Source: an uncultured Bacteroidales bacterium (GTDB taxonomy: Bacteria > Bacteroidota > Bacteroidia > Bacteroidales > UBA932). Taken from it: 64,000 nucleotides of DNA. The notes under the pieces are model-generated. The model saw nothing but the letters and a program-made list of their open reading frames with translations. It made no database searches and had not been told where the DNA came from. Position 1 is the stretch's first letter; every line of letters begins with the position of its first letter. Positions 1 to 64,000 of the stretch are shown here, in pieces. The stretch is taken from assembly GCA_944323445.1 (NCBI GenBank), contig CALUSM010000007.1, positions 1-64,000 on the forward strand. The letters are read 5' to 3'. A program made the position numbers and the translations under genes.

Positions 1-99
1 CGTGTAAGCATCTTTTTTTTGCGCGAAGATACCTCGCCTGGAATAAATTCGCTATACGCACTTCACCGGTCGCTTACGTCTTAATCCTGCTTTGATGTA

Positions 100-2293
100 G
101 TTTCAATTCCACTATGGTACGATTAAAAGCGTGGAAGTCTTGCAGATTACCTAGGATATAAATTGTTTCAATTCCACTATGGTACGATTAAAAGTTTGAC
201 TTTGACGTATAGTGATGATAATCTTACGTAGTTTCAATTCCACTATGGTACGATTAAAAGTACTTGATGAGATACGCCTCGTTGAGAAACGGATTGGTTT
301 CAATTCCACTATGGTACGATTAAAAGAAGAAGCTGACATTGAAAAGAACCCTTGTCGAGGATGTTTCAATTCCACTATGGTACGATTAAAAGCGTCAAAT
401 GGCCGTCCCCAGAGGGTGCGGGAGGTCGTTTCAATTCCACTATGGTACGATTAAAAGCCTCCGCTACTAAGCTGGCCACCTCCCGCACCCTCGTTTCAAT
501 TCCACTATGGTACGATTAAAAGCCCTCTGATGCAACTGTGCAGAGGTCTATTTTCCTGTTTCAATTCCACTATGGTACGATTAAAAGTACACGCGCGTGA
601 CCGCTGATGGGCTTCTCCTTTCAAGTTTCAATTCCACTATGGTACGATTAAAAGCATTTACCCAATACATAAATCCCTTTCCAATTCTGTTTCAATTCCA
701 CTATGGTACGATTAAAAGTTTTTGCTATCGCCTTGACCTTTGTGGTGTACTTGTGTTTCAATTCCACTATGGTACGATTAAAAGTGATACGGCCTCAACA
801 TCCTCAACCGCCTCTGTCTCGTTTCAATTCCACTATGGTACGATTAAAAGCTATTCCCTGCTCCCGGAGCCTCCTGCTTCTCGGCCGTTTCAATTCCACT
901 ATGGTACGATTAAAAGTCCTGCGCCGCCAGACCGGCATTGCGTATAGCTTGTTTCAATTCCACTATGGTACGATTAAAAGATCACTTCCCAAATTCGCCA
1001 AGGGCGGTGTTGTATCGTTTCAATTCCACTATGGTACGATTAAAAGGCCTGCATATCAGCGACGCACTCATTCAGCTTGCCCGTTTCAATTCCACTATGG
1101 TACGATTAAAAGTCCGGCTGCTTGGTGTGTTCCTCTATGCTCTTTAGGTGTTTCAATTCCACTATGGTACGATTAAAAGGTCGGGAAAACCTACCATGCC
1201 GGGATTACTGTACTTTGTTTCAATTCCACTATGGTACGATTAAAAGCAGTAGCCCGGTTTTTCCACTTATGCGATAAGTAGTTTCAATTCCACTATGGTA
1301 CGATTAAAAGTTTCCTGGCCTCATTCAGCAGCTGTGCCTTGTACTCCGTTTCAATTCCACTATGGTACGATTAAAAGAAATCATTGATGGTTGGGTTGAA
1401 TGAAAAGGACAGTTTCAATTCCACTATGGTACGATTAAAAGGCAAGGCACGGCGGCAAGTTCCGTGCGCTTTTGGGCGTTTCAATTCCACTATGGTACGA
1501 TTAAAAGACAAGCGGTGAAATAGTGTCCGCGCAAATCGGAAAGAGTTTCAATTCCACTATGGTACGATTAAAAGTGTCGTGGCGTTTTGTTCAGCGGTAA
1601 TGCGAATAAGTTTCAATTCCACTATGGTACGATTAAAAGCTTCAAAATTAACACGCAATTTTGTGTGAAAAAGTTGTTTCAATTCCACTATGGTACGATT
1701 AAAAGTTTTGATTGAGTTGTTTCATCGCAGTTGAAACTTGTTTCAATTCCACTATGGTACGATTAAAAGATATCACGGTCATCAGACCGAAAGACCGCAA
1801 TGAAGTTTCAATTCCACTATGGTACGATTAAAAGCCCCCGTTCTCTATTCTTGACACCCGCAAGGGTTATGTTTCAATTCCACTATGGTACGATTAAAAG
1901 GCCTCGTTTGTCAGGTTAATGATCGCCTGTTCAACTTGTTTCAATTCCACTATGGTACGATTAAAAGAAATCAACGAATGTGTGACCAACTACGAGGAAG
2001 CCGTTTCAATTCCACTATGGTACGATTAAAAGGATAACCGCAAACGGAAAGTCGAAATCCGCTTTGGTTTCAATTCCACTATGGTACGATTAAAAGCCGA
2101 TTTGCACCTTGTTTGCGTTGTTCTGCTTTTCAGGTTTCAATTCCACTATGGTACGATTAAAAGATTTTGAATGGTTCGAGGGTGTACGCCGACCATTTGT
2201 TTCAATTCCACTATGGTACGATTAAAAGCACGCTATAGGTGTCTGGTCGTGGCAACTACAATTGTTTCAATTCCACTATGGTACGATTAAAAG
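100..2293 (-). CRISPR. CRISPR array, 34 repeats / 33 spacers, type I-B-like repeat
   Basis: A 30-base repeat recurs 34 times from 100-129 to 2264-2293, separated by spacers of 34-37 bases. Every copy I read was identical, including the last. On the minus strand the repeat ends in ATTGAAAC, the classical 8-base crRNA handle of type I-B repeats, so transcription should run right to left, in the same direction as the cas genes. The leader-proximal repeat is therefore 2264-2293 and the oldest spacers lie near 130. All short open frames inside the array are by-products of the repeat. Bases 1-99, beyond the trailing repeat, contain no further repeat and no gene I can recognise. Confidence 0.97.
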
Positions 2294-2516
2294 CCCGTCC
2301 CAAGCATACAAAATGCCGTTATAAATTAAGCATTTGCACAAGCAAAGATACGAAATTTTCATCAATATTTGTGTCGACCTGCAATTCTACATAAACTATA
2401 GGCATTAGACAACTTTCTATTGTGTTGTAAATCAAGATATCAAAGAACAAATTGCTATTCAGTCACTTTTATTTCAATGATGATACTTACATTGACAACT
2501 TTCCTTCTTCGCATTA
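2294..2516 (-). promoter_or_regulatory. CRISPR leader with promoter -7 box
   Basis: This AT-rich stretch lies between the cas2 stop and the first repeat on the minus strand, which is where the leader should be given the repeat orientation. A TATCTTTG box (minus strand, 2350-2343) matches the Bacteroidota -7 consensus TAnnTTTG. It would start transcription about 45 bases before the first repeat. No good TTTG -33 partner is seen at the usual spacing. No open frame here looks like a protein. Confidence 0.65.
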
Positions 2517-2780
2517 TTATAGGAAATTGTCTATAGATGAACGCTCTTTCCCAATTATCTGCTTATTTAAGGATATTTGTGATGGTCCGCTGAATACTAT
2601 CACACTGTCCTCACCCTTATTCATAAATTTATCACAACTCATAAGCAACTCTTTCAAGCGTACTTCCGAGATTTCTCCTTCAAATACCGAGTTCTGAATC
2701 CAATTCAGATATCTACGGCACAATTTCAGCATCTTATTGACGCGCTTTTCCCCAAAATCATATACCAAAATCACATACAT
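2517..2780 (-). CDS. cas2: CRISPR-associated endoribonuclease/integrase subunit Cas2
   Basis: This 87-residue protein has the Cas2 ferredoxin-like fold signature: an N-terminal beta strand MYVILVYDFGEKR with the conserved Asp at residue 8, then RYLNWIQNSVFEGE, where many Cas2 proteins have a similar 'QxSVFEG' stretch. Cas2 dimers bridge two Cas1 dimers in the spacer-integration complex. The gene starts 3 bases after the cas1 stop and is the last gene of the operon, directly facing the leader. The length is usual for the family. Confidence 0.96.
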   Translation of the reverse strand: MYVILVYDFGEKRVNKMLKLCRRYLNWIQNSVFEGEISEVRLKELLMSCDKFMNKGEDSVIVFSGPSQISLNKQIIGKERSSIDNFL

Positions 2781-2783
2781 TGC

Positions 2784-3800
2784 TCACCAGTACATTTTAA
2801 AAGGTTTGTATTCTTCTATCTCCAGCAGATGCTTCGCAAGTTTGTAACATTCTAATTTTACCAAATGTCTGTAACTGACTGAGCGGTTCAGAGAGCGGTG
2901 CTTGAAAGTCTCGCTCAATCGGTCTTCGAGCGCCTTGACAAATATCTTTTTACCTGTAGTGTTAAGCAAACATCTATTCAGTTTTCTATCAAAATGCTTT
3001 TCTTGTATCTCCTTTCGGTTCAGGACCTTGAATATTACCCTATCTACTATAATCGGCTTAAAGATCTCTGAAATATCCAGAGCCAATGAATACCTCCGCT
3101 CACCAGGCGTGTGAAGATAGCTGATTGTCGGATTCAACTGTGTCTGATGAATAGCACGCAGACATATCGTATAGCAGACCATATTGCCGAATGAAATCAA
3201 AGCATTCACCTCGTTCCCTGGCGGTTGCTTCGTCCGGTTACCCATCTCAAAATCATTTATTATCAGGTTAAAGGCCTCGTAGTAGCACTGCCTTATCTGG
3301 CCTTCCACTCCCATCAGATCTTCTGTTGTCTGCGTCATCGGGATCTGTGCTGCCAACTTACTCATCAGCTCCATTATACCCTCCATATCCTTTCCACGGC
3401 GGTTATAATACTGCAAGTTTTTTAGCATATTATATGCAGCTCCCTCAATGAATTTCCGTGCAATCACCATCCGCTTTTTCTTATTCTGATAATGGGATGT
3501 CTGTGCAAGCAGCATCTTTCCTGAAAGCAAACTGTCCCGAGGCATAAACGAGCCTGTATAATTCTCATAATAATCGAAAAAGTGCACCGCAATGTCTTTT
3601 TGTCCCAGAAAATTGAACAATGCACTGTTCGCCCTCAATGAACCGAACACATAAAACTCACTGATGTCCTCTATAGGCAGATAGCGTGACTGTGCATTCG
3701 CATCAGGCATTACTCCCTCCTCTGCACACGGGGTGAACTTAAGAGTATTATCTTTCCGTTCCAATACCCCGGGATTGAATAAATAAAATGTCTTTTTCAT
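2784..3800 (-). CDS. cas1: CRISPR-associated integrase Cas1
   Basis: Cas1 is the metal-dependent integrase that inserts new spacers at the leader end. The 338-residue product carries the expected catalytic triad context: Glu in MGVEGQIRQ, His in ISYLHTPGERRYSLALD, and Asp in LDISEIFKP. I place the start at 3800 (MKKTFYLFNPG) because this ATG overlaps the cas4 stop as ATGA. The frame is open nine codons further upstream, but that extension would lie inside cas4 and does not match the usual Cas1 N-terminus. The size is typical of type I-B Cas1. Confidence 0.97.
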   Translation of the reverse strand: MKKTFYLFNPGVLERKDNTLKFTPCAEEGVMPDANAQSRYLPIEDISEFYVFGSLRANSALFNFLGQKDIAVHFFDYYENYTGSFMPRDSLLSGKMLLAQTSHYQNKKKRMVIARKFIEGAAYNMLKNLQYYNRRGKDMEGIMELMSKLAAQIPMTQTTEDLMGVEGQIRQCYYEAFNLIINDFEMGNRTKQPPGNEVNALISFGNMVCYTICLRAIHQTQLNPTISYLHTPGERRYSLALDISEIFKPIIVDRVIFKVLNRKEIQEKHFDRKLNRCLLNTTGKKIFVKALEDRLSETFKHRSLNRSVSYRHLVKLECYKLAKHLLEIEEYKPFKMYW

Positions 3801-4309
3801 CCGACTTCCTCCTCTTGGATATAACAAAAATCAAAATAGCTGCAATTCTTGCAAATACCTTTTTTCTGCAACGATGGGCAACTGTTATCTGATATGATTC
3901 TCTGAATATCCACTTCCATTTCCTTAATCTGTTCCCGATCCATATCACTCAGCACCACCTCCTGAGTCTTCCGCAAAGCAGGATATTCCAAAATCCCGGT
4001 AACTCCATCTATCCCATTCCTTTCAAATACATAAATATAGTATTTCAACTGCCACATGTGTGCCGCCTCTACTTTATTGGACTTCTTTATCTCATGAATC
4101 ACCTTTCGCTTCGGGTCATAAAAGTCAACCTTTATCCCGTCCAGCTCTATCTCTTCATATTTGCTCGAACGCTGGGGATAGGAATCCTCATGAATCAATT
4201 TGCCTTCAAATACCAAATCTGAGACATGCTCCATATTTATACCGTTCGCAAACAACCACAGTTTTCGTTTGCAAACCATGTAATAATTAAAATGGGTACC
4301 GCTGAGCAT
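3797..4309 (-). CDS. cas4: CRISPR-associated exonuclease Cas4
   Basis: Cas4 is a RecB-like nuclease with an Fe-S cluster that trims prespacers and helps select the PAM. The product (170 residues from the chosen start) has one Cys near the N-terminus in YMVCKRKLWLF. Three more Cys lie in the C-terminal stretch SCPSLQKKGICKNCSYFDFC, the usual cluster arrangement. The nuclease core shows a conserved HEIKKSNK (motif II-III) and QLKYYIYVFE. I prefer the start at 4309 (MLSGTHFNYYMV); the extra 13 codons upstream do not resemble Cas4. The stop overlaps cas1 by ATGA. Confidence 0.94.
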   Translation of the reverse strand: MLSGTHFNYYMVCKRKLWLFANGINMEHVSDLVFEGKLIHEDSYPQRSSKYEEIELDGIKVDFYDPKRKVIHEIKKSNKVEAAHMWQLKYYIYVFERNGIDGVTGILEYPALRKTQEVVLSDMDREQIKEMEVDIQRIISDNSCPSLQKKGICKNCSYFDFCYIQEEEVG

Positions 4310-4372
4310 GATTTTAATAAATTCAGGTTCCCCTACACACATGTGCAAAAGAACCTGAATTGAGTTTAAAAA

Positions 4373-5476
4373 TTAAAAAGCCTGATGTTCGTAATCAAAC
4401 GCAGACATACGCCGAACTAAGTTCTGCTTTGCATCCTCAATGGCACTTGAAGACTCACACTCCGTAATCATATAACTTGCGCACGGCAATGCGACAAATA
4501 AATCAGCTCCTGCATTAGCGTCAACAACAGGTTTCGCTTTGGGCTTTTCTCCATCCTCTATCAACTTTGCGCGGATAGCAGCAGCAATAGTATTTGCATT
4601 ATCACTCACAGCAATAGCTAATGTTTCCATTAAGCTGAAAGTACGTGCCTGATTGGAAGTTATCCTCCAATCTACCAAAGCGTCCGCCAATGCCGGAATT
4701 ATTTTCTTCCGTTCTGTTTCCGGCAAGACCAGACATTTTCCAAAAACATTCTCCGACTCAATCCAGCCATTGGATTTCAGTTTATCTATCATTTCTTTTG
4801 ACACCTCGGGCTCATGCTGATTCATAGAGACACAGAAAAGAGTACGAAGGTCTATCGCGGCATCATAAACAAACAGACCGGTGGCTCTTTTATTTTCCGG
4901 TATCCAGATTCTTCTTGACAATGTTCGGCCATTGTCTGATAAAAATGCTTCTATCTCATCCTCTGTCAGCAGTCTATCACTTCCAGCCATTCTGACATTC
5001 ACGGGATGATGGTCAGGACGATCGCTGCGGTCAAATGTTATATTCTCATTATCCACGCCGGCCAACAATGGATGGAGCGGACGCATTGCCGATATAGACA
5101 GCGGACTTCTGCGTTTTACGACATTATTCTCCTTAGAGTCACTCGTATCGTTGTCTTTTGTTTTGCCTTTACCGGTTTTTGCCTTCATCCAGCCTCCCAA
5201 AAGTTGATCCACATAAGTAGGGTCACACGGAGACCACGGCTCCTTATTCTCCAATTCACCACTTTTAGAAATATTATAATTAAAGGTAATTGGAGCTGTA
5301 TGCACTCCCATGTTGTCTGCTATCTGCTGCAATATGGACCTTTTAACTTGCTGACCGCTCGAATACGGTACTCTTTTATTGAACTGTGGATCATAGTAGG
5401 TTTTCTGGCCGTCTTCTACACAGAACACGGTATGCTCAGCATGCTTTAATGCCCGTAAAAAAATAAAGTTATTCAT
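4373..5476 (-). CDS. cas7: Cascade backbone subunit Cas7 (Csh2/Cst2/DevR-like, type I-B)
   Basis: Cas7 forms the helical backbone that holds the crRNA spacer. The 367-residue protein opens with a beta strand followed by SSGQQVKRSILQQIADNMG, the 'GxxxKR' element shared by DevR/Csh2-type Cas7 proteins. It also has an RRSPLSISAMRPLHPLL segment that often precedes the thumb in these proteins. It lies between the large-subunit gene (8 bases away) and cas4, as in other type I-B operons. The family assignment is good; the exact Cas7 subfamily is not certain from sequence alone. Confidence 0.88.
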   Translation of the reverse strand: MNNFIFLRALKHAEHTVFCVEDGQKTYYDPQFNKRVPYSSGQQVKRSILQQIADNMGVHTAPITFNYNISKSGELENKEPWSPCDPTYVDQLLGGWMKAKTGKGKTKDNDTSDSKENNVVKRRSPLSISAMRPLHPLLAGVDNENITFDRSDRPDHHPVNVRMAGSDRLLTEDEIEAFLSDNGRTLSRRIWIPENKRATGLFVYDAAIDLRTLFCVSMNQHEPEVSKEMIDKLKSNGWIESENVFGKCLVLPETERKKIIPALADALVDWRITSNQARTFSLMETLAIAVSDNANTIAAAIRAKLIEDGEKPKAKPVVDANAGADLFVALPCASYMITECESSSAIEDAKQNLVRRMSAFDYEHQAF

Positions 5477-5484
5477 ATCGTTGA

Positions 5485-6780
5485 TTATTTGTTAGTATTT
5501 GCTGCATAATGAAAACGAATCAATGTTAAGAAGTACGGTACATTATCCGTCGGCATATCGTTTACTTTTTTCGCCGTTTCCATCACTTTTGTCCGCTCAC
5601 TGATATCAGGAACAATATCCGTTAGATTCTTTATAAAATCCCTTTTATTCGATGAACTCAATAATGCCTTAACTTTATTTGATTTATCAGTTTTAGCATT
5701 AGTACTGCTTTGCGAATAAACCTGCAACAAACGCGCAAACTCCTCTGCACTCATCCAGAGGTCCTGATTGTTTAACATTGCCATAATCCAAATTTGATAA
5801 GTATGATATTTTATTGTCTGTTCCTCATTATCGTTGTATTTCGGTAATTTCCCTTTTTCGATATAATCTCTCAGACCTTTAGGCTCAAGTGCCTTTATGC
5901 CAATCACTCCTGCCTGACAGGCTTTATCAAATCCAAATGCGGTACCATAGAGATCTTCCGCATCTCTCCTTCCATTCATGCCGAAAAATTTAATGTAAAG
6001 GTCAATGGGGCATCTTATCTGAGATAGTATGAAAGGTATAAAACCTATTGTAGTATTGGTTTGCCCATAACTGTACACATATCCCATTAAGTTCTGTTCG
6101 GGCACACTCAGTGCTATATTTATTAATATTTTCGTCCATGACTGCACAGACACAGACATAGATGCATCCGCGCCTTTCACAAATGGTTCAAAATCAGCCA
6201 TGGGATATTCTGAGTCATATGTGTATCCGTCATATCTATGGGCAAGCCATTTACCATTCCATGATGTAATTTGATTTCCTTTCAGTTTCTGGTTATTATT
6301 TAATGCTTTACGATATAGACTCCATCCATCATATATGCTCAGCAAGATTTGAGGGTTACTGAACAGAATACAGAAACCGCCTTGAACCCCAATACCTAAA
6401 GAAGAGCCAATCCATGACAAATAAACATCATCCTGAGAAACTTCCAAATTCAAATTTGTCACCTGTCCCGATGTCGTGGCATATCCTTTATCATCAGAGG
6501 CGGAATATCCTATCGCCACACTCGCATCTCTCGCGCCATCTTGAATTTTACAAATCAATTCTCGCAATTTACCATGCCGTTCTTCTGATGATAAAGTTTC
6601 GACCTTCTGGCCTTTTTTCATTTGTACAAATGGTGAATTCTGAACCCACTGCATGTATTTCTCTGCATCGAAAAACAAAGGATAGTATTTCTCGATAAAG
6701 AATCTCTTTGCATCATAGCAAGTGTGCTCTCTTGCGTTATATGCATTTAAAAAAATCCGACCTATTACCGATGTTATCAT
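5485..6780 (-). CDS. Probable type I-B large subunit (Cas8-like)
   Basis: I do not see a diagnostic Cas8 motif, and there is no CxxC zinc finger. The call rests on position, between cas3 and cas7 in an operon where every other effector subunit is accounted for, and on size. At 431 residues it is small for a Cas8. The N-terminus (IGRIFLNAYNAREHTCYDAKRFF) and a C-terminal helical region after residue 330 are the best formed parts. The start follows the cas3 stop by 2 bases. A C-terminal internal start (Met333, 5784) could give a ~99-residue Cas11-like small subunit, as reported for other I-B systems, but this is inference only. Confidence 0.7.
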   Translation of the reverse strand: MITSVIGRIFLNAYNAREHTCYDAKRFFIEKYYPLFFDAEKYMQWVQNSPFVQMKKGQKVETLSSEERHGKLRELICKIQDGARDASVAIGYSASDDKGYATTSGQVTNLNLEVSQDDVYLSWIGSSLGIGVQGGFCILFSNPQILLSIYDGWSLYRKALNNNQKLKGNQITSWNGKWLAHRYDGYTYDSEYPMADFEPFVKGADASMSVSVQSWTKILINIALSVPEQNLMGYVYSYGQTNTTIGFIPFILSQIRCPIDLYIKFFGMNGRRDAEDLYGTAFGFDKACQAGVIGIKALEPKGLRDYIEKGKLPKYNDNEEQTIKYHTYQIWIMAMLNNQDLWMSAEEFARLLQVYSQSSTNAKTDKSNKVKALLSSSNKRDFIKNLTDIVPDISERTKVMETAKKVNDMPTDNVPYFLTLIRFHYAANTNK

Positions 6781-6782
6781 AA

Positions 6783-8918
6783 TTATAGAAAGTCATAAGT
6801 TTTATTTGATTCTCCTTTAAGTTTATCCGACAGCAATCCCAATTCACTATCATAAGCATCATCCGGAATCACATAGGGGCAAGTTCCATGTTTATTCATT
6901 CTCAATCCAAGATATGCCACCGAGCGATAGCTTACTGGTATCTCGATTTCATTTCTTGTACCGGACTCATTCTTATCATATTGTTCCTCTTCTGATTGAA
7001 GGATGCATGTTGCGGAATTGATGTCAAGAACCTCAAGTAGGGCCGATTTTGAATTATGTCTTAATTCTTTTATCATCCATCGGCCATTTACGAATACAGC
7101 TCCTGAGTAATCTATATTCATATACTGCTCGTCAGGGTATACTTTATCCAACATTGACTGTACCTCTGTTTCTTTCAGAATCCCAGCATCAGGCAGCACC
7201 TCGAAGCTTTTGTGAAGTATGTCCTGATCATAAGGCAACGCATCGTTTCCCGATGCAGGAGACAAAACATATATCGGCTTATATTTTCCTATAGTATCAA
7301 CATTTCTTTTTCTATTAATGCGTCCAAAACGCTGGATCAAAGCATCTATAGGCGCACATTCCGTAATCATCATATCAAAACTTATATCCAGGCTCACTTC
7401 CACCACCTGGGTCGACACCACTATGCACGCTTGATCTTCAAATTTATTATATGTCTCTTTCAGAGATATTTCCAAGCTGTGTCTGTCAATTCGTTTATAG
7501 TGACTATGAATCAACATCATGGAAATTTCCGGATACAACTCTTTTAAAGACAGGTAAAGTGATTGCGCTCTCCTAACCTGATTGCATACTATCAATATCT
7601 TATTCCCGGACCTCACACCAGCCTCTATAATTGAATAAGCATCATCCATACTTGATATTTTATGGACAACATGCCTGTTAAACGAGTCGAGCTGCTCATC
7701 GGACAACTTCACCTCATAAACATCATCCGGACCTCCTAAAAGGCAAAGTATCTCATTATAAAGAACCGCAGGCATAGTGGCGGTGCCTATATGTATCCTG
7801 CATCCAGCCGCTTTCAAGATTTCCACAATACGGAGCACGATTGCCTGAATCGTACTGGAATAAGTGTGAATCTCATCCAAGATAACATCGCAGCCTTTCA
7901 GATCAAGCATCATCGCCTCAAATCCTTTCACTCCGAAAACTATAGAAGCCATCTGATGCGGTGTAAGCACTTTAATTGATGCCCCTACATGGCGTTGCAT
8001 GATTCTTTCCTCTACCTTGCCGTCATGAACTTTAAGATTAGAAGCTGCATGCAACAAATGTATCTGCGATACGGTATCTTTCAAGTCATTTTTAAAGCGG
8101 TCATACATCGCGTTAATGGAAGCTTGATACGGCAAAGTATAAAATACACGCCCCTTGCAGCGTCTCATCAAAAAGTCTGTTTTGCCCGCTCCTGTCGGAG
8201 CTGTGACCAAAGTATGCCTCTTCAGATTATCTGCTGGCATCAACGATAAAGGATAAAGAGGATTCTCTCTTTCATAAAATGACAAATCGGGTATTATATA
8301 AAGTTTCCCAAGCAATTCCTCGTCTACATCGCGCAGTGCCGATGCCATCTGGTCAGAGGCCATAAGCAGCCCTTTCCATAAAGAACAGCCTCTTTTCAAA
8401 TTTTCACAACTGGTTACAGCATATTGGTAATTCAATCTTGCCTCTTCAAGACTTATATAACGGGTGGGGAAACCGAACCTGGTCAGTATATCCATCGCAA
8501 CAGGAGCCCATTCCTCAAATCCAGCAGAATGTATTGTGAAACTATCTTCATTCTCATCCAAATCCAATAGGCCTAAACATCTAACATCATTATAAACTGA
8601 CTTGTGATGAGCCGCTATCATGTCTACGACAATATCTTTCTCTGTGTTATCCAATAATGAGAGAAAAAACAACGATGCAATCTCATGTCGGAAAATAAAC
8701 CCCGGCATACGCACATAGCCATGTTTCAATGTCTGCTGAAATAATGGACTGACTTTACCTATATCGTGCAAAACAGCTCCTTTCCGTGCAATACCGGCAT
8801 CCATACCATAATTGACTGCTATACATTCAGCGATGCGTGCGACATTCTCCAAATGCACAATCAAAGGCAAACCTCCGCTGTCTTCATGTTTAGCCAATAT
8901 TTTGAGACAATCATCCAT
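6783..8918 (-). CDS. cas3: CRISPR-associated helicase-nuclease Cas3
   Basis: Cas3 is recruited by Cascade to unwind and degrade target DNA. The 711-residue protein has an N-terminal HD nuclease domain (His22, His51-Asp52 in LHDIGK, His78, His104-His105). It is followed by an SF2 helicase with Walker A TAPTGAGKT (239-247), DEIH box (348-351), motif III GTATMP (378-383) and motif VI QRFGRINR (529-536). HD and helicase are fused, as usual. The gene lies between cas5 (3 bases) and the large-subunit gene (2 bases). Having cas3 inside the Cascade genes rather than at an end is less common. Confidence 0.97.
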   Translation of the reverse strand: MDDCLKILAKHEDSGGLPLIVHLENVARIAECIAVNYGMDAGIARKGAVLHDIGKVSPLFQQTLKHGYVRMPGFIFRHEIASLFFLSLLDNTEKDIVVDMIAAHHKSVYNDVRCLGLLDLDENEDSFTIHSAGFEEWAPVAMDILTRFGFPTRYISLEEARLNYQYAVTSCENLKRGCSLWKGLLMASDQMASALRDVDEELLGKLYIIPDLSFYERENPLYPLSLMPADNLKRHTLVTAPTGAGKTDFLMRRCKGRVFYTLPYQASINAMYDRFKNDLKDTVSQIHLLHAASNLKVHDGKVEERIMQRHVGASIKVLTPHQMASIVFGVKGFEAMMLDLKGCDVILDEIHTYSSTIQAIVLRIVEILKAAGCRIHIGTATMPAVLYNEILCLLGGPDDVYEVKLSDEQLDSFNRHVVHKISSMDDAYSIIEAGVRSGNKILIVCNQVRRAQSLYLSLKELYPEISMMLIHSHYKRIDRHSLEISLKETYNKFEDQACIVVSTQVVEVSLDISFDMMITECAPIDALIQRFGRINRKRNVDTIGKYKPIYVLSPASGNDALPYDQDILHKSFEVLPDAGILKETEVQSMLDKVYPDEQYMNIDYSGAVFVNGRWMIKELRHNSKSALLEVLDINSATCILQSEEEQYDKNESGTRNEIEIPVSYRSVAYLGLRMNKHGTCPYVIPDDAYDSELGLLSDKLKGESNKTYDFL

Positions 8919-8921
8919 AAT

Positions 8922-9485
8922 CTATAAAATGGGATTACCGTCTATTTCCAGCCATCCATACATCGGCAAATTACAGAAACGGTTATAACCGACTAAAAAA
9001 GACTGTTCGGATTGTCCAAACCTCAGTTCGAAACCCTTCTCTTTTTGAAAGTCAAGTTCTTCCATCTCAATAACATCCTCCTGGGGCAATAAAACATCCT
9101 CATTGCGGCACAAGCATAAGTGCTGGCAAGAAGCTGTCTTAGCATCAGACAAATTGTCAAATGCCAACAATAGTTCCGGATCCAGCATCACTCCTCTAAC
9201 AAGTATAGAATAAGGACGGGACATTGTCCTTGATTTGGAATTCTGTATCCATCCACGCGGCTGTATCTGTTCCTGCTGCAAATCTATTGACGAATAGCGG
9301 AGTTTGTATCTTTTTATTTTTCTTATTTCACCATTGCAGGACAAAGTCTCAGGAAATAATTTCTTCTCAATTCCCTCGATAATTGACGGAGTTAAAAACT
9401 GCTGGCTGTAAGTCTTTCCATCCCTGACTGCTGTCCAGGGTTTTATAAAGCCGAACTTACCGGTATATTTTACAACATATAACAT
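8922..9485 (-). CDS. cas5: Probable compact Cas5 (crRNA 5'-handle binding subunit)
   Basis: This 187-residue protein sits between cas6 and cas3. The N-terminal half fits a Cas5 fold: a first strand, then TGKFGFIKPWTAVRDG, then FLTPSIIEGIEKKLF. That last piece resembles the 'PSxxxGLLxxI' helix found after the first strand of Cas5 proteins. It continues with a KIKRYKLRYSSID strand. The C-terminal half is shorter than in many Cas5 proteins. In type I-B, Cas5 caps the 5' handle of the crRNA. The call is supported by partial motif match plus elimination of the other subunits, so it is probable rather than certain. Confidence 0.72.
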   Translation of the reverse strand: MLYVVKYTGKFGFIKPWTAVRDGKTYSQQFLTPSIIEGIEKKLFPETLSCNGEIRKIKRYKLRYSSIDLQQEQIQPRGWIQNSKSRTMSRPYSILVRGVMLDPELLLAFDNLSDAKTASCQHLCLCRNEDVLLPQEDVIEMEELDFQKEKGFELRFGQSEQSFLVGYNRFCNLPMYGWLEIDGNPIL

Positions 9486-9497
9486 AACCCTATCATA

Positions 9498-10166
9498 TTA
9501 ATAAATCGACCCGAATCCTATACCAGTGGAATTTCCAACTCCGACGTTCCATGCAAATGATTTAGATTCAGGTTTTCCTTCTATTATAACAGGGCATAAA
9601 CTTGAACGCAGATTTATTCCCTTATATGAAATCATTTTAGTCTTTCTCTTAGCATAACTCCTGTCAAACATTATTCTGAGAGTCTCATCTTTCTGCATAC
9701 CTGCCAGCTCCATTTTGTGTAACAATGTCTGTGTCAATATTTCATCAGCACCGATGTCCTCAAATGTATATTGAATATTATTTTTCAAATCCGATGTATG
9801 TTTTTGAATAAAGACAGGACTACCTAAATAGAACAAACTTCTATCTGACAAAGACGGCGTGTCTTCAATCGTCATATCACATACTGTCAACCCATTGAAC
9901 ATTTGCGGTTGATTTAAAATACTTCTCATTAATTTTTTTAGTGTTTCGTCACTATAAAAACTTATAAACCATGTGGCACCCTCCGGAAACTCATACCCGA
10001 CATCTGTTATCCTGCCTTTTTTCAACCAAGAAAATGAATACAATGACATTCGGCCATGTTCTTCATTCATCTTACCCAACCATGTATAAAAAACTCCGCT
10101 TAATTTTTGCTGATAATTAAACGGTACTATTTCTTGACTCGGTGTAGTGTGTAAATATATTCGCAT
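9498..10166 (-). CDS. cas6: CRISPR pre-crRNA endoribonuclease Cas6
   Basis: Cas6 cuts each repeat of the pre-crRNA to leave the 8-base 5' handle seen in the array. The 222-residue protein ends in AWNVGVGNSTGIGFGSIY, a clear C-terminal glycine-rich loop (GxGxxxGxGxG) of the family. His6 near the N-terminus is a candidate catalytic residue. It is the first gene of the cas operon, 12 bases before cas5. Upstream (10199-10192, minus) is a TATATTTC sequence close to the -7 consensus, but no clear -33 box, so the promoter is only tentative. Confidence 0.93.
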   Translation of the reverse strand: MRIYLHTTPSQEIVPFNYQQKLSGVFYTWLGKMNEEHGRMSLYSFSWLKKGRITDVGYEFPEGATWFISFYSDETLKKLMRSILNQPQMFNGLTVCDMTIEDTPSLSDRSLFYLGSPVFIQKHTSDLKNNIQYTFEDIGADEILTQTLLHKMELAGMQKDETLRIMFDRSYAKRKTKMISYKGINLRSSLCPVIIEGKPESKSFAWNVGVGNSTGIGFGSIY

Positions 10167-10528
10167 AATTTGAGTCCTTTAATGTAAATTCGAAATATAG
10201 AAAATTTAAGTTGTTTATTATTTGAAAAATAGCAATAAAAGGATAAATATAAAGTATACAAAAAACTCATCTATAATCACTAAAGACAAAGTTAATATAA
10301 ATTTTCACATGACAGGCGAATACTACATTGAATTTTCAAAAGCCAAATAGTAATAATTACTCTAGTATGTAATGTTGGTAAAAAGTTCAAGGACAAATAC
10401 AATCATTAAAAATTACACAAGGATTCAAACCAACCTCCCCAAAATTTTCATATCTTTGCATTAACAATAAACAATTTTATATTTAACCCTAAAATTTGGC
10501 ATTAAATATAAACTAAATTATAGTTAAT
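10167..10528. promoter_or_regulatory. Divergent AT-rich intergenic region between cas6 and hipB
   Basis: No gene is seen in this ~360-base, strongly AT-rich gap. For the plus-strand hipBA pair, TATCTTTG at 10451-10458 is a full match to the TAnnTTTG -7 box, which leaves an untranslated leader of about 60 bases. For the minus-strand cas operon there are two weaker candidates: TATATTTC (10199-10192), and TAACTTTG (10294-10287), a full TAnnTTTG match but about 120 bases from cas6. No -33 element at the preferred spacing could be found for any of them. Confidence 0.5.
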
Positions 10529-10870
10529 ATGGCACAGCTGAAAGATTACTCCATCCCCGAGCTGATTCACCTGCTCGGAAGCCGTTATAGGGACTACCGT
10601 CAGAGGGCCAATATGACTCAGAAAGAGGTGGCCGAGCGGGCCGGGCTCTCTGTCGTGACTGTCTACAAGTTCGAGAGCGGGACGGCCAACAATCTGTCTC
10701 TCGGAACGTTTCTTCTGCTGCTGAAGGCAGTAGGATGGATAGAAGCGCTGGATGAGCTGATGCCTGAGCTTCCGCCGTCCCCCTATCTTATGAAAGACAA
10801 TGACAGGAAAGTTCAGCGGATAAGGCACAGGCGGGAAAAGACGAGCAAACCTAAAATCAAGGAGTTATGA
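10529..10870 (+). CDS. hipB: HipB-like XRE-family antitoxin
   Basis: This 113-residue DNA-binding protein has a helix-turn-helix of the XRE/Cro type at residues 25-75 (YRQRANMTQKEVAERAGLS, then VTVYKFESG). The C-terminal tail is basic. Such proteins bind and neutralise the HipA kinase and repress their own operon. The stop overlaps the hipA start as ATGA (10867-10870), the usual antitoxin-first arrangement. The call as antitoxin comes from this pairing; the sequence alone would only say XRE regulator. Confidence 0.9.
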   Translation: MAQLKDYSIPELIHLLGSRYRDYRQRANMTQKEVAERAGLSVVTVYKFESGTANNLSLGTFLLLLKAVGWIEALDELMPELPPSPYLMKDNDRKVQRIRHRREKTSKPKIKEL

Positions 10871-12381
10871 GCAGAATGATCAAAGTAATATTGTGGGGCG
10901 AAGAGGTCGGCCGGCTGCTGTGGGATGAGCGGAGACACCTGTCTTATTTCACTTTCAATCCGGATTTTCTGAGCAAAGGAATTGATATTGCCCCGCTTAC
11001 CGCTCCTACTGGAGATATCGGGAGCAGGATGCCTGTCTACGGTGCATCGGAGCGCATATATCAGAAGCTTCCCCCTTTCATAGCGGATTCTCTGCCGGAT
11101 GACTGGGGAAACAGACTATTTGATTACTGGAGGCAGGAGCATCGGATCCCGGCGGCGGAGATTACCCCTCTCGAGAAATTGTCATTCATCGGAAGCAGAG
11201 GCATGGGCGCTCTAGAATTCATTCCCGAGACCGGGAGTTATATAAGCAGAGGGAAGATAGATATCCAGTCGCTGACAGCCCTTGCTCAGAAAATATTCTC
11301 CGACAGGGAGAATGCACGCATCCTTCCGGAAGAGTCCCTGACCATGCAGTCCCTGATCGCCGTAGGTACATCGGCTGGCGGACGTCAGCCCAAGGCCATA
11401 GTCGCTGTTTCCAAGGAAACCGGAGAGATACGTTCCGGACAAATAGATGGTCTGGAAGGCTATGACTACTGCATTCTGAAATTCGGTGACCAGGCCCGGT
11501 CTTCGGCCGAACTGGAGATGAGCTACTGGCGTATGGCTGTAGATGCCGGCATTCGGATGACTGATTCGAGGCTTATGGAGATAGAGGGCACAAGGCATTT
11601 CCTGACTGAACGTTTCGACCGGGCAAACGGCCGGAAACTGCACATACAGACTCTCGCGGCGATGTATCCGGACGCTGCAAGCTATGAGGACATGCTGCTG
11701 GTGTGCCGGAAACTGCAGCTGCCTGAAACCGACTCCGAGGAGGTTTTCCGCAGAATGGTCTTCAATATCATGGCCAACAACACCGACGACCACAACAAGA
11801 ACTTCTCGTTCATCATGAATCCTCAAGGGCAATGGAGACTGGCTCCCGCATACGACATGACATTCATATTCAACACAGGAGGTTATCAGGCACATGAGGA
11901 GCACTGTCTGTCGGCCGGCGGCAAACTGCGTGATTTTACTAAAGAGGATATTCTGGCTTTCGCCGCCGCAAACGGCATAAGACGGCCGGCATCCATAATT
12001 GATAAAGTTGCCGCCTCACTCAGCCGTTTCAGAACCATAGCCACCGAATACTGTGTTAAGCAAGAATGGATTTCGCGTATAGAAGCCAGCATCCACCGTC
12101 GCATGAGCGAATGCGGCTGCATGACGGCCCCATCCAGTAAGGTCACATTCGAGGACACAAAAGGAAATACCATTTCCAATATCAGAATCGAACAGGCCTA
12201 TCATGGAAATTATCACCTTCTCGCCGACATCAACGGCCATGAACGCAAATACATCATCCGTAAAGACACGAATCTGTATTCGGAAATAAGTTCAATTGGA
12301 GCCAACAGATTGCCTGAGGACTATTTGCGGACTCTCGCAGAGACATTGCTTGTACCCAAACCTACTAATTTCCAATCATAA
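10867..12381 (+). CDS. hipA: HipA-family serine/threonine kinase toxin
   Basis: HipA kinases phosphorylate translation factors (glutamyl-tRNA synthetase in E. coli) and cause dormancy. This 504-residue protein has the N-terminal HipA_N region with GSRGMGALEF (109-118), a Gly-rich loop VGTSAGGRQPK (166-176), Lys205 in YCILKFGD, the catalytic NNTDDHNKNF (Asp308), and the metal-binding Asp330 in APAYDMTF. All core residues are present, so it looks active. Roughly 60-70 residues beyond the usual HipA end (from about 420: SKVTFEDTKGNTISNIRI and onward) form a beta-rich tail I cannot assign. It is translationally coupled to hipB and divergent from the cas operon. Confidence 0.92.
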   Translation: MSRMIKVILWGEEVGRLLWDERRHLSYFTFNPDFLSKGIDIAPLTAPTGDIGSRMPVYGASERIYQKLPPFIADSLPDDWGNRLFDYWRQEHRIPAAEITPLEKLSFIGSRGMGALEFIPETGSYISRGKIDIQSLTALAQKIFSDRENARILPEESLTMQSLIAVGTSAGGRQPKAIVAVSKETGEIRSGQIDGLEGYDYCILKFGDQARSSAELEMSYWRMAVDAGIRMTDSRLMEIEGTRHFLTERFDRANGRKLHIQTLAAMYPDAASYEDMLLVCRKLQLPETDSEEVFRRMVFNIMANNTDDHNKNFSFIMNPQGQWRLAPAYDMTFIFNTGGYQAHEEHCLSAGGKLRDFTKEDILAFAAANGIRRPASIIDKVAASLSRFRTIATEYCVKQEWISRIEASIHRRMSECGCMTAPSSKVTFEDTKGNTISNIRIEQAYHGNYHLLADINGHERKYIIRKDTNLYSEISSIGANRLPEDYLRTLAETLLVPKPTNFQS

Positions 12382-12393
12382 TCTATTTTTACC

Positions 12394-13131
12394 ATGGACT
12401 TTACGATTTGGAAATACGAAAATGGATATCAGACCGACGTAATTCCCATAGTCTACCTCCACTCCTTCCGCGGCAACGGCGAGGACGTCTGGAATGCCTG
12501 CCACGGGCTGAAGGACTGCCCGCCGATGGTGCTGGTGTCGGTCAACAATCCGGGTACGGGGCTGGATGACGAGCTGTCGCCCTGGCCGGCGGAGGGGGTG
12601 TGGAAGGGCCAGGCGCCTTACAAGGGGCTGGCGGCGGAGCATCTGCGCTGGATGATGGAGGAGTGCGTTCCACAGGTGGAGGCGGAAATCAGCAGCCTCA
12701 TGCAGGACAGACCGCGCATGGGCAGTCAGGCAAATGATGGAGACGCGGTCCGTTTCCTGCCTGTCATCGCCGGCTACTCCCTCGCAGGCCTCTTCGCCCT
12801 CTGGGCCGCCTGGAACTCAGGGTATTTCAGAAGGGTGGCAAGTGTCTCCGGCTCGCTCTGGTATCCCGGTTTTACGGATTTTATCCGGGACAATACCCCT
12901 AGGACCGGCCTGAAGGAAGGAACCGGCCCGGAAAAGGCCTATTTCTCCCTCGGCGACCGGGAGAGCCGCACCCGCCATCCGCTGATGAGCCGGGTGGACG
13001 CCTGCACCGCGGAAGTGGTGGAGAAGGTCAGGTCATACGGCATCGAGACGGCTTTCGAATGGAATCCCGGCAACCACTTCGACCATCCGGAGCTCCGCAT
13101 GGCCCGGGCCCTCGCCTGGCTGCTGCGCTGA
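12394..13131 (+). CDS. Alpha/beta-hydrolase, putative esterase (enterochelin-esterase / PHB-depolymerase-like)
   Basis: The 245-residue protein has a nucleophile elbow GYSLAG (Ser near residue 132) and an early YLHSFRGNGED that would give the oxyanion hole. A C-terminal GNHFDHPE supplies the probable catalytic His. There is no signal peptide, so it should be cytoplasmic. The overall pattern matches the D-type esterases (IroE/Fes-like) rather than lipases. The substrate cannot be told. It lies 12 bases after hipA but has no obvious functional tie to it, and it converges on the following lipoprotein gene. Confidence 0.78.
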   Translation: MDFTIWKYENGYQTDVIPIVYLHSFRGNGEDVWNACHGLKDCPPMVLVSVNNPGTGLDDELSPWPAEGVWKGQAPYKGLAAEHLRWMMEECVPQVEAEISSLMQDRPRMGSQANDGDAVRFLPVIAGYSLAGLFALWAAWNSGYFRRVASVSGSLWYPGFTDFIRDNTPRTGLKEGTGPEKAYFSLGDRESRTRHPLMSRVDACTAEVVEKVRSYGIETAFEWNPGNHFDHPELRMARALAWLLR

Positions 13132-13137
13132 GGCGGG

Positions 13138-14166
13138 CTACTGCAGAAGGAATCTCACCAGCACCCCCTTGTGGTCGGTAGGCCACACTCCTAACGGCTC
13201 GATGAAGGGGTCATCTGTGGCCTCCGTCACCCGCTGCGAGTTGCTGATGCTGCCCCGAGGCCCGAATACTGCCGCATCGAGCAGTTCCAGTCCCGGGTAA
13301 GGGTAATAGAAAATGTAGTCTATGCGGTCGCGCTCATCGGCATCGGGGGTCCAGGTAAAGCGCTCGACGGGTATCAGGGGATTGTCGGCCGGGAAGGTAA
13401 ATCCGGGATGGGACAATACGTCGGGGAACTGCTCCCGGTAGGTGTCGACAAATCCGGCATTGTCCAGCATCAGGGGCACTGTCCAGGGGATGATGAGACC
13501 GTTGTGGTCGTACAGGTCCTTGGTCTCCCGGATCCAGTCCAAGTGCGAGGGTTCGTTGAAGTCCCCGCCGAGGATGACGATTCTCCCCGCTTCGATGTCC
13601 TTGCGGGCGGTGGCGATGAAGTCCCGGATGGCATCGTCGCGCTGTGAGGCGTCATTGACCTGCAGCACCTCGAGGACGGTCTGCGGGATGGGAATTTTCT
13701 CCCAGGTGGAGCCGTCGTAGCCGCGGACATTGTAATAGGCGTCATTGAGGTAATCCAGATGGGCAGTGTACACCGCTATCTCCCGTCCGCCTATCTCGGA
13801 GACCATCCGGTAGATGCTGCCGTGGTCCCCGTTCTCCGGAAATACCGTGGTGGAGTCCGTTATCGGATGCCGGCTCAGCAGCCCTGAGTCGTAGCTGTAG
13901 AACGAATAGTATTCCAGCCCTCTCTCCCGCAGCGAGGCCACTATCCGGTCACAGAACCGTATCCCGTGGTAGTTGCGCACCTCGCTGAAGGTCACGAAAT
14001 CCGGCCGCAGCCTCTCGATCTCGTCCACTATCGCGTCATATCCTCCGGGGACCATTGTCCCCTCCTGCCAGATATTCCACTGCAGTACAGTAAATTCCGT
14101 TCCTTTCTGCGCACAGGAGCACAGCATCACCGAAAGGCCCGCCAGAACTATCAGAATCTTCCTCAT
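13138..14166 (-). CDS. Endonuclease/exonuclease/phosphatase (EEP) family lipoprotein
   Basis: An N-terminal lipobox (LSVMLCSCAQKG, Cys18) marks this 342-residue protein as an exported lipoprotein. The remainder is a DNase I-like EEP fold: QWNIWQEG at the first metal site, VTFSEVRNYHG with the metal-binding Glu, GGDFNEPSHLD with the Asp-Phe-Asn motif, and a C-terminal WPTDHKGV with the catalytic Asp-His pair. The family includes phosphodiesterases acting on nucleic acids, phosphoinositides and sphingomyelin, so the substrate is open. It stands alone between convergent and same-strand neighbours. Confidence 0.88.
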   Translation of the reverse strand: MRKILIVLAGLSVMLCSCAQKGTEFTVLQWNIWQEGTMVPGGYDAIVDEIERLRPDFVTFSEVRNYHGIRFCDRIVASLRERGLEYYSFYSYDSGLLSRHPITDSTTVFPENGDHGSIYRMVSEIGGREIAVYTAHLDYLNDAYYNVRGYDGSTWEKIPIPQTVLEVLQVNDASQRDDAIRDFIATARKDIEAGRIVILGGDFNEPSHLDWIRETKDLYDHNGLIIPWTVPLMLDNAGFVDTYREQFPDVLSHPGFTFPADNPLIPVERFTWTPDADERDRIDYIFYYPYPGLELLDAAVFGPRGSISNSQRVTEATDDPFIEPLGVWPTDHKGVLVRFLLQ

Positions 14167-14218
14167 TTCAAATCTGTTTTTTCAGCCTGCAAATATAGAA
14201 CAATTACCCGCACTGCCG

Positions 14219-15085
14219 TCACCTCCATTCCCCTTCGGCCACCACGAAGACACTGCCGCCGACCCGGGTCGCATAAAGCCCGGCAGCCGCATCATACGAG
14301 GCCTCGACATGAAGCCGCGAGGGCCGTCCCATCTCGCTGCCCTGACTCACCGTATAGCTGAGACTCCGAGCCCCGCCGAAGAAGCCGTGGCGGAGCAGCC
14401 AGCACGCCAGGTCGCCGTTGGCACTGCCCGTTGCCGGATCCTCGAGAAAGCCGGGGTCCTCCATAAAAACCCTTACCCGCAGACTGCCGTCCGGCATCGG
14501 CACGAAATACAGCAGACTGCACGCATAGTGCCGGTCTATGAACCGCTGCCGCTCGTCGTAGTTGACCCGGCAGCGCTCGAGGGCCTCAACGGACCGCAGA
14601 GGGGTGATCACCGCCTCCAGCCCGGTCGACACCCATTGGACCGGAAAATCGTCCCTGACGTCGTCCACCGACAGCGACACCGCAGCCACCGCCGCATCCC
14701 GGGGCAGAATCTCCCCGAACACCGGCTGATTCTGCGTCATGACACCCGCACCGTCGGTAGCGAAGTCCACCGGAATCTGCCCGGCCCTGAGGTTGAGCAG
14801 CACCCGCGGCGGCCGTCCGCCCTCGAGCATTTCCTTGATGACGTATGCCGTCCCGAGCGTAGGATGCCCTGCGAAAGGTACCTCGCAGGAGGTCGTGAAT
14901 ATACGGACGTCATAGCCTCCGTCGGCCTGACGTCCGGACATGATGAAGGTCGTCTCGGAAAAGCCTATCTCTATGGCTATCCGCTGCATCTCGGCATCGG
15001 ATACAGGCCGGTCGGGGATGAGGACGGCCAAAGGATTGCCCTGGTACTTCGCCTCAGCGAAACAGTCTACGATATAGAATTTCAT
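14219..15085 (-). CDS. PhzF-family isomerase/epimerase-like protein
   Basis: The 288-residue protein has the PhzF diaminopimelate-epimerase-like signature: CFAEAKYQGNPLAVL near the N-terminus, the active-site Glu44 in GFSETTF, a second-half FAGHPTLGTAYV, and DPATGSANGDLACWLL near the C-terminus. PhzF isomerises an intermediate of phenazine synthesis, but most homologues in gut bacteria have no known substrate and no phenazine genes are nearby. A TAGATTTG -7 box (minus strand, 15112-15105) lies ahead of the start, divergent from the glycosyltransferase gene. Confidence 0.92.
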   Translation of the reverse strand: MKFYIVDCFAEAKYQGNPLAVLIPDRPVSDAEMQRIAIEIGFSETTFIMSGRQADGGYDVRIFTTSCEVPFAGHPTLGTAYVIKEMLEGGRPPRVLLNLRAGQIPVDFATDGAGVMTQNQPVFGEILPRDAAVAAVSLSVDDVRDDFPVQWVSTGLEAVITPLRSVEALERCRVNYDERQRFIDRHYACSLLYFVPMPDGSLRVRVFMEDPGFLEDPATGSANGDLACWLLRHGFFGGARSLSYTVSQGSEMGRPSRLHVEASYDAAAGLYATRVGGSVFVVAEGEWR

Positions 15086-15104
15086 GGTATCTTCAGTTTG
15101 GACA

Positions 15105-15141
15105 CAAATCTAGGAAAATTATGCCTTATTCACTATCTTTG
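15105..15141. promoter_or_regulatory. Divergent promoter -7 boxes for phzF-like and GT2 genes
   Basis: On the minus strand TAGATTTG (15112-15105) and on the plus strand TATCTTTG (15134-15141) both match the Bacteroidota -7 consensus. The plus-strand box ends only five bases before the glycosyltransferase ATG at 15147. With the usual distance from box to start, that mRNA would begin at or within a base or two of the start codon. No convincing -33 box is present for either. Confidence 0.6.
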
Positions 15142-15146
15142 GCGCC

Positions 15147-16148
15147 ATGATCTGCATAGCGCTACTGAACTGGAACGGATATGACGACACGGCCGAGTGC
15201 TTGGAATCTCTGGCTGCGTCCACCTATGACGACTATTTCATAGTCCTGGGTGACAACGGCTCGCAGGACGGTTCACTGGACAGGCTGCAGGAACTGTGCT
15301 GCACCAGAGGTTACACTGTCCACCGCACCAGACTCGGAGAAGAGACATTTCCGGTTCCGGAGCGCAGATGCGTTATCCTCTACGACCTGCTCGAGAACAA
15401 CGGATTCAGCCGGGCCAACAACATGATGGTCAGGTACGCGGCACATTACAGCCCTGAATATTTCCTGCTGCTGAACAACGACACGGTACTCGAGCCGGAC
15501 TTCCTCTCCCATCTGGTGAATTTTCAGAAACAGAGGCCACGATACCGGATCCTCACCCCTCTGATACACTATTACCGCGACAGGGACAAAATCTGGAACG
15601 GAGGCGGCAGGATACGCTGGGGACTGCGGAAATACTGGTACAAGGATATGCCGGCATCCAGGGTCAGAGAAAGGGAATTCATCGAATGCTCTTTCATCAC
15701 AGGCTGCTGCATGATGTTCACCCCCGATGTCCTGGACAGTAACGGAGCGATCTTCACCGAACGGTTTTTCTACGGAGAAGAGGACTTTGAACTGGCCCTG
15801 CGGATGAAGCGCCGCAAGGTACGGATGGCCTGTGTGACCGGCTCCGTCATCTACCATAAGGTCAGTGCTTCTGTAAACCGACACTATACTAAAGCCGGCC
15901 CCGTCTACATCCACTACCTCAACCGGCTTATCGATGTCCGGAACTTCATGCCGGAACTCTCCTACTCATTCTTCCGGCTCTATCTCTGCGCCACCCTGGC
16001 CATGTACCTCAGGAAGGCCTTCCACTACTCTCCCGGACAGTCCATGAAATTCCTGAGACAGCTCTGCCGCGATGCAGCAGGACGCAGCTCAGTACCGAAA
16101 GAATACTGTCTCAAGATTTTCAAGGAAGGTGCACCCGTAGACATATAG
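15147..16148 (+). CDS. Glycosyltransferase family 2
   Basis: This 333-residue GT-A type transferase begins directly with the nucleotide-sugar-binding strand ICIALLNWNGYDDTAECLESL. It continues with DNGSQDGS and the metal-binding LLNNDTVLEPDF (Asn110-Asp112, in place of DxD). The acceptor region holds GCCMMFTPDVL and FYGEEDFELALRMKRR, the 'ED' motif of the rhamnosyl/N-acetylglucosaminyl transferases. No membrane segment is evident. The Met at 15147 must be the start because the following strand is part of the fold. The acceptor is unknown and no polysaccharide cluster surrounds it. Confidence 0.9.
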   Translation: MICIALLNWNGYDDTAECLESLAASTYDDYFIVLGDNGSQDGSLDRLQELCCTRGYTVHRTRLGEETFPVPERRCVILYDLLENNGFSRANNMMVRYAAHYSPEYFLLLNNDTVLEPDFLSHLVNFQKQRPRYRILTPLIHYYRDRDKIWNGGGRIRWGLRKYWYKDMPASRVREREFIECSFITGCCMMFTPDVLDSNGAIFTERFFYGEEDFELALRMKRRKVRMACVTGSVIYHKVSASVNRHYTKAGPVYIHYLNRLIDVRNFMPELSYSFFRLYLCATLAMYLRKAFHYSPGQSMKFLRQLCRDAAGRSSVPKEYCLKIFKEGAPVDI

Positions 16149-16208
16149 TCCTTACACCAAGTGCAAACAATAACATTGTTATAAAATCAAATATTCGTAA
16201 CTTTTCTA

Positions 16209-16892
16209 TTATTCCCCTTTCTGCGAGAACATGGCCGTATGCCTGAGCACCTTCGCATCGACATAGAAGACTATCTCCTCAGCGATATTGGTCAGATGGT
16301 CGCCGGTGCGCTCGAGCTTGCGGAAGATGCTGCCGAGTCCCATAACCACCGGAAGCTCGTCCGTATGCTCCCGGGCGTACTCCACCAGGATGCTGTCGGA
16401 AGCGGCCTTTAGCCGGTCCAGCTCATCGTCCATATCGATGACCGAGGAGGCCTTCGAGGGATTCTCGTCCATCAGGGAGGACTGCAGCCCGTTCATCATC
16501 TCCAGCACGATGTCGAACATCCGCTCCAGCTGGAGCCTGTCCACCAGGGCTGCGTCGAGTTTCTCCGCATCCGTCTCCTTGACGAAGCGGGCGATGCTGT
16601 AGGCGTAGTCCCCGATGCGCTCGAGGTCGCTGTTGATCTTGAGCATGGCCAGCACGAAGCGCAGGTCCACTGCCACGGGGGTATATAGGGCGATGAAGTC
16701 CTCCACCTGAGTATCTATCTTGATGTCCTGGGCATCCACCAGGCGCTCGCGCACCCATATCTGCTGGGCTATATTGCGGTCCATGCCGAGCACCGCCTGC
16801 CGGGCCTGGTCCATCTGACTGTACACCATAGCCCACATGCGGTAGACCTCGTTGCGGAGCTGGGTGAGTTGCTGATCTACGAATTTTACCAT
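16209..16892 (-). CDS. phoU: Phosphate signalling complex protein PhoU
   Basis: PhoU links the Pst transporter to the PhoR kinase and limits phosphate uptake. The 227-residue protein shows two PhoU repeats, each with the metal-binding pattern: RFVLAMLKINSDLERIGDYAYSIA in the first and LGSIFRKLERTGDHLTNIAEEIVFY in the second. It is the last gene of the pst operon, 21 bases after pstB, as in most bacteria. Confidence 0.97.
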   Translation of the reverse strand: MVKFVDQQLTQLRNEVYRMWAMVYSQMDQARQAVLGMDRNIAQQIWVRERLVDAQDIKIDTQVEDFIALYTPVAVDLRFVLAMLKINSDLERIGDYAYSIARFVKETDAEKLDAALVDRLQLERMFDIVLEMMNGLQSSLMDENPSKASSVIDMDDELDRLKAASDSILVEYAREHTDELPVVMGLGSIFRKLERTGDHLTNIAEEIVFYVDAKVLRHTAMFSQKGE

Positions 16893-16913
16893 ATTCTGTA
16901 ATATTTTTGTCTG

Positions 16914-17666
16914 TTAACCGAAACGTCCTGTGATGTAGTTCTGGGTGGCCTCCTTGTGAGGATTCGTAAAGATAGTCTTGGTATCGTCATACTCGACCAT
17001 CTCACCCATATAGAAGAATGCCGTCCTGTCGCTGACCCTCGCCGCCTGCTGCATGTTGTGCGTGACGATGACGATGGTCACCTGGCTGCGCAGCTCGCTG
17101 ATAAGCTCCTCCACCTTGGCCGTCGATATCGGGTCGAGGGCCGAGGCCGGCTCGTCCATAAGCAGCACCGAGGGGGACACGGCCATGGCCCGGGCGATGC
17201 AGAGCCTCTGCTGCTGGCCTCCCGAGAGGGCAAATGCCGACTCCCCGAGCTTGTCCTTGACCTCATCCCAGAGGGCCGCCCCGCGCAGGGACTCCTCCAC
17301 CCTCTCCCGGATGTAGGCCTTGTCCTTTATACCGTTGACCCGCAGGCCGTAGGCCACATTGTCAAATATGCTCTTGGGGAAGGGATTGGGCCTCTGGAAG
17401 ACCATTCCCACATTCTTGCGCAGCTCGTCCACATGGACATCCGCTCCGTAGATATCCTGCCCGTCGATGAGGATCTGACCCTCGAGCCGGGTGCCGGGTA
17501 TCAGGTCGTTCATCCGGTTGAACAGCCGCAGGAAGGTGGACTTGCCGCAGCCGGAGGGCCCGATGAAGGCGACCACCTGATTCTGCGGTATCTCCATCGA
17601 GATACCCTTCAGGGCGTGGAAGGCCCCGTAGTAGAAATTAACGTCCCTTGCTTCGATTTTCTCCAT
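16914..17666 (-). CDS. pstB: Phosphate ABC transporter ATPase PstB
   Basis: This 250-residue ABC ATPase energises phosphate uptake. It carries Walker [10 protein letters not shown] (36-44), a Q-loop at [11 protein letters not shown], signature LSGGQQQR, Walker [13 protein letters not shown] and switch His in THNMQQA. The 'NPFPKSI' after the Q-loop and the C-terminal NYITGRFG are typical of PstB rather than other ABC ATPases. It follows pstA with no gap. Confidence 0.98.
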
Positions 17667-18554
17667 TTATTTTATCTTTAACCGTTTTTCAAAATATTTT
17701 CTGAGTCCTCCCGCCAACAGGTTGATGATCAGGACAATGATAATCAGCACTAAGGCCGTCCCGTATGCTATCGGCTGCTGCGCCTCTATGTCCGTACCGC
17801 TGGTCGAGATGACGTAGAGGTGGTAAGGCAGGGCCATGCACTGGTCAAATATGGATGCGGGCAACTGGGGGAAGAAATAGGCGGCGCAGGTGAAAAGAAT
17901 CGGGGCGGTCTCTCCCGACACACGGCCGAGGGAGAGAATCAGTCCGGTGATGATGCGGGGCATACCCATCGGCAGCACCACCTTCCAGATAGTCTGGAGC
18001 TTGGTGGCGCCCAGGGCCAGGCTCCCCTCGCGGATACCGGCGGGAATGTCCTTCAGGGCCTCCTCCGTGGTACGTATAATCAGCGGCAGGGAGAGCAGCC
18101 CGAGGGTCAGGGAGCCGGCCAGAATACTGTCGCCGAATCCCAGATACTTTACGAACAGGGCCATGCCGAAAAGTCCGAAGACTATCGAAGGCACGCCGCT
18201 GAGGTTATTGGTCATCAGGCGGATGAAGCGCACTACCCACCCTTTGGAGGCGTATTCGTTCATGTAGATGCCGCTCATGATGCCTATCGGGAAGGCTACC
18301 ACGGCGCTTCCGAGCATCAGCAGCAGGGTTCCCACTATCGCGGGGAAAATACCTCCGGCGGTCATTCCGTCCTCCGGGGCCTTGGTCAGGAAGTCCCAGC
18401 TCAGGACTCCGGCGCCCTTGTAGATGATGAAGCCGAGGATGGCAAAGAGCACCAGGACAATAAAATAGCTCAGCACCCGGAATACGGTGAAGGCCGCAGC
18501 CTGCGAGCGCCGCTTGCGGAGGTGGTAGCCGGTGGGATATACTGGGGTATTCAT
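17667..18554 (-). CDS. pstA: Phosphate ABC transporter permease PstA
   Basis: The 295-residue inner-membrane permease has six predicted hydrophobic segments. The EAA loop that contacts PstB is at EEALKDIPAGIREGSLALGATKLQ. It ends in the KYFEKRLKIK typical of PstA. It lies between pstC (6 bases) and pstB (adjacent), forming the translocation pore with PstC. Confidence 0.97.
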   Translation of the reverse strand: MNTPVYPTGYHLRKRRSQAAAFTVFRVLSYFIVLVLFAILGFIIYKGAGVLSWDFLTKAPEDGMTAGGIFPAIVGTLLLMLGSAVVAFPIGIMSGIYMNEYASKGWVVRFIRLMTNNLSGVPSIVFGLFGMALFVKYLGFGDSILAGSLTLGLLSLPLIIRTTEEALKDIPAGIREGSLALGATKLQTIWKVVLPMGMPRIITGLILSLGRVSGETAPILFTCAAYFFPQLPASIFDQCMALPYHLYVISTSGTDIEAQQPIAYGTALVLIIIVLIINLLAGGLRKYFEKRLKIK

Positions 18555-18560
18555 GGGTCG

Positions 18561-19757
18561 TTACGAGTTTTTGGCCTTGTTGCGGTGGGAGATGTACTCC
18601 ACGCAGAGGTTGATGAAAAATGTGATGAAGAAGAGGATCACGCCCAGCAGGAAGAGGGACTGGTAGTGCGCTCCGCCGGCAGGGGCCTCGCCGAGCTCAG
18701 CGGCAATGGTCGCGGGGATGGTCCTCAGCGGCTCGAGGATCGAATGGGGGATGACGGCGGCGTTGCCTGTGACCATGAGCACGGCCATGGTCTCTCCTAT
18801 CGCCCGGCCGATGCCGAGCACCACTCCGGAGGCAATGCCGGACATCGATGAGGGTATTACCACCTTGGACACGGTCTGCCACTTCGAGGCACCTAAGGCC
18901 AATGAAGCCTCCCGCAGCGCCCTCGGGCAGTTGCGCATGGCGTCCTCCGCCACAGTGACTATCGTCGGCAGGGCCATGATGGCCAGGACTATGCTGCCGG
19001 CCAGTCCGCTCTCTCCCACCGGCAGGCCGAAGACCTGCTGCAGCAGGGGCACGATGATGATCAGGCCGAAGAAGCCGTAGACCACCGAAGGGATGCCGTT
19101 GAGCAGCTCGATGACGGGCTTGAGGATATTCCTCACCCGCTCAGGGGCCACCTCGGCCATATAGACCGCTATGCTGATGCCGAAAGGCAGGGCAAAGAGT
19201 ATCGCGAAGAAGCTCACCCACAGTGTACCGGCCAGCAGGGGCCACATGCCGAACAGGGGCGCGGGGGTGGCGGTCGGAAACCATTCGCTGCCGCCCAGCA
19301 CCTCGGCCGGGGAGATGGCATTGTCCTCTATAAAGTTAAGCTGCGCCCCCTCCTCTACCATACTCTCGGGGATAAAGGCGATCATCCCCGGAGTGGCGGC
19401 TATCAGGGAGTCGATCTTCCCCGCCGCGTACTCATACTGCGCTCCGAGTTCCTCCTCGGTAAAATATTCGTCCGCATCCTCTAAGCGAAAAGTAACTATC
19501 TCCATGTCCGGACCGCCGAGTTCGCTCCAGCGGGTGATGTCCTCGTCGAAGACGGCCTTAATCTCGGCGGCGGTCAGTTCCTTAACCGGATTGTCCTTGT
19601 GTACGGCCAAGACGTAACCCTCCTCGATGACCTTCTCACGGAAGAGACCCGCGCCTTCCGTAAAGAGGAAGCCGATAATCAGCAGGATGACGAGGCTGGT
19701 GACGAAGCCGCTGGCGGTCAGCAGCCACTTGACGGCCTTCTCGAGGAAGCGCTTCAT
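18561..19757 (-). CDS. pstC: Phosphate ABC transporter permease PstC with PstS-like insertion
   Basis: The C-terminal ~230 residues are an ordinary PstC permease: TM segments from about 170, and EAA loop EDAMRNCPRALREASLALGASKWQ. Between the first TM helix (residues 12-34) and the second (about 170) there is an insert of roughly 120 residues. It resembles part of a phosphate-binding protein: YVLAVHKDNPVKELTAAEI and DITRWSELGG align with the PstS of this same operon (VVVNPSNPVTQLTREQL and KITNWKEVGG), and GMIAFIPESMV matches PstS GAIGYIGLAYL. The insert faces the periplasm. The ATG overlaps the pstS stop (ATGA). Confidence 0.95.
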   Translation of the reverse strand: MKRFLEKAVKWLLTASGFVTSLVILLIIGFLFTEGAGLFREKVIEEGYVLAVHKDNPVKELTAAEIKAVFDEDITRWSELGGPDMEIVTFRLEDADEYFTEEELGAQYEYAAGKIDSLIAATPGMIAFIPESMVEEGAQLNFIEDNAISPAEVLGGSEWFPTATPAPLFGMWPLLAGTLWVSFFAILFALPFGISIAVYMAEVAPERVRNILKPVIELLNGIPSVVYGFFGLIIIVPLLQQVFGLPVGESGLAGSIVLAIMALPTIVTVAEDAMRNCPRALREASLALGASKWQTVSKVVIPSSMSGIASGVVLGIGRAIGETMAVLMVTGNAAVIPHSILEPLRTIPATIAAELGEAPAGGAHYQSLFLLGVILFFITFFINLCVEYISHRNKAKNS

Positions 19758-20674
19758 CTCTGCACGGCCTCCCCGCCGTCACCGACTCCTGCATCATGGA
19801 CACATTCTTCCACCTCGCTCCTCTCATCTGCCGCTCCATCCACAACATTTTCCATTCTCACCGGCACGAAACCCTGTTCCAGCACCGATTTCTGCCCGAC
19901 GGGCGAGAGGGCGTATGATATGAAGGAGCTGACTGTCTGCTCCTTGGCAGCGTCATAGTAGTAGTACAGCGGGCGCACTATCGGATAGGAGCCGTCAGCC
20001 GCAGTCTCCACCGAGGGCACCGCGTAGTGCTCACCTCCGTCGTAGGATACCGCCAAAGGTTTCACATACCGGTTGAGATAGGCCAGGCCGATGTAGCCGA
20101 TTGCCCCCTTGGTCTGCTTTACGGACTGGATGATGGCCCCGGTGGCGGGCATCGAGAGGATGCTGCTCATGTAGTTCTTGTTGTCCAGGACGCTCTCCTT
20201 GAAGAACTCGTATGTGCCGGAGGATGTCTCGCGGGAGTAGACCACTATCTTGCGGTCCTCGCCGCCCACCTCCTTCCAGTTGGTGATCTTGCCGCGGAAG
20301 ATGTCCTCGAGCTGCTCGCGGGTGAGCTGAGTGACGGGGTTCGAGGGATTGACCACCACCGCCAGGGCGTCGTAGGCCACTATGACCTCCCGGGCCTCAA
20401 GACCGGCCTCGGCAAACTTCATTTTCTCCCCGAACTTGATGCGCCTCGAAGCCATCGCGATGTCGGTCGTATTCTCCATCAGAGCCGCTATGCCGACTCC
20501 CGAGCCGCCGCCGGTGACGATGACCTCCCCCTCGGGATGCTCCTCGAGGTAGTCTTCAGCAAGTTCCTGTGTAAGCGGGAGAAGAGTGTCGCTGCCCTTG
20601 ACCCGCTGGGCCTGAGCCGACCCGGCAGCGAGCATTGCGACAAATACGGAAATAAGAATCTTTTTACGGTTCAT
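19754..20674 (-). CDS. pstS: Phosphate-binding protein PstS
   Basis: This 306-residue periplasmic receptor has a signal peptide (MNRKKILISVFVAMLAAGSAQAQ). The phosphate-binding motifs follow: VKGSDTLLPL, TGGGSGVGIAAL, DIAMASRRI, and SRETSSGTYEFF. It lacks a lipobox. The C-terminus carries about 25 extra acidic residues after the usual GFVPVRMENV end (VDGAADERSEVEECVHDAG), and these overlap the pstC start. The promoter with -7 box TATCTTTG lies at 20719-20712, with Pho-box-like repeats further upstream. It is the first gene of the pst operon. Confidence 0.97.
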   Translation of the reverse strand: MNRKKILISVFVAMLAAGSAQAQRVKGSDTLLPLTQELAEDYLEEHPEGEVIVTGGGSGVGIAALMENTTDIAMASRRIKFGEKMKFAEAGLEAREVIVAYDALAVVVNPSNPVTQLTREQLEDIFRGKITNWKEVGGEDRKIVVYSRETSSGTYEFFKESVLDNKNYMSSILSMPATGAIIQSVKQTKGAIGYIGLAYLNRYVKPLAVSYDGGEHYAVPSVETAADGSYPIVRPLYYYYDAAKEQTVSSFISYALSPVGQKSVLEQGFVPVRMENVVDGAADERSEVEECVHDAGVGDGGEAVQR

Positions 20675-20711
20675 CTCTGTATTTTCCGCCGGGATTTGTC
20701 CCGACAGGCCG

Positions 20712-20747
20712 CAAAGATATCAGCCTCTTACGAGTCCGCAAGAGGCT
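20712..20747 (-). promoter_or_regulatory. pst promoter overlapped by a perfect 8-bp inverted repeat
   Basis: TATCTTTG (20719-20712, minus) is a perfect -7 box, with a TTG at 20741-20739 giving a 19-base spacer. Between and across these lies the inverted repeat AGCCTCTT (20722-20729) / AAGAGGCT (20740-20747). It is well placed to act as an operator or to form a hairpin. The pstS start at 20674 gives a leader of about 30 bases. Confidence 0.7.
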
Positions 20748-20768
20748 CCTGCCATGTTTCACCTTCCC

Positions 20769-20797
20769 GTAACAGTTTTTTAACCGTTTCGTAACAT
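20769..20797 (-). promoter_or_regulatory. Pho-box-like triple direct repeat upstream of pstS
   Basis: On the minus strand three 7-base units, ATGTTAC, CGGTTAA and CTGTTAC, are separated by 4-base A-rich spacers (GAAA, AAAA). This gives the exact 11-base period of PhoB boxes. The last two units read CGGTTAA-AAAA-CTGTTAC, close to the E. coli pho box pattern of two CTGTCAT-like units. It lies about 28 bases beyond the -33 element, a suitable activator position. The sequence pattern is direct; PhoB/PhoP-like binding is inferred. Confidence 0.6.
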
Positions 20798-20901
20798 CCA
20801 CCGCCGTCGATGTGTCCTGCGCGGTACATACATTGCCTCTAGACTTTGCCGCATAACGGTAAGCACGAGCATCCCGACCAATGAGACAGCTCATGCTGAG
20901 A

Positions 20902-21228
20902 GAGTCTGTTCAGCTTAAATCGACATATTATCATGTCTCATAAATACTTACACAAAATATACGATTTACAGACTGAGGGCAGTTACCTCACTGTATGTTT
21001 TCCTGCTTTCCGCATATATTGCTGTATGACAACATTATGCACGGTTCATCGGATAACAGACTCATCCTGGAGAAAACATATTGATCTCAGACTCCCCTAG
21101 CCAAAGCACCTACAAGGCGCATTGGTAAGCGGTACGTACTCCGACGTACTGTTCAGTCTGTTGTCAGCATAACTTTGTAATCATTTGTTTTTCAGCGGAA
21201 TGTTTCAAACAGTCAATTACAGACTACA
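20902..21228 (-). repeat. Copy A of a ~330-base intergenic element (inverted relative to copy B)
   Basis: This stretch between pstS and the Nudix gene has no credible gene but aligns end to end, on the minus strand, with 32309-32640. Shared pieces in the same order include CCTCAGTCTGTAAATCG (17 of 17; here 20978-20962), CATAATGTTG, AATGCGCCTT (21123-21114) and CAGACTGAACAGT (21160-21148). The motif AGTCTG or CAGACT occurs at about 20903, 20970, 21054, 21086, 21155 and 21219. Its function is unknown. Between 20675 and 20901 lie only the pst control sites. Confidence 0.8.
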
Positions 21229-21286
21229 GACGGCACATTCTATGAAAAACCCAATCCGGTCTTTTCATTCTCGGACAATTCCAATT

Positions 21287-21682
21287 CTACAGACATTCTT
21301 TAATCAAAGGCAGAATCTGCAAATCGGCAGGCAGCCAGTCCACCGACTCCAGCCCGTCCGCCGACAGCCAGCGGGCAGACTCATGCTCCTTAAGCACCAG
21401 AGTCCCGGACACCACACTGCACAGGTAGCAGTGCATCGTCAAGTGAAATGCCGGATAGTCGTACTCCACCGTACAGAACAGCTTTCCGATATTGATCTCA
21501 GTGTCCAGTTCCTCCCGGATCTCCCTGCGCAGAGCCTCCTCACGGCTCTCCCCGGCCTCCATCTTGCCGCCCGGGAACTCCCATTTGTCCTTGAACTCCC
21601 CGTAGCCGCGCTGAGTCGCCAGGATGCGGCCGCCGTCATGGATGACCGCCGCCACCACCTCTATCCTCCGTTTATTTTCCAT
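21287..21682 (-). CDS. Nudix hydrolase, MutT / 8-oxo-dGTP diphosphatase-like
   Basis: The protein is 131 residues from the preferred start. It contains a complete Nudix box, GGKMEAGESREEALRREI then REELD, following KWEFPG. This is the MutT-type arrangement for hydrolysing oxidised nucleoside triphosphates. A short C-terminal half with SARWLSADGLESVDWLPAD is also like MutT. I start at MENKRRIEVV (21682), which overlaps the GH105 stop by 11 bases; an ATG four codons upstream is equally possible. Nudix substrates are hard to predict, so 8-oxo-dGTP is probable only. Confidence 0.9.
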   Translation of the reverse strand: MENKRRIEVVAAVIHDGGRILATQRGYGEFKDKWEFPGGKMEAGESREEALRREIREELDTEINIGKLFCTVEYDYPAFHLTMHCYLCSVVSGTLVLKEHESARWLSADGLESVDWLPADLQILPLIKECL

Positions 21683-22853
21683 TGTCCCCGGCACCGCCCA
21701 ACATCGTATAGACCTGAACTCCTGCAGCTAAGAACGCTCCGACACCGTAGACCTCGGTCATCTCGCGGGTCACCTTCTTGGGATCCGCGCCGATGGGCTG
21801 CACCCAGCCGAGCTTGCCGTCCGGCTCCACAGCGTCGGTCAGGGCCTTCCAGCCTTTGAGAATCACCGGGATGAAAGTCGCCGCATCGAGAAGTCCGGCG
21901 TTTACCCCGTAGGCCAGGCCGTAGACGATAAAGCCGGTCGCGCTGGTCTCGGGCGAGGGATAGGACGCCGGATCCAGCAGGCTCGCGTGCCAGTAGCCGT
22001 CAGGACTCTGAAGCCCGGCCAGTCTCGCGGCCAGGTCCACAAAAAGGTCCTCGTAGAAATCCCTGTAGGCGTTTGTCTCCGGGAGAATCTGCAGCAGCTC
22101 CGCAAGGCCGCCTAATACCCAGCCGTTGCCGCGGCCCCAGAAGACCTTCTCGCCGTTGGCCTCCACATTGTCGAAATACCGCCAGTCGCGGTAGAAGAGC
22201 CGGGCCTCCTTATCGTACAGATATTCATAGGTAGCCTTGTACTCGCGGTCCATGAACTCGAGGAACTCCGGCCGTCCGGTCAGGACATACATCCTCGCAT
22301 ACACCGGAGGAGCCATGAACAGCGCGTCGCACCAGGACCAGCGCTCGAGAGTCGCCCCATCCGTATAGTCCAGTTCGAGAGTGCTGCACGAGGGATACCT
22401 GAGCACGAACTCCGTCCGCGCCAGTGTCGGCAGCAGCATATTGCGTTCACGGTATTTCTCATACATCGTCAGCCACGCCTGCGACACCGCAATGTCGTCC
22501 GCATGGTACATCATCTTCCCCGTCTGCCAGCTGTTCCTCCGCCCTATCCTCCTTATCCACTGATAGTAGCTGTCATCACCGTCCTCCCTCTCGGCCACCT
22601 CGGCCCAGTCCAGCATCCCCACATACAGCGCCGCCTGCGTCCAGGCCAGATCGCCGTGCTCCCCCTCATCTATCAGATGATTCGCCCTCTCCCAGTCAGC
22701 CACAAGCCTAAGCATAGATTTTACCTCCTGAGCCTCAGGAGCCTGCTGCGCCTCAGTCCTAACTGCCTTCACGCCACCTTCCGCCCTTGCCACCGCAGTT
22801 CCCGCAGCCGTCAGCGCCACCAGCGCCGCCACCATAACGATGTGTTTTTTCAT
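21672..22853 (-). CDS. GH105-family unsaturated rhamnogalacturonyl hydrolase-like protein
   Basis: The 393-residue protein has a signal peptide (MKKHIVMVAALVALTAAGTAVARA) and an (alpha/alpha)6-barrel pattern. Recognisable pieces include MMYHADDIAVSQAWL with candidate active-site Asp residues, CDALFMAPPVYARM, VFWGRGNGWVLGGLAELL and PETSATGFIVYGLAYG, all characteristic of GH88/GH105 (YteR-like) enzymes. These act on unsaturated uronyl ends left by polysaccharide lyases. It would act in the periplasm. No lyase or SusCD pair is nearby. A TAAGTTTG -7 box lies at 22886-22879 (minus). Confidence 0.88.
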   Translation of the reverse strand: MKKHIVMVAALVALTAAGTAVARAEGGVKAVRTEAQQAPEAQEVKSMLRLVADWERANHLIDEGEHGDLAWTQAALYVGMLDWAEVAEREDGDDSYYQWIRRIGRRNSWQTGKMMYHADDIAVSQAWLTMYEKYRERNMLLPTLARTEFVLRYPSCSTLELDYTDGATLERWSWCDALFMAPPVYARMYVLTGRPEFLEFMDREYKATYEYLYDKEARLFYRDWRYFDNVEANGEKVFWGRGNGWVLGGLAELLQILPETNAYRDFYEDLFVDLAARLAGLQSPDGYWHASLLDPASYPSPETSATGFIVYGLAYGVNAGLLDAATFIPVILKGWKALTDAVEPDGKLGWVQPIGADPKKVTREMTEVYGVGAFLAAGVQVYTMLGGAGDNGK

Positions 22854-22942
22854 ATAACGGTTCCTTTAAAATGCGGGGCAAACTTAGTGTTTTCGGGGGA
22901 TAACTCCAAATTCCGCCAGGCCTGCCGTGTTGTCAGCATCAC

Positions 22943-24211
22943 TTATCTACCAAGCAGCCACTCAGTAGCAGGAATAACATTTATTGTACAGCCCTCCTCC
23001 TCAATTGTCTCCTGCTCCTCAAATGTTACAAGCGTAAGATTGCCGCACTTAAGTTTCTTTGCAGCATTCTTCAATCCTCTTATCTCCCTATTGCGTGTCC
23101 TTTCAGTCGAGATGTCATATGATACCTGTATCAACTCCTGCACATTGCCGTCCCTGGCAATGACAAAATCAACTTGCGAGGATGCCTCCTTATAGTAGAA
23201 AACATCACAGAAGAGAGGTTTATAGCGTCTCATCAGCTCTATACACACTATGTTCTCCAGTTTCCATCCGAGATTTTCCAATGAGAAGCTATCTTCACGT
23301 TCTGTTACAAATGCGGTATCCACAACATATACTTTCTCGTTTCTTACGCGATCCTTGCTTTTATATGAGAATCGATTGACTCCCACCAATAAGAAAGCCT
23401 CCTTAAGGTATGAATAATAGTTTTCCGCCGTATGGTTCGACACCCCGAACAATTCTCCTACAGTCTTTGCTACAAATTCCTGACAATAATTATCGGCAAG
23501 ATATGCCGCTATTCTTCGCAATGCCTCCACATTGCGGACCTTGAAACGTCCGGCCACATCGTTCTTAATGATTGCATCCAGCAATCCGCCAATGTAACCT
23601 CTACGATTACCCTCATTGAATAATTCGGGGAATCCGCCTTGTTGAAAATATTCATGCAGGGCACGTTTGCGGAGTCCCTTTGCTTTTGTCGACACCGAAG
23701 CCGCATCAACCTTCTTCATCTCACAGTACTCCGAAAATGAAAAAGGATACAGTTCTACCTTATTGTTTCTTCCCGTCAGATGTGTACTCAATTCCTTACT
23801 GAGTAATTTAGAGTTAGACCCCGTAATGAACAGGTGTATTTTTTGACGAAGCAATCTATTGACAAACAATGGCCAACCATCTATATTCTGTACTTCATCA
23901 AGGAATAGATATTTAAATTCACCATATATCATATACAATGCTTCGAGCAAACGGTCCAAATCGCTTGCTTCCATATCCTTCATTCGGTCATCATCAAAGT
24001 TCACATAAGCAAATTCCGCCCCACTCTGTTTGAGGAACATCTCACACAGAGTGGATTTGCCGCATCGCCTGACACCTATCACCACCTGAGCTCTATAACT
24101 TTTCAAATCAAGCCGTGACTCTTCATGACGGGAGCATAACTCAGAGCAATCATTGGACAACAACTCCTCACGCTGATCTGCTACTACTGATAATAATGCC
24201 TGCGTATTCAT
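22943..24211 (-). CDS. AAA ATPase with DUF4143 domain
   Basis: The protein is 422 residues from the chosen start. It has Walker A VIGVRRCGKST, Walker B FLFLDEVQNIDGW, and a sensor LFITGSNSKLLSKELSTHLTGR. A winged-helix region and a C-terminal restriction-endonuclease-like DUF4143 segment follow (SFSLENLGWKLENIVCIELMRR, then DVFYYKEASSQVDFVI with a D..E..QVDF nuclease-like motif). The family is common in Bacteroidota and has no agreed role. The start at 24211 (MNTQALLSV) is preferred because a TATCTTTG promoter box at 24245-24238 lies just upstream, inside the longer open frame that would begin at 24268. Confidence 0.85.
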   Translation of the reverse strand: MNTQALLSVVADQREELLSNDCSELCSRHEESRLDLKSYRAQVVIGVRRCGKSTLCEMFLKQSGAEFAYVNFDDDRMKDMEASDLDRLLEALYMIYGEFKYLFLDEVQNIDGWPLFVNRLLRQKIHLFITGSNSKLLSKELSTHLTGRNNKVELYPFSFSEYCEMKKVDAASVSTKAKGLRKRALHEYFQQGGFPELFNEGNRRGYIGGLLDAIIKNDVAGRFKVRNVEALRRIAAYLADNYCQEFVAKTVGELFGVSNHTAENYYSYLKEAFLLVGVNRFSYKSKDRVRNEKVYVVDTAFVTEREDSFSLENLGWKLENIVCIELMRRYKPLFCDVFYYKEASSQVDFVIARDGNVQELIQVSYDISTERTRNREIRGLKNAAKKLKCGNLTLVTFEEQETIEEEGCTINVIPATEWLLGR

Positions 24212-24237
24212 AGTTTGCCATTCATTAGATTTTAATG

Positions 24238-24245
24238 CAAAGATA
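24238..24245 (-). promoter_or_regulatory. Promoter -7 box deciding the start of the DUF4143 ATPase gene
   Basis: TATCTTTG on the minus strand, a full match to TAnnTTTG. Transcription from it would begin near 24232. That excludes a start codon at 24268 and leaves the ATG at 24211 with a leader of about 20 bases. Confidence 0.65.
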
Positions 24246-24353
24246 AGTATATTTCCATAAGATTGCAATTTTCGCCAAAACTATTTCCATATACAACACA
24301 TCTATGCTATTCTTATTTCCATATTTACCATTTTGCACATTCAAAATATTCCA

Positions 24354-26228
24354 TCAATAAAGGAGGTCGGTGTAGCTGTCAATGTAGATGGGGGTGCCGA
24401 GGATGAAGTTGAATGAGCCCGACGGGAGTTTGGTGCCGTCTATGAGGTCATAGCCAACGGCTCTTTGTACGATTTCGGCGGGGGTAACTGATGGTTCTGG
24501 AGCGGACATTTCCTTTATAGTGTAAACAAGGTATTTGTCCTGCGGAGTGGATGTGGAGGAGTTGGGGTCGAATGGATAGGATATGGAGTGCAGGGCATTG
24601 CGGTCCATGATTTTTGGGACGCCTGTTATGTCGTACCACGTGTACTTGTCTGTGTGGTTGATATCGTACAGCATGAGCTTGCTTGCGTGGAGGGTCTGGT
24701 CGGTGGGGCTTATCGCTCCGGGACGGCGGCTGGAGCTGTCCTGCAGGCGGACGTTGTAGAGGCGGTGCTGCCGGATCCATTCGAGGTGGCTGCTGCTCCG
24801 GTAGCAGCCGATAAGGAGGATTTCTCTGTAGGCGCGGGAGAGTATACGGCTTATCTGCTCCATGTAGCCGTTGTGGTCTGATGTGAGGTCAAACGGCTCG
24901 ACCTGAAGGCGGAGGTTGTATTTTCCGGCTGTCTTGTCAAAGATGTAGTCGTCCAGCGGCTTGTTGAATTTCTGTGAGAAGGGGTACAGCAGGACCAGCT
25001 TGGGGATTGCGGGGAAGGTGACGGCTTTGTCCGGGTCGGGGCCTTTCTCATATTTCCGGCCGTAGGCGAAGAGCTGGTACATGTCCTTGATCTCAATCAG
25101 GTAGTTGCTGTCGGGCTTTTCCTGGTTGAGGTTTTTCCATTTGGTGTCGATGATGATGCTCTGGTATGTCCTGAAAGGGTCGGTCCGGACTCCGGCTTCG
25201 ATGAAGATGTCGGGCCGCAGCTGGAAGCGTCTGCCGGAGCCCTGTCTGTCCACAAGGTAATGGGCGGTGTGCTGGGTGTGGACTTTGAACTCGTCCGCCC
25301 GGGTGCGGAAGTAGTCTTTGAAGAGTTTGGCGACAAAGCTTTCGAAGAGTTTTTCCGCTGGGAACAGCAGGGCCTGGTTGATGCAGTTGCCGCTGAAAGT
25401 GGTGAATCCTCTGCCGAGGAGGATGGTTTCGCTCCAGCGGATGATTCGGGTGTACTTGTCCATCATCCTGTCTGCGTTGAGGGACCTGTGCAGGTCACCG
25501 TGGATGTCGCTGGAGGCGGGTATGTCCGAGAGCAGGTCAAGCAGCATATTGATGCGGGCCGAGTTCCTGGTTGAGGTGGTGATGCTCTGGAGCCTTTTCA
25601 AGGTGCTTACTATGATTTTGTTCTGGGGTATCTGCTCATCGTAGATATGATGACGGACGTAGAACCGGGACTGGTCGATGCTGTTTCTACGGATGTGCTC
25701 GCTGACCAGCAGGCGGCCTTTGAGGTAGCGTTCGTTGCCTTCGGTCAGGATGTAGCTTTTCCCGAGGCCGGTCTGATAAATCTGCTCCGCTTCGTTGAGG
25801 TAGTTGCTGATGTAGACTTCGAGTATGGGGAAGTTCTTCCGGGTCAGCAGGCCGGTGTCCTGAAATGTAACGGCGTCGATGCCGCGGAGGGCCGAGAGCA
25901 TCTTCAGGAAGATGCGACGGCAGGTGTTCCGGTCGGTCTCTTCCTGACCGGAGTGGCGGTAGATTTTCGGCAGGATTTCTATTATGGTCCCGTCGGTTGT
26001 CTGGACGGTGCCGACATAGTTGCAGGCCTGTATCCTGCGCTTGCTGCCGCGGATGGTCTTTTTGAAGACTTTGTCGATGTCGGGGAATGTGCGGCTGTCC
26101 GAATGGCTGAATGCCCATAGGTTCTCAAACGACTTCCTGGACAGTTCCTGGCCGCCGTCGGCGAAGAATCTGTCTCCATGTTCTTCTATGGAGCCGTATT
26201 CTGAAATGACTATGAGTTTTTCTGCCAT
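24354..26228 (-). CDS. mcrC: McrC-like restriction nuclease subunit
   Basis: McrC supplies the nuclease of McrBC-type systems and stimulates the McrB GTPase. The 624-residue protein has the N-terminal beta domain (ISEYGSIEE) and GRLLVSEHIRRN, typical of McrC. The PD-(D/E)xK core is RRFQLRPDIFIEAG, then SIIIDTKWKNLN (Asp...Asp-Thr-Lys). It is longer than E. coli McrC (348 residues), with about 150 residues after the nuclease core that look partly like an extra beta-rich domain. It follows mcrB by 8 bases and is the last gene of the operon. Confidence 0.9.
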   Translation of the reverse strand: MAEKLIVISEYGSIEEHGDRFFADGGQELSRKSFENLWAFSHSDSRTFPDIDKVFKKTIRGSKRRIQACNYVGTVQTTDGTIIEILPKIYRHSGQEETDRNTCRRIFLKMLSALRGIDAVTFQDTGLLTRKNFPILEVYISNYLNEAEQIYQTGLGKSYILTEGNERYLKGRLLVSEHIRRNSIDQSRFYVRHHIYDEQIPQNKIIVSTLKRLQSITTSTRNSARINMLLDLLSDIPASSDIHGDLHRSLNADRMMDKYTRIIRWSETILLGRGFTTFSGNCINQALLFPAEKLFESFVAKLFKDYFRTRADEFKVHTQHTAHYLVDRQGSGRRFQLRPDIFIEAGVRTDPFRTYQSIIIDTKWKNLNQEKPDSNYLIEIKDMYQLFAYGRKYEKGPDPDKAVTFPAIPKLVLLYPFSQKFNKPLDDYIFDKTAGKYNLRLQVEPFDLTSDHNGYMEQISRILSRAYREILLIGCYRSSSHLEWIRQHRLYNVRLQDSSSRRPGAISPTDQTLHASKLMLYDINHTDKYTWYDITGVPKIMDRNALHSISYPFDPNSSTSTPQDKYLVYTIKEMSAPEPSVTPAEIVQRAVGYDLIDGTKLPSGSFNFILGTPIYIDSYTDLLY

Positions 26229-26236
26229 CGGATATT

Positions 26237-27829
26237 CTATGCGGTGATGTGGTCTATGAATGCGGATGCCGATTCATTGCTCATGGAGGCGCTTGCTATA
26301 CCCTCTGTGTTCAGGATGTAGAAACTGGTTTCCTCGCTATCAGAGTCGTATCTACTGAATGCTGCTGTTGCGTCACCATCCTCGATATAGAAAGAGTGTT
26401 CATCAGGGATGCGGTCCTTTTCTCCAAGGACGAAACGTATCTTCTCCACATCGTTGTAGAAGTACTCCTGCAGGAGAGGGATGATTTTATTTGCCAGTGC
26501 TTTGAGTATCCGAATGCTCTCGTCTGCGGCAGAGGCTTCTATGTCGTAGAAGTAGGAGTGGCCTATCTGGCGGTCCTGGCCAAGGAGGGCGCGGATTCTG
26601 TCATTTATCGCTTGAAGAACGGTTTTGGCTTTCTCATTCCTCAACACATCGTAGTCCGGCAGATATTCCTTGAACTGGAAGCGGCGGCGGAGTGCGGTGT
26701 CCAGTATCTGGATGCTGCGGTCGGCGGTGTTCATGGTGCCGAGTAGGCGGAGGTTGGCAGGGACTCCGAAAAGCTCCTGAGTGTACGGCAGCCTGACTAT
26801 CATTTCGTTCTGGGCTCCCAGTCTCTTGTTCTCTTCTATCAGGGATATCAGGTCTCCGAATACTGCCGATATGTTTGCGCGGTTGATCTCGTCTATGCAG
26901 AACAGGAACTGCCTGGATGTGTCCCCAGCTATTGCTGCGAATTTGGCGTTCCTACTTTCTTTGGTGTCGGAGCAACATTCTGCTAAGGAACTGTAGCCGG
27001 CTAAAACAGCAGCCCTCTCACATGCATTGTAAAACACGCCTTTTTCGTAACTGTATTCTATCTTGCCATCTTCTTTAGTCTTGGCTTTCAGACCGATGAT
27101 GAACTCCTCGTAGCTGTAGGACTGGTGGAAGGTGATGACGGAACGGTTACCCTCCGGATATCCGGCAAATATTTTCTGCATTTCATAGGTTTTGCCTGTG
27201 CCCGGAGGGCCGTAGAGGATGGTCTGACTGTAATCAAAAATTGTATTTTGCTCTTGTTGAATACAATTAGCCCTTTTCGACGGTGGAATATATTGGAAGT
27301 ATTGATTAAAATTATTATCAATTTCCAATAATGATTCCATAAATGATTGATCCATAGAATTAAGTGCGTAGAACATCGCGCCAATATCATACCGTTCTCC
27401 ATTGTTCTGTAGCATCCTTATAGTCTGATTGGAATGGTCATCCAGTCCAATTATAGGAAGTGCGGAACAATCATAATATGCCTCAGACGCATTCTTTAAA
27501 AAATCTAACCGATTGATTGGTTCTTTAAATGCATATAGAATATCAACAGTTGTGGAAGATTCATCATTGTACGTTTTTCCACGAATTATTGATTTAACAC
27601 GACCAAACGCTTTATATCCTTGTTTCCATTCTGTTGGGGTTCCCTTACTATTATCAGACCCCAACCATATTATGACATATACACCATCACACAGTTCTTG
27701 GGGGACCTGAGTACAAACCACTGATATTGAAAATGGTTCTAAAACGCCGGCTTTACATTTGTATAAATTTTTAATAGCATCTACACTAGTTTTGCCTAAA
27801 CGTAATGATGCAATTGCTATTGTATTCAT
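26237..27829 (-). CDS. mcrB: McrB-like AAA+ GTPase restriction subunit
   Basis: The motor subunit has Walker A GPPGTGKT (207-214), Walker B FCIDEINRAN (Asp313-Glu314), the McrB-specific MNTADRS (366-372) for GTP recognition, and an arginine finger RRRF (381-384). The N-terminal ~200 residues are a separate domain (IWLGSDNSKGTPTEWKQGYK) that should read DNA. I do not recognise it as DUF3578. Base composition changes sharply near 27230, at the domain boundary: the N-terminal part is AT-rich like the methyltransferase gene, the AAA part GC-rich. The ATG overlaps the methyltransferase stop (ATGA). Confidence 0.93.
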   Translation of the reverse strand: MNTIAIASLRLGKTSVDAIKNLYKCKAGVLEPFSISVVCTQVPQELCDGVYVIIWLGSDNSKGTPTEWKQGYKAFGRVKSIIRGKTYNDESSTTVDILYAFKEPINRLDFLKNASEAYYDCSALPIIGLDDHSNQTIRMLQNNGERYDIGAMFYALNSMDQSFMESLLEIDNNFNQYFQYIPPSKRANCIQQEQNTIFDYSQTILYGPPGTGKTYEMQKIFAGYPEGNRSVITFHQSYSYEEFIIGLKAKTKEDGKIEYSYEKGVFYNACERAAVLAGYSSLAECCSDTKESRNAKFAAIAGDTSRQFLFCIDEINRANISAVFGDLISLIEENKRLGAQNEMIVRLPYTQELFGVPANLRLLGTMNTADRSIQILDTALRRRFQFKEYLPDYDVLRNEKAKTVLQAINDRIRALLGQDRQIGHSYFYDIEASAADESIRILKALANKIIPLLQEYFYNDVEKIRFVLGEKDRIPDEHSFYIEDGDATAAFSRYDSDSEETSFYILNTEGIASASMSNESASAFIDHITA

Positions 27830-29085
27830 TTCTTGTCTTTTAATTTTTCTAATGCACTTCTTAATGGTGAGAACAATGTTCTACCTTGGTTTTCTACTCT
27901 TCTTAAAATTCCTTCTGCCGCATTTGGGGAAAGATAGTATACCGAAGACACATCTTCTTTTTCAATTAAATCTAGCAACGATGATTTAATTATTTTAGAC
28001 GGAGTCGGTGGCACTAAACAATCCATGTAGATTCCATTCCATGCAATACCACCTTTTTGCCATTTATATGTCTGATTTACGTCTGTAAAGTCAATATCAT
28101 TCAAATTACCGCATATTCTTCCTTCATTAAAATCTTTGTATGAATCCTGAATGTGTTGCCAATCCCATTCTGTCTGTTCAGATGTTGACAACTCTGAATG
28201 TACTCTTTTTGCAATCCACTCAACAACTGGTACTGAAACAGCATTTCCTATTGCCGTATAGCGCAGTGTATTTAAATCTTCATCATTCCCAACGAATTGT
28301 TGAAGTTCAGTCCATTTATCAGGGAAACCCTGCAAGCGTTCAGCTTCCAGCGGAGTCATTCTCCTAACTCCATTATGACACACAACGTATGTTCTACTCC
28401 AATCAGTCCCTGTATGCCTACCGGATGAAGCCGCCAAACAATATGACACATTTGGCACTTTGGGATACTCATCGGGTTTAGATGCTTCTGTAATAAAGTC
28501 CAAACGTTCTCGCCTCGGTTTTTCTACACCACATTTATCAAATAAAACGTTAATGGCTTTAGTTGGATTATGCAACCAACAACACAAGTATATTCTGGTT
28601 CTTGATTGGGGGACACCGAAATAACGGCTATTTAATAATCTCCAAGAAACAGCATAGCCAAGAGAAGTCATTGTTTGTATAATCATACCAAAATCGCGGC
28701 CATTATTAGAATTAAACAAGCCGCCAACATTCTCAATTATAACTACTTCAGGCCTTTTATTTGCAATAAGGTCAGCGTAACGATAAAATAGGCCAGAACG
28801 AGTTCCATCCAAACCAAGCCTTTTAGATGCTCCCCTAGCCAATGATATATCTTGACAAGGGAATCCTCCGCACCATACATCAGAATGTGGTATATCTGAA
28901 CCTTGAACACTATTAATATCATTACTTATTTTCACATTCGGCCAATGCTGGGAGAGTACACTTTGACAGAAAGGATTTATTTCACATAAAAAATTTGTTA
29001 TAAACCCATTACGTTCAAAAGCAATATCAAATCCACCAATTCCTGCAAAAAATGAGGAAATTGTATATTTTTTCTTTTTAGGCAT
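27826..29085 (-). CDS. DNA (cytosine-5) methyltransferase
   Basis: The 419-residue 5mC methyltransferase carries motif I SFFAGIGGFDIAFE, motif IV GGFPCQDIS (catalytic Cys77), motif VI IIENVGGLF (Glu118), motif VIII QSRTRIYL and motif X AIGNAVSVPVVEWIAKR. About 100 residues after motif X (from ELSTSEQTEWDWQ) form an added C-terminal region. Coupled by ATGA to mcrB, it most likely protects the host from the McrBC-like nuclease, as in LlaJI-type systems. The recognition site is unknown. Its promoter -7 box TATCTTTG is at 29116-29109 (minus). Confidence 0.95.
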   Translation of the reverse strand: MPKKKKYTISSFFAGIGGFDIAFERNGFITNFLCEINPFCQSVLSQHWPNVKISNDINSVQGSDIPHSDVWCGGFPCQDISLARGASKRLGLDGTRSGLFYRYADLIANKRPEVVIIENVGGLFNSNNGRDFGMIIQTMTSLGYAVSWRLLNSRYFGVPQSRTRIYLCCWLHNPTKAINVLFDKCGVEKPRRERLDFITEASKPDEYPKVPNVSYCLAASSGRHTGTDWSRTYVVCHNGVRRMTPLEAERLQGFPDKWTELQQFVGNDEDLNTLRYTAIGNAVSVPVVEWIAKRVHSELSTSEQTEWDWQHIQDSYKDFNEGRICGNLNDIDFTDVNQTYKWQKGGIAWNGIYMDCLVPPTPSKIIKSSLLDLIEKEDVSSVYYLSPNAAEGILRRVENQGRTLFSPLRSALEKLKDKK

Positions 29086-29391
29086 TTTTTCTGATTTGTA
29101 CTAATTGACAAAGATAGGGATTTTTCATAAATGAGCGAACAGAATTGTCCCATTTGCCCTACCTATTATAGAAAAGACTGATGTGTTCAATGTCAGTCTG
29201 CACTATTGTCACTACAATGTATGCTAATTGTTTGCAAATTATCTATATTATAGCGAACTTTGCCATATGGCTGAGCCTAAACATAATGCGGGATAGGGAT
29301 AGCTGTTGACGCTCTAAGTTACATACAGCACGCCTTCATTTATGTTTTTGTGCATTTTATTTAACTGACAAGTAATTAAACACAATAGACT
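29086..29391. promoter_or_regulatory. Divergent intergenic region between methyltransferase and zinc-ribbon genes
   Basis: This AT-rich gap of about 300 bases contains TATCTTTG (29116-29109, minus), a full -7 box 24 bases from the methyltransferase start. For the plus-strand pair I see no convincing TAnnTTTG box within 60 bases of 29392. No gene, tRNA or copy of the AGTCTG element was found in the remainder. Confidence 0.5.
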
Positions 29392-29649
29392 ATGCAAACA
29401 GAATACTCTTTAAAATTGCGCTGCGCCACATGCGGCTGTGATGACAAATTTGAGTTCAATGAAGATAAATCATATGTAAAATGCACATTTTGCAACAGGG
29501 AGTACCTTGGCGGAATAGAAGAATTAAAAGAGCTTAATTCTGATACCATTGATGAAGTAAAAGAGCAGATCAAGAAAAATACAGCCAAGTACATTCAGGA
29601 TGAATTTAAAAAAGCATTTAAGGGAAATAAGTTTGTAAAATTCAAATAA
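29392..29649 (+). CDS. Small zinc-ribbon protein of unknown function
   Basis: This 85-residue protein has two CxxC knuckles, LRCATCGCDDKF and VKCTFCNREYLGG, that should bind one zinc. A charged, helical C-terminal half follows (IDEVKEQIKKNTAKYIQDEF, then lysine-rich). I cannot assign a function. It is encoded divergently from the restriction operon and four bases before the membrane-protein gene, with which it probably forms one transcript. Base composition is low in GC, like its neighbour and unlike the chromosome around it. Confidence 0.75.
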   Translation: MQTEYSLKLRCATCGCDDKFEFNEDKSYVKCTFCNREYLGGIEELKELNSDTIDEVKEQIKKNTAKYIQDEFKKAFKGNKFVKFK

Positions 29650-29653
29650 GCAA

Positions 29654-30124
29654 ATGAATAGTTTTATCTCTTTTTTTAAAAATTGGGGTGATATAATACT
29701 GTCAGGACTAGTCGCTGTAGGCGGTATTTTTGCATATTTTAAACATGACAAAAAATTAAAAGAGCAAGAAGCCAAACTTAATGAGTTGCAAATCAAACAA
29801 TTTGAAAAAGAAGAAGCCAAAGAGAAAATGGCAGAAATGAAAGCTGCTATAATTCCTGGTCATAAAGGGAGTGCGAGAATACGATTTGTCAATGCAGGAA
29901 AAGCAGATGCTAAAAATATCAAAATAGAAATACTGTCTACTAAAGAAGAAATGTCCGGAATCCTCTATACGAAATTTGGCCCATATGATGTCATAAATCC
30001 TCAATCTCACAGAGAAGAACACCTTTCACTATGTGAAGGACACTCAAAAACGATTAAGTTGAGAATAACTTGGGATGATGAATTTCAGAAAGAGCGATCT
30101 GTTTCACTTTCTGTTCCCATTTAA
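29654..30124 (+). CDS. Membrane-anchored coiled-coil / beta-domain protein of unknown function
   Basis: The 156-residue protein begins with one hydrophobic helix (about residues 12-30, ILSGLVAVGGIFAYF). A highly charged coiled coil follows (KHDKKLKEQEAKLNELQIKQ, extending to about residue 65). Then comes a beta-rich domain (SARIRFVNAGKADAKNIKIE to the end) that looks like an immunoglobulin-type sandwich on the cytoplasmic side. I do not recognise the family. Together with the zinc-ribbon gene it forms a two-gene unit inside the defence island, so a defence role is possible but only by location. Confidence 0.7.
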   Translation: MNSFISFFKNWGDIILSGLVAVGGIFAYFKHDKKLKEQEAKLNELQIKQFEKEEAKEKMAEMKAAIIPGHKGSARIRFVNAGKADAKNIKIEILSTKEEMSGILYTKFGPYDVINPQSHREEHLSLCEGHSKTIKLRITWDDEFQKERSVSLSVPI

Positions 30125-30249
30125 ACAAATATCAGTATGGACAGAGCCCCCGGTCATTACGCCTCTTGGCTCCACAGCCGTACAAAAAAAATTTAACACA
30201 AGTGTTAATCATTCCTATGAACTAAAAATGCAACCTACCTTCCGCATCT

Positions 30250-30942
30250 TTACAAAAACTTCTCCGGACACCTGAGCTCTTCTATCAAGCGGTCTACCGT
30301 AATACAAGGATTATGCTCTGAGAATTTTTGCTCCTTCGAGTAGGTTGACCTCAAGCGCCTGGCATAAGATATGGCTGATTTTTCATTTCCCAAAGATGTA
30401 ATTATGTCATACATTTTCTTAGAATTCTTCTCATACCGATATGTCTTATATCCCTTGCACTCGCGTATTTTACTTTCAAGTTTCTCAATATATGCAGTGC
30501 GGCTTATCGCTGTGTCGCAATACTGAAAGTGAAGCAGAAACCACAGTTCAAAGGCTTCGTTGCTCCACGCTACCTGGAACCCGTATTTTCTAGCCATCTC
30601 TATTGCTTTGTCGAAATCATTATTGTCATCTTTGTCGAACACTACCCATACCCTGTCAAATCTAAGTTGACTTGCCCGCTCAAGCTCATCTTTTTTATCT
30701 TTTGCCCACTTTACCAACGAACATGTAGAACGTCCTCCCCCTTTAACAATTGGAGACAACACCTGAGAATAATTGTCGGCTATAAAGGATTCAAAATAAT
30801 TGGGTTCGGTCTCACTTCCCTCACATACAATAAGAAAACGGACTATTTTGGACCGCACTTTTTCTCCACGCTTCTTTGCTGCTTTTGCCTCGCGCCTTAT
30901 CAGCTTTTGCTTCTCTCTCTTGTATTTTGGAATAAGTCCCAT
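30250..30942 (-). CDS. rloB: RloB-family protein (AbiLii-like, TOPRIM-type nuclease candidate)
   Basis: The 230-residue protein starts with a strongly basic helix (PKYKREKQKLIRREAKAAKK). It then shows an RloB/TOPRIM-like core: FLIVCEGSETEPNYFESF with the conserved Glu, VWVVFDKDDNND with the Asp pair, and SNEAFELWFLLHF, a very characteristic RloB stretch. RloB is the partner of RloA in type I restriction-associated loci and of the ATPase in the AbiL abortive-infection system. It lies 11 bases after the ATPase gene. The nuclease activity is inferred from the fold. Confidence 0.9.
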   Translation of the reverse strand: MGLIPKYKREKQKLIRREAKAAKKRGEKVRSKIVRFLIVCEGSETEPNYFESFIADNYSQVLSPIVKGGGRSTCSLVKWAKDKKDELERASQLRFDRVWVVFDKDDNNDFDKAIEMARKYGFQVAWSNEAFELWFLLHFQYCDTAISRTAYIEKLESKIRECKGYKTYRYEKNSKKMYDIITSLGNEKSAISYARRLRSTYSKEQKFSEHNPCITVDRLIEELRCPEKFL

Positions 30943-30953
30943 AGTATGAACAT

Positions 30954-32183
30954 TTAACGTAAAAACGGAATCGCCCCAAAACGTCCCTCGATATAATCCT
31001 TCTCAATGCTTCGGTCATTACGGACCTTGACCCCACGGTCATCCTTGAACTCGACAAGGGAATAGAGAACGCTGGAGTCGGTCCTGTCTTTCTCTGTGAA
31101 CCAGATCTGATCTCTACGCAAATACGCGAGATTGAGCAAGTTGGTATCGTGTGTAGTACATACAAGTTGCGCTCCGTTGGGATTTGTATTCTTATCCATG
31201 AACAGCTGGACAATGCTTCTGGTAAGCATCGGATGCAGGCGGATGTCCAGTTCGTCTACAAGCAGGATTGTTCCGTTTTTCAGAGCCGAGAACAGCGGAC
31301 CTGACAGCGAGATCACCTGTTTTGTCCCCTCTGATTCCATCAAGTCTTTTCTGAACATCCGTTCATCCACGACATTCCCTTCATTATCGTAGATATTATG
31401 AACGGTAAGCATTTCATAAAGCCCCTTAAATTCCACCTTCTTTTCCTTTTCCACGTAATAGTAAAGTGCTTCCTGGACTTTCATATCCTTAAATCCTAAC
31501 TGGAGGTGCTGATAAAAACTCAAAATATCCTTGCACTCCTCGCTGTTGTTCTGAAACAGCTTCATCGTAAAACTGTCATTTTCACCGAAACTTTTGCGTG
31601 AGAAATCGTACATGCCGCGGAAAAAGCCGATAATCGACTCTGCTTTTTTCCCATTCAGTTGAGCCACTAATGACAGGAAAAGCCTGTTTTCGGGTGTCAT
31701 CTCCTCTTTCCCCTCACCTTCGGCGAATCTTGCAGAAGAGACATGCAATTCCTGACAGTTTCTCTCAAACAGGCAGAACTCCCGCTCTTTTACTTTCTTC
31801 TCATACAACCACTCCCCGATTATCCTCTGCCGGTCATGCTCTATGCCATAGCGGTACTTTGTATTCCCGAGAAGAAACTGAATCTCATAAGATGTAGGCT
31901 CTGATTCAGAAGTTTCGTCCAAACAGAAAGGGTCAAATGCCAGTTTGTCTCCCGGATTCAGCCAAACAGAAGACAGTACTAAGTCCCTCATGGCCAGCAG
32001 AGCCCGCAGGACGTTACTTTTACCGCTCGAATTGGCTCCGTATATCACAGCGGCAGGTAAAAGGCGGTAATCCTCTGTTTCGACAACAGAAGCCTTCAGT
32101 TCCCTAATCGAAGTAGCCTCCATCCGCAGAGACTGCTCATATCTGAACGAACGGAAATTCTGAAAAGTAAAATTTACAAGCAT
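30954..32183 (-). CDS. rloA: RloA-like AAA ATPase (AbiLi-like, OLD/SMC-type)
   Basis: The 409-residue ATPase begins MLVNFTFQNFRSF, typical of the AAA_15/AAA_21 group. It has Walker A IYGANSSGKSN (48-57), Walker B TILLVDELDIRLHP, and QLVCTTHDTNLLNL with the switch His. A D-loop-like element sits between. No nuclease domain is fused; that role is presumably held by RloB downstream. A TATATTTG promoter box lies at 32215-32208 (minus), 25 bases from the start. The pair matches the two-gene AbiL arrangement described for lactococcal phage defence. Confidence 0.9.
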   Translation of the reverse strand: MLVNFTFQNFRSFRYEQSLRMEATSIRELKASVVETEDYRLLPAAVIYGANSSGKSNVLRALLAMRDLVLSSVWLNPGDKLAFDPFCLDETSESEPTSYEIQFLLGNTKYRYGIEHDRQRIIGEWLYEKKVKEREFCLFERNCQELHVSSARFAEGEGKEEMTPENRLFLSLVAQLNGKKAESIIGFFRGMYDFSRKSFGENDSFTMKLFQNNSEECKDILSFYQHLQLGFKDMKVQEALYYYVEKEKKVEFKGLYEMLTVHNIYDNEGNVVDERMFRKDLMESEGTKQVISLSGPLFSALKNGTILLVDELDIRLHPMLTRSIVQLFMDKNTNPNGAQLVCTTHDTNLLNLAYLRRDQIWFTEKDRTDSSVLYSLVEFKDDRGVKVRNDRSIEKDYIEGRFGAIPFLR

Positions 32184-32308
32184 ACGATTTTCTCATAATA
32201 TTTAATGCAAATATAGGAAAACACGTGAATAGGCGCAAATATTTGAGAAATATTCTCACATTTTAAATTTTCCGACTTTCACCCTACGTAACATTTCCAC
32301 ACCACCGA

Positions 32309-32640
32309 TAGTCTGTAATAGAGCGTTTGGGGTATCAGACCATAGAACAAATGGTTACGCGGTTATGCGGATAACAGACTGAACAGTGCGCCTGGACATG
32401 TATTCTCTTAAATGCGCCTTAGAAGCGTTGTGGCAAGGGCAGTCTGCGGTCAGCACATTTTCTCCATGTCGAGTCTGTAATCGAATAATCCGTACATAAT
32501 GTTGATAGACAGCGTTATATGCCAAAGACCGGATAACAGACAAGCGGCGACACTCCTCAGTCTGTAAATCGGATACCTGACGTAAGTTTCTATGTAATAG
32601 AAAAAAACGTAAAACTGGGTATGAACAGACTGTGCAGTAA
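32309..32640 (+). repeat. Copy B of the ~330-base intergenic element with three inverted-motif modules
   Basis: Lying between rloA and vsr, this copy aligns with the minus strand of 20902-21228. It consists of modules in which AGTCTGTAAT-type and ATAACAGACT-type motifs face each other about 60 bases apart: 32311-32320 with 32372-32381, 32473-32482 with 32534-32542, and 32560-32569 with 32625-32632. Each pair could close a stem of nine or more pairs. No open frame is conserved between the copies, so this is non-coding. The remaining 32184-32308 and 32641-32741 hold the rloA promoter and nothing else I can identify. Confidence 0.8.
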
Positions 32641-32741
32641 GTAAGTAAATTCAGTTCTTTCAGATCCAGTGTTTAATACATTGAGCAATAACAGCATCTT
32701 TTTGCTTTTTATAAAAAGCATTTCCAAAAATTCCCCAAAGT

Positions 32742-33263
32742 TTACTGCTCCGCCACCATCTTCCCATCGCCTCCATCCTCCTCCCCGCGGACCGGATACT
32801 CCAGAGCCCGCGAAGGCCCGTTCCCGACCTCCCGGTCAGCCAGATAGATGTGATAGAGTGTCTGTTCGAGGGATTCGAGGGTGCGTTGGCAGACGGAGGC
32901 GGGCTTTAGGCTGCACTCCCAGATGACTATGGTGTGCCAGCCGAGGCGGGCGAGGGCCTGGTAGTCACGGCGGTCGCGCTCGCGGTTGCGCTCTATCTTC
33001 GTGCGCCAGAAGTCGATGTTGGTCTTGGGGAGGCGGAAGTAGCGGCAGCCTTCGTGGCCGTGCCAGAAGCAGCCGTTGACGAAGATACAGGTGCGGTACT
33101 TGCGAAGGACGATGTCGGGGTGGCCGGGCAGGCGCGGATGGTTGAGCCGGTAGCGGAAGCCGCGGGAGTGCAGCCAGCGCCGGACGGTCATCTCGGGCTT
33201 GGTGTCAGCCGAACGGATGGCCGCCATGTTCTTATGCCGCTGCTGAGGGGACATCGTATCCAT
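32742..33263 (-). CDS. vsr: Very short patch repair endonuclease Vsr
   Basis: Vsr nicks DNA 5' of the T in T:G mismatches that arise by deamination of 5-methylcytosine. The 173-residue protein has the standard N-terminus (SPQQRHKNMAAIRSADTKPE), GHPDIVLRKYRTCIFVNGCF with the catalytic Asp, and WHGHEGCRYFRLPKTN with the zinc-binding His and Cys residues. Its presence fits with the cytosine methyltransferase of the nearby operon, although it is 3.7 kb away and separated by rloAB and two small genes. A C-terminal tail of about 35 residues is longer than usual. Confidence 0.95.
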   Translation of the reverse strand: MDTMSPQQRHKNMAAIRSADTKPEMTVRRWLHSRGFRYRLNHPRLPGHPDIVLRKYRTCIFVNGCFWHGHEGCRYFRLPKTNIDFWRTKIERNRERDRRDYQALARLGWHTIVIWECSLKPASVCQRTLESLEQTLYHIYLADREVGNGPSRALEYPVRGEEDGGDGKMVAEQ

Positions 33264-33299
33264 ACAGCGCGAATTTAGTAAAATTACCGGACTTAAAGT

Positions 33300-33962
33300 C
33301 TATTTACGGATCTTGCGGCCACGGTAATACGTATTGAAGGCATCTTCCGCATAGCCGTCACGGGACACTTTGAACGACAGTGCCTTGGCATCTATCTTCT
33401 CTCCGTTCCAATATACGCTGAACGTATCCTTGGCGTATCCCCAGCCCAGACACTCAAAGGACATTGGCTTTGCGTCAGATATCTCCCGGCCGTTCCAATA
33501 CACATTGAAAGAATCCTTGGCATAGCCGTCTTCCAGAATCTCAAAACCGGCGACATGAGCACCGTCTATCTCACGGCCTCTGAAGAATACATGGAAGTTG
33601 TCCTTGTAATAGCCGCCGTTGTCATATCTTCTGTAGTCATTACCGCAACCATATCCGCCATGTTCCGGGCGCATACCGTCATGAGAATAACTTGAAGCGA
33701 ACTCGCGGGAGACGCGGAATGAAGACGGGTCTACATATTCCAGCACTTCCCCATATCTGTACACATGACGGCGGTCCTTGCCGTAACCGTAGCCGAGGTC
33801 CTCGAAAGTGGAGGCATCGGCTCCGCGTACATACATGCCCTCGTAATACACCTCTCTTTCAAGTCGGTCAATGGAATATGACCCGTAACGCTGCGCCCTC
33901 AGAGAATAGGAGGCTACGAAAATCAGCGCAAGAACTGTGATTATTCTGATTCTGTTCTTCAT
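33300..33962 (-). CDS. Exported DKNYY-repeat protein
   Basis: A signal peptide (MKNRIRIITVLALIFVASYSLRAQ) precedes about five repeats of the DKNYY type. Each repeat reads roughly GYAKDxxxVYWxGRxIxxAxxxSFExL; examples are GYAKDSFNVYWNGREI, GYAKDTFSVYWNGEKI and GYAEDAFNTYYRGRKI. The 220-residue product should be periplasmic or surface-linked. The repeat family is common in Bacteroidota and Fusobacteria and its role is not known. It stands alone, divergent from the transporter gene. Confidence 0.88.
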   Translation of the reverse strand: MKNRIRIITVLALIFVASYSLRAQRYGSYSIDRLEREVYYEGMYVRGADASTFEDLGYGYGKDRRHVYRYGEVLEYVDPSSFRVSREFASSYSHDGMRPEHGGYGCGNDYRRYDNGGYYKDNFHVFFRGREIDGAHVAGFEILEDGYAKDSFNVYWNGREISDAKPMSFECLGWGYAKDTFSVYWNGEKIDAKALSFKVSRDGYAEDAFNTYYRGRKIRK

Positions 33963-34076
33963 AATACTGTAACTTTATTTTTGTCTTTCAAATTCAGTGC
34001 CGAATTAATCCATATCAAAGTATAGACGATATCTTCATTTTTTGTAATTTTGAAAGACAATGCAAAATAGGAACAG

Positions 34077-35276
34077 ATGGCCAGGATATCCACACTTCGA
34101 CCGGACAGGGGCATACCGGCCTCCACCCTGCTGATGATGTCGGCAGTGGCGGGCCTGACCGTGGCCAACCTCTACTACAACCAGCCGCTGCTCGAGGACA
34201 TCCGCACCGACCTGGCCTGCAGCGGCACCCTCGCCAACCTCATCACAGTGGTCACCCAGGCCGGTTACGCCCTCGGGCTCCTGCTCATCGTCCCCATGGC
34301 CGATATGTGGTCCAGGCGCAGGATAGTGCTGACCATCATGAGCATAGCAGCCCTCATGTCGGCAGCCATAGCCGTCTCGCACAGCATCTGGACCGTCCTT
34401 GCGGCCTCGCTCGGTCTCGGAGTCTGCTCGGTCATCCCCCAGATATTCATCCCGATAGCCGGCCAGTTCTCGGAGCCGGAACACAAGTCCCGCAACATGG
34501 GCTACGTACTCTCGGGCCTGCTCACCGGCATCCTCGGTGCCCGGGTCATCAGCGGCTATGTAGGCCAATGGGTCGGATGGCGCACGATGTTCATAGCGGC
34601 AGCCGTCCTGATGCTGCTCTGCCTGGTCCTCACCCTGAGGATGCTGCCACGTATGCCGGGTACTTTCAGCGGCACATACGGAAGCCTGATCAAAAGTGTC
34701 TGGAAAATATTCGCGACCCATCCCCGCATGCGTCTGTACGCCTTCCGCGGCGCCTGCACCTTCGGCAGCATGATGAGCATCTGGGCCTGCATGGCCTTCC
34801 ACCTTGCCGGAGAGCCGTTCCATGCCGGCAGCCGCACCGTAGGCCTGCTCGGACTCTGCGGAGTGGTCGGCGCCATAGCAGCCAGCGGTATTGGCAGATA
34901 TGTCCCGCGCCTCGGTATCAGACGGATGACCGCCATCGGAGCCATCCTCCAGCTCGCGGCCTGGACAGCAGCAGCTACCCTCGGCCACACCTACACCGGC
35001 ATCATCGCCGCCATCATCCTCCTCGAGCTCGGCGCCCAGTTCATGCAGCTGAGCAACCAGAGCGGCTGCCTGCAGGCCGTTCCCGACGCCTCGAACCGGG
35101 CCAACACCATCTTCATGACCTCCCTCTTCCTCGGCGGCAGTCTCGCGACCCTGCTCTCGGGCATCGGCTGGCGGCTCGCAGGCTGGACCGGCGTCTGCAT
35201 CACCGGAGTCATATTCTCCGCAACAGCCCTCAGTACGGTCTTCTGCAAAAATCAGACATTGCCCAGATGCACATAA
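34077..35276 (+). CDS. MFS transporter, drug-exporter-like
   Basis: The 399-residue membrane protein has twelve hydrophobic segments. The MFS motif A occurs after TM2 as PMADMWSRRRIVL. The N-terminal LTVANLYYNQPLLEDI is typical of the YgaY/YybF-type MFS group found in many gut bacteria. The substrate is unknown. A TAATTTTG -7 box lies at 34045-34052. The last 25 bases overlap the 3' end of the convergent radical SAM gene. Confidence 0.9.
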   Translation: MARISTLRPDRGIPASTLLMMSAVAGLTVANLYYNQPLLEDIRTDLACSGTLANLITVVTQAGYALGLLLIVPMADMWSRRRIVLTIMSIAALMSAAIAVSHSIWTVLAASLGLGVCSVIPQIFIPIAGQFSEPEHKSRNMGYVLSGLLTGILGARVISGYVGQWVGWRTMFIAAAVLMLLCLVLTLRMLPRMPGTFSGTYGSLIKSVWKIFATHPRMRLYAFRGACTFGSMMSIWACMAFHLAGEPFHAGSRTVGLLGLCGVVGAIAASGIGRYVPRLGIRRMTAIGAILQLAAWTAAATLGHTYTGIIAAIILLELGAQFMQLSNQSGCLQAVPDASNRANTIFMTSLFLGGSLATLLSGIGWRLAGWTGVCITGVIFSATALSTVFCKNQTLPRCT

Positions 35277-36139
35277 CGGATCCCGCACTCCCGCGCAATC
35301 TCCTCCGCCATCCGCAGAGTCCCTATCGGCGTAGGCGGCACCTCCCGCATCCTGTACTGCGGAAAGAACCTCGAAAAATGCAGCGGCGCCCCGGCAAATC
35401 CGTTGTCCACCAGCCAGCGGCACATCTCCCGCAGCATCCCCGGGTCATCGTTCACCCCGGGAATCAGCAGATTGGTAATCTCGAGCCACACCCCCGCATC
35501 CCGCATCTTCTCCAGGGTCCTCAGCACCGGAGCCAGCGAGGCCCGGCTCACCCTCCGGTAGATATCCTCGGAAAATGACTTCAGATCGATATTCGCCGCG
35601 TCGAGATACGGCAGCAGGTCATCCAACGGCCCCTCATTGACATATCCGGCCGAAACCAAAATATTCAGCAGCCCCGCCTCCCGGCACGTCCGGGCACAGT
35701 CCACGGTGTACTCCATCCAGGTCAGCGGCTCGGTATAGGTATAAGCGACTATCCGGCAGGAGGTCCTCCGGGCCAGTTCCGGCAGCATCCCGGGAACAAT
35801 GAAACTGCTCTCCACCTCCTCGGGGCGCACCTGGGAAATGCTCCAGTTCTGGCAGTTGCGGCAGGAAAGGTTGCAGCCTGCGGCAGCGAGCGACAGGCAC
35901 ATCTCCCCCGGATGAAAATGCAGCAGCGGCTTCTTCTCGACGGGATCCACATGCAGGGCACAGACCCGTCCGTAGGCCAGTGACACGAGCCTCCCGTCCC
36001 GGACCTCCCGGCTGCGGCAGAGCCCCCGGCGTCCCTCGGTCAGACGGCAGCGGTGCGGGCAGAGCGTACATGTCACGCTCCCGTCCGCCCCGGCTTCACA
36101 GTACCGGGCCTCCACCTCATCCAAGCAGTCACTGCTCAT
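35252..36139 (-). CDS. amrS: AmmeMemoRadiSam system radical SAM enzyme
   Basis: The 295-residue protein (start chosen at MSSDCLDEVEARY) has an N-terminal CTLCPHRCRLTEGRRGLC cysteine region. The radical SAM cluster motif CNLSCRNCQNW (CxxxCxxC) and the conserved QNWSISQ follow. The family always occurs with AMMECR1 and MEMO proteins, as here. Its reaction is unresolved. The start overlaps the end of the upstream fusion gene by 11 bases; the longer frame to 36217 would overlap much more and lacks similarity to the family N-terminus. It overlaps the convergent MFS gene by 25 bases. Confidence 0.92.
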   Translation of the reverse strand: MSSDCLDEVEARYCEAGADGSVTCTLCPHRCRLTEGRRGLCRSREVRDGRLVSLAYGRVCALHVDPVEKKPLLHFHPGEMCLSLAAAGCNLSCRNCQNWSISQVRPEEVESSFIVPGMLPELARRTSCRIVAYTYTEPLTWMEYTVDCARTCREAGLLNILVSAGYVNEGPLDDLLPYLDAANIDLKSFSEDIYRRVSRASLAPVLRTLEKMRDAGVWLEITNLLIPGVNDDPGMLREMCRWLVDNGFAGAPLHFSRFFPQYRMREVPPTPIGTLRMAEEIARECGIRYVHLGNV

Positions 36140-37565
36140 CGAACACCTCCGCCTGATAAACGTACAAGTCCGCATCCTTCCACCCGTTCCAGCCGATTCC
36201 GGCCTTGTCCCGGGCACAGTGCCCCAGGAACTCCTCCCTGGTCCAGCCGGTCTCGTCCGCCACCTGCGGCAGGAAGGTCCCGCTGCGGCCGTCCTTGACC
36301 ATCAGCACCCCGTCCCGCCCAAGCACCAGCTCGTCCGGCGAGGATATCTGCCTCAACGGAGACAGTACCGATATCTCGATATGCACCTGTTCCAGTTCCT
36401 CCCTGGTCAGCGGCCTGAACCTGTCATCCTCGAATGCCGCAGCCCTGGCCATCTCCGCGACAGTCTTATACAACGGCCTGACGCCCACTATATTGCCTAT
36501 ACATCCGCGAAGCCGCCCATGCAGATGCAGGGTAACGAAAGCCCCGCACTCCGCCTTGAGCGTCTGCGTCAGCTGACTGTCGGACGGCAGCCAGTACTTG
36601 CCGTCAAAAGCCGTCTCAATACTCCGCCGGGCCGTCTCCAGCAGCACCTCCCGTTCCTCGGCAGTCAGGGAGAATCCCCCCGAGGCCCCGGTATTCTTTT
36701 CCGCACCTTCCTTATACACCACTGAAAACGCGTGATACCCCACCACCTCGCTCTTGTCCCCGTAGACCGCCGCATCACCGGAGTTGCGGTAATTCAGATG
36801 CCTGATTTCCAGTTCTTCCCGTCCCTCCATCATCATCAGCAGAGCCGCAATGGGCAGCTGACCGCAGGCACTTGTCGCCAGATTCGGCACCTTCGCGCGG
36901 GCATTGTCCAGCAGAACATCCAGGAAGCGGTCCACCGACCCGGAAGCAATGGCCTCGCCCGTAGCCCTGTCCACCCTGCAGGCATCCTCATACGAGGGAT
37001 AATGGGAAAAATCGCTGCTGATCACAAATAGGTTGTCCTCATTCATATAAGGTCCGAGCACCCGGGCAATCCTCCGCAGCCCCCCGCCGTCGACCGAGCC
37101 TATTATTATAGGTACAATGGAAGGGACCTCCCGCAGTCTCTCCTGCAGGAAGGGCAGCTGCACCTCCAGGCAGTGCTCCCGCACATGCGCATTGTGGAAA
37201 TCCCGGAAAATGGAATCCGCCCCGATGAGCTCGAAGCCCGCCTCAGTATCCACCCTCAACCGCCCTATAGGGGTCTCATACCAGTCGCACTCCACATCCA
37301 CGGAAGCACCCGGGAAGGCCTCCCGGTGACTGGGGCCGATGAGGAAGACACGCTCATACCTCTCCGTCGGGGCAATGGAGGCATACGCCTCCGCAGCCAC
37401 CGCTCCCGAGAACACATACCCCGCATGGGGCACAATCACCGCCTGTACCCGTCCCTGAGGCCGGGCGGAAGCACTGTCCAGAAAGCCGTCCACGACAGCC
37501 TTCAACGTATCCGCATCAGACGGATAAAACTGTCCGGCCACCGCCGGAGAATGAACCTTAGTCAT
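36129..37565 (-). CDS. AmrB (MEMO1-like) - AmrA (AMMECR1-like) fusion protein
   Basis: Residues 1-270 are a MEMO-family domain resembling class III dioxygenases (SPAVAGQFYPSDADTL, VPHAGYVFSGAVAAEAY, FLIGPSHREAFPG, SSDFSHYPSYEDACRVD). Residues 300-478 are an AMMECR1 domain with the invariant LRGCIGNIVGVRPLY. Both act with the radical SAM protein encoded just downstream. The start at 37565 (MTKVHSPAVAG) is chosen because a TATCTTTG promoter box at 37618-37611 sits only four bases ahead of the alternative ATG at 37607. Fusion of the two domains is known in several phyla. Confidence 0.92.
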   Translation of the reverse strand: MTKVHSPAVAGQFYPSDADTLKAVVDGFLDSASARPQGRVQAVIVPHAGYVFSGAVAAEAYASIAPTERYERVFLIGPSHREAFPGASVDVECDWYETPIGRLRVDTEAGFELIGADSIFRDFHNAHVREHCLEVQLPFLQERLREVPSIVPIIIGSVDGGGLRRIARVLGPYMNEDNLFVISSDFSHYPSYEDACRVDRATGEAIASGSVDRFLDVLLDNARAKVPNLATSACGQLPIAALLMMMEGREELEIRHLNYRNSGDAAVYGDKSEVVGYHAFSVVYKEGAEKNTGASGGFSLTAEEREVLLETARRSIETAFDGKYWLPSDSQLTQTLKAECGAFVTLHLHGRLRGCIGNIVGVRPLYKTVAEMARAAAFEDDRFRPLTREELEQVHIEISVLSPLRQISSPDELVLGRDGVLMVKDGRSGTFLPQVADETGWTREEFLGHCARDKAGIGWNGWKDADLYVYQAEVFDEQ

Positions 37566-37610
37566 AATCCCAAAACCGATTAAGCAAAACAATAACTTGA
37601 GCATCACTCA

Positions 37611-37618
37611 CAAAGATA
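37611..37618 (-). promoter_or_regulatory. Promoter -7 box of the amrBA-amrS operon
   Basis: TATCTTTG on the minus strand, a full match to the consensus. Transcription should begin about 37604, so the start codon at 37565 would have a leader near 40 bases and the ATG at 37607 would lie outside the transcript. Confidence 0.65.
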
Positions 37619-37674
37619 CAAGAACTCGCCCAAATACGGATGAAAATCGAAGGCGACTCAAAAATTTTTATAAA

Positions 37675-37706
37675 TTTGACCTGCAGGCAGAATTCACTTA
37701 TCTTTG
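37675..37706 (+). promoter_or_regulatory. Full Bacteroidota promoter TTTG-N20-TATCTTTG
   Basis: TTTG at 37675-37678 and TATCTTTG at 37699-37706 are separated by exactly 20 bases, the best match to the sigma-ABfr consensus in the window. Transcription would start near 37713 and supports an ATG at 37736 for the following gene instead of the earlier one at 37640. Confidence 0.8.
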
Positions 37707-37735
37707 TACTTTACCAACCGAAACATACAGCAGAT

Positions 37736-38134
37736 ATGGAAGAAGAACTCATCCACAGCGAGCATATAGCCTCCTCCGACGAAGACATCGACCTCATGTG
37801 GTCACATGTGTCGGCAGGGTTCGACAGCCGCAAGAATTTCGTCATTGAACTGAAAGGGACATATTACTGGACTGATGAGTCCGGACACGGCAACTGCGGA
37901 GAACGTATCGAGAGAAAATATACCCGTGCAGTTGTAGACAAGGAAAACACCCGCATCCTCTGCAACTACCTCAACTGCTGCCTGCTGGAACTTCCTTCGG
38001 AGATGCGGGACAGATTCGGCGATGACTGCTCCTGCTCCATTCCCGGCCACATAGAGACGATTTTCAAGGACATGACCGACTTTCTCGTTGACGCGGGCTG
38101 TCAGTTCACAATCCGCACCGGAACTGTCTTCTAG
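37736..38134 (+). CDS. Small acidic protein of unknown function
   Basis: From the promoter-supported ATG (MEEELIHSEHI) the product has 132 residues. It is acidic, and has several Cys (NCGERIERKY, LCNYLNCCLLEL, DDCSCSIPGH). It shows alternating beta and alpha segments without signal peptide or membrane helix. I do not recognise a family. The gene stands alone, followed by about 270 bases without a gene, and is not clearly linked to the divergent Amr operon. Confidence 0.7.
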   Translation: MEEELIHSEHIASSDEDIDLMWSHVSAGFDSRKNFVIELKGTYYWTDESGHGNCGERIERKYTRAVVDKENTRILCNYLNCCLLELPSEMRDRFGDDCSCSIPGHIETIFKDMTDFLVDAGCQFTIRTGTVF

Positions 38135-38405
38135 GACCAGACATTGAGCAGATCTTGGTTCAGTACCGCTGATTTTTTTTAAAAACAAATAAATCTTACC
38201 ACAGTCTTTCCAATCACTGATTCGCACACATTCCTGTTTTTCATTGCTTTATAAAATATAAAACGCGGACAGTTTTTATAAACTGATGTCAGAGTAAATT
38301 TTATACGGAAATGGTTTTTTTCTGAACGCACGGCTGCATATCTTTGCACCCGAAGCCGTCCCGAGGCAGAAAGCACCTTTCATTAACACTTAAATATTTT
38401 TTACA
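38135..38405 (+). promoter_or_regulatory. AT-rich upstream region of the fimbrial operon
   Basis: No gene is seen here. TATCTTTG at 38339-38346 is a full -7 box about 60 bases ahead of the fimbrillin ATG, with only a T-run near the -33 position. The rest holds no other recognisable site. Confidence 0.5.
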
Positions 38406-39476
38406 ATGAACAACACTGTTTTAAAACTGACCGCCGGGACGCTGTATGCAGCCGTCCTCTCCGCAGGACTCACCTCCTGCCAACCCGAAACAAGTCTCCC
38501 CTGTGATGAAGAGGGAATTCCTACGACCCTGACTATCTCCATCGGGCAGGACGATGGAATGTCCAAAGCCGTACAGACAGCGGAAAACAACCATGACAAC
38601 AGGATCAACACCCTGGATGTATTCATCTTCAACTACCAAGACAGGGGTAGTGCCAGATATGGTAAACTCGATACATACAAGAGATTCGAAGGCGGAAACA
38701 CATCCAATCTCCAGATATCGGCCACAACAGGAACGAAAATGATCTGCGTGGTAGCCAATTCCAACATACCCTCATACGATGGAGTCACCGATATCTCGGA
38801 CTTCAATGCTTTAATTTCACAGCTGGCAGACGAGACTTTGGGAGACTTCACGATGTTCGGTGAAGTAGCAACGGGCATCAGTGAGAATTCCTATCTCACC
38901 ATAAATGTCCGGAGAATGGTGGCGAAAGTATCCGTCACATCCATTAAAACGGATTTTGAAGGCACTCCCTATGACGGAATGTCGCTTACCAACTGCAAGC
39001 TCTATCTGGTCAATGCCTACGGTCAAAGGCACATATACAGGAACCTTGAGCCTGAAGAAGTGATTTTCCTCAACGAAGGAGGTCTTGTGGCCGAAGATGT
39101 CAACAGTACTGAGGAAAAAGGACTGCTGATGGATGAGATAACCGAAGAAATCGATGACAAAGGCTATTCCAAAGTGCACAATTTCTTCTGCTACGCCTAT
39201 ACGACGGCAGATGAGCTCAAATGCACTAAACTGATCCTCCAGGCCACTTTGGACGGCACGACATTCTACTATCCTATTCCTATAAACCAGGACGGCTACG
39301 GACATTCTGGCAAAGGGCCCGCCGGAATAAGCCAAAACAGTGTCTATTCTTACGGAATAACTGTGACAAGGCCTGGAAGCAACAGTCCCAATGAACCTCT
39401 CGAGTCGGGCTCGGTGAATATAAGCGCAAAGGTTGAAGAGTGGATCACTGCTCCTTTTTTTGACAAGACATTCTAA
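38406..39476 (+). CDS. Fimbrillin (FimA/Mfa1-like) lipoprotein
   Basis: The 356-residue lipoprotein has signal sequence and lipobox (AGLTSCQPE, Cys25). A fimbrillin-type N-terminal domain follows: TTLTISIGQDD, INTLDVFIFNY, TKMICVVANSN. A C-terminal domain ends in ISAKVEEWITAPFFDKTF, the usual W-rich donor region. Such proteins are exported, cleaved by a gingipain-like protease or equivalent, and assembled into type V pili. It is followed by an Mfa2-like anchor gene 17 bases downstream, which strongly supports the call. Confidence 0.85.
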   Translation: MNNTVLKLTAGTLYAAVLSAGLTSCQPETSLPCDEEGIPTTLTISIGQDDGMSKAVQTAENNHDNRINTLDVFIFNYQDRGSARYGKLDTYKRFEGGNTSNLQISATTGTKMICVVANSNIPSYDGVTDISDFNALISQLADETLGDFTMFGEVATGISENSYLTINVRRMVAKVSVTSIKTDFEGTPYDGMSLTNCKLYLVNAYGQRHIYRNLEPEEVIFLNEGGLVAEDVNSTEEKGLLMDEITEEIDDKGYSKVHNFFCYAYTTADELKCTKLILQATLDGTTFYYPIPINQDGYGHSGKGPAGISQNSVYSYGITVTRPGSNSPNEPLESGSVNISAKVEEWITAPFFDKTF

Positions 39477-39493
39477 CAAAACATGCTGATACC

Positions 39494-40300
39494 ATGAAAC
39501 TGAGGATGATCCTGATTGTCGTCGCATCCCTTTCAGCAGCACAGTCATGTATCATCGAGAACCGGGAGAATTGCCCTGCTTACCTTACCCTGGATTTTTC
39601 CCTCACACCTGAGGAAGTAGGGCATATTCACCTGATTCTGAGACATGAGAACGGAGGTATTTTTCAGGATACCGTATACAGGGAAAGGTTTATGTCTCCC
39701 TATGAGATACAGGTGACGAGAGGATGTGTCACCCTGGCAGCTTTCGGTAATGTCCGGGACATGATTTTCGAAAACGGCTACACGGTCGAGACCGGAACCG
39801 CGGCGGACAACCTGTACACCTGTTTCCTGCAGTCCGAATACAACGGAGACCTCGAAAGGGATACTGTCACGGTGATGAAGAACAATATCGGGCTGTTCAT
39901 AAGAGTGCTCAGCGGAGCACCGGATACCGACAGCATATCTGTCTGCATCGAATCCCGGTCCACAGGATATGACCTGCAGGGCAATATCCTTGAAGGCGTG
40001 TTCAGTCACAGACCTGAAGCCGTGCACCTGCCCGAAGAAGGAGCCGCATACTTCGAGTTCAACTCCCGTATCGTAAGACAGAAAGATGAGGACCTGATAC
40101 TCTCAGTCTTCAACGGGACTGACATCTCTGATATCCTGCTGGCAAGAATACAGCTGATACCCATCCTGAAGGAAGCCGGCATAGACATGGATGACGAACA
40201 CCTGGATGACGTATACATGACCGTCGACTGCAACCGCATGACCATCACCGTAAGCCCTGTAGGCTGGTATGCGAACGGACATGCCGAAATTACGTTCTGA
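39494..40300 (+). CDS. FimB/Mfa2-family fimbrial anchor lipoprotein
   Basis: This 268-residue lipoprotein (SLSAAQSCIIENRENCP, Cys19) has the typical family opening: a Cys-Pro soon after the lipid-bearing Cys, then LTLDFSLTPEE. Later strands include VTLAAFGNVRDM and NIGLFIRVLSGA. Mfa2/FimB proteins anchor type V pili in the outer membrane and limit their length. It pairs with the fimbrillin gene upstream; no minipilin tip genes follow, so the operon is minimal. Confidence 0.85.
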   Translation: MKLRMILIVVASLSAAQSCIIENRENCPAYLTLDFSLTPEEVGHIHLILRHENGGIFQDTVYRERFMSPYEIQVTRGCVTLAAFGNVRDMIFENGYTVETGTAADNLYTCFLQSEYNGDLERDTVTVMKNNIGLFIRVLSGAPDTDSISVCIESRSTGYDLQGNILEGVFSHRPEAVHLPEEGAAYFEFNSRIVRQKDEDLILSVFNGTDISDILLARIQLIPILKEAGIDMDDEHLDDVYMTVDCNRMTITVSPVGWYANGHAEITF

Positions 40301-40363
40301 AAAGACACTTTAACGAGGATTATGCTATATTTGAAAAGAATTTTCAACCATAATCTTCACTTT

Positions 40364-42028
40364 ATGAGACACAGTTTTTCAATACTACTGTCCGCCGCAG
40401 TCACCGTACTGCTGCCTTCGATACAGCGGACAGCCATAGCTTCAGTCCCTCAGGACAATGATTCCGTAGTCCGGAAAATCATCAGTATCGCCGCAGAGGA
40501 CAACAGGACAATGGACCATCTGGACATAGTCACAAACCGCTTCGGAGGCCGCCCGGTCGGCTCGGATGCATATACGCATGCCACCGACTGGGCTGTCCGC
40601 ATGTTTGAGGAATGGGGCCTGGAAGTCCACAAGGAATATGCCGGAGAGACCCCCTTGGGATTCAACCGCGGTCCGTGGTCTGGACGTATGATCAACGGCA
40701 ACGAGACACTCCATTTCACTACCCCGTCATACACTGCCGGCACAAAGGGCCTGCAGAGGGGGCACGTGGTCATTGAGCCCAGGACCAGTGCAGAATTCGA
40801 GAGGATGAGACAGACCATCAAGGGCGCGTGGGTACTCATAGGAGGCACCAACAAGGGCTGGCCTATAGACTACTCCCCCAGAGGCGACACCCTCAGGGCA
40901 GTAATCATCGCACAGAACGATTCTATATCCGCCGTCAACGCCGGAATCATGAGACACAACAGGGAAGTTTTCAACAAGAGGCGCAACCTCGAACGCGCAA
41001 TCCTGACTGCTTCTCCCAGGCAGGCGGCCAGGATGAAAGAGCAGATGGAATCGCTGAAAGAAAAAGAGCTTATCCCCCTGATTGATGAACCCGCCCTGTT
41101 CTACCGTGAGATGATTGAGGCCGGAGCCCTCGGCATCATTCAGTCCGCTCCTGTACCCATCACCACCCTCTACGACAGGGCCAACATAGACAACGGATAC
41201 ATGACATGGGACAACCTTCCCACCCTTCCCGACATCAAGCTGGATTTCAGACAGTACGACAAAATCAAGGAAATGGTGGAACTTAGAGAATACGTTGAGC
41301 TGGAGTTCGACATCCGCAATCATTTCTACATGGGACCCGTCCCGTTCTACAGCGTTGTGGCCGTACTCCGCGGCACTGAGCTGCCGGACGAGTACGTCAT
41401 CTGCGGAGGGCACCTCGACAGCTATGATGCCGCAACCGGAGGCGTGGACTGCGGTACTGGCATAGCGCCAACCATGGAGGCAGCCAGGCTTCTGACTGCA
41501 GCAGGCGCAAAACCCAGACGGTCCATAGTCTTCGCGCTCTGGGCCGCGGAGGAGTTCGGACTGCTCGGGTCAAAGGCCTGGGTCGAGTCACATCAGGAGG
41601 ATTTGCCGGGCATCATCAACTATTTCAACCGTGACGGCGGTCCTACAGTAGCCAACAGCCTGTCCGTCCCCGAAGAATGGTATGACGCGCTCATGCCTGT
41701 CTGCGAACCGTTGAAAGACCTGGATCCCAGATTTCCATTCGAGCTCACAAAAAGCAACCGCTATCCTGTGCCCGTACCCGAAGAAGCCGGCGGCTCCGAC
41801 CATGCCCACTTCATGATGAGCGGAGTACCTGTCATCAGCTTCGGCACCGGCGATCCTCTCGGATACAACTTCAGCTACGGTGAGATCTGGCACACAGACC
41901 GCGACCTCTACAACAAGAGCATACCAGAGTACATGGAGCACACCTCCATCGTGAACGCCATCGTCCTCTGGGGTATCGCCAACCTGCCCGAGAAACTGCC
42001 CTCCAGCGCTGTATACATCCAGGAATAA
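40364..42028 (+). CDS. M28-family zinc aminopeptidase-like protein, exported
   Basis: From MRHSFSILLSAA the protein has 554 residues with a signal peptide. An inserted PA-type domain lies between about 120 and 300. The catalytic M28 domain shows YVICGGHLDSYDAATGGVDC (zinc His and Asp), the Glu pair in FALWAAEEFGLLGS, and a downstream SDHAHFMMSGVP. Spacing is that of carboxypeptidase Q-like M28 enzymes. The Gly-Val-Asp-Cys-Gly in place of the common 'GAxDNxxG' (bridging Asp) is retained in function but slightly unusual. The gene is in line with the fimbrial genes but 60 bases apart. Confidence 0.88.
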   Translation: MRHSFSILLSAAVTVLLPSIQRTAIASVPQDNDSVVRKIISIAAEDNRTMDHLDIVTNRFGGRPVGSDAYTHATDWAVRMFEEWGLEVHKEYAGETPLGFNRGPWSGRMINGNETLHFTTPSYTAGTKGLQRGHVVIEPRTSAEFERMRQTIKGAWVLIGGTNKGWPIDYSPRGDTLRAVIIAQNDSISAVNAGIMRHNREVFNKRRNLERAILTASPRQAARMKEQMESLKEKELIPLIDEPALFYREMIEAGALGIIQSAPVPITTLYDRANIDNGYMTWDNLPTLPDIKLDFRQYDKIKEMVELREYVELEFDIRNHFYMGPVPFYSVVAVLRGTELPDEYVICGGHLDSYDAATGGVDCGTGIAPTMEAARLLTAAGAKPRRSIVFALWAAEEFGLLGSKAWVESHQEDLPGIINYFNRDGGPTVANSLSVPEEWYDALMPVCEPLKDLDPRFPFELTKSNRYPVPVPEEAGGSDHAHFMMSGVPVISFGTGDPLGYNFSYGEIWHTDRDLYNKSIPEYMEHTSIVNAIVLWGIANLPEKLPSSAVYIQE

Positions 42029-42046
42029 AACATAACGTCCGGCTGC

Positions 42047-42814
42047 TTATTTCTGCCTCTGCCGTACCGCCTCGAAAAGCATGAGGGATGCGGCCACCGA
42101 CACGTTCAGAGAGCCTATATCCCCGCGCATGGGGATTCTGGCCTGCACGTCGCAGAGAGCCAGCACCGACGAGGAGACACCCTTGCCTTCGGAGCCCATG
42201 ACGAATGCCGTGGGCCTGGTCATATCCACTCCGTAAATCATCCCCTCGGCCTTCTCTGTGGCGGCCACTATCTGAAAGCCCTTCTCCTTGAGGTAGTACA
42301 GGGGTATGCGCAGATTCTTGCACTTGGAGACACCGATGCGCAGCAGGGCGCCGGCCGAGGCCTTGACACCGTCGGCATTGATAGCGGCTCCGCCCTTTGC
42401 AGGCAGGATAATGCCGCCCGCCCCCGCACATTCGGCACTGCGGGCTATTGCCCCCAGATTGCGCACGTCGCTCACTCCGTCCAGGAGGACAAAAACCGGG
42501 GCAGGGTCTTTCTGGAAGGCCCTCTCCACCATTTCCTCCAGCGGCATGTAGTCGATCTGCGGCAGATATGCCACCACTCCCTGATTCCTGCCTCCGCGGA
42601 AGCGGGCCAGCCGCTCGGCGGGCACGAACTGGAAGGGAATGCCTCGGCTGTCGAGCTCGGTGAGAAGCTGACGGAACTGCTGACCTTCCAGTCCTTGCTT
42701 CAGCAGCACTTTTTCTATCTGTCTTCCGGACAGGACGGCCTCCAGGACAGGGTGCATCCCGTAGAGGTGGTATCCGGTATCCTTTTTCTCGGTATTTTCC
42801 ATATTGTCTTGCAT
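42047..42814 (-). CDS. rlmB: 23S rRNA (guanosine-2'-O-)-methyltransferase RlmB
   Basis: This 255-residue SPOUT methyltransferase has the L30e-like N-terminal domain (LYGMHPVLEAVLSGRQIEKVLL) and the three SpoU motifs: SDVRNLGAIARSAECAGAGG, VMGSEGKGVS, and IPMRGDIGSLNVSVAASLMLFE. It modifies G2251 of 23S rRNA in E. coli. It is the last gene of the valS operon, six bases after the ABC-F gene. Assignment as RlmB rather than TrmH rests on the N-terminal domain. Confidence 0.92.
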   Translation of the reverse strand: MQDNMENTEKKDTGYHLYGMHPVLEAVLSGRQIEKVLLKQGLEGQQFRQLLTELDSRGIPFQFVPAERLARFRGGRNQGVVAYLPQIDYMPLEEMVERAFQKDPAPVFVLLDGVSDVRNLGAIARSAECAGAGGIILPAKGGAAINADGVKASAGALLRIGVSKCKNLRIPLYYLKEKGFQIVAATEKAEGMIYGVDMTRPTAFVMGSEGKGVSSSVLALCDVQARIPMRGDIGSLNVSVAASLMLFEAVRQRQK

Positions 42815-42820
42815 TTATTT

Positions 42821-44776
42821 TCAGTTACTCAGTTCTATCCACTCCTCCATCGTGCGGTCGAGGGTCCGTTTCAGTTCCAGATATTCCCTGGTCAGCTTGT
42901 CGATGTCGGTATCAGCCGACGGTGCGGCCAGGACCTTCTCCAGCTCCTTCATCTGAGCCTCAAGGTCGGCTATCTTCTTTTCGCAGCTCTCGATGCGCTT
43001 CTGCTTGCGGCGCTGCTCCTTCTGCTCCTGGAAGGAGAGACTGGATGCCGTACGGGGTTTGGGATAGGGTTCTTCCAGCAGAGCTTTCTCCTGCTTCTGC
43101 GGCTTCGGCTCCGGCTGAGAAATACGTTCCAGATCCTGCAGGGTCTCTATCCTGCGCTTCTCGATGAAGTCCCGCACACCTCCGAGGTACTCCTTGACAT
43201 GACCGTCGCGGAACTCGTAGACCTTGTCCACCAGCCCGTCGAGGAAGTCCCTGTCGTGCGATACGATGACCAGTGTGCCGTCGTAGCGCTGGAGGGCCTG
43301 CTTGAGCACGTCCTTGGAGCGGATGTCCATGTGGTTGGTGGGCTCGTCGAGAGCCAGCAGGTTGTAGGGATGAAGTATCAGCTTGGCCATGGCCAGACGG
43401 GAACGCTCGCCTCCGCTGAGTACGGCCACCTTCTTGTCGATGTCCTCTCCTCGGAAGAGGAAGGCACCGAGGATGTCCCGCAGCTTGGTCCGGATATCGC
43501 CCACGGCCACCTTGTCGAGGGTATCGTAGACAGTGTCGTTCTTGTCCAGTACGTCCTCCTGGTTCTGGGCGTAGTAACCCAATGCGACATTGTACCCTAG
43601 GGAGGCCGAGCCGGCTATGGGCCGCAGTTCCCCGGTGATGTATTTCATCATGGTACTCTTTCCCTCGCCGTTGCGCCCGACGAAGGCCACCTTTTCCCCT
43701 CTCTCCACGGTCAGGTCAATATCGGTGAACACCACCTTGGGACTGCCCGAGCCGTCTCTGGGCGGATAGCCTCCGGTGAGGGCCTTGGCCTGGAAGACGA
43801 TCTGGCCGGAGCGGGGGGCGGGCGGGAACTTGACGTGGAGGGCCGAATTGTCCTCGATGTCTATCTCTATGCGCTCGAGCTTGTCGAGCTGCTTGATGCG
43901 GGACTGCACCTGGTTGCTCTTGGTGGGCTTGTAGCGGAAGCGCTCGATGAACTCCTCGGTCTTCTCGATCATCCGCTGCTGGTTCTCGTAGGCGGCCCGC
44001 TGCTGCTCCATCCGCTCGCGGCGCAGCTCCACGTACTTGGAGTACGGAACCTTGTAGTCGTAGATGTGTCCCAGGACGATTTCCACCGTGCGGGTGGTCA
44101 CCCGGTCCAGGAAACGGCGGTCATGGGAGATGAGCACCACTGAGCCCCGGTAGCCGAAGAGGTAGTCCTCGAGCCACTGGATGGACTCGATGTCGAGGTG
44201 GTTGGTAGGCTCGTCCAGCAGGAGGACATCGGGCTTGGTCAGCAGGACCTTGGCAAGCTCCACGCGCATGTTCCAGCCCTGCGAGAAGGTGCTGCGCTGC
44301 CGTCCGAGCTCGCTCTTCTTGAAACCGAGGCCCACCAGGGTCTTCTCGGCCAGCACGGCGGGAGACTCGGACTGGGCCATGGCCAGCTTGTCGTTGAGCT
44401 CGTTGAGTTCCTCTATCAGCCGGTGATAGGCCGGGGACTCGTAGTCTGTCCTCTCGCCCAATTCGCGGCTGATCTCCTCCACCCTCTCACCCATGGTGAA
44501 ATGGTCGGCGAAGACGGACATGGCGGCCTCGATGACCGTGGTGTCCTTGGAGTAACTCATTATCTGGGGCAGATAGCCCACGGTCTGCTCCCTAGGCTTC
44601 ATGATGGAGCCGGAAGTCGGACGCTCCACACCGGCTATGAGCTTGAGTATCGTACTCTTGCCCGCACCGTTCTTGCCCACAAGGGCTATATGCTCCCCGT
44701 CGCTGACGTGGAAGCTGATGTCGTCCAGGAGGGTGAAGCCTCCGAAGGCTACTGTGAGATTATTTATCGATATCAT
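42821..44776 (-). CDS. ABC-F family ATPase (Uup/EttA-type ribosome-associated)
   Basis: The 651-residue protein has two ABC domains without membrane segments. The first has Walker A GKNGAGKST and VLLLDEPTNHLDI; the second has GRNGEGKST, LSGGERSRLAMAKL and LLALDEPTNHMDI. The linker contains the P-site tRNA-interaction helix region (ERMEQQRAAYENQQRMIEKT). A C-terminal coiled coil of about 90 residues (EQKEQRRKQKRIESCEKKIA and on) is like Uup. ABC-F proteins rescue stalled ribosomes. The start overlaps the tatC end by 17 bases. Confidence 0.93.
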   Translation of the reverse strand: MISINNLTVAFGGFTLLDDISFHVSDGEHIALVGKNGAGKSTILKLIAGVERPTSGSIMKPREQTVGYLPQIMSYSKDTTVIEAAMSVFADHFTMGERVEEISRELGERTDYESPAYHRLIEELNELNDKLAMAQSESPAVLAEKTLVGLGFKKSELGRQRSTFSQGWNMRVELAKVLLTKPDVLLLDEPTNHLDIESIQWLEDYLFGYRGSVVLISHDRRFLDRVTTRTVEIVLGHIYDYKVPYSKYVELRRERMEQQRAAYENQQRMIEKTEEFIERFRYKPTKSNQVQSRIKQLDKLERIEIDIEDNSALHVKFPPAPRSGQIVFQAKALTGGYPPRDGSGSPKVVFTDIDLTVERGEKVAFVGRNGEGKSTMMKYITGELRPIAGSASLGYNVALGYYAQNQEDVLDKNDTVYDTLDKVAVGDIRTKLRDILGAFLFRGEDIDKKVAVLSGGERSRLAMAKLILHPYNLLALDEPTNHMDIRSKDVLKQALQRYDGTLVIVSHDRDFLDGLVDKVYEFRDGHVKEYLGGVRDFIEKRRIETLQDLERISQPEPKPQKQEKALLEEPYPKPRTASSLSFQEQKEQRRKQKRIESCEKKIADLEAQMKELEKVLAAPSADTDIDKLTREYLELKRTLDRTMEEWIELSN

Positions 44777-45569
44777 TTCTAACTTCTACTTCTTCTTTCG
44801 GTTTGTCTTTACACAGGGTTATGGATACCTCGTAGAGCAGATACAGGGGCAGGGCGACCACTATCATCGTGAAGGCGTCGCCCGAGGGGGTGATGACGGC
44901 CGATATGGCCAGGGCGGCCACTATCGCGTACTTGCGGAAGCTTCTCAGCATCTGGCGGTTGATGACTCCTATCCGGGAAAGCAGCAGGGCTAAGGCCGGC
45001 AGTTCGAAGACCACGCCCATAATCAGGTTGAGCTTCAGGAACATTCCTATGTACGAGAGCAGCGATATCTGGTTGGCCACCGACTCGCTCACCTGGTAGG
45101 TCCCGAGAAAGCGCAGGGTCAGCGGAAATACCACCACGTAGCCCACCCCCACGCCGATGTAGAACAGCAGGGAGGACAGTCCGAAAGCCGTCTGAGCCGC
45201 CTGCTTCTCCCGGTCATACAGGGCAGGTCTCACGAAGAGCCACACCTGGTAGATCAGAAACGGCAGGGCCACGATAACCGCTAACCAGAAGGAGATGCGC
45301 ACATGGGTGAAGAACTGGGCAGCTAAGTCGATATTGACTAACTCCACCCGGAAAGGCTCTAAAGCCCCGAGTCCGAGCAGTCCCAGCAGCCCGTCCATCC
45401 ACCGGTAGACGAAGAAACCGTCCGTCAGCGGAGCCAGCACCACCCCGTCGAAGACCGTCTCCTTGCACAGGAATAGCGCGACCATCAGGACAATAAGCAC
45501 AGCAAAGCTGCGGAAGATCGCCTTTCGCAGCTCGTCCAGATGTTCCCAAAAGGTCATTTCTCCCGCCAC
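44760..45569 (-). CDS. tatC: Sec-independent translocase subunit TatC
   Basis: TatC recognises twin-arginine signals. The 269-residue protein has six hydrophobic segments. It opens with TFWEHLDELRKAIFRSF, the conserved N-terminal 'HLxELR' region, and contains FVRPALYDREKQAAQ with the conserved Pro and Glu. The real start may be MTFWEH, four codons in. It is encoded with tatA; at least one client, the Tat-signal aldo/keto reductase, lies in this window. A loop after the first TM helix (about residues 35-80) is longer than in E. coli, as in other Bacteroidota. Confidence 0.95.
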   Translation of the reverse strand: MAGEMTFWEHLDELRKAIFRSFAVLIVLMVALFLCKETVFDGVVLAPLTDGFFVYRWMDGLLGLLGLGALEPFRVELVNIDLAAQFFTHVRISFWLAVIVALPFLIYQVWLFVRPALYDREKQAAQTAFGLSSLLFYIGVGVGYVVVFPLTLRFLGTYQVSESVANQISLLSYIGMFLKLNLIMGVVFELPALALLLSRIGVINRQMLRSFRKYAIVAALAISAVITPSGDAFTMIVVALPLYLLYEVSITLCKDKPKEEVEVRNDIDK

Positions 45570-45581
45570 GACACCCCTCTC

Positions 45582-45818
45582 CTACTTCTTCTCCACAGAG
45601 CCGTCCTTATCGGAGGACGCATCCTGTTTCTTGGCGGAGGTATCCACATTCAGATCCTCCTCAATGCCGTTGACCCCCTCCTTGAAGCTCTTGACCCCCT
45701 TACCGAAGCTCTTCATCAGCTCGGGAATCTTCTTCGCCCCGAACAGCAGCAGGACGATGAGCAGCAGCACCAGTATCTCGGTCAGTCCGACGGATCCTAA
45801 AAACAAAAGTGTAAGCAT
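45582..45818 (-). CDS. tatA: Twin-arginine translocase pore subunit TatA/E
   Basis: This 78-residue protein has a single N-terminal hydrophobic helix ([21 protein letters not shown]). The conserved FGxKKIPEL hinge and an amphipathic helix ([16 protein letters not shown]) follow, and the tail is polar. It lies between the thioesterase and tatC genes. No separate TatB is present in this operon, which is usual for Bacteroidota. Confidence 0.94.
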
Positions 45819-45827
45819 ATCTTCTCG

Positions 45828-46268
45828 TTATTGTTTATTTTCTTTTGCAGCAGCCTGTTCCATGTCGGCCTTGCGGAATACTTCCAGCAGGGCGGCGGGT
45901 ATGCGGGTCGGGCGGCGGTTGTCGCTGTGGATGAACCCGAGCACCACCGAGCCGTCGCAGACAAGGTCGCCGTTCTGGTTGTAGATGTCCGTCAGCACCT
46001 CTATCCGCGCCATCGGCTCCTTCTCCACCCGGGAGACCACCCGGAGCACGTCTCCCATCCGGGCCGGCGTGTGATACCTGGCATTTACCGACACCACCGG
46101 CATCATGATTCCGTGCTTCTCCAGTTCCATGATCGGCAGCCCGACATCTATCAGGAACTGATGCCGGCCGCACTCGAAGTAGCGGATGTAGTTGGAGTGA
46201 TGGACTATCCCCATCTGGTCGGTCTCGTAGTAGCGGACCTCTATCTGTGTCTCCGACTGGATGAACAT
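45828..46268 (-). CDS. Acyl-CoA thioesterase, YbgC/FcbJ-type hot-dog fold
   Basis: The 146-residue protein has the 4-hydroxybenzoyl-CoA thioesterase signature: VRYYETDQMGIVHHSNYIRYFECGR, with the catalytic Asp followed by the His pair. The core ends ARIEVLTDIYNQNGDLVCDGSVVLGFI. These enzymes hydrolyse short or aromatic acyl-CoA thioesters in the cytoplasm. It is located between valS and tatA in a conserved-looking operon. The substrate is not predictable. Confidence 0.92.
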   Translation of the reverse strand: MFIQSETQIEVRYYETDQMGIVHHSNYIRYFECGRHQFLIDVGLPIMELEKHGIMMPVVSVNARYHTPARMGDVLRVVSRVEKEPMARIEVLTDIYNQNGDLVCDGSVVLGFIHSDNRRPTRIPAALLEVFRKADMEQAAAKENKQ

Positions 46269-46289
46269 GGCATTGTCTCTCTAAAATAT

Positions 46290-48941
46290 TCAACCTCTGA
46301 GCGCCTCGAGGGTCTTGCGCAGTCCCTCTATCTTGGCGGTCGCATCCGAAAGTTTCTTCCTCTCGTTCTGCACCACAGCCTCAGGAGCGTTCTGCATGAA
46401 CTTCTCATTGGACAGCTTGGCATTCACTCCCTTGAGGAATTTCTCCAGACGCTCGATCTCTGCCTCGGCCTTGGCTATCTCCTCCTGCACGTCGGTCTTG
46501 CCTGCCAGCGGGACGAACATCTCTACCGTACCAACGAGGAAGGAAGCGCCTGCCTCCCTCTCGCCGAAGTCCTCGACGTAGGAAATCTCCCCGACATTGC
46601 CCATACGGCGGACTATGCCGGTCATCTCCTGGGGGAACGCGCCCTTGATGCGCAGGTCCAGAGCCTCTTTCGGGGACAATCCCTTCTTCTGGCGGATGTT
46701 CCTCAGAGCCGCCACGGCCTCGGCAGCAAGGTCAAATGCGGCAATGAAGGCCTCGTCGTACTCTCCGCCCTCGGGCTGACGCTCCAGCATGATGGTCGCA
46801 CCCTCGGGACGCTCAGCCAGGTTGTGCCAGAGTTCCTCGGTGATGAAGGGCATCACGGGATGCAGGAGTTTCAGCAGGGAATCGAAGAATCCGATGGTGG
46901 CGTCGTAGATCTCTCTGTCTATCGGGGCTCCGTAGGCGGGCTTCACTATCTCGAGGTACCAGGCGCAGAAATCATCCCAGAACAGCTTGTACAGGCACAT
47001 CAGGGCATCCGAGATGCGGAACTTGGAGAAATGGTCAGCGACGACGGCTATCTCGCGGTTCAGCTTCTGGGTGAACCACCTGACGGCCAGGGCGGCGTGT
47101 TCGGGAGCCTCCAAGGAGCGGTCCACGCTCCAGCCCTTGACCAGGCGGTAGGCGTTCCATATCTTGTTGCAGAAATTACGGCCCTGCTCCACCTGGGACT
47201 CGTCGAAAAGGATGTCATTGCCGGCAGCTGTGCAGAGCAGCATGCCGATGCGGACTCCGTCAGCGCCGTAGTCATCGATCAGCTTCAGGGGGTCGGGCGA
47301 GTTGCCCAGGGTCTTGGACATCTTGCGGCCCAGCTTGTCGCGGACGATACCGGTAAAGTACACGTTGCGGAAAGGCACCTTGTCCATGAACTCATTGCCC
47401 GCCATGACCATCCTGGCCACCCAGAAGAAGATGATGTCCGGGCCGGTCACAAGGTCGTTGGTCGGGTAATAGTAAGCTAAGTCGGCATTCGGGGCCTTAT
47501 CCGGGCAGCCCGGCTTTGCTGGGTCGAATACCGAGATGGGCCAGAGCCATGACGAGAACCATGTATCCAGTACGTCCTCGTCGCGCCTGAGGTCGGCGGC
47601 TGTAACCGAGGGGTCGAGCTGCTGAGCGGCCTTCAGGGCCTCTTCGGGAGTCGCCTCGACCACGTAGCGGCCGTCGGGCAGGTAGTATGCGGGTATCTGC
47701 TGTCCCCACCACAGCTGGCGGGAGATGCACCAGTCGCGGGTGTTCTCCATCCAGTGACGGTAGGTATTGCGGTATTTGTCCGGAATGAGTTTAATCTCAC
47801 CGTTCTCCACGCGGACCAGGGCTGCCTTGGAAAGTTCCTCCATCCTGATGAACCACTGCATCGAGAGCTTGGGCTCGATGACTGCGTCGGTTCTCTCGGA
47901 GTGTCCCACAGGCGAGAGGTAGTCCTCCTCCTTCTCGAGCTGTCCGGCCTCGGCCAGCATTTTCACGATCTTCTTGCGGGCCTCGAAGCGGTCCTCCCCG
48001 ACGAGAATCACGGCCTTCTCGTTGAGCCTTCCGTGGTCGTCGATGATGTCGAGCACCGGAAGGTTGTGGCGCAGGCCTATCTCGTAGTCGTTCACGTCAT
48101 GGGCCGGGGTTACCTTCAGGCAGCCGGTACCGAAGTCCATGGTTACGTAGGAGTCCTCGATGATGGGTATCTCGCGGTTGATCAGGGGAATCAGTATCTT
48201 CTTGCCGCGCAGGTGGTGATACCTCGGGTCCTCGGGGTTGATGCAGACTGCGGCGTCGGCCATGATGGTCTCGGGACGGGTGGTGGCGATGACGATGTAG
48301 TCGTCAGTGGAGTTGCCGGCTCCGTCGGAGACCTTGTAGCGCAGATAGTAGAGCTTGGACTTGGTCTCCTTGTGGATCACCTCGTCATCGCTCACGGCGG
48401 TCAGGGCCTGGGGATCCCAGTTGACCATCCTCACGCCGCGGTAGATATAGCCTTTCTTGTAGAAATATACGAAAGTATTGATAACCGCCTCGCTCAGGGC
48501 AGGATCCATGGTGAACCTGGTGCGGTCCCAGTCGCAGGAGGCTCCGAGCTTCTTGAGCTGCTCGAGGATGATGCCGCCGTGCTTCTCCTTCCACTCCCAG
48601 GCGTGTTTCATGAACTCCTCCCGGGTCAGGGACGACTTGTCGATGCCCTGCTCCTTGAGCTTGGCGACCACCTTGGCCTCGGTGGCTATCGATGCGTGGT
48701 CGGTACCGGGCACCCAGCAGGCGTTCTTGCCCTGCATACGGGCGCGGCGCACGAGCACGTCCTGTATAGTATTGTTGAGCATGTGGCCCATGTGCAGCAC
48801 TCCCGTCACATTGGGGGGCGGAATGACCACGGTATACGGCTCCCGGCTGTCGGGTTCAGAATGGAAAAACTTGTTTTTCAACCAGTAAGAATACCACTTC
48901 TCCTCTACATCGGAGGGATTGTACTTCGCTGACAATTCCAT
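46290..48941 (-). CDS. valS: Valyl-tRNA synthetase
   Basis: The 883-residue class I synthetase has the HIGH motif as [11 protein letters not shown] and KMSKS as [10 protein letters not shown]. It has the CP1 editing domain with [10 protein letters not shown] and [12 protein letters not shown], an anticodon-binding domain, and the ValRS-specific C-terminal coiled coil ([20 protein letters not shown]). It is the first gene of a six-gene operon continuing to rlmB. A TATATTTG -7 box lies at 48969-48962 (minus), giving a leader near 14 bases. Confidence 0.98.
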
Positions 48942-48961
48942 ATTTCTTTCAAATTAACCCG

Positions 48962-48989
48962 CAAATATAATTCTTTTTATGTAGATTTG
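48962..48989. promoter_or_regulatory. Back-to-back promoter boxes of valS and the DUF3467 operon
   Basis: TATATTTG (48969-48962, minus) serves valS and TAGATTTG (48982-48989, plus) serves the gene at 49021. Only 12 bases separate the two boxes, so the -33 regions must overlap the opposite promoter. No good TTTG is found for either. Confidence 0.55.
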
Positions 48990-49020
48990 CGGGACGTTTA
49001 ACCACTAATTATTACAGAAT

Positions 49021-49347
49021 ATGGACAATCAGCCCCAGAAGAAAGAAATAGGCATCGAAATCACCAAGGAGACCGCTGCCGGCAACTATTCCAACCTAGC
49101 CCTCATCACCCACTCCAACAGCGAGTTCATCTTCGACTTCGCCCGCGTCCTGCCGGGATATCCCAAGGCACAGGTAGTAAGCCGCGTCATCATGACCCCC
49201 GAGCATGCCAAGAGACTCCTGCTCGCCCTCAAGGACAATATCGGCAAATACGAAGCCCAGAACGGCGAAATCCGGCTCGGTACTCCCGGCCTGCCCAAGA
49301 ATACCATCCCCTTCGGATTCAACCCCAACAACACTCCGGAGGCCTAG
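49021..49347 (+). CDS. DUF3467 family protein
   Basis: The 108-residue protein matches DUF3467: ITKETAAGNYSNLALITHSNSEF, then IFDFARVLPG and VVSRVIMTPEHAKRLLLALKDNIGKYE. The family is widespread in Bacteroidota and some other phyla. It is small, cytoplasmic and without known function. It heads a four-gene operon, three bases ahead of the next gene. Confidence 0.92.
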   Translation: MDNQPQKKEIGIEITKETAAGNYSNLALITHSNSEFIFDFARVLPGYPKAQVVSRVIMTPEHAKRLLLALKDNIGKYEAQNGEIRLGTPGLPKNTIPFGFNPNNTPEA

Positions 49348-49350
49348 CCG

Positions 49351-50175
49351 ATGAAACCGGACATAGCTTTCGCAGGTGCCGGGAACGTGGCCTTCCGTTT
49401 CGCTCTTGCCATGCAGGAGAAGGGGTACAATATCAGCGCTGTCTACAGCCGCACCGCCAAGAGCCGCGACCGGCTGATAAAGGCTCTCAGGGCCAACGGC
49501 TCTGGCACTCAGGCGGCGGAGAGCCTGCAGGAGCTCAGAACGGCATCCCTAGTGGTCATCGCCGTCACGGACGATGCCATCGAAGAGGTGACCGCAGCCC
49601 TCGCCGAGGCTTTCTCTCCCTTCAGGGACAATACTCTCCCGACCGTAGTCCACACCTCCGGAGCCACACCCCTCTCCGTCCTGCAGCCCCTCGCCGAGCT
49701 GGGCTGCTCCTGCGGAGTGCTGTATCCCCTGATGACCCTCAACCGCAACAAGAACGTGGAGTTCCGCGACGTACCCCTCCTCCTGGAGGCATCCTCCAAT
49801 GAGCTCAGGTCCGTCCTCGACCGGATTGCCGACGACCTCGGCGGAGAGCACTACTTCTACTCATCCGAGGACCGGCTGAAAATGCATGTTGCCGCGGTAT
49901 TCACCACCAATTTCGTCAACTACCTCCTCGGCCTGGCCTTCCCCATAGTCCAGCACGACCATCCGCTGCTGATACCCTGCACGATAGAGGCTGTGCGAAA
50001 CGCATACCTGCATACCCCCGCCACCACTCTCACAGGCCCGGCCCGCAGAGGGGACATGGATACAATCCACAAGCACCTGGACCTGCTGCACCGCATGGGA
50101 CTGACCGAGCAGGAGGAGATATACCGGCTGTTCACCGAAAAAATTCTGAAAAAATTCCATCCAGAAGACAAATAG
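49351..50175 (+). CDS. Rossmann-like / DUF2520 domain oxidoreductase-like protein
   Basis: The 274-residue protein begins with a nucleotide-binding strand and loop (IAFAGAGNVAFRFALAMQEKG), and VVIAVTDDAIEEV follows. A C-terminal helical DUF2520 domain lies from about residue 130 (GVLYPLMTLNRNKNVEF onward to HLDLLHRMGL). It resembles F420-dependent or ketopantoate-reductase-like dehydrogenases, but no substrate is known. It is encoded between DUF3467 and the KdsC-like gene with gaps of three bases on both sides, so it is cotranslated with them. Confidence 0.9.
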   Translation: MKPDIAFAGAGNVAFRFALAMQEKGYNISAVYSRTAKSRDRLIKALRANGSGTQAAESLQELRTASLVVIAVTDDAIEEVTAALAEAFSPFRDNTLPTVVHTSGATPLSVLQPLAELGCSCGVLYPLMTLNRNKNVEFRDVPLLLEASSNELRSVLDRIADDLGGEHYFYSSEDRLKMHVAAVFTTNFVNYLLGLAFPIVQHDHPLLIPCTIEAVRNAYLHTPATTLTGPARRGDMDTIHKHLDLLHRMGLTEQEEIYRLFTEKILKKFHPEDK

Positions 50176-50178
50176 AAT

Positions 50179-50721
50179 ATGCCCAACTACAATTATAAAG
50201 TCAACCTCCACCGCATCCGGGCCTTTGCATTCGATGTGGACGGGGTGTTCACCGACGGCTCGATCCTGTCCACGGCGGACGGGGACCTGCTGAGGACCTT
50301 CGACTCCAAGGACGGATTTGCGGTGAGGATGTGCACGATGAAAGGCTATCCCGTCGCCATCATCACCGGAGGGGTCTCTCAGAGCATCGTCCATCGCTTC
50401 AAGGGACTTGGTGTCAAGGAAGAGGACATCTACCAGAAATCTCGGGACAAGGTGCCCGACTTCATGGACTTCTGCACCCGCTACGGCCTTCAGCCGGAGG
50501 AGGTGGCCTTTGCCGGGGATGACATCCCCGACATTCCGGTGCTGAAAGTAGCCGGACTGTCCGCCGCTCCCGCCGATGCAGTGCCGGAGGTCAAGGACGT
50601 GTGCGACTATGTCTCCCTGCGGCCGGGCGGCAGGGCCTTTGCCCGCGACCTCATCGAGCAGGTGCTGAAAGTGCACGAGGACTGGTATCTGGACACAGAG
50701 GTATTTGCCAAAACTTTTTAA
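50179..50721 (+). CDS. HAD-family phosphatase, KdsC-like
   Basis: The 180-residue HAD protein has motif I FAFDVDGVFTDGSIL, motif II IITGGVSQSI and motif IV FAGDDIPDIPVL. It has no cap domain, which is the layout of 3-deoxy-D-manno-octulosonate 8-phosphate phosphatase. KdsC hydrolyses KDO-8-P for lipopolysaccharide core synthesis. The gene order DUF2520-KdsC-Maf is common in Bacteroidota. It could also act on related sugar acids. Confidence 0.88.
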   Translation: MPNYNYKVNLHRIRAFAFDVDGVFTDGSILSTADGDLLRTFDSKDGFAVRMCTMKGYPVAIITGGVSQSIVHRFKGLGVKEEDIYQKSRDKVPDFMDFCTRYGLQPEEVAFAGDDIPDIPVLKVAGLSAAPADAVPEVKDVCDYVSLRPGGRAFARDLIEQVLKVHEDWYLDTEVFAKTF

Positions 50722-50733
50722 CCGCAACTAGCC

Positions 50734-51351
50734 ATGCTGCTCCAAGAAGCCCTCAGAGGCCGCCGCATAGTCCTCGGCTCAGCCTCCCCCCGCCGCAGGG
50801 AACTCCTGGCCGGACTAGGCCTGGAATTTACCGTAGAGGCCACCCCCGGCGCACCCGAAACATATTCCCCTGATTTACAACCCGAGGAGATACCTTCGGT
50901 CCTGGCCGTCTCGAAGTCCGAAGCATTCCACCGCCCCCTGGAGCCGGACGAAATACTGATCACCGCCGACACCGTCGTCATCTGCGGGGAGGACATCCTC
51001 GGCAAGCCCGCCGGAGAGGAGGACGCCGCGAGGATGCTCCGCGAACTCTCCGGCCGCACCCACCGCGTGGTAACCGGGGTCTGCCTACGCGACACTGAGC
51101 GGCGCCAGGTATTTTCCTGCACCTCCGAAGTGGAGTTTAAGCCCCTGACCGATGAGGAAATCGCCTACTACATCGACCGTTACCGCCCCTTCGACAAGGC
51201 CGGCAGCTACGGCATCCAGGAGTGGATCGGCTACATAGGAATAACCTCCATACGGGGCTCCTACTTCAATATCGTAGGACTCCCAGTACAGAGGCTGTAC
51301 ACCGCTCTGAGCGAATTTATCAACTCAAAATCTGAAGCTCAAGCCAAGTAG
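50734..51351 (+). CDS. maf: Maf-family nucleoside triphosphate pyrophosphatase
   Basis: The 205-residue protein has the Maf opening IVLGSASPRRRELLAGLGL, the central ITADTVVICGEDILGKPAG with metal-binding Asp, and the C-terminal DKAGSYGIQEWIGYIGITSI then GSYFNIVGLP. Maf proteins hydrolyse dTTP/UTP or modified pyrimidine triphosphates and affect septation. It ends the operon that begins with DUF3467; what follows is a non-coding and decayed region. Confidence 0.94.
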   Translation: MLLQEALRGRRIVLGSASPRRRELLAGLGLEFTVEATPGAPETYSPDLQPEEIPSVLAVSKSEAFHRPLEPDEILITADTVVICGEDILGKPAGEEDAARMLRELSGRTHRVVTGVCLRDTERRQVFSCTSEVEFKPLTDEEIAYYIDRYRPFDKAGSYGIQEWIGYIGITSIRGSYFNIVGLPVQRLYTALSEFINSKSEAQAK

Positions 51352-51490
51352 AACATTCAAAGGACGGATGGTACAGTATTGTACAAAAGACTGCAGCTGT
51401 ACATTCCGTCATACCCTATCTTCATCCACCGCATAGGATTGCCGGTATAGGCCAGAACAGCATTTCCAGAATAATACTGGTAGTAAATCC

Positions 51491-51739
51491 GTTAAAATTT
51501 TTACCACTTGTATTTGTGCTGCCTGCTTTTTGGCCGGTACAAGTATCTTTGCCATCTACTCATGCGGGACTCCCGAAGAAGTCAATGCTGAATGCGCACT
51601 CTTCAATATAGACGAAGGTGCCTGATACACTTGCAAGGATGGTTCTAAGGCGTGTAATATTTCGACCGCCAGCGGTCCTGTCCACTGTCAAGGAAATTTG
51701 ACTGTAGAGGTTATTTCACCCGCAGTTATCACTGGATAA
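51491..51739 (+). pseudogene. Remnant of an NVEALA-like secreted peptide gene
   Basis: In one frame the sequence reads VKIFTTCICAACFLAGTSIF, a signal-peptide-like start with GTT where ATG would be expected. It continues with SCGTPEEVNAECALFNIDEG and a stop (51623-51625). The same frame then continues with YTCKDGSKACNISTASG and PVHCQGN to a second stop at 51737-51739. The leader plus VNAECAL followed by a Cys-containing tail resembles Bacteroidales NVEALA peptides. Absence of a start codon and the internal stop mark it as decayed. The family assignment is tentative. The 51352-51490 stretch before it shows nothing I can name. Confidence 0.45.
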
Positions 51740-51816
51740 AGTACTTAGTACCCTTTTGACGATCTAGCCCATCCGACACCGTATCTGGTATACGGCGCAT
51801 CGGATGAATAATTCCT

Positions 51817-52148
51817 GTCAGGCCTGTTATTCAGACACAGAGATACACTGGTCTCTTTCGACGTGATAAAACAAAGAATAGCTGTCACCGATGTAGGACC
51901 CGCTACGGCAAACCCCTGTTATTATACTCCCGAAATCAAGAATATAAACTTCTCTTCCCAATTCTTCATACCGTTCAGAAACAGGCATCTATGCCTTAAC
52001 CCGGACTGCTTTCCGGAGGCTGAGCATGAATTCAGAAAAGAAGGAAAACTATTACTTCATGTGCGGAGACAATATGCTGCACTCAACAGACAGCCGACAA
52101 TGGGGATTCGTTCCTGAATCACTTCTGATTGCAAGAGCTTTCAGTTGA
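51817..52148 (+). pseudogene. Remnant of an S26 signal peptidase gene
   Basis: The last part reads YYFMCGDNMLHSTDSRQWGF then VPESLLIARAFS and stop (52146-52148), a clear match to the C-terminal signature of type I signal peptidases (YFMMGDNxxxSxDSRxWGFVP). The preceding 200 bases, in a different frame, contain RDTLVSFDVIKQR and FFIPFRNRHLCLNPDCF, similar to upstream parts of the Bacteroidales S26 group. The frame changes near 52050 and the catalytic Ser/Lys region is missing, so it is inactive. It overlaps the end of the convergent hydrolase gene by eight bases. Confidence 0.75.
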
Positions 52149-53241
52149 CACAGATCATCTCGATGCTCTGCTGACGGACCTTGTCCAGCGGAGACACAGT
52201 ATATTTCACCCTAGAGAAATCGATGGCCGCCAGGTCGATGCAGCGGATGGTGCTGTTCCAGCAGGTGCGCCAGTAGAACCTGAGACCCTTGGTATCGGTG
52301 GCAGTGGTCCACTGGGTGGCTCCGGCGATGTCGGTGGGGGCCTGGTCTTTCTGGCGCTCAACTCCGATGGGGATATCGAAATTGTTCAGAATCAGGAAGC
52401 AGGACATGACTGTCTCGGCTCCGGTCGCGTACTGGGGTGCGGTGACCTGGTAATAGGCCGCGCGGACAAAGCGCGAGGGAGGGGTCACGTCTCCCGGAAT
52501 ACCAATCATGCCGGTGCCGGCTCCGAAACGGTGGACATCGGGCCAGGCCGAGAAGGCATTGCCGTCAGCTTCGCCGAATGTCAGGTTGACGTAGTTGTTC
52601 AGATTCTTCACATGCCAGGGGAAATCCGGAGCGTTGGTCAGCACCCCTATCTTGTTCTCGTAGAAATTGGTCCTGCCGTCCACTATCTCGATGACTATCT
52701 GCCGTCCCGAAGGGTCCCCCACCCTCCAGTGCGAGGTCTGCGCCTCGGGGAAGAGCTTTGTAACGATAATCTCGTCGAAATGGTCGATGACCTCCTGCAC
52801 GGTCGAGAAATTGGCCAGAATCCAGCTGACCACCTGCATGTCCGGCACCGTGCGGTCCACCTCCGTAGAGTCATACTGAGGATACTGTCCGTAGCCCGGG
52901 AAGAAGAACAGCCCGGCCGACAGTCCCTTCTCGTTCAGCCCCTCGAGGACAAACTGATCCTGACTCGAGGCCACTCCCACATAGCCATATTTACCGTTGA
53001 ATACCAGTCCTGTACCTCCGGTAGAAGTCAGTGCCGCATGTCTGAATCCACGAGGAACTATGACATAGCGGCTCTGCAGGTCGGACCCGCCCCATTCCGC
53101 CGTCCGGGCCAGCACGTAGCTGCCGTCCTCGGCTGTAAAGGATATGCCGGTACAGGCCGATAGATGAAGAGAGAATGTGCAGACCAGGAGGGAGATAACT
53201 GCCGCTGCCCGGCCGAGTAAGGTTGAAATGTTCATAAGCAT
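52141..53241 (-). CDS. Choloylglycine hydrolase / penicillin acylase-like Ntn hydrolase, exported
   Basis: After a signal sequence (ISLLVCTFSLHLSA) the mature protein would begin with the nucleophile Cys (CTGISFTAEDGSYVLARTAEW), as in Ntn-type linear amide hydrolases. Further typical pieces are FNGKYGYVGVASSQDQFVLE, GLNEKGLSAGLFFFPGY and VLTNAPDFPWHVKNLNNYVN. The family includes bile salt hydrolases and penicillin V acylases; I cannot say which amide is used. Starts at 53241 (MLMNIST) or 53235 fit the TAACTTTG -7 box at 53261-53254; the open frame to 53256 begins with TTG inside that box. Confidence 0.88.
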   Translation of the reverse strand: MLMNISTLLGRAAAVISLLVCTFSLHLSACTGISFTAEDGSYVLARTAEWGGSDLQSRYVIVPRGFRHAALTSTGGTGLVFNGKYGYVGVASSQDQFVLEGLNEKGLSAGLFFFPGYGQYPQYDSTEVDRTVPDMQVVSWILANFSTVQEVIDHFDEIIVTKLFPEAQTSHWRVGDPSGRQIVIEIVDGRTNFYENKIGVLTNAPDFPWHVKNLNNYVNLTFGEADGNAFSAWPDVHRFGAGTGMIGIPGDVTPPSRFVRAAYYQVTAPQYATGAETVMSCFLILNNFDIPIGVERQKDQAPTDIAGATQWTTATDTKGLRFYWRTCWNSTIRCIDLAAIDFSRVKYTVSPLDKVRQQSIEMICVN

Positions 53242-53253
53242 CTGATTTTCTTC

Positions 53254-53301
53254 CAAAGTTAGCGATTTTATTTTCTATATATTCGGGAAATTGTAAATTT
53301 G
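53254..53301. promoter_or_regulatory. Divergent promoter boxes of the Ntn hydrolase and aldo/keto reductase genes
   Basis: TAACTTTG (53261-53254, minus) and TAAATTTG (53294-53301, plus) both match the -7 consensus. T-runs near 53267-53275 could serve as the -33 region of the plus-strand promoter. Both transcripts would have leaders of about 5-15 bases. Confidence 0.55.
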
Positions 53302-53311
53302 CATTGAAATA

Positions 53312-54676
53312 ATGACACATATGGATAGCAGCAATAAATTCTCCAGGAGGGATTTCCTCAAGATAACAGGTGCTGCCGGCGCAGCTGCAGTGCTGACGGC
53401 CGGATGCGCATCCGACAACAACAATCAGTCCGCAACGGAAGTGCCCAAGGGCAAAATGACCTACCGCAACCTCAACGGAGACCGCATCTCCATCCTCGGC
53501 TACGGCTGCATGCGCTGGCCCATGAAGGGCTCCGCCGAGGGAGGCAACCGCGAGATCGACCAGGAGACGGTCAATGAGCTGGTAGCCTACGCCATCGAAC
53601 ACGGCATCAACTACTTCGACACGGCTCCGACCTACCTGCGCGGATTCTCCGAAGACGCCACAGGCATCGCCCTGAAGCCATATCCGAGGGACTCCTACTT
53701 CCTCGCCACCAAGCTCTCCAACTTCGGCGACCCCAGCCGTGAGGGATCCATGGCCATGTACCGCCAGTCGTTCATCGACCTGAACACCGACTACATCGAC
53801 TACTATCTGCTGCACTCGATAGGCCGCAGCATGGAGGATTTCAACAGGAGGTATGTGGACAACGGCATGCTGGACTTCCTCGTCAAGGAGCGTGAGGCCG
53901 GCCGCATCCGTCACCTCGGCTGGTCCTTTCACGGAGAGCAGGAGGTCTTCGACACAGTGCTGGCCATGCATGAGAAGATTCACTGGGACTTCGTCCAGAT
54001 CCAGCTCAACTATCTCGACTGGAACCACGCCACCCCTGGCAACGTCAATGCCCGGTACCTCTACGGCGAGCTGACCAAGCGCGGCATCCCCGTGGTTATC
54101 ATGGAACCTCTGCTCGGCGGCCGTCTCTCCAATGTACCCGACCGCATCGCTGCCCGCCTCAAGGAGGAGGACCCGGAGAGCAGCGTTGCCTCCTGGGCAT
54201 TCCGCTTCGCCGGCTCACCGGAGAATATCATGACCGTCCTCAGCGGCATGACCTACATGGAGCATCTGCAGGACAACATCCGCACCTACTCCCCCCTAGT
54301 TCCCCTGACCGACGGGGACAAGGACTTCCTCGAGGAGACAGCCCGCCAGATGCACGAGTACCCCACCATCCCCTGCAACGACTGTCAGTACTGCATGCCC
54401 TGCCCCTATGGCATCGACATTCCCGGAGTGCTGCTCCACTACAACAAATGCGTCAACGAAGGAAATCTCTCTGTCAGCAGCAACGACAGCAACTACAGGC
54501 AGGCCCGCCGCGCATTCTTGATTGGATACGACCGCAGCGTACCCAAGCTCCGTCAGGCGGACCACTGCATCGGCTGCGGACAGTGCAACGAGCATTGTCC
54601 TCAGGCTATCAACATTCCAAAGGAGATGCAGCGCATCAACGACTACGTGGAGAAGCTGAAACAGGGCACACTCTAA
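53312..54676 (+). CDS. Tat-exported aldo/keto reductase with two 4Fe-4S clusters
   Basis: The 454-residue protein has a twin-arginine signal (SRRDFLKITGAAGAAAVLTA) ending in a lipobox Cys32. The aldo/keto reductase barrel follows: FDTAPTYLRG with catalytic Asp and Tyr, TKLSNF with Lys, LLHSIGR with His. The C-terminus holds ferredoxin-type cysteines CNDCQYCMPCPYG and CIGCGQCNEHCP. Such proteins are common in gut Bacteroidota; their electron acceptors and substrates are unknown. The start may also be the ATG at 53321. The export route matches the tatA-tatC genes at 44760-45818. Confidence 0.93.
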   Translation: MTHMDSSNKFSRRDFLKITGAAGAAAVLTAGCASDNNNQSATEVPKGKMTYRNLNGDRISILGYGCMRWPMKGSAEGGNREIDQETVNELVAYAIEHGINYFDTAPTYLRGFSEDATGIALKPYPRDSYFLATKLSNFGDPSREGSMAMYRQSFIDLNTDYIDYYLLHSIGRSMEDFNRRYVDNGMLDFLVKEREAGRIRHLGWSFHGEQEVFDTVLAMHEKIHWDFVQIQLNYLDWNHATPGNVNARYLYGELTKRGIPVVIMEPLLGGRLSNVPDRIAARLKEEDPESSVASWAFRFAGSPENIMTVLSGMTYMEHLQDNIRTYSPLVPLTDGDKDFLEETARQMHEYPTIPCNDCQYCMPCPYGIDIPGVLLHYNKCVNEGNLSVSSNDSNYRQARRAFLIGYDRSVPKLRQADHCIGCGQCNEHCPQAINIPKEMQRINDYVEKLKQGTL

Positions 54677-54697
54677 GAATTGCACCCACAAAATAAA

Positions 54698-54738
54698 TTG
54701 CGGCGGGCCCCCAGAAGGAAGACCCGCCGCAACTTTTT
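54698..54738. terminator. Bidirectional intrinsic terminator
   Basis: TTGCGGCGGG (54698-54707) and CCCGCCGCAA (54723-54732) form a perfect 10-bp stem with a 15-base loop. It is followed by CTTTTT on the plus strand and preceded by AAAATAAA, which gives a T-rich tail on the minus strand. It serves both the aldo/keto reductase gene and the convergent GH92 gene, whose stop lies at 54739. Confidence 0.9.
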
Positions 54739-57681
54739 CTACTCAACCCATATCTCGTCGATGAAGATGAAGCCCTCCCCGCCGGCTCCGAGATGCCACG
54801 AAGGAATGGTGCCGAAATTCTTGGCAAAGACTTTCACATACCGGGCCTCGACCGGAGCCGGAAGCTCAAGCACGAAATCCCGGGTCTGAATGGTGTAGTC
54901 CTGCTCGCCCACCGTATTGTCCACCCTGCCTACGGGAGTAAAATGTTCCCCGTCCGTCGAGACGCTGTACTCCACATAACGCGGCATCCATATCCACGAG
55001 CGGGCATCCTGGCAGTAGCCGGAGCCGAAGGTCCTGGCCTTCCGCACCCCGCGCATGTCCACCACCGCCGTGAAATCCGTGTCCTGATAGCCCTGCCAGC
55101 CGCCGGTTTTCCAGTTGACACTGCCGCGCAGACCATCGATGAGACCGCGGGGGCCCCGGGCATTGTACTGGGGATTGTACTCGCAGAAAGTCGTGATGTC
55201 CATATCGTCCTTCATCCGGTGGAAGACCGACGAAACTTCCGGGCTGTGGCTGCCGTCCGGAGCCTCGGAACAGATGCTAAGGCGGGTGGTGCGGTCGAGA
55301 GTCACCGGGCCGGTATATTCCCGGTAGCGGCCGTTCCCCACCTTTATAAATGTCCTGCAGTCCGGAGAGCCGCTGTTGACCGCCACCTCCATTGACCCCT
55401 CGAAAATGTCGGAGGGTGCCTCGAACCAGGGATTGCGCACGAAGCCGGACTTGTCCAGACGCGATACGGGCCTGTCCTCAGGGGCTGTTCCGAAATCAGG
55501 GTCCGGCTCAGGAACCAGCGTCAGCTCTATTTCCCCGCCCTCCCGGATATCGCTCCAGCGGATATAGCTGCGGGTCCATGGCTGGCCGTTGAGCCGCACC
55601 GAGGAGATGTACTTGCAGCTGCTGATGTTGCCTCCTTCACATATTGCTCTGATGGTCAACTGCTTGTCATCTCCAAGAGAGATAACCGTCCGTTCGGATA
55701 CCGGAGCGCTCAGCACGTAGATGCCGCTGCCGGGGGTGACCGGATAGAGTCCGATGGCGCTCATCACATACCAGGCCGACATCTGGCCGCAATCGTCATT
55801 GCCGCAGAGGCCGTCCGGCTCGGAGGTGTAGAGTTCGTTGAGGATACGGCGGACCGTCGAGTAGGTCTTCCATGGCTGACCGGCGAAGGCATATAGGTAG
55901 GCTGTCTGGTGACTGGGCTCGTTACCGTGGGCGTACTGCCCTATCAGACCGGTGATGTCCACCTGGGTCCGTCCGGTGGTACGGGCTGGGGCCGAGAAGA
56001 GAGAGTCGAGCTTAGCGCAGAAGGCCCCGTCTCCGCCCATCAGATCTATGTGCCCGTTGACGTCGTGGGGTACGAAGAAGCTGTACTGCCATGAATTGGC
56101 CTCGGTGTAATGGTTGTTGACCTCGGTCGGCTCGAAGGGCGTGAGCCAGCGTCCGCTCATCATCGGTCGCATCAGGCCGGTCTCAGGATCCCAGACGTTG
56201 ATATAGCTGGCCGAATATTTCAGGTAGCGGTCGCGGATATCCGCATAGCGCTGCTCTCCCGTCTGTCCGTAAAGCATGTCTGCCACCTGAGCTATGCACC
56301 AGTCGTCAAAGGCATATTCGAGGGTCTTGGAGACTGACTCGTGCTCCTCCTCCGCCGGCACTACATACCGCTGACGGTAGTGGCGGATACCGAACTCGTC
56401 CTTGCACGAGGACTCCACCATGGCATCAAGGAGTTCCGCCGCATATTCCGCTCCTAACCCGTGGCTCAGGGCCTCGGCTATCACGGGCATGGAGTTGTAC
56501 CCTATCATGCAGTTGGTCTCCCAGCCGCTCAGTTCCCATACGGGCAGCTTGCCGCCCTCGCTGTAGATGGTCAGGAACGAGCGCAGGAAATCCTCCGTCC
56601 GCTCCGGTTCAATCAGGGTCAGCAGCGGATGCAGGGTCCGGAAAGTATCCCAGAGCGAAAATACCGTGTAACGGTCAAATCCCTCGGCCTTGTGCACCTG
56701 CCTGTCCATCCCGCGGTATTCTCCGTTCACGTCCGAGAAAAGATTGGGAGCGATGGCGGTATGGTACATCGCCGTATAGAATGTCCGCAGCCTGTCCCGG
56801 CCGGGTCCGCCCTCTCCGCGGATATCGACCTTGGACAGATACTCCTCCCACAGTTCCTCCGTATCGGCTCGGCGGGAATCAAAGTCAAAACTGCCCTCAG
56901 GCACATCGTTCAGGAGGTTCTCCCGGGCATTTTCCGAGGACACGGAGGAAATGCCGGTCTTGACGGTCACCTGCTCTACCCCGGGTGCAAAAGCAATCAG
57001 AGCACCCTTTTCTCCGAAAGGCCGGTATTCCGCTATCGGTTCGGAAAATTCCATGTAGAAATGAACCATCTGGTCCTCCGACCAGGACTTCGAGCGGCGG
57101 AATCCGGAAATGACGCGGTCACTCTCGTGACGGATCCCGGAACTCAGGAGGACATCCCTGTGTTTCAGGTCAATGATAATGGAGGGTGTGCCTCCGTCCG
57201 CATGCTCTTGGAAAGTATAGCGGTGCATCCCGGAGCGCGGCCCGGCGGTCAGCTCCGCCAGCACGTTCCAACGGTCGAGATGCACGGAGTAGTATCCGGC
57301 CGCAGCTTCCTCTTTCTTATGGGAGAATGCGGACTGATACAGTCTTCTGTCAAGCGAGTCAGCCTCATACCGTGTCACCGGCATCAGCAGCACATCCCCG
57401 TAATCCAGTACTCCAGTGCCGCTCAGGTGAGTATGACTGAATCCGATAATCGTGTCATCCGAGTAGTGGTATCCTGAACAGCCCTCCCAGGTATCCATCC
57501 TGGTGTCAGGACTGAGCTGCACCATTCCGAAAGGGGCCGCAGCCCCGGGAAATGTATGTCCGGTAAAATCCGTACCTACCATAGGACAGACATAGTCCAC
57601 CAATCGGGTTTCCTTGCGAGCGCACGATGTAAATCCCAAAGAGACAGCGGCCAAGGCCAGGATAACAATCTTTTTTCTCAT
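54739..57681 (-). CDS. GH92 family alpha-mannosidase lipoprotein
   Basis: The 980-residue lipoprotein (LGFTSCARKE, Cys20) has the GH92 N-terminal beta-sandwich from about residue 28 (VDYVCPMVGTDFTGHTFPGA, GFSHTHLSGTG). The (alpha/alpha)6 catalytic domain spans about 270-720: YTVFSLWDTFRTLHPLLTLI, GNEPSHQTAYLYAFAGQPWK, LCGNDDCGQMSAWYVMSAIGLYPV. These motifs carry the calcium-binding and catalytic acidic residues. About 240 C-terminal residues form extra domains, a chitobiase-C-like part and an F5/8 type C-like module (NWKTGGWQGYQDTDFTAVVD). It trims mannose from host or yeast N-glycans at the cell surface. Confidence 0.95.
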   Translation of the reverse strand: MRKKIVILALAAVSLGFTSCARKETRLVDYVCPMVGTDFTGHTFPGAAAPFGMVQLSPDTRMDTWEGCSGYHYSDDTIIGFSHTHLSGTGVLDYGDVLLMPVTRYEADSLDRRLYQSAFSHKKEEAAAGYYSVHLDRWNVLAELTAGPRSGMHRYTFQEHADGGTPSIIIDLKHRDVLLSSGIRHESDRVISGFRRSKSWSEDQMVHFYMEFSEPIAEYRPFGEKGALIAFAPGVEQVTVKTGISSVSSENARENLLNDVPEGSFDFDSRRADTEELWEEYLSKVDIRGEGGPGRDRLRTFYTAMYHTAIAPNLFSDVNGEYRGMDRQVHKAEGFDRYTVFSLWDTFRTLHPLLTLIEPERTEDFLRSFLTIYSEGGKLPVWELSGWETNCMIGYNSMPVIAEALSHGLGAEYAAELLDAMVESSCKDEFGIRHYRQRYVVPAEEEHESVSKTLEYAFDDWCIAQVADMLYGQTGEQRYADIRDRYLKYSASYINVWDPETGLMRPMMSGRWLTPFEPTEVNNHYTEANSWQYSFFVPHDVNGHIDLMGGDGAFCAKLDSLFSAPARTTGRTQVDITGLIGQYAHGNEPSHQTAYLYAFAGQPWKTYSTVRRILNELYTSEPDGLCGNDDCGQMSAWYVMSAIGLYPVTPGSGIYVLSAPVSERTVISLGDDKQLTIRAICEGGNISSCKYISSVRLNGQPWTRSYIRWSDIREGGEIELTLVPEPDPDFGTAPEDRPVSRLDKSGFVRNPWFEAPSDIFEGSMEVAVNSGSPDCRTFIKVGNGRYREYTGPVTLDRTTRLSICSEAPDGSHSPEVSSVFHRMKDDMDITTFCEYNPQYNARGPRGLIDGLRGSVNWKTGGWQGYQDTDFTAVVDMRGVRKARTFGSGYCQDARSWIWMPRYVEYSVSTDGEHFTPVGRVDNTVGEQDYTIQTRDFVLELPAPVEARYVKVFAKNFGTIPSWHLGAGGEGFIFIDEIWVE

Positions 57682-57708
57682 TTTTTATACAATTTTTATT
57701 AAATTTAT

Positions 57709-57740
57709 TTTGGATTTTGAAACAAATCTTCTACATTTGC
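57709..57740 (+). promoter_or_regulatory. tRNA-Lys promoter TTTG-N20-TACATTTG
   Basis: TTTG at 57709-57712 and TACATTTG at 57733-57740 with a spacer of exactly 20 bases. The predicted start of transcription, near 57747, is about ten bases before the mature tRNA 5' end. Confidence 0.75.
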
Positions 57741-57756
57741 AGTCCCAAAACGAACG

Positions 57757-57829
57757 CTTCCTTAGCTCAGTTGGTAGAGCACGACACTCTTAATGTTGGG
57801 GTCCAGGGTTCGAGCCCCTGAGGGAGCAC
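57757..57829 (+). tRNA. tRNA-Lys (anticodon CTT)
   Basis: A full cloverleaf can be drawn: acceptor GCTTCCT/AGGGAGC, D-stem GCTC/GAGC with loop AGTTGGTA, anticodon stem CGACA/TGTTG with loop CTCTTAA (anticodon CTT), and T-stem CAGGG/CCCTG with loop TTCGAGC. The discriminator base is A and the 3' CCA is not encoded. It is followed directly by a terminator hairpin. Confidence 0.96.
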
Positions 57830-57835
57830 GGAAAA

Positions 57836-57865
57836 GCCTCTGAAGTCTTTCAGAGGTTTTTTTGT
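57836..57865 (+). terminator. Intrinsic terminator of tRNA-Lys
   Basis: CCTCTGA (57838-57844) pairs with TCAGAGG (57851-57857) across a six-base loop, followed by seven T residues. The position directly after the tRNA fits. Confidence 0.9.
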
Positions 57866-57903
57866 GTTTCCAAGGGAGCGCCTCTTGTCTACCAATCCCC
57901 CGA

Positions 57904-57942
57904 CCCCTTCCCAGGAAGGGGTGATGTCGCTTCGCTCCGACA
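57904..57942. repeat. Two small hairpins in the tRNA-SDR gap
   Basis: CCCCTTCC (57904-57911) and GGAAGGGG (57914-57921) form a perfect stem with a two-base loop. TGTCG/CGACA (57925-57929 and 57938-57942) forms a second. Neither has a T-run. They may be part of an intergenic palindromic element or a terminator relic of the convergent SDR gene. Nothing else is seen between 57866 and 58007. Confidence 0.4.
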
Positions 57943-58007
57943 CTCGATCTTGATGTGATGTTCCTTCTACTATTGTTTTCCATTATTGCTGCAGGCATTA
58001 TAGTAAG

Positions 58008-58826
58008 TCATACTGAATAGAACCAGGTGAGGAGGAGCTGGGTGAGACGGCCGGGGAGAATGCGGGAAGCTCGGGCGAAGGCGGTCTGCAGGATGCTGCC
58101 GGTGAGGGTGCGGAACCTGGGCCTGCGGCGGGTGACCAGACCGCATAGGACCTTGCCCACTCTGGCTGGGTCGCAGCCGCGGGTCTCGTCCTTCTCCACT
58201 CCGGCCATGGTCCTTCGGAAAGAAGCCGAATAGTCCGGGTCGTCGAGGGTCGCCTGCGACATTTTCCTGGAAGAGGTGAAGCCAGTACGGAAATCCCCAG
58301 GCTCGACGAGGCACACGGAGATGCCGAAACGGCGGACTTCCACTGCGAGGGCCTCGCTGTACCCTTCTATCGCAAATTTCGATGCTGAGTAGAATCCCTG
58401 ATAGGGCACCGCCACGACACCAGCAATGGAGCTGATGTTGATGATGCGTCCGCCGCGCTGCCGCCTCATATGCGGTAGAACGGACGAGCATAGGCGGGTC
58501 ATGCCCATGAAATTAGTCTCCATCTGCCAGCGCCTCTCCTCCTCTGTAGCCAGTTCCAAAGCTCCGCCGATGCCTGCGCCGGCATTGTTCACAAGCACAT
58601 CGATCCGTCCCTCCGCAGCGATGATTTTCCCTACGGCCTCCTCAATAGAAGAAAGGACCGTGACGTCAAGGCGCAGCATACGCACACCGTCATCACGTGT
58701 CCCTTCCTGTACCGAGCGGCCAGTACCGTAAACGGTATGACCTGCAGCAGAGAGCATTCCGGACGCGGTACGGCCGAATCCGGAAGTAGCTCCCGTTACC
58801 AGTATTACTTTTTGTGAAGCGCTCAT
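58008..58826 (-). CDS. Short-chain dehydrogenase/reductase
   Basis: The 272-residue SDR has the nucleotide-binding LVTGATSGFGRTASGML, the NNAGAG motif (about 92-97), INISSIAGVVAVPYQGFYSA with the catalytic Ser and then Tyr in YSASK, and the PG motif VEPGDFRTGF. Classical SDR layout; probably NADP-dependent from the TGxxxGxG pattern with a following basic residue (GRSVQEG). The substrate is unknown. The start is directly adjacent to the end of the C69 gene (no gap), so the two are cotranscribed. Confidence 0.93.
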   Translation of the reverse strand: MSASQKVILVTGATSGFGRTASGMLSAAGHTVYGTGRSVQEGTRDDGVRMLRLDVTVLSSIEEAVGKIIAAEGRIDVLVNNAGAGIGGALELATEEERRWQMETNFMGMTRLCSSVLPHMRRQRGGRIINISSIAGVVAVPYQGFYSASKFAIEGYSEALAVEVRRFGISVCLVEPGDFRTGFTSSRKMSQATLDDPDYSASFRRTMAGVEKDETRGCDPARVGKVLCGLVTRRRPRFRTLTGSILQTAFARASRILPGRLTQLLLTWFYSV

Positions 58827-60428
58827 CTAGAATCCACGGGCAAATCTGGTCCAGAATCTGGCGGCCATCTCCTCCCATGTCAGTATAGCCGCTCCGGCAA
58901 AATCAGCGGTATAGCCTGTCAGGAAAGCCAGCGCAGCCTCCTCCCCTTCCTCGGCGAGGATACGGGCATACTGGTCGCGGACAAATGTCTCTTCGCGGGC
59001 GCCCTTGTCCTTGAAATGAGCTACTGCATCCAGGACCTCATCCCTGACAGCACCCCAGCGGACTGTCGCAAGCTTATTGGCCTGGCGGAATTTCCATATC
59101 ACAGCATTCCCGTCAAAGCCGTACTGACCGCAGATACCGAAACAGTCGGGAAGGGATGTCGTACCGCAGAAAATGGGAATACGGGGACTCTGGCCGGGAT
59201 TGTCAAAGGCTATCCAAAGGACTCCGCCCACAGCATCGGGCTGGTCAGCATGAAGTTCGATGACAGTCGAATACGAACACTGAGGCACTGCCACAAGACG
59301 GTTGCCGTCCACTGAGCCCGGCTTGAGAGCGTTGAGCATATTGCGGGTGTCGGCTGTCATCCAGGGATTGGCTGCCGGAGATATGACTGTATCCACCTCA
59401 CCGGTACTGCGGTCCTTGACTTCGACCTTGAGATTGCGTGTCACGTCATACTCCGTACCCTCGTAAGTCTCGGCCAGCAGTGCCATCACATCCTCGGCCG
59501 ATACCGGATTGTCGGGCTTGACGCTTATGGGCAGCTCACGGGAATCAAAGGACAGATGCAGGGACGGAGCCAGCTTGTCGAGAATAAAGAACTCCCGGAG
59601 GTGGAATGACTTGTCCTCTCCGTAGTAGTTGCCGCCGGCATAGGCCTTCCAGAAGCAGAACGGTTCCTTGCCGTCCCAGAAACCCAAGCGCTCAGCCACC
59701 TCGAACACGTTGTCCGAAGCCATATAGAAATCAGGCCGGCTGAGGTCTATGGATGAGATGCGCGAGATATTTGCCGACACGCCCACATGGTCATCGGGGA
59801 TACGGACCGCAGCCCACACCCCTCCGACACTGTCCTTACCCTCTCCGAAGACCTCGAAATGCCATACCTCGTTCTTGTCCGCGATGGTCAGGCACTCGCC
59901 CCAGTCGCCGTAGCCGTACTCCTCTATCAGTTCACCCATCAGACGGATGGCGTCACGGGCAGTGGAACATCTCTGGAGAGCAATCTTCTGAAGCTCCTCG
60001 ATCATAAACATTCCATCAGGGTTGACCAGTTCCTTGCGGCCGGTGATAGTGGTCTCGCCCATGGCCAGCTGCTTCTCGTTAAGACAGGGATAGGCTGTGT
60101 CCACGAAGCGGAAGGTGGTACCGGCAGGCTGGAAAATAGAGCCTTTCAGGGTCATACGGTAGCTGCCCTTGGCCGATTCTGTATGAAGCCGGTTCTGGAA
60201 GACATTGACAACAGTGTCGTTCTGATAAGTGACGGAAGGGACGATATCTACCCACGTGCGGTAATTGCCGTCGCAGGTGTGGGAAGTAATGACTGCTCCG
60301 TCAGTTGAAGCCTTCTTGCCCACCATGATGCTTGTACAGCTGAACGGTTCCAGCTCGGGAAAGACTGTGGCGCCGGCATAGAATGTAACAGCTGCGGCAG
60401 CACACAGGACAGATAGAATTCTTTTCAT
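58827..60428 (-). CDS. C69-family dipeptidase, exported
   Basis: A signal sequence (MKRILSVLCAAAAVTFYAGA) precedes CTSIMVGKKASTDGAVITSH. This gives the Ntn-type nucleophile Cys (residue 31 of the precursor) and the signature of peptidase family C69 (PepD-like). Further family features are EVWHFEVFGEGKDSVGGVWA, RIPDDHVGVSANISRI and VPQCSYSTVIELHAD. About ten residues between the signal peptide and the Cys may be a propeptide. At 533 residues the length is normal. A TACCTTTG -7 box lies at 60470-60463 (minus). Confidence 0.92.
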   Translation of the reverse strand: MKRILSVLCAAAAVTFYAGATVFPELEPFSCTSIMVGKKASTDGAVITSHTCDGNYRTWVDIVPSVTYQNDTVVNVFQNRLHTESAKGSYRMTLKGSIFQPAGTTFRFVDTAYPCLNEKQLAMGETTITGRKELVNPDGMFMIEELQKIALQRCSTARDAIRLMGELIEEYGYGDWGECLTIADKNEVWHFEVFGEGKDSVGGVWAAVRIPDDHVGVSANISRISSIDLSRPDFYMASDNVFEVAERLGFWDGKEPFCFWKAYAGGNYYGEDKSFHLREFFILDKLAPSLHLSFDSRELPISVKPDNPVSAEDVMALLAETYEGTEYDVTRNLKVEVKDRSTGEVDTVISPAANPWMTADTRNMLNALKPGSVDGNRLVAVPQCSYSTVIELHADQPDAVGGVLWIAFDNPGQSPRIPIFCGTTSLPDCFGICGQYGFDGNAVIWKFRQANKLATVRWGAVRDEVLDAVAHFKDKGAREETFVRDQYARILAEEGEEAALAFLTGYTADFAGAAILTWEEMAARFWTRFARGF

Positions 60429-60619
60429 ATACAGTATTGCAGATGTTTATGGTTTAACCTTTCAAAGGTAGTAAAACTCTCATGTCGCGCTACCGCTCAT
60501 GACAATTTTTCCGGAAAAAATGACAATATGTTCTGATGATACTCCAGAAGACAATACTGCACAATTGTTGATAGGTAATTTAAGTACTTTGTTAAACCAA
60601 TTGTTAATTATTTGTTATT

Positions 60620-61225
60620 ATGGAAAATCTGTTCAACAGAATGGCCGACAAGGCCTCCAGGACCGTCCGCCACTGGTGGCTGTACCTGATTACCGGTATC
60701 CTCTCCATCATTGCAGGCATCGTCGTATTCTGCAACCCCATAGAGAGCTATCTCACCCTCAGCATCATGTTCGGCATACTGATGCTTATCTCCGGCATAG
60801 TGGAGCTCGTAGTCAGCACCACCAGCCGTAACTACTTCACCACCCGCAGCTACAGCATCGTGGGCGGCATACTGGACCTGCTCATAGGCCTCTTCCTGTG
60901 CTGCTATCCGCGCATCACCCTGGTAGTGCTGCCGGTCATCCTCGGGGTCTGGATGATGTTCCACTGTTTCATGATCATCGGACTCGGTAGCGATATGGAT
61001 TCCTTCCGCGTCCGCGGCAGCGGCTGGGTAATTGCTGGCGGCGTGGTACTCCTGCTACTCTCACTGGGCATCACATTCTTCCCCCTGACGCTCGGAACAG
61101 CCTCTGTGGTCATTCTCACCGGCTGCGCCCTGATCGTATTCGGCATCATGCTTATAGCCCTGAGCATACGTCTGCGCCGCATCCACGAGCACTTCCGCTT
61201 CCACGATGCCGAGATAGTAGACTGA
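60620..61225 (+). CDS. HdeD family (DUF308) membrane protein
   Basis: The 201-residue protein has six hydrophobic segments with short loops (LYLITGILSIIAGIVVF, LSIMFGILMLISGIVELV, then three similar pairs). This is the DUF308/HdeD arrangement of repeated two-helix units. HdeD affects acid resistance in E. coli, but most homologues are uncharacterised. The C-terminus is basic and cytoplasmic. Upstream, a TACTTTG near 60588-60596 with a TTGTTG about 20 bases before it is a possible but imperfect promoter. Confidence 0.85.
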   Translation: MENLFNRMADKASRTVRHWWLYLITGILSIIAGIVVFCNPIESYLTLSIMFGILMLISGIVELVVSTTSRNYFTTRSYSIVGGILDLLIGLFLCCYPRITLVVLPVILGVWMMFHCFMIIGLGSDMDSFRVRGSGWVIAGGVVLLLLSLGITFFPLTLGTASVVILTGCALIVFGIMLIALSIRLRRIHEHFRFHDAEIVD

Positions 61226-61318
61226 GGCTATAGCCGGTAATTGCTAGCAATAAGTTGGTATTTCAAATCCGGGAATAATCTTTTTCATTTGCAGTGTGAA
61301 ATTCAAAATACACAACAG

Positions 61319-61816
61319 ATGAAAAAGATTGTTATTATTTACGGTTCGTCCACGGGGACGACACAGGCAGTGGCAGAAGCCATAGCCTCCAGACTGGATG
61401 TCAAAGATGTTTTCGACGTGGCTACGATAACCAAGGGACAGGTAGAGCCATACGATGTCCTTATCCTCGGAACCTCGACTTGGGGTGACGGAGAGCTCCA
61501 GGATGACTGGAATGACGGAATCAACGTTATCAAATCAGTCAATCTGGCCGGGAAGGACGTGGCCCTGTTCGGCTGCGGAGACTCCATGGCATACTCCGAC
61601 ACTTTCTGCAACGGCATGCACCTGCTCAAGGAAGAGCTGGAAGGCACCGGCTGCAATTTCATTGGCGGCATCCCGGCCGACGGCTATTCCTACTCCGACT
61701 CCACTGCCGTCGAAGAAGGAGAATTCATCGGTGCGGCCATAGACGACAACAATGAGCCGGAAAAGACCGGTGAGCGGATAGACACCTGGCTCGCCTCTTT
61801 CAAGGACAGGCTGTAA
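61319..61816 (+). CDS. Flavodoxin
   Basis: The 165-residue FMN protein has the phosphate-binding loop YGSSTGTTQAVAEAIAS, the first FMN-ring loop GTSTWGDGELQDDW and the second FGCGDSMAYSDTFC. It is of the long-chain type (IldA-like), serving as a low-potential electron carrier. The start at MKKIVIIYGSS is chosen because the fold begins there; the frame is open 26 codons further upstream without similarity. Confidence 0.95.
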   Translation: MKKIVIIYGSSTGTTQAVAEAIASRLDVKDVFDVATITKGQVEPYDVLILGTSTWGDGELQDDWNDGINVIKSVNLAGKDVALFGCGDSMAYSDTFCNGMHLLKEELEGTGCNFIGGIPADGYSYSDSTAVEEGEFIGAAIDDNNEPEKTGERIDTWLASFKDRL

Positions 61817-61839
61817 ACTGCTGCGTCTAAAGTAGGATA

Positions 61840-61938
61840 AAAAATAAAAGTCCCGGAAGACTAGCCGCCCTCGGCTCTAGAGGGAGGGGCCCGCCGCAAA
61901 GCGGTGGGAGGGCCTGGTCTTCCGGGACTTTTATTTTT
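61840..61938. terminator. Long bidirectional terminator hairpin with internal palindromes
   Basis: The outer arms, 61840-61861 and 61917-61938, are perfect 22-base inverted complements beginning AAAAATAAAAGTCCCGGAAG. They give T-rich tails in both directions, suited to the convergent flavodoxin and M81 genes. Inside is a GC-rich insert of 55 bases with its own stem CCCGCCGC AAA GCGGTGGG (61890-61908 region). The insert looks like a palindromic repeat placed in the loop of a normal terminator. Confidence 0.85.
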
Positions 61939-61965
61939 CTCCGCTTATCGCGAAATCTCCAAGGA

Positions 61966-63504
61966 CTACATGAATACGACCTCGAGATCAGGGGCAGGCA
62001 TATCGGGATCGAGCGGGAAGATGGGACGCTCAAGGCGCTTGTAGGGCAGCTGGAGCAGATCCTGGTCCACACCTCCGCGGGTCTGGGCCATCATCCAGTC
62101 CCCGGCATGGCTGATCTCGTAGAGTTCCTCTGTCAGATAGCCGAGCTTGACTACGATGATGTCCACGTCATAGGGATCGATACCCAATCGCTCGAAGTCC
62201 CCTTTGTAGTGGTAAGGGCTGCGGTCCTCACCCACAATGACGAGCATCGAGCCTGTCTTGATTACCACCTGGTCATTGCGCTCGCGGTCCAGAATCTTGA
62301 CCACTGTACCGTCAAGCATTACGGGAGGTGCATAACGGTCATCGACAGCAGCCCCTACCTTGCAGCGCACATGACCGCCCTCGCCAGCTTCCTTGGCCTG
62401 TGCCACCATCTCAGGTCCGGGTATAGCGGCATATACGAGTGTCTTGCCGCCGGCCTTCTTGAACTCGGGACGTGCCAGCAGCTTCTGGAGAGTCCAGGTC
62501 ACGTCACCGGCCCCTCCTGCTGTCGGGTTATCACCCATATCACTTATAAAATACGGCTTCTTGTCGCTCTTTATGGCCTTGGCCAGAACCTCCTCGAGGG
62601 AAGCCGTAGGAGCCACGAACTCGAAATCATTGCGCACAGACCAGAAATGCTCCGCCAGGGACTTGGCACCGGCGGCCACCTGAGCGCTGTCGTCACCGGT
62701 AACCATCACCACACCATGATTGCGCGGCTCGTCGGCCCAGGGATAGGACATCCAGATGGCGGCATCGATTACTCCGTCCTGAGCCTCGATTGGCTCGATG
62801 GCAGCATAGAGGGACTTGCCGGGATCTACACGGGTAGATGTCTTCTCGCCGGGCAACAGGATGGGTACCTTCACCCAGGCCTTGTAGGCGGGCTTGCCCT
62901 TGCCGCTTTCCAGACGGTCCAGCAGATTGACGATAGCCCGCTCACGGCTGATATAGCGGTCGGTATGAGGAGCCATACGGTAAGAGGTTATAAGGTCTGT
63001 ATTCTGAGCCAGACGGGGAGACACACATCCATGAGGGTCCATCGAAGTGGATATCAGGACATCGTCCCCCACTACCTCACGGATCCTGGTAATGTAATCG
63101 CCTTCGGGGTCATCCAGTCCCTCGACGCTCATCGCGCCGTGTATGTCGAGGAATATACCATCATAGGGCATATTCTCCCGGAGCAGACGGAGCGACTGAT
63201 TGAGCAGCGTGTCATAGCACTCGCGGGTCACCATTCCGCCGGGAGTAGCCCAGGCCACGATGGTCGGCACCCAGTCGGCACGTGCGAGCAGCTCATTGTT
63301 CTCTCCCTCAAAAAATGGATAGGACTTGATGATTTCATCCCCGTACAAAGGACGGAACATATCCAGGGTAGTACGGGCGGGCGAGAACGTACTGCACTCG
63401 ATGCCCACTCCGACGATAGCCACGCGCGGCTTCTTCTCGGTGCAGCCGCATACTGCAGCCACGGTCATGACAGCCGCGGCAAATATCTTGAAAAAGGACT
63501 TCAT
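61966..63504 (-). CDS. M81 family metallopeptidase (MlrC-like), lipoprotein
   Basis: The 512-residue product (start at MKSFFKIF; the open frame to 63519 begins with TTG) has a lipobox in VAAVCGCTEKK. The MlrC/M81 features follow: GVGIECSTFSPARTTLDMF, GIFLDIHGAMSVEGLDDPEG with metal-binding Asp and His, STSMDPHGCVSP with a second His, and SDMGDNPTAGGAGDVTW. MlrC cleaves linear peptides in microcystin breakdown; here the substrate is unknown. It lies 15 bases after the TlpA-like gene. Confidence 0.92.
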   Translation of the reverse strand: MKSFFKIFAAAVMTVAAVCGCTEKKPRVAIVGVGIECSTFSPARTTLDMFRPLYGDEIIKSYPFFEGENNELLARADWVPTIVAWATPGGMVTRECYDTLLNQSLRLLRENMPYDGIFLDIHGAMSVEGLDDPEGDYITRIREVVGDDVLISTSMDPHGCVSPRLAQNTDLITSYRMAPHTDRYISRERAIVNLLDRLESGKGKPAYKAWVKVPILLPGEKTSTRVDPGKSLYAAIEPIEAQDGVIDAAIWMSYPWADEPRNHGVVMVTGDDSAQVAAGAKSLAEHFWSVRNDFEFVAPTASLEEVLAKAIKSDKKPYFISDMGDNPTAGGAGDVTWTLQKLLARPEFKKAGGKTLVYAAIPGPEMVAQAKEAGEGGHVRCKVGAAVDDRYAPPVMLDGTVVKILDRERNDQVVIKTGSMLVIVGEDRSPYHYKGDFERLGIDPYDVDIIVVKLGYLTEELYEISHAGDWMMAQTRGGVDQDLLQLPYKRLERPIFPLDPDMPAPDLEVVFM

Positions 63505-63519
63505 AAGAGATTTGTACAA

Positions 63520-64000
63520 TTAAAGTTCTACGGATGTCTCACTGTCAAGCAGCTCCCTTATGGAAGCGAGGACAGAGGCGAAATGCTCCTCATCAAAGCC
63601 AGTCGCAGCATCAACCACAACTCCGTCACGGTCAATCAGATAGGCTCTAGGAATGGTCTCGGAGGCAAAAAGGGAATACACCTCCCGGTCAGGGTCGGGA
63701 TAGAGGGCGAATGTGAAATTCTTGGTCTTGTTGTACTCCGTCAGGTCAGCGTCGGTATGCTCGCGGCCCACCACGACGAGACGGAAGTCCTCCTCGTCCT
63801 GGAACATAGGCAGAAGGGTATCCTGTACCGCGGCCAGCTCGAGTTGACAGGGAGGGCACCATGTGGCGAAAAAACAGAGGTAGGTCACCTTGCCCTTGAG
63901 GTCGGCAGAGGAAAGGTCGCCGTAGACCTCTGAGCTCAGGGAGAATTCAGGGAGAGTATCCCCGGCTTTTATCTTATCGGGATCCACGCCCTTGCAGGAG
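63520..64000 (-). CDS. TlpA-like thioredoxin lipoprotein (5' end cut by window edge)
   Basis: The visible ~159 residues form a thioredoxin-like domain: GDTLPEFSLSSEVYGDL, then LCFFATWCPPCQLEL with the CxxC active site, then TIPRAYLIDRDGVVVDAATG with the cis-Pro. The frame stays open to the right edge and reads SCKGVDPDK there. That resembles the lipid-bearing Cys just after a signal peptide, so only about 20 residues are missing. It probably acts as a periplasmic thiol-disulfide reductase. It is the first visible gene of a pair with the M81 gene. Confidence 0.88.
   Translation of the reverse strand, partial: SCKGVDPDKIKAGDTLPEFSLSSEVYGDLSSADLKGKVTYLCFFATWCPPCQLELAAVQDTLLPMFQDEEDFRLVVVGREHTDADLTEYNKTKNFTFALYPDPDREVYSLFASETIPRAYLIDRDGVVVDAATGFDEEHFASVLASIRELLDSETSVEL

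Follow-up and report, generated by a model that had tools for sequence, protein, structure and literature searches.

The operon and its base composition

The window analysed here is a stretch of 64,000 nucleotides from an uncultured Bacteroidales bacterium. On its minus strand lies an operon with the features of an McrBC-type restriction-modification system, namely an AAA+ GTPase, an McrC-like nuclease and a methyltransferase within the operon, which is presumably cognate to McrB. This operon is termed locus A, and the genome to which the window belongs is G000. A second locus of the same genome, locus B, is found on contig C10. The features under discussion are as follows.

29108 to 29153, minus strand: promoter block of 46 bp, directly upstream of cassette A, ending in TATCTTTGT
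27826 to 29085, minus strand: cassette A gene 1, C5 DNA methyltransferase of 419 aa (PF00145, E 3.4e-61)
26237 to 27829, minus strand: mcrB
27227 to 27829, minus strand: cassette A part 2, the McrB N-terminal recognition domain (codons 1-201), with a predicted EVE/YTH (PUA-like) fold
27203 to 27232, minus strand: junction, with the GC changepoint at 27230-27232, directly before TILYGPPGTGKT (Walker A)
26237 to 27223, minus strand: constant part 1, McrB AAA+ GTPase domain (PF07728, E 2.4e-18)
24354 to 26228, minus strand: constant part 2, McrC nuclease with a C-terminal extension (PF10117, E 7.7e-74)
24361 to 27223, minus strand: motor segment, repeated at C10:35405-38267 with 99.7% identity

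The methyltransferase of cassette A carries the motifs GFPC, ENV, QSRTR and IGNAV along with a conserved C-terminal extension, and its stop codon overlaps the start of mcrB (ATGA). In McrB, the Walker A motif GPPGTGKT is present at residue 207 and NTADR, of the MNTADR (NxxD) signature, at residue 367. The AAA domain matches the solved McrB GTPases 6ut3 (E 1e-58) and 6hz4. McrC has a nuclease motif of the PD-(D/E)xK type (PD...DTK), PDIFIEAGVRTDPFRTYQSIIIDTK, at residue 339. Its C-terminal extension (residues about 466-590) is also seen in a DUF2357/PDDEXK_7 protein of genome G815, and probably in other long proteins of the family and order.

The surroundings are rich in other elements. Upstream of cassette A, at 30250-32183, there is an AbiLi/AbiLii-like pair made up of an AAA_21 ATPase and RloB, and ATPase/partner pairs resembling it are present at the same site in sister species. 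A CRISPR array occupies 100-2300 of the window, with the repeat GTTTCAATTCCACTATGGTACGATTAAAAG and a spacing of about 65 bp. Among the open reading frames read around the operon, no invertase was noticed; a tyrosine integrase is part of the locus B element.

In the sequence-only reading, it was proposed that the base composition changes abruptly near 27230, with 38 G+C of 60 at 26701-26760 and 12 of 60 at 27301-27360. Both counts were exact on recount, and the maximum-likelihood changepoint on the bases of mcrB falls at 27230 itself (G+C 0.342 to 0.506). The third codon positions of the gene (26237-27829, minus strand) change at codon 199, i.e., at 27232, where GC goes from 0.25 to 0.62; the 2lnLR of this break is 71.4, against a maximum of 21.4 in 2000 codon shuffles. 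When the changepoint was fitted to the whole operon (24354-29085), the best break was again 27230. The third-position GC is 0.26 for the methyltransferase, 0.26 for the N-domain, 0.62 for AAA and 0.76 for McrC. The methyltransferase and the N-domain thus do belong to one AT-rich side, as had been read, but 29085 is not the end of it. Low GC continues to about 32.6 kb, across the remainder of the defence island, and the composition, therefore, marks only the 3' edge of the cassette and not its 5' edge.

Three cassettes on one motor

Locus B carries the same motor as the window. Over 2863 bp, the two copies show nine mismatches, of which none lies between 24382 and 27062 (2681 bp) and eight lie in 27063-27203; the AAA part accounts for 987 bp of common sequence. 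The homology ends sharply on both sides, after 27223 before Walker A and in the last codons of mcrC. Beyond the junction, locus B departs from the window: its C5 methyltransferase (342 aa) is another one, and its N-domain (235 aa) is unrelated. The 46-bp block at 29108-29153 is identical at 45 of 46 positions to the block upstream of cassette B. Its 26-bp core, searched in 19 genomes of the genus, is restricted to the sequence ahead of cassette A in G000 and ahead of cassette B in G000 and G002. With the promoter block and the motor both shared, loci A and B differ only in their interior. Locus B sits in a 13.4-kb stretch that is common to G002, a genome of the same genus, at 97.1% identity, and it has a tyrosine integrase and a second methyltransferase nearby. 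A second possible restriction-modification set was also seen in locus B (L003:4964-8269), consisting of a PD-Lambda-5_A-like protein, a 282-aa protein without a family and a C5 methyltransferase.

A third cassette is found in the sister species G014 (stretch L022). This genome is collinear with the window over 21309-27226 (5918 bp, 97.0% identity) and again from 32653. The stretch in between (27227 to about 32653) is replaced as a whole. In its place, G014 has cassette C, which is made up of two further C5 methyltransferases and a third, different N-domain, and after it other defence genes. The motor of G014 remains close to that of the window, with 98.8% identity for the AAA protein and 97% for McrC. 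Thus, three unrelated pairs of methyltransferase and N-domain, two of them in G000, stand on AAA/McrC segments that are 96-99.7% identical. The changeover has the same position in all three, immediately ahead of Walker A, the last common base being 27223 against locus B and 27226 against G014. In every cassette, a methyltransferase gene lies immediately before mcrB, with the ATGA overlap in A and C; cassettes A and B have one methyltransferase each and C has two, both C5. The operon is, thus, modular, and its cassette is replaced at one site.

It had been suggested that related strains might have conserved AAA and McrC parts next to divergent, co-varying methyltransferases and N-domains, and this is what was found. 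A single history shared by N-domain and AAA domain is excluded, as the N-domains have no detectable similarity to one another. The break in third-position GC is present in all three loci with this motor, and it could on this ground be an old property of the McrB lineage, left by an ancient fusion and without any sign of exchange. Such an explanation has next to no probability. It is refuted by the low-GC N-domains and methyltransferases, which are unrelated between the loci while the high-GC motors beside them are nearly the same.

The proposal that 27230-29085 is a replaceable specificity cassette was, therefore, supported in its substance, with a 5' border that varies with the comparison: it is the promoter block at 29108-29153 against locus B and about 32653 against G014. 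The motor was also called resident, which holds in a relative sense only, since it is intact in 3 of the 19 genomes of the genus and left as a remnant in one. In G003, the island has been lost from 24656 to 32557 at the same site and only the 3' end of mcrC is kept. G012 has a different gene set there, with two methyltransferase-like genes. Within the genus, defence genes turn over at this chromosomal site. A diverged inverted repeat of 250 bp (about 73% identity; 20939-21189 and 32346-32594) flanks the 11-kb defence island in the window, and related repeats are present at this site in G014, G012, G002 and G006. One end of the G003 deletion lies inside the right arm of this repeat.

The two copies of cassette B also hold a recombination signal. 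Locus B of G000 and the G002 element do not differ at any of the 1898 positions that run through the methyltransferase and the N-domain to AAA base 161; beyond it, 67 of 2701 positions differ. A four-way comparison gave seven sites in favour of grouping the two B copies, all of them at positions 21-161, and 14 sites in favour of grouping the motors of G000 with each other, at 240-2605. The two classes do not overlap, and the probability of this order is 8.6e-6. After the switch point, the AAA of locus B has 11 differences to the chromosomal-type G014 and 25 to its own sister element in G002. This suggests copying from the chromosome to the element in AAA; mcrC gives no direction. The pattern is suggestive of gene conversion that recently homogenised the motor across both G000 loci, and an assembly artefact could produce it as well.

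The motor-bearing genomes of the genus are MAGs or MAG-like. G000 is without a 16S gene, a lack that is typical of short-read assembly, and it is on this account probably a short-read MAG. An exact repeat of 2.68 kb is poorly resolved by short reads, and the perfect identity of the motors within G000 may have come from a collapsed assembly. In its stronger form, this objection would make the whole finding a chimera, in which a collapsed repeat, mismatch-free over its 2681 bp, has joined the cassettes to one motor sequence and the shared motor is artificial. This was judged very improbable. The joins in G000 match independent contigs, from cassette B into the mobile element in G002 and from the chromosomal flank into the motor in G014, and the result of three cassettes thus does not depend on the motor identity within G000. 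Moreover, G002 and G014 have motors that are 4% apart and, hence, are not one collapsed sequence, and relatives of the LlaJI system show the same pattern on plasmids that are recorded as complete.

The cassette A pair on other effectors

Relatives of the cassette A pair are found beyond the McrBC operon. In two contigs from a viral collection, full-length relatives of methyltransferase A are present (64% identity in L069 and 48% in L070), and directly downstream of each lies a relative of N-domain A (58% and 34%, respectively). In L069, this domain belongs to a 1030-aa protein with a LlaJI-like AAA (32% identity to that of the window). In L070 (7293-8912), it is fused to GmrSD_N (PF03235, E 6.5e-21), and the fusion adjoins a C5 methyltransferase and an AAA_15-type ATPase, a set that is possibly a GmrSD-based restriction-modification system. 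Methyltransferase A and N-domain A, therefore, stay together while the effector changes, and the pair is co-inherited across three effector contexts.

The N-domains are otherwise rare. The profile search of the viral collection with N-domain A matched only L069 and L070, and no relatives were found in plasmids or phage records. Across 395 genomes of the phylum, there were two weak matches. The one in G815 is a distantly related N-domain, carried by a different McrB whose partner is a DUF2357 protein; the other, in G927, was taken as chance, since restriction genes are absent around it. N-domains B and C have no relatives in viral contigs or plasmids. Among 218 genomes of the order, C gave one weak match, and B gave none outside its own genome. 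A profile comparison of N-domain A with N-domains B and C gave no match, and the exact motor-start pattern did not occur in viral contigs.

The fold of the domain has been approached by modelling. Codons 1-201 of McrB matched no Pfam family at E up to 10 except for two chance-level matches, neither of them DUF3578, and a sequence search of the PDB with the N-domains gave nothing significant. An AlphaFold2 model of N-domain A, built with three sequences, has a pLDDT of 68 and a pTM of 0.73. Its best structural matches are EVE, THYN1, YTH, ASCH, the EVE-HNH enzyme VcaM4I and DrmA (Z 7-9, maximum 9.2), with no Foldseek E below 0.001 for this model of pLDDT 68. For N-domain C alone, the model reached a pLDDT of 37, too low for a fold to be read from it. 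The predicted EVE/YTH-like fold would fit a nucleic-acid reader.

Domains of the EVE/YTH type often read modified bases, and a Type IV reading, therefore, keeps some weight. On this reading, McrBC would depend on methylation: its N-domain would recognise foreign DNA by a modified base, and the methyltransferase would be an independent gene travelling with it, e.g., an anti-restriction or orphan one. The classic McrBC is a Type IV system, and the modelled N-domain A is structurally closest to EVE, YTH, THYN1 and other modified-base readers. The gene arrangement stands against it, as the methyltransferase overlaps the start of mcrB in cassettes A and C and comes right before it in every cassette. 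Methyltransferase A is, moreover, next to N-domain A on three different effectors, and a host C5 methylase placed next to a 5mC reader would risk self-attack. The methyltransferase-linked McrBC systems LlaJI and PcaI cut unmodified DNA (PMC1459862, PMC8989522). On balance, the Type IV reading is unlikely. The operon is most probably an McrBC-type restriction-modification system that changes its specificity by homologous exchange of a cassette made up of the methyltransferase and the recognition domain. Judging from their co-occurrence, the N-domain and the methyltransferase would read the same site, and the system would restrict DNA that does not carry the cognate mark.

Known systems and the proposed exchange of specificity

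The nearest precedents are the methyltransferase-linked McrBC systems. LlaJI, encoded by the Lactococcus plasmid pNP40, is of the McrBC type with methyltransferases and cuts unmodified DNA. Like the window, it consists of methyltransferase(s), an McrB-like R1 whose N-terminal half binds DNA specifically and an McrC-like R2 (PMC1459862). It has two C5 methyltransferases like cassette C, as compared to one in cassettes A and B, and its AAA is only about 25% identical to that of the window. When LlaJI was compared with Lactobacillaceae plasmids (L. plantarum), R1 was found to be 78% identical from residue 254 and the R2 nuclease 69%. The first 253 residues of R1 gave no match, and between the methyltransferases there is no more than generic similarity (about 28-31%). 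The junction lies 17 residues before Walker A in both (254/271 and, in the relative, 313/330). No published account of an allelic replacement of methyltransferase and N-domain in LlaJI was found, and the plasmid comparison here shows such a replacement. As the R1 gene is annotated in two pieces in L088 and the methyltransferases are divergently placed in L089, this case serves as architectural support and not as functional proof. A 2.29-kb stretch upstream of the LlaJI-like operon (L088:1-2291 and L089:1-2292) is inverted between these plasmids at 99.9% identity and adjoins an IS30-like transposase gene.

PcaI of Pectobacterium is another methyltransferase-linked McrBC type that cuts unmodified DNA. 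It resembles the window in having a C5 methyltransferase with McrB- and McrC-like proteins, an McrC with extensions, a presumed mobile region and, as here, an unrelated N-domain on the McrB-like protein; it differs in being described as one system of one specificity, and the accessible part of the account mentions no exchange on a shared motor (PMC8989522). The Type IV McrBC of E. coli has the AAA+ GTPase with the NxxD signature and the PD-(D/E)xK McrC in common with the window. Its N-domain is the methylcytosine-reading DUF3578 (ADAM) without a partner methyltransferase, whereas the window has a non-DUF3578 domain and a methyltransferase in the operon. In the CoCoNuT census, modular specificity domains and methyltransferase association of McrBC systems have been described, and its authors announced the methyltransferase-linked branch for separate publication (PMC11090510). 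In the mostly openly readable literature, no report was found of methyltransferase and N-domain being exchanged together, as alleles, on McrBC motors that are nearly identical.

An analogy is the exchange of recognition domains in the HsdS subunit of Type I systems, in which the specificity module also varies while the motor and nuclease are constant (PMC12707154). There, one HsdS subunit serves both cutting and methylation; in the window, two proteins are exchanged together, which their adjacency makes possible. Thus, methyltransferase-linked McrBC is known, and what appears to be new here is the joint exchange of two genes, which would work like HsdS domain exchange.

The proposed exchange may be described in terms of two units. 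The McrB AAA+ GTPase motor and the McrC nuclease (24354-27223) would be the constant unit. The variable unit, at 27224 to about 29108, would consist of the methyltransferase(s) and the N-terminal recognition domain of McrB. The cassette would be replaced as a block, the probable route being homologous recombination; this would be possible because the cassette is bordered by conserved sequence, by AAA on its 3' side and on its 5' side by either the promoter block or the chromosome that flanks the island. Such a joint replacement would keep self-protection and cutting matched. A more far-reaching possibility, put forward tentatively and held to be rather doubtful, is that the chromosomal and the integrase-bearing loci are a living pair, which swap cassettes and homogenise the motor within one cell line and so change the specificity and the methylome together. 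If that were true, the cassette would be transferable as a unit between McrBC, LlaJI-like and GmrSD-type effectors.

In Type II-like systems, cutting and protection are carried out by separate proteins, and how specificity can change without killing the host is an old puzzle. Two adjacent readers in one cassette, swapped at a conserved motor sequence, would be a direct and testable answer to it. The natural, sequence-exact junctions may be usable for making McrBC enzymes with new specificities, and the methylome produced by a methyltransferase could reveal what its partner N-domain recognises. The cassette A pair is also found with a GmrSD-type protein, which points to effector-independent recognition modules.
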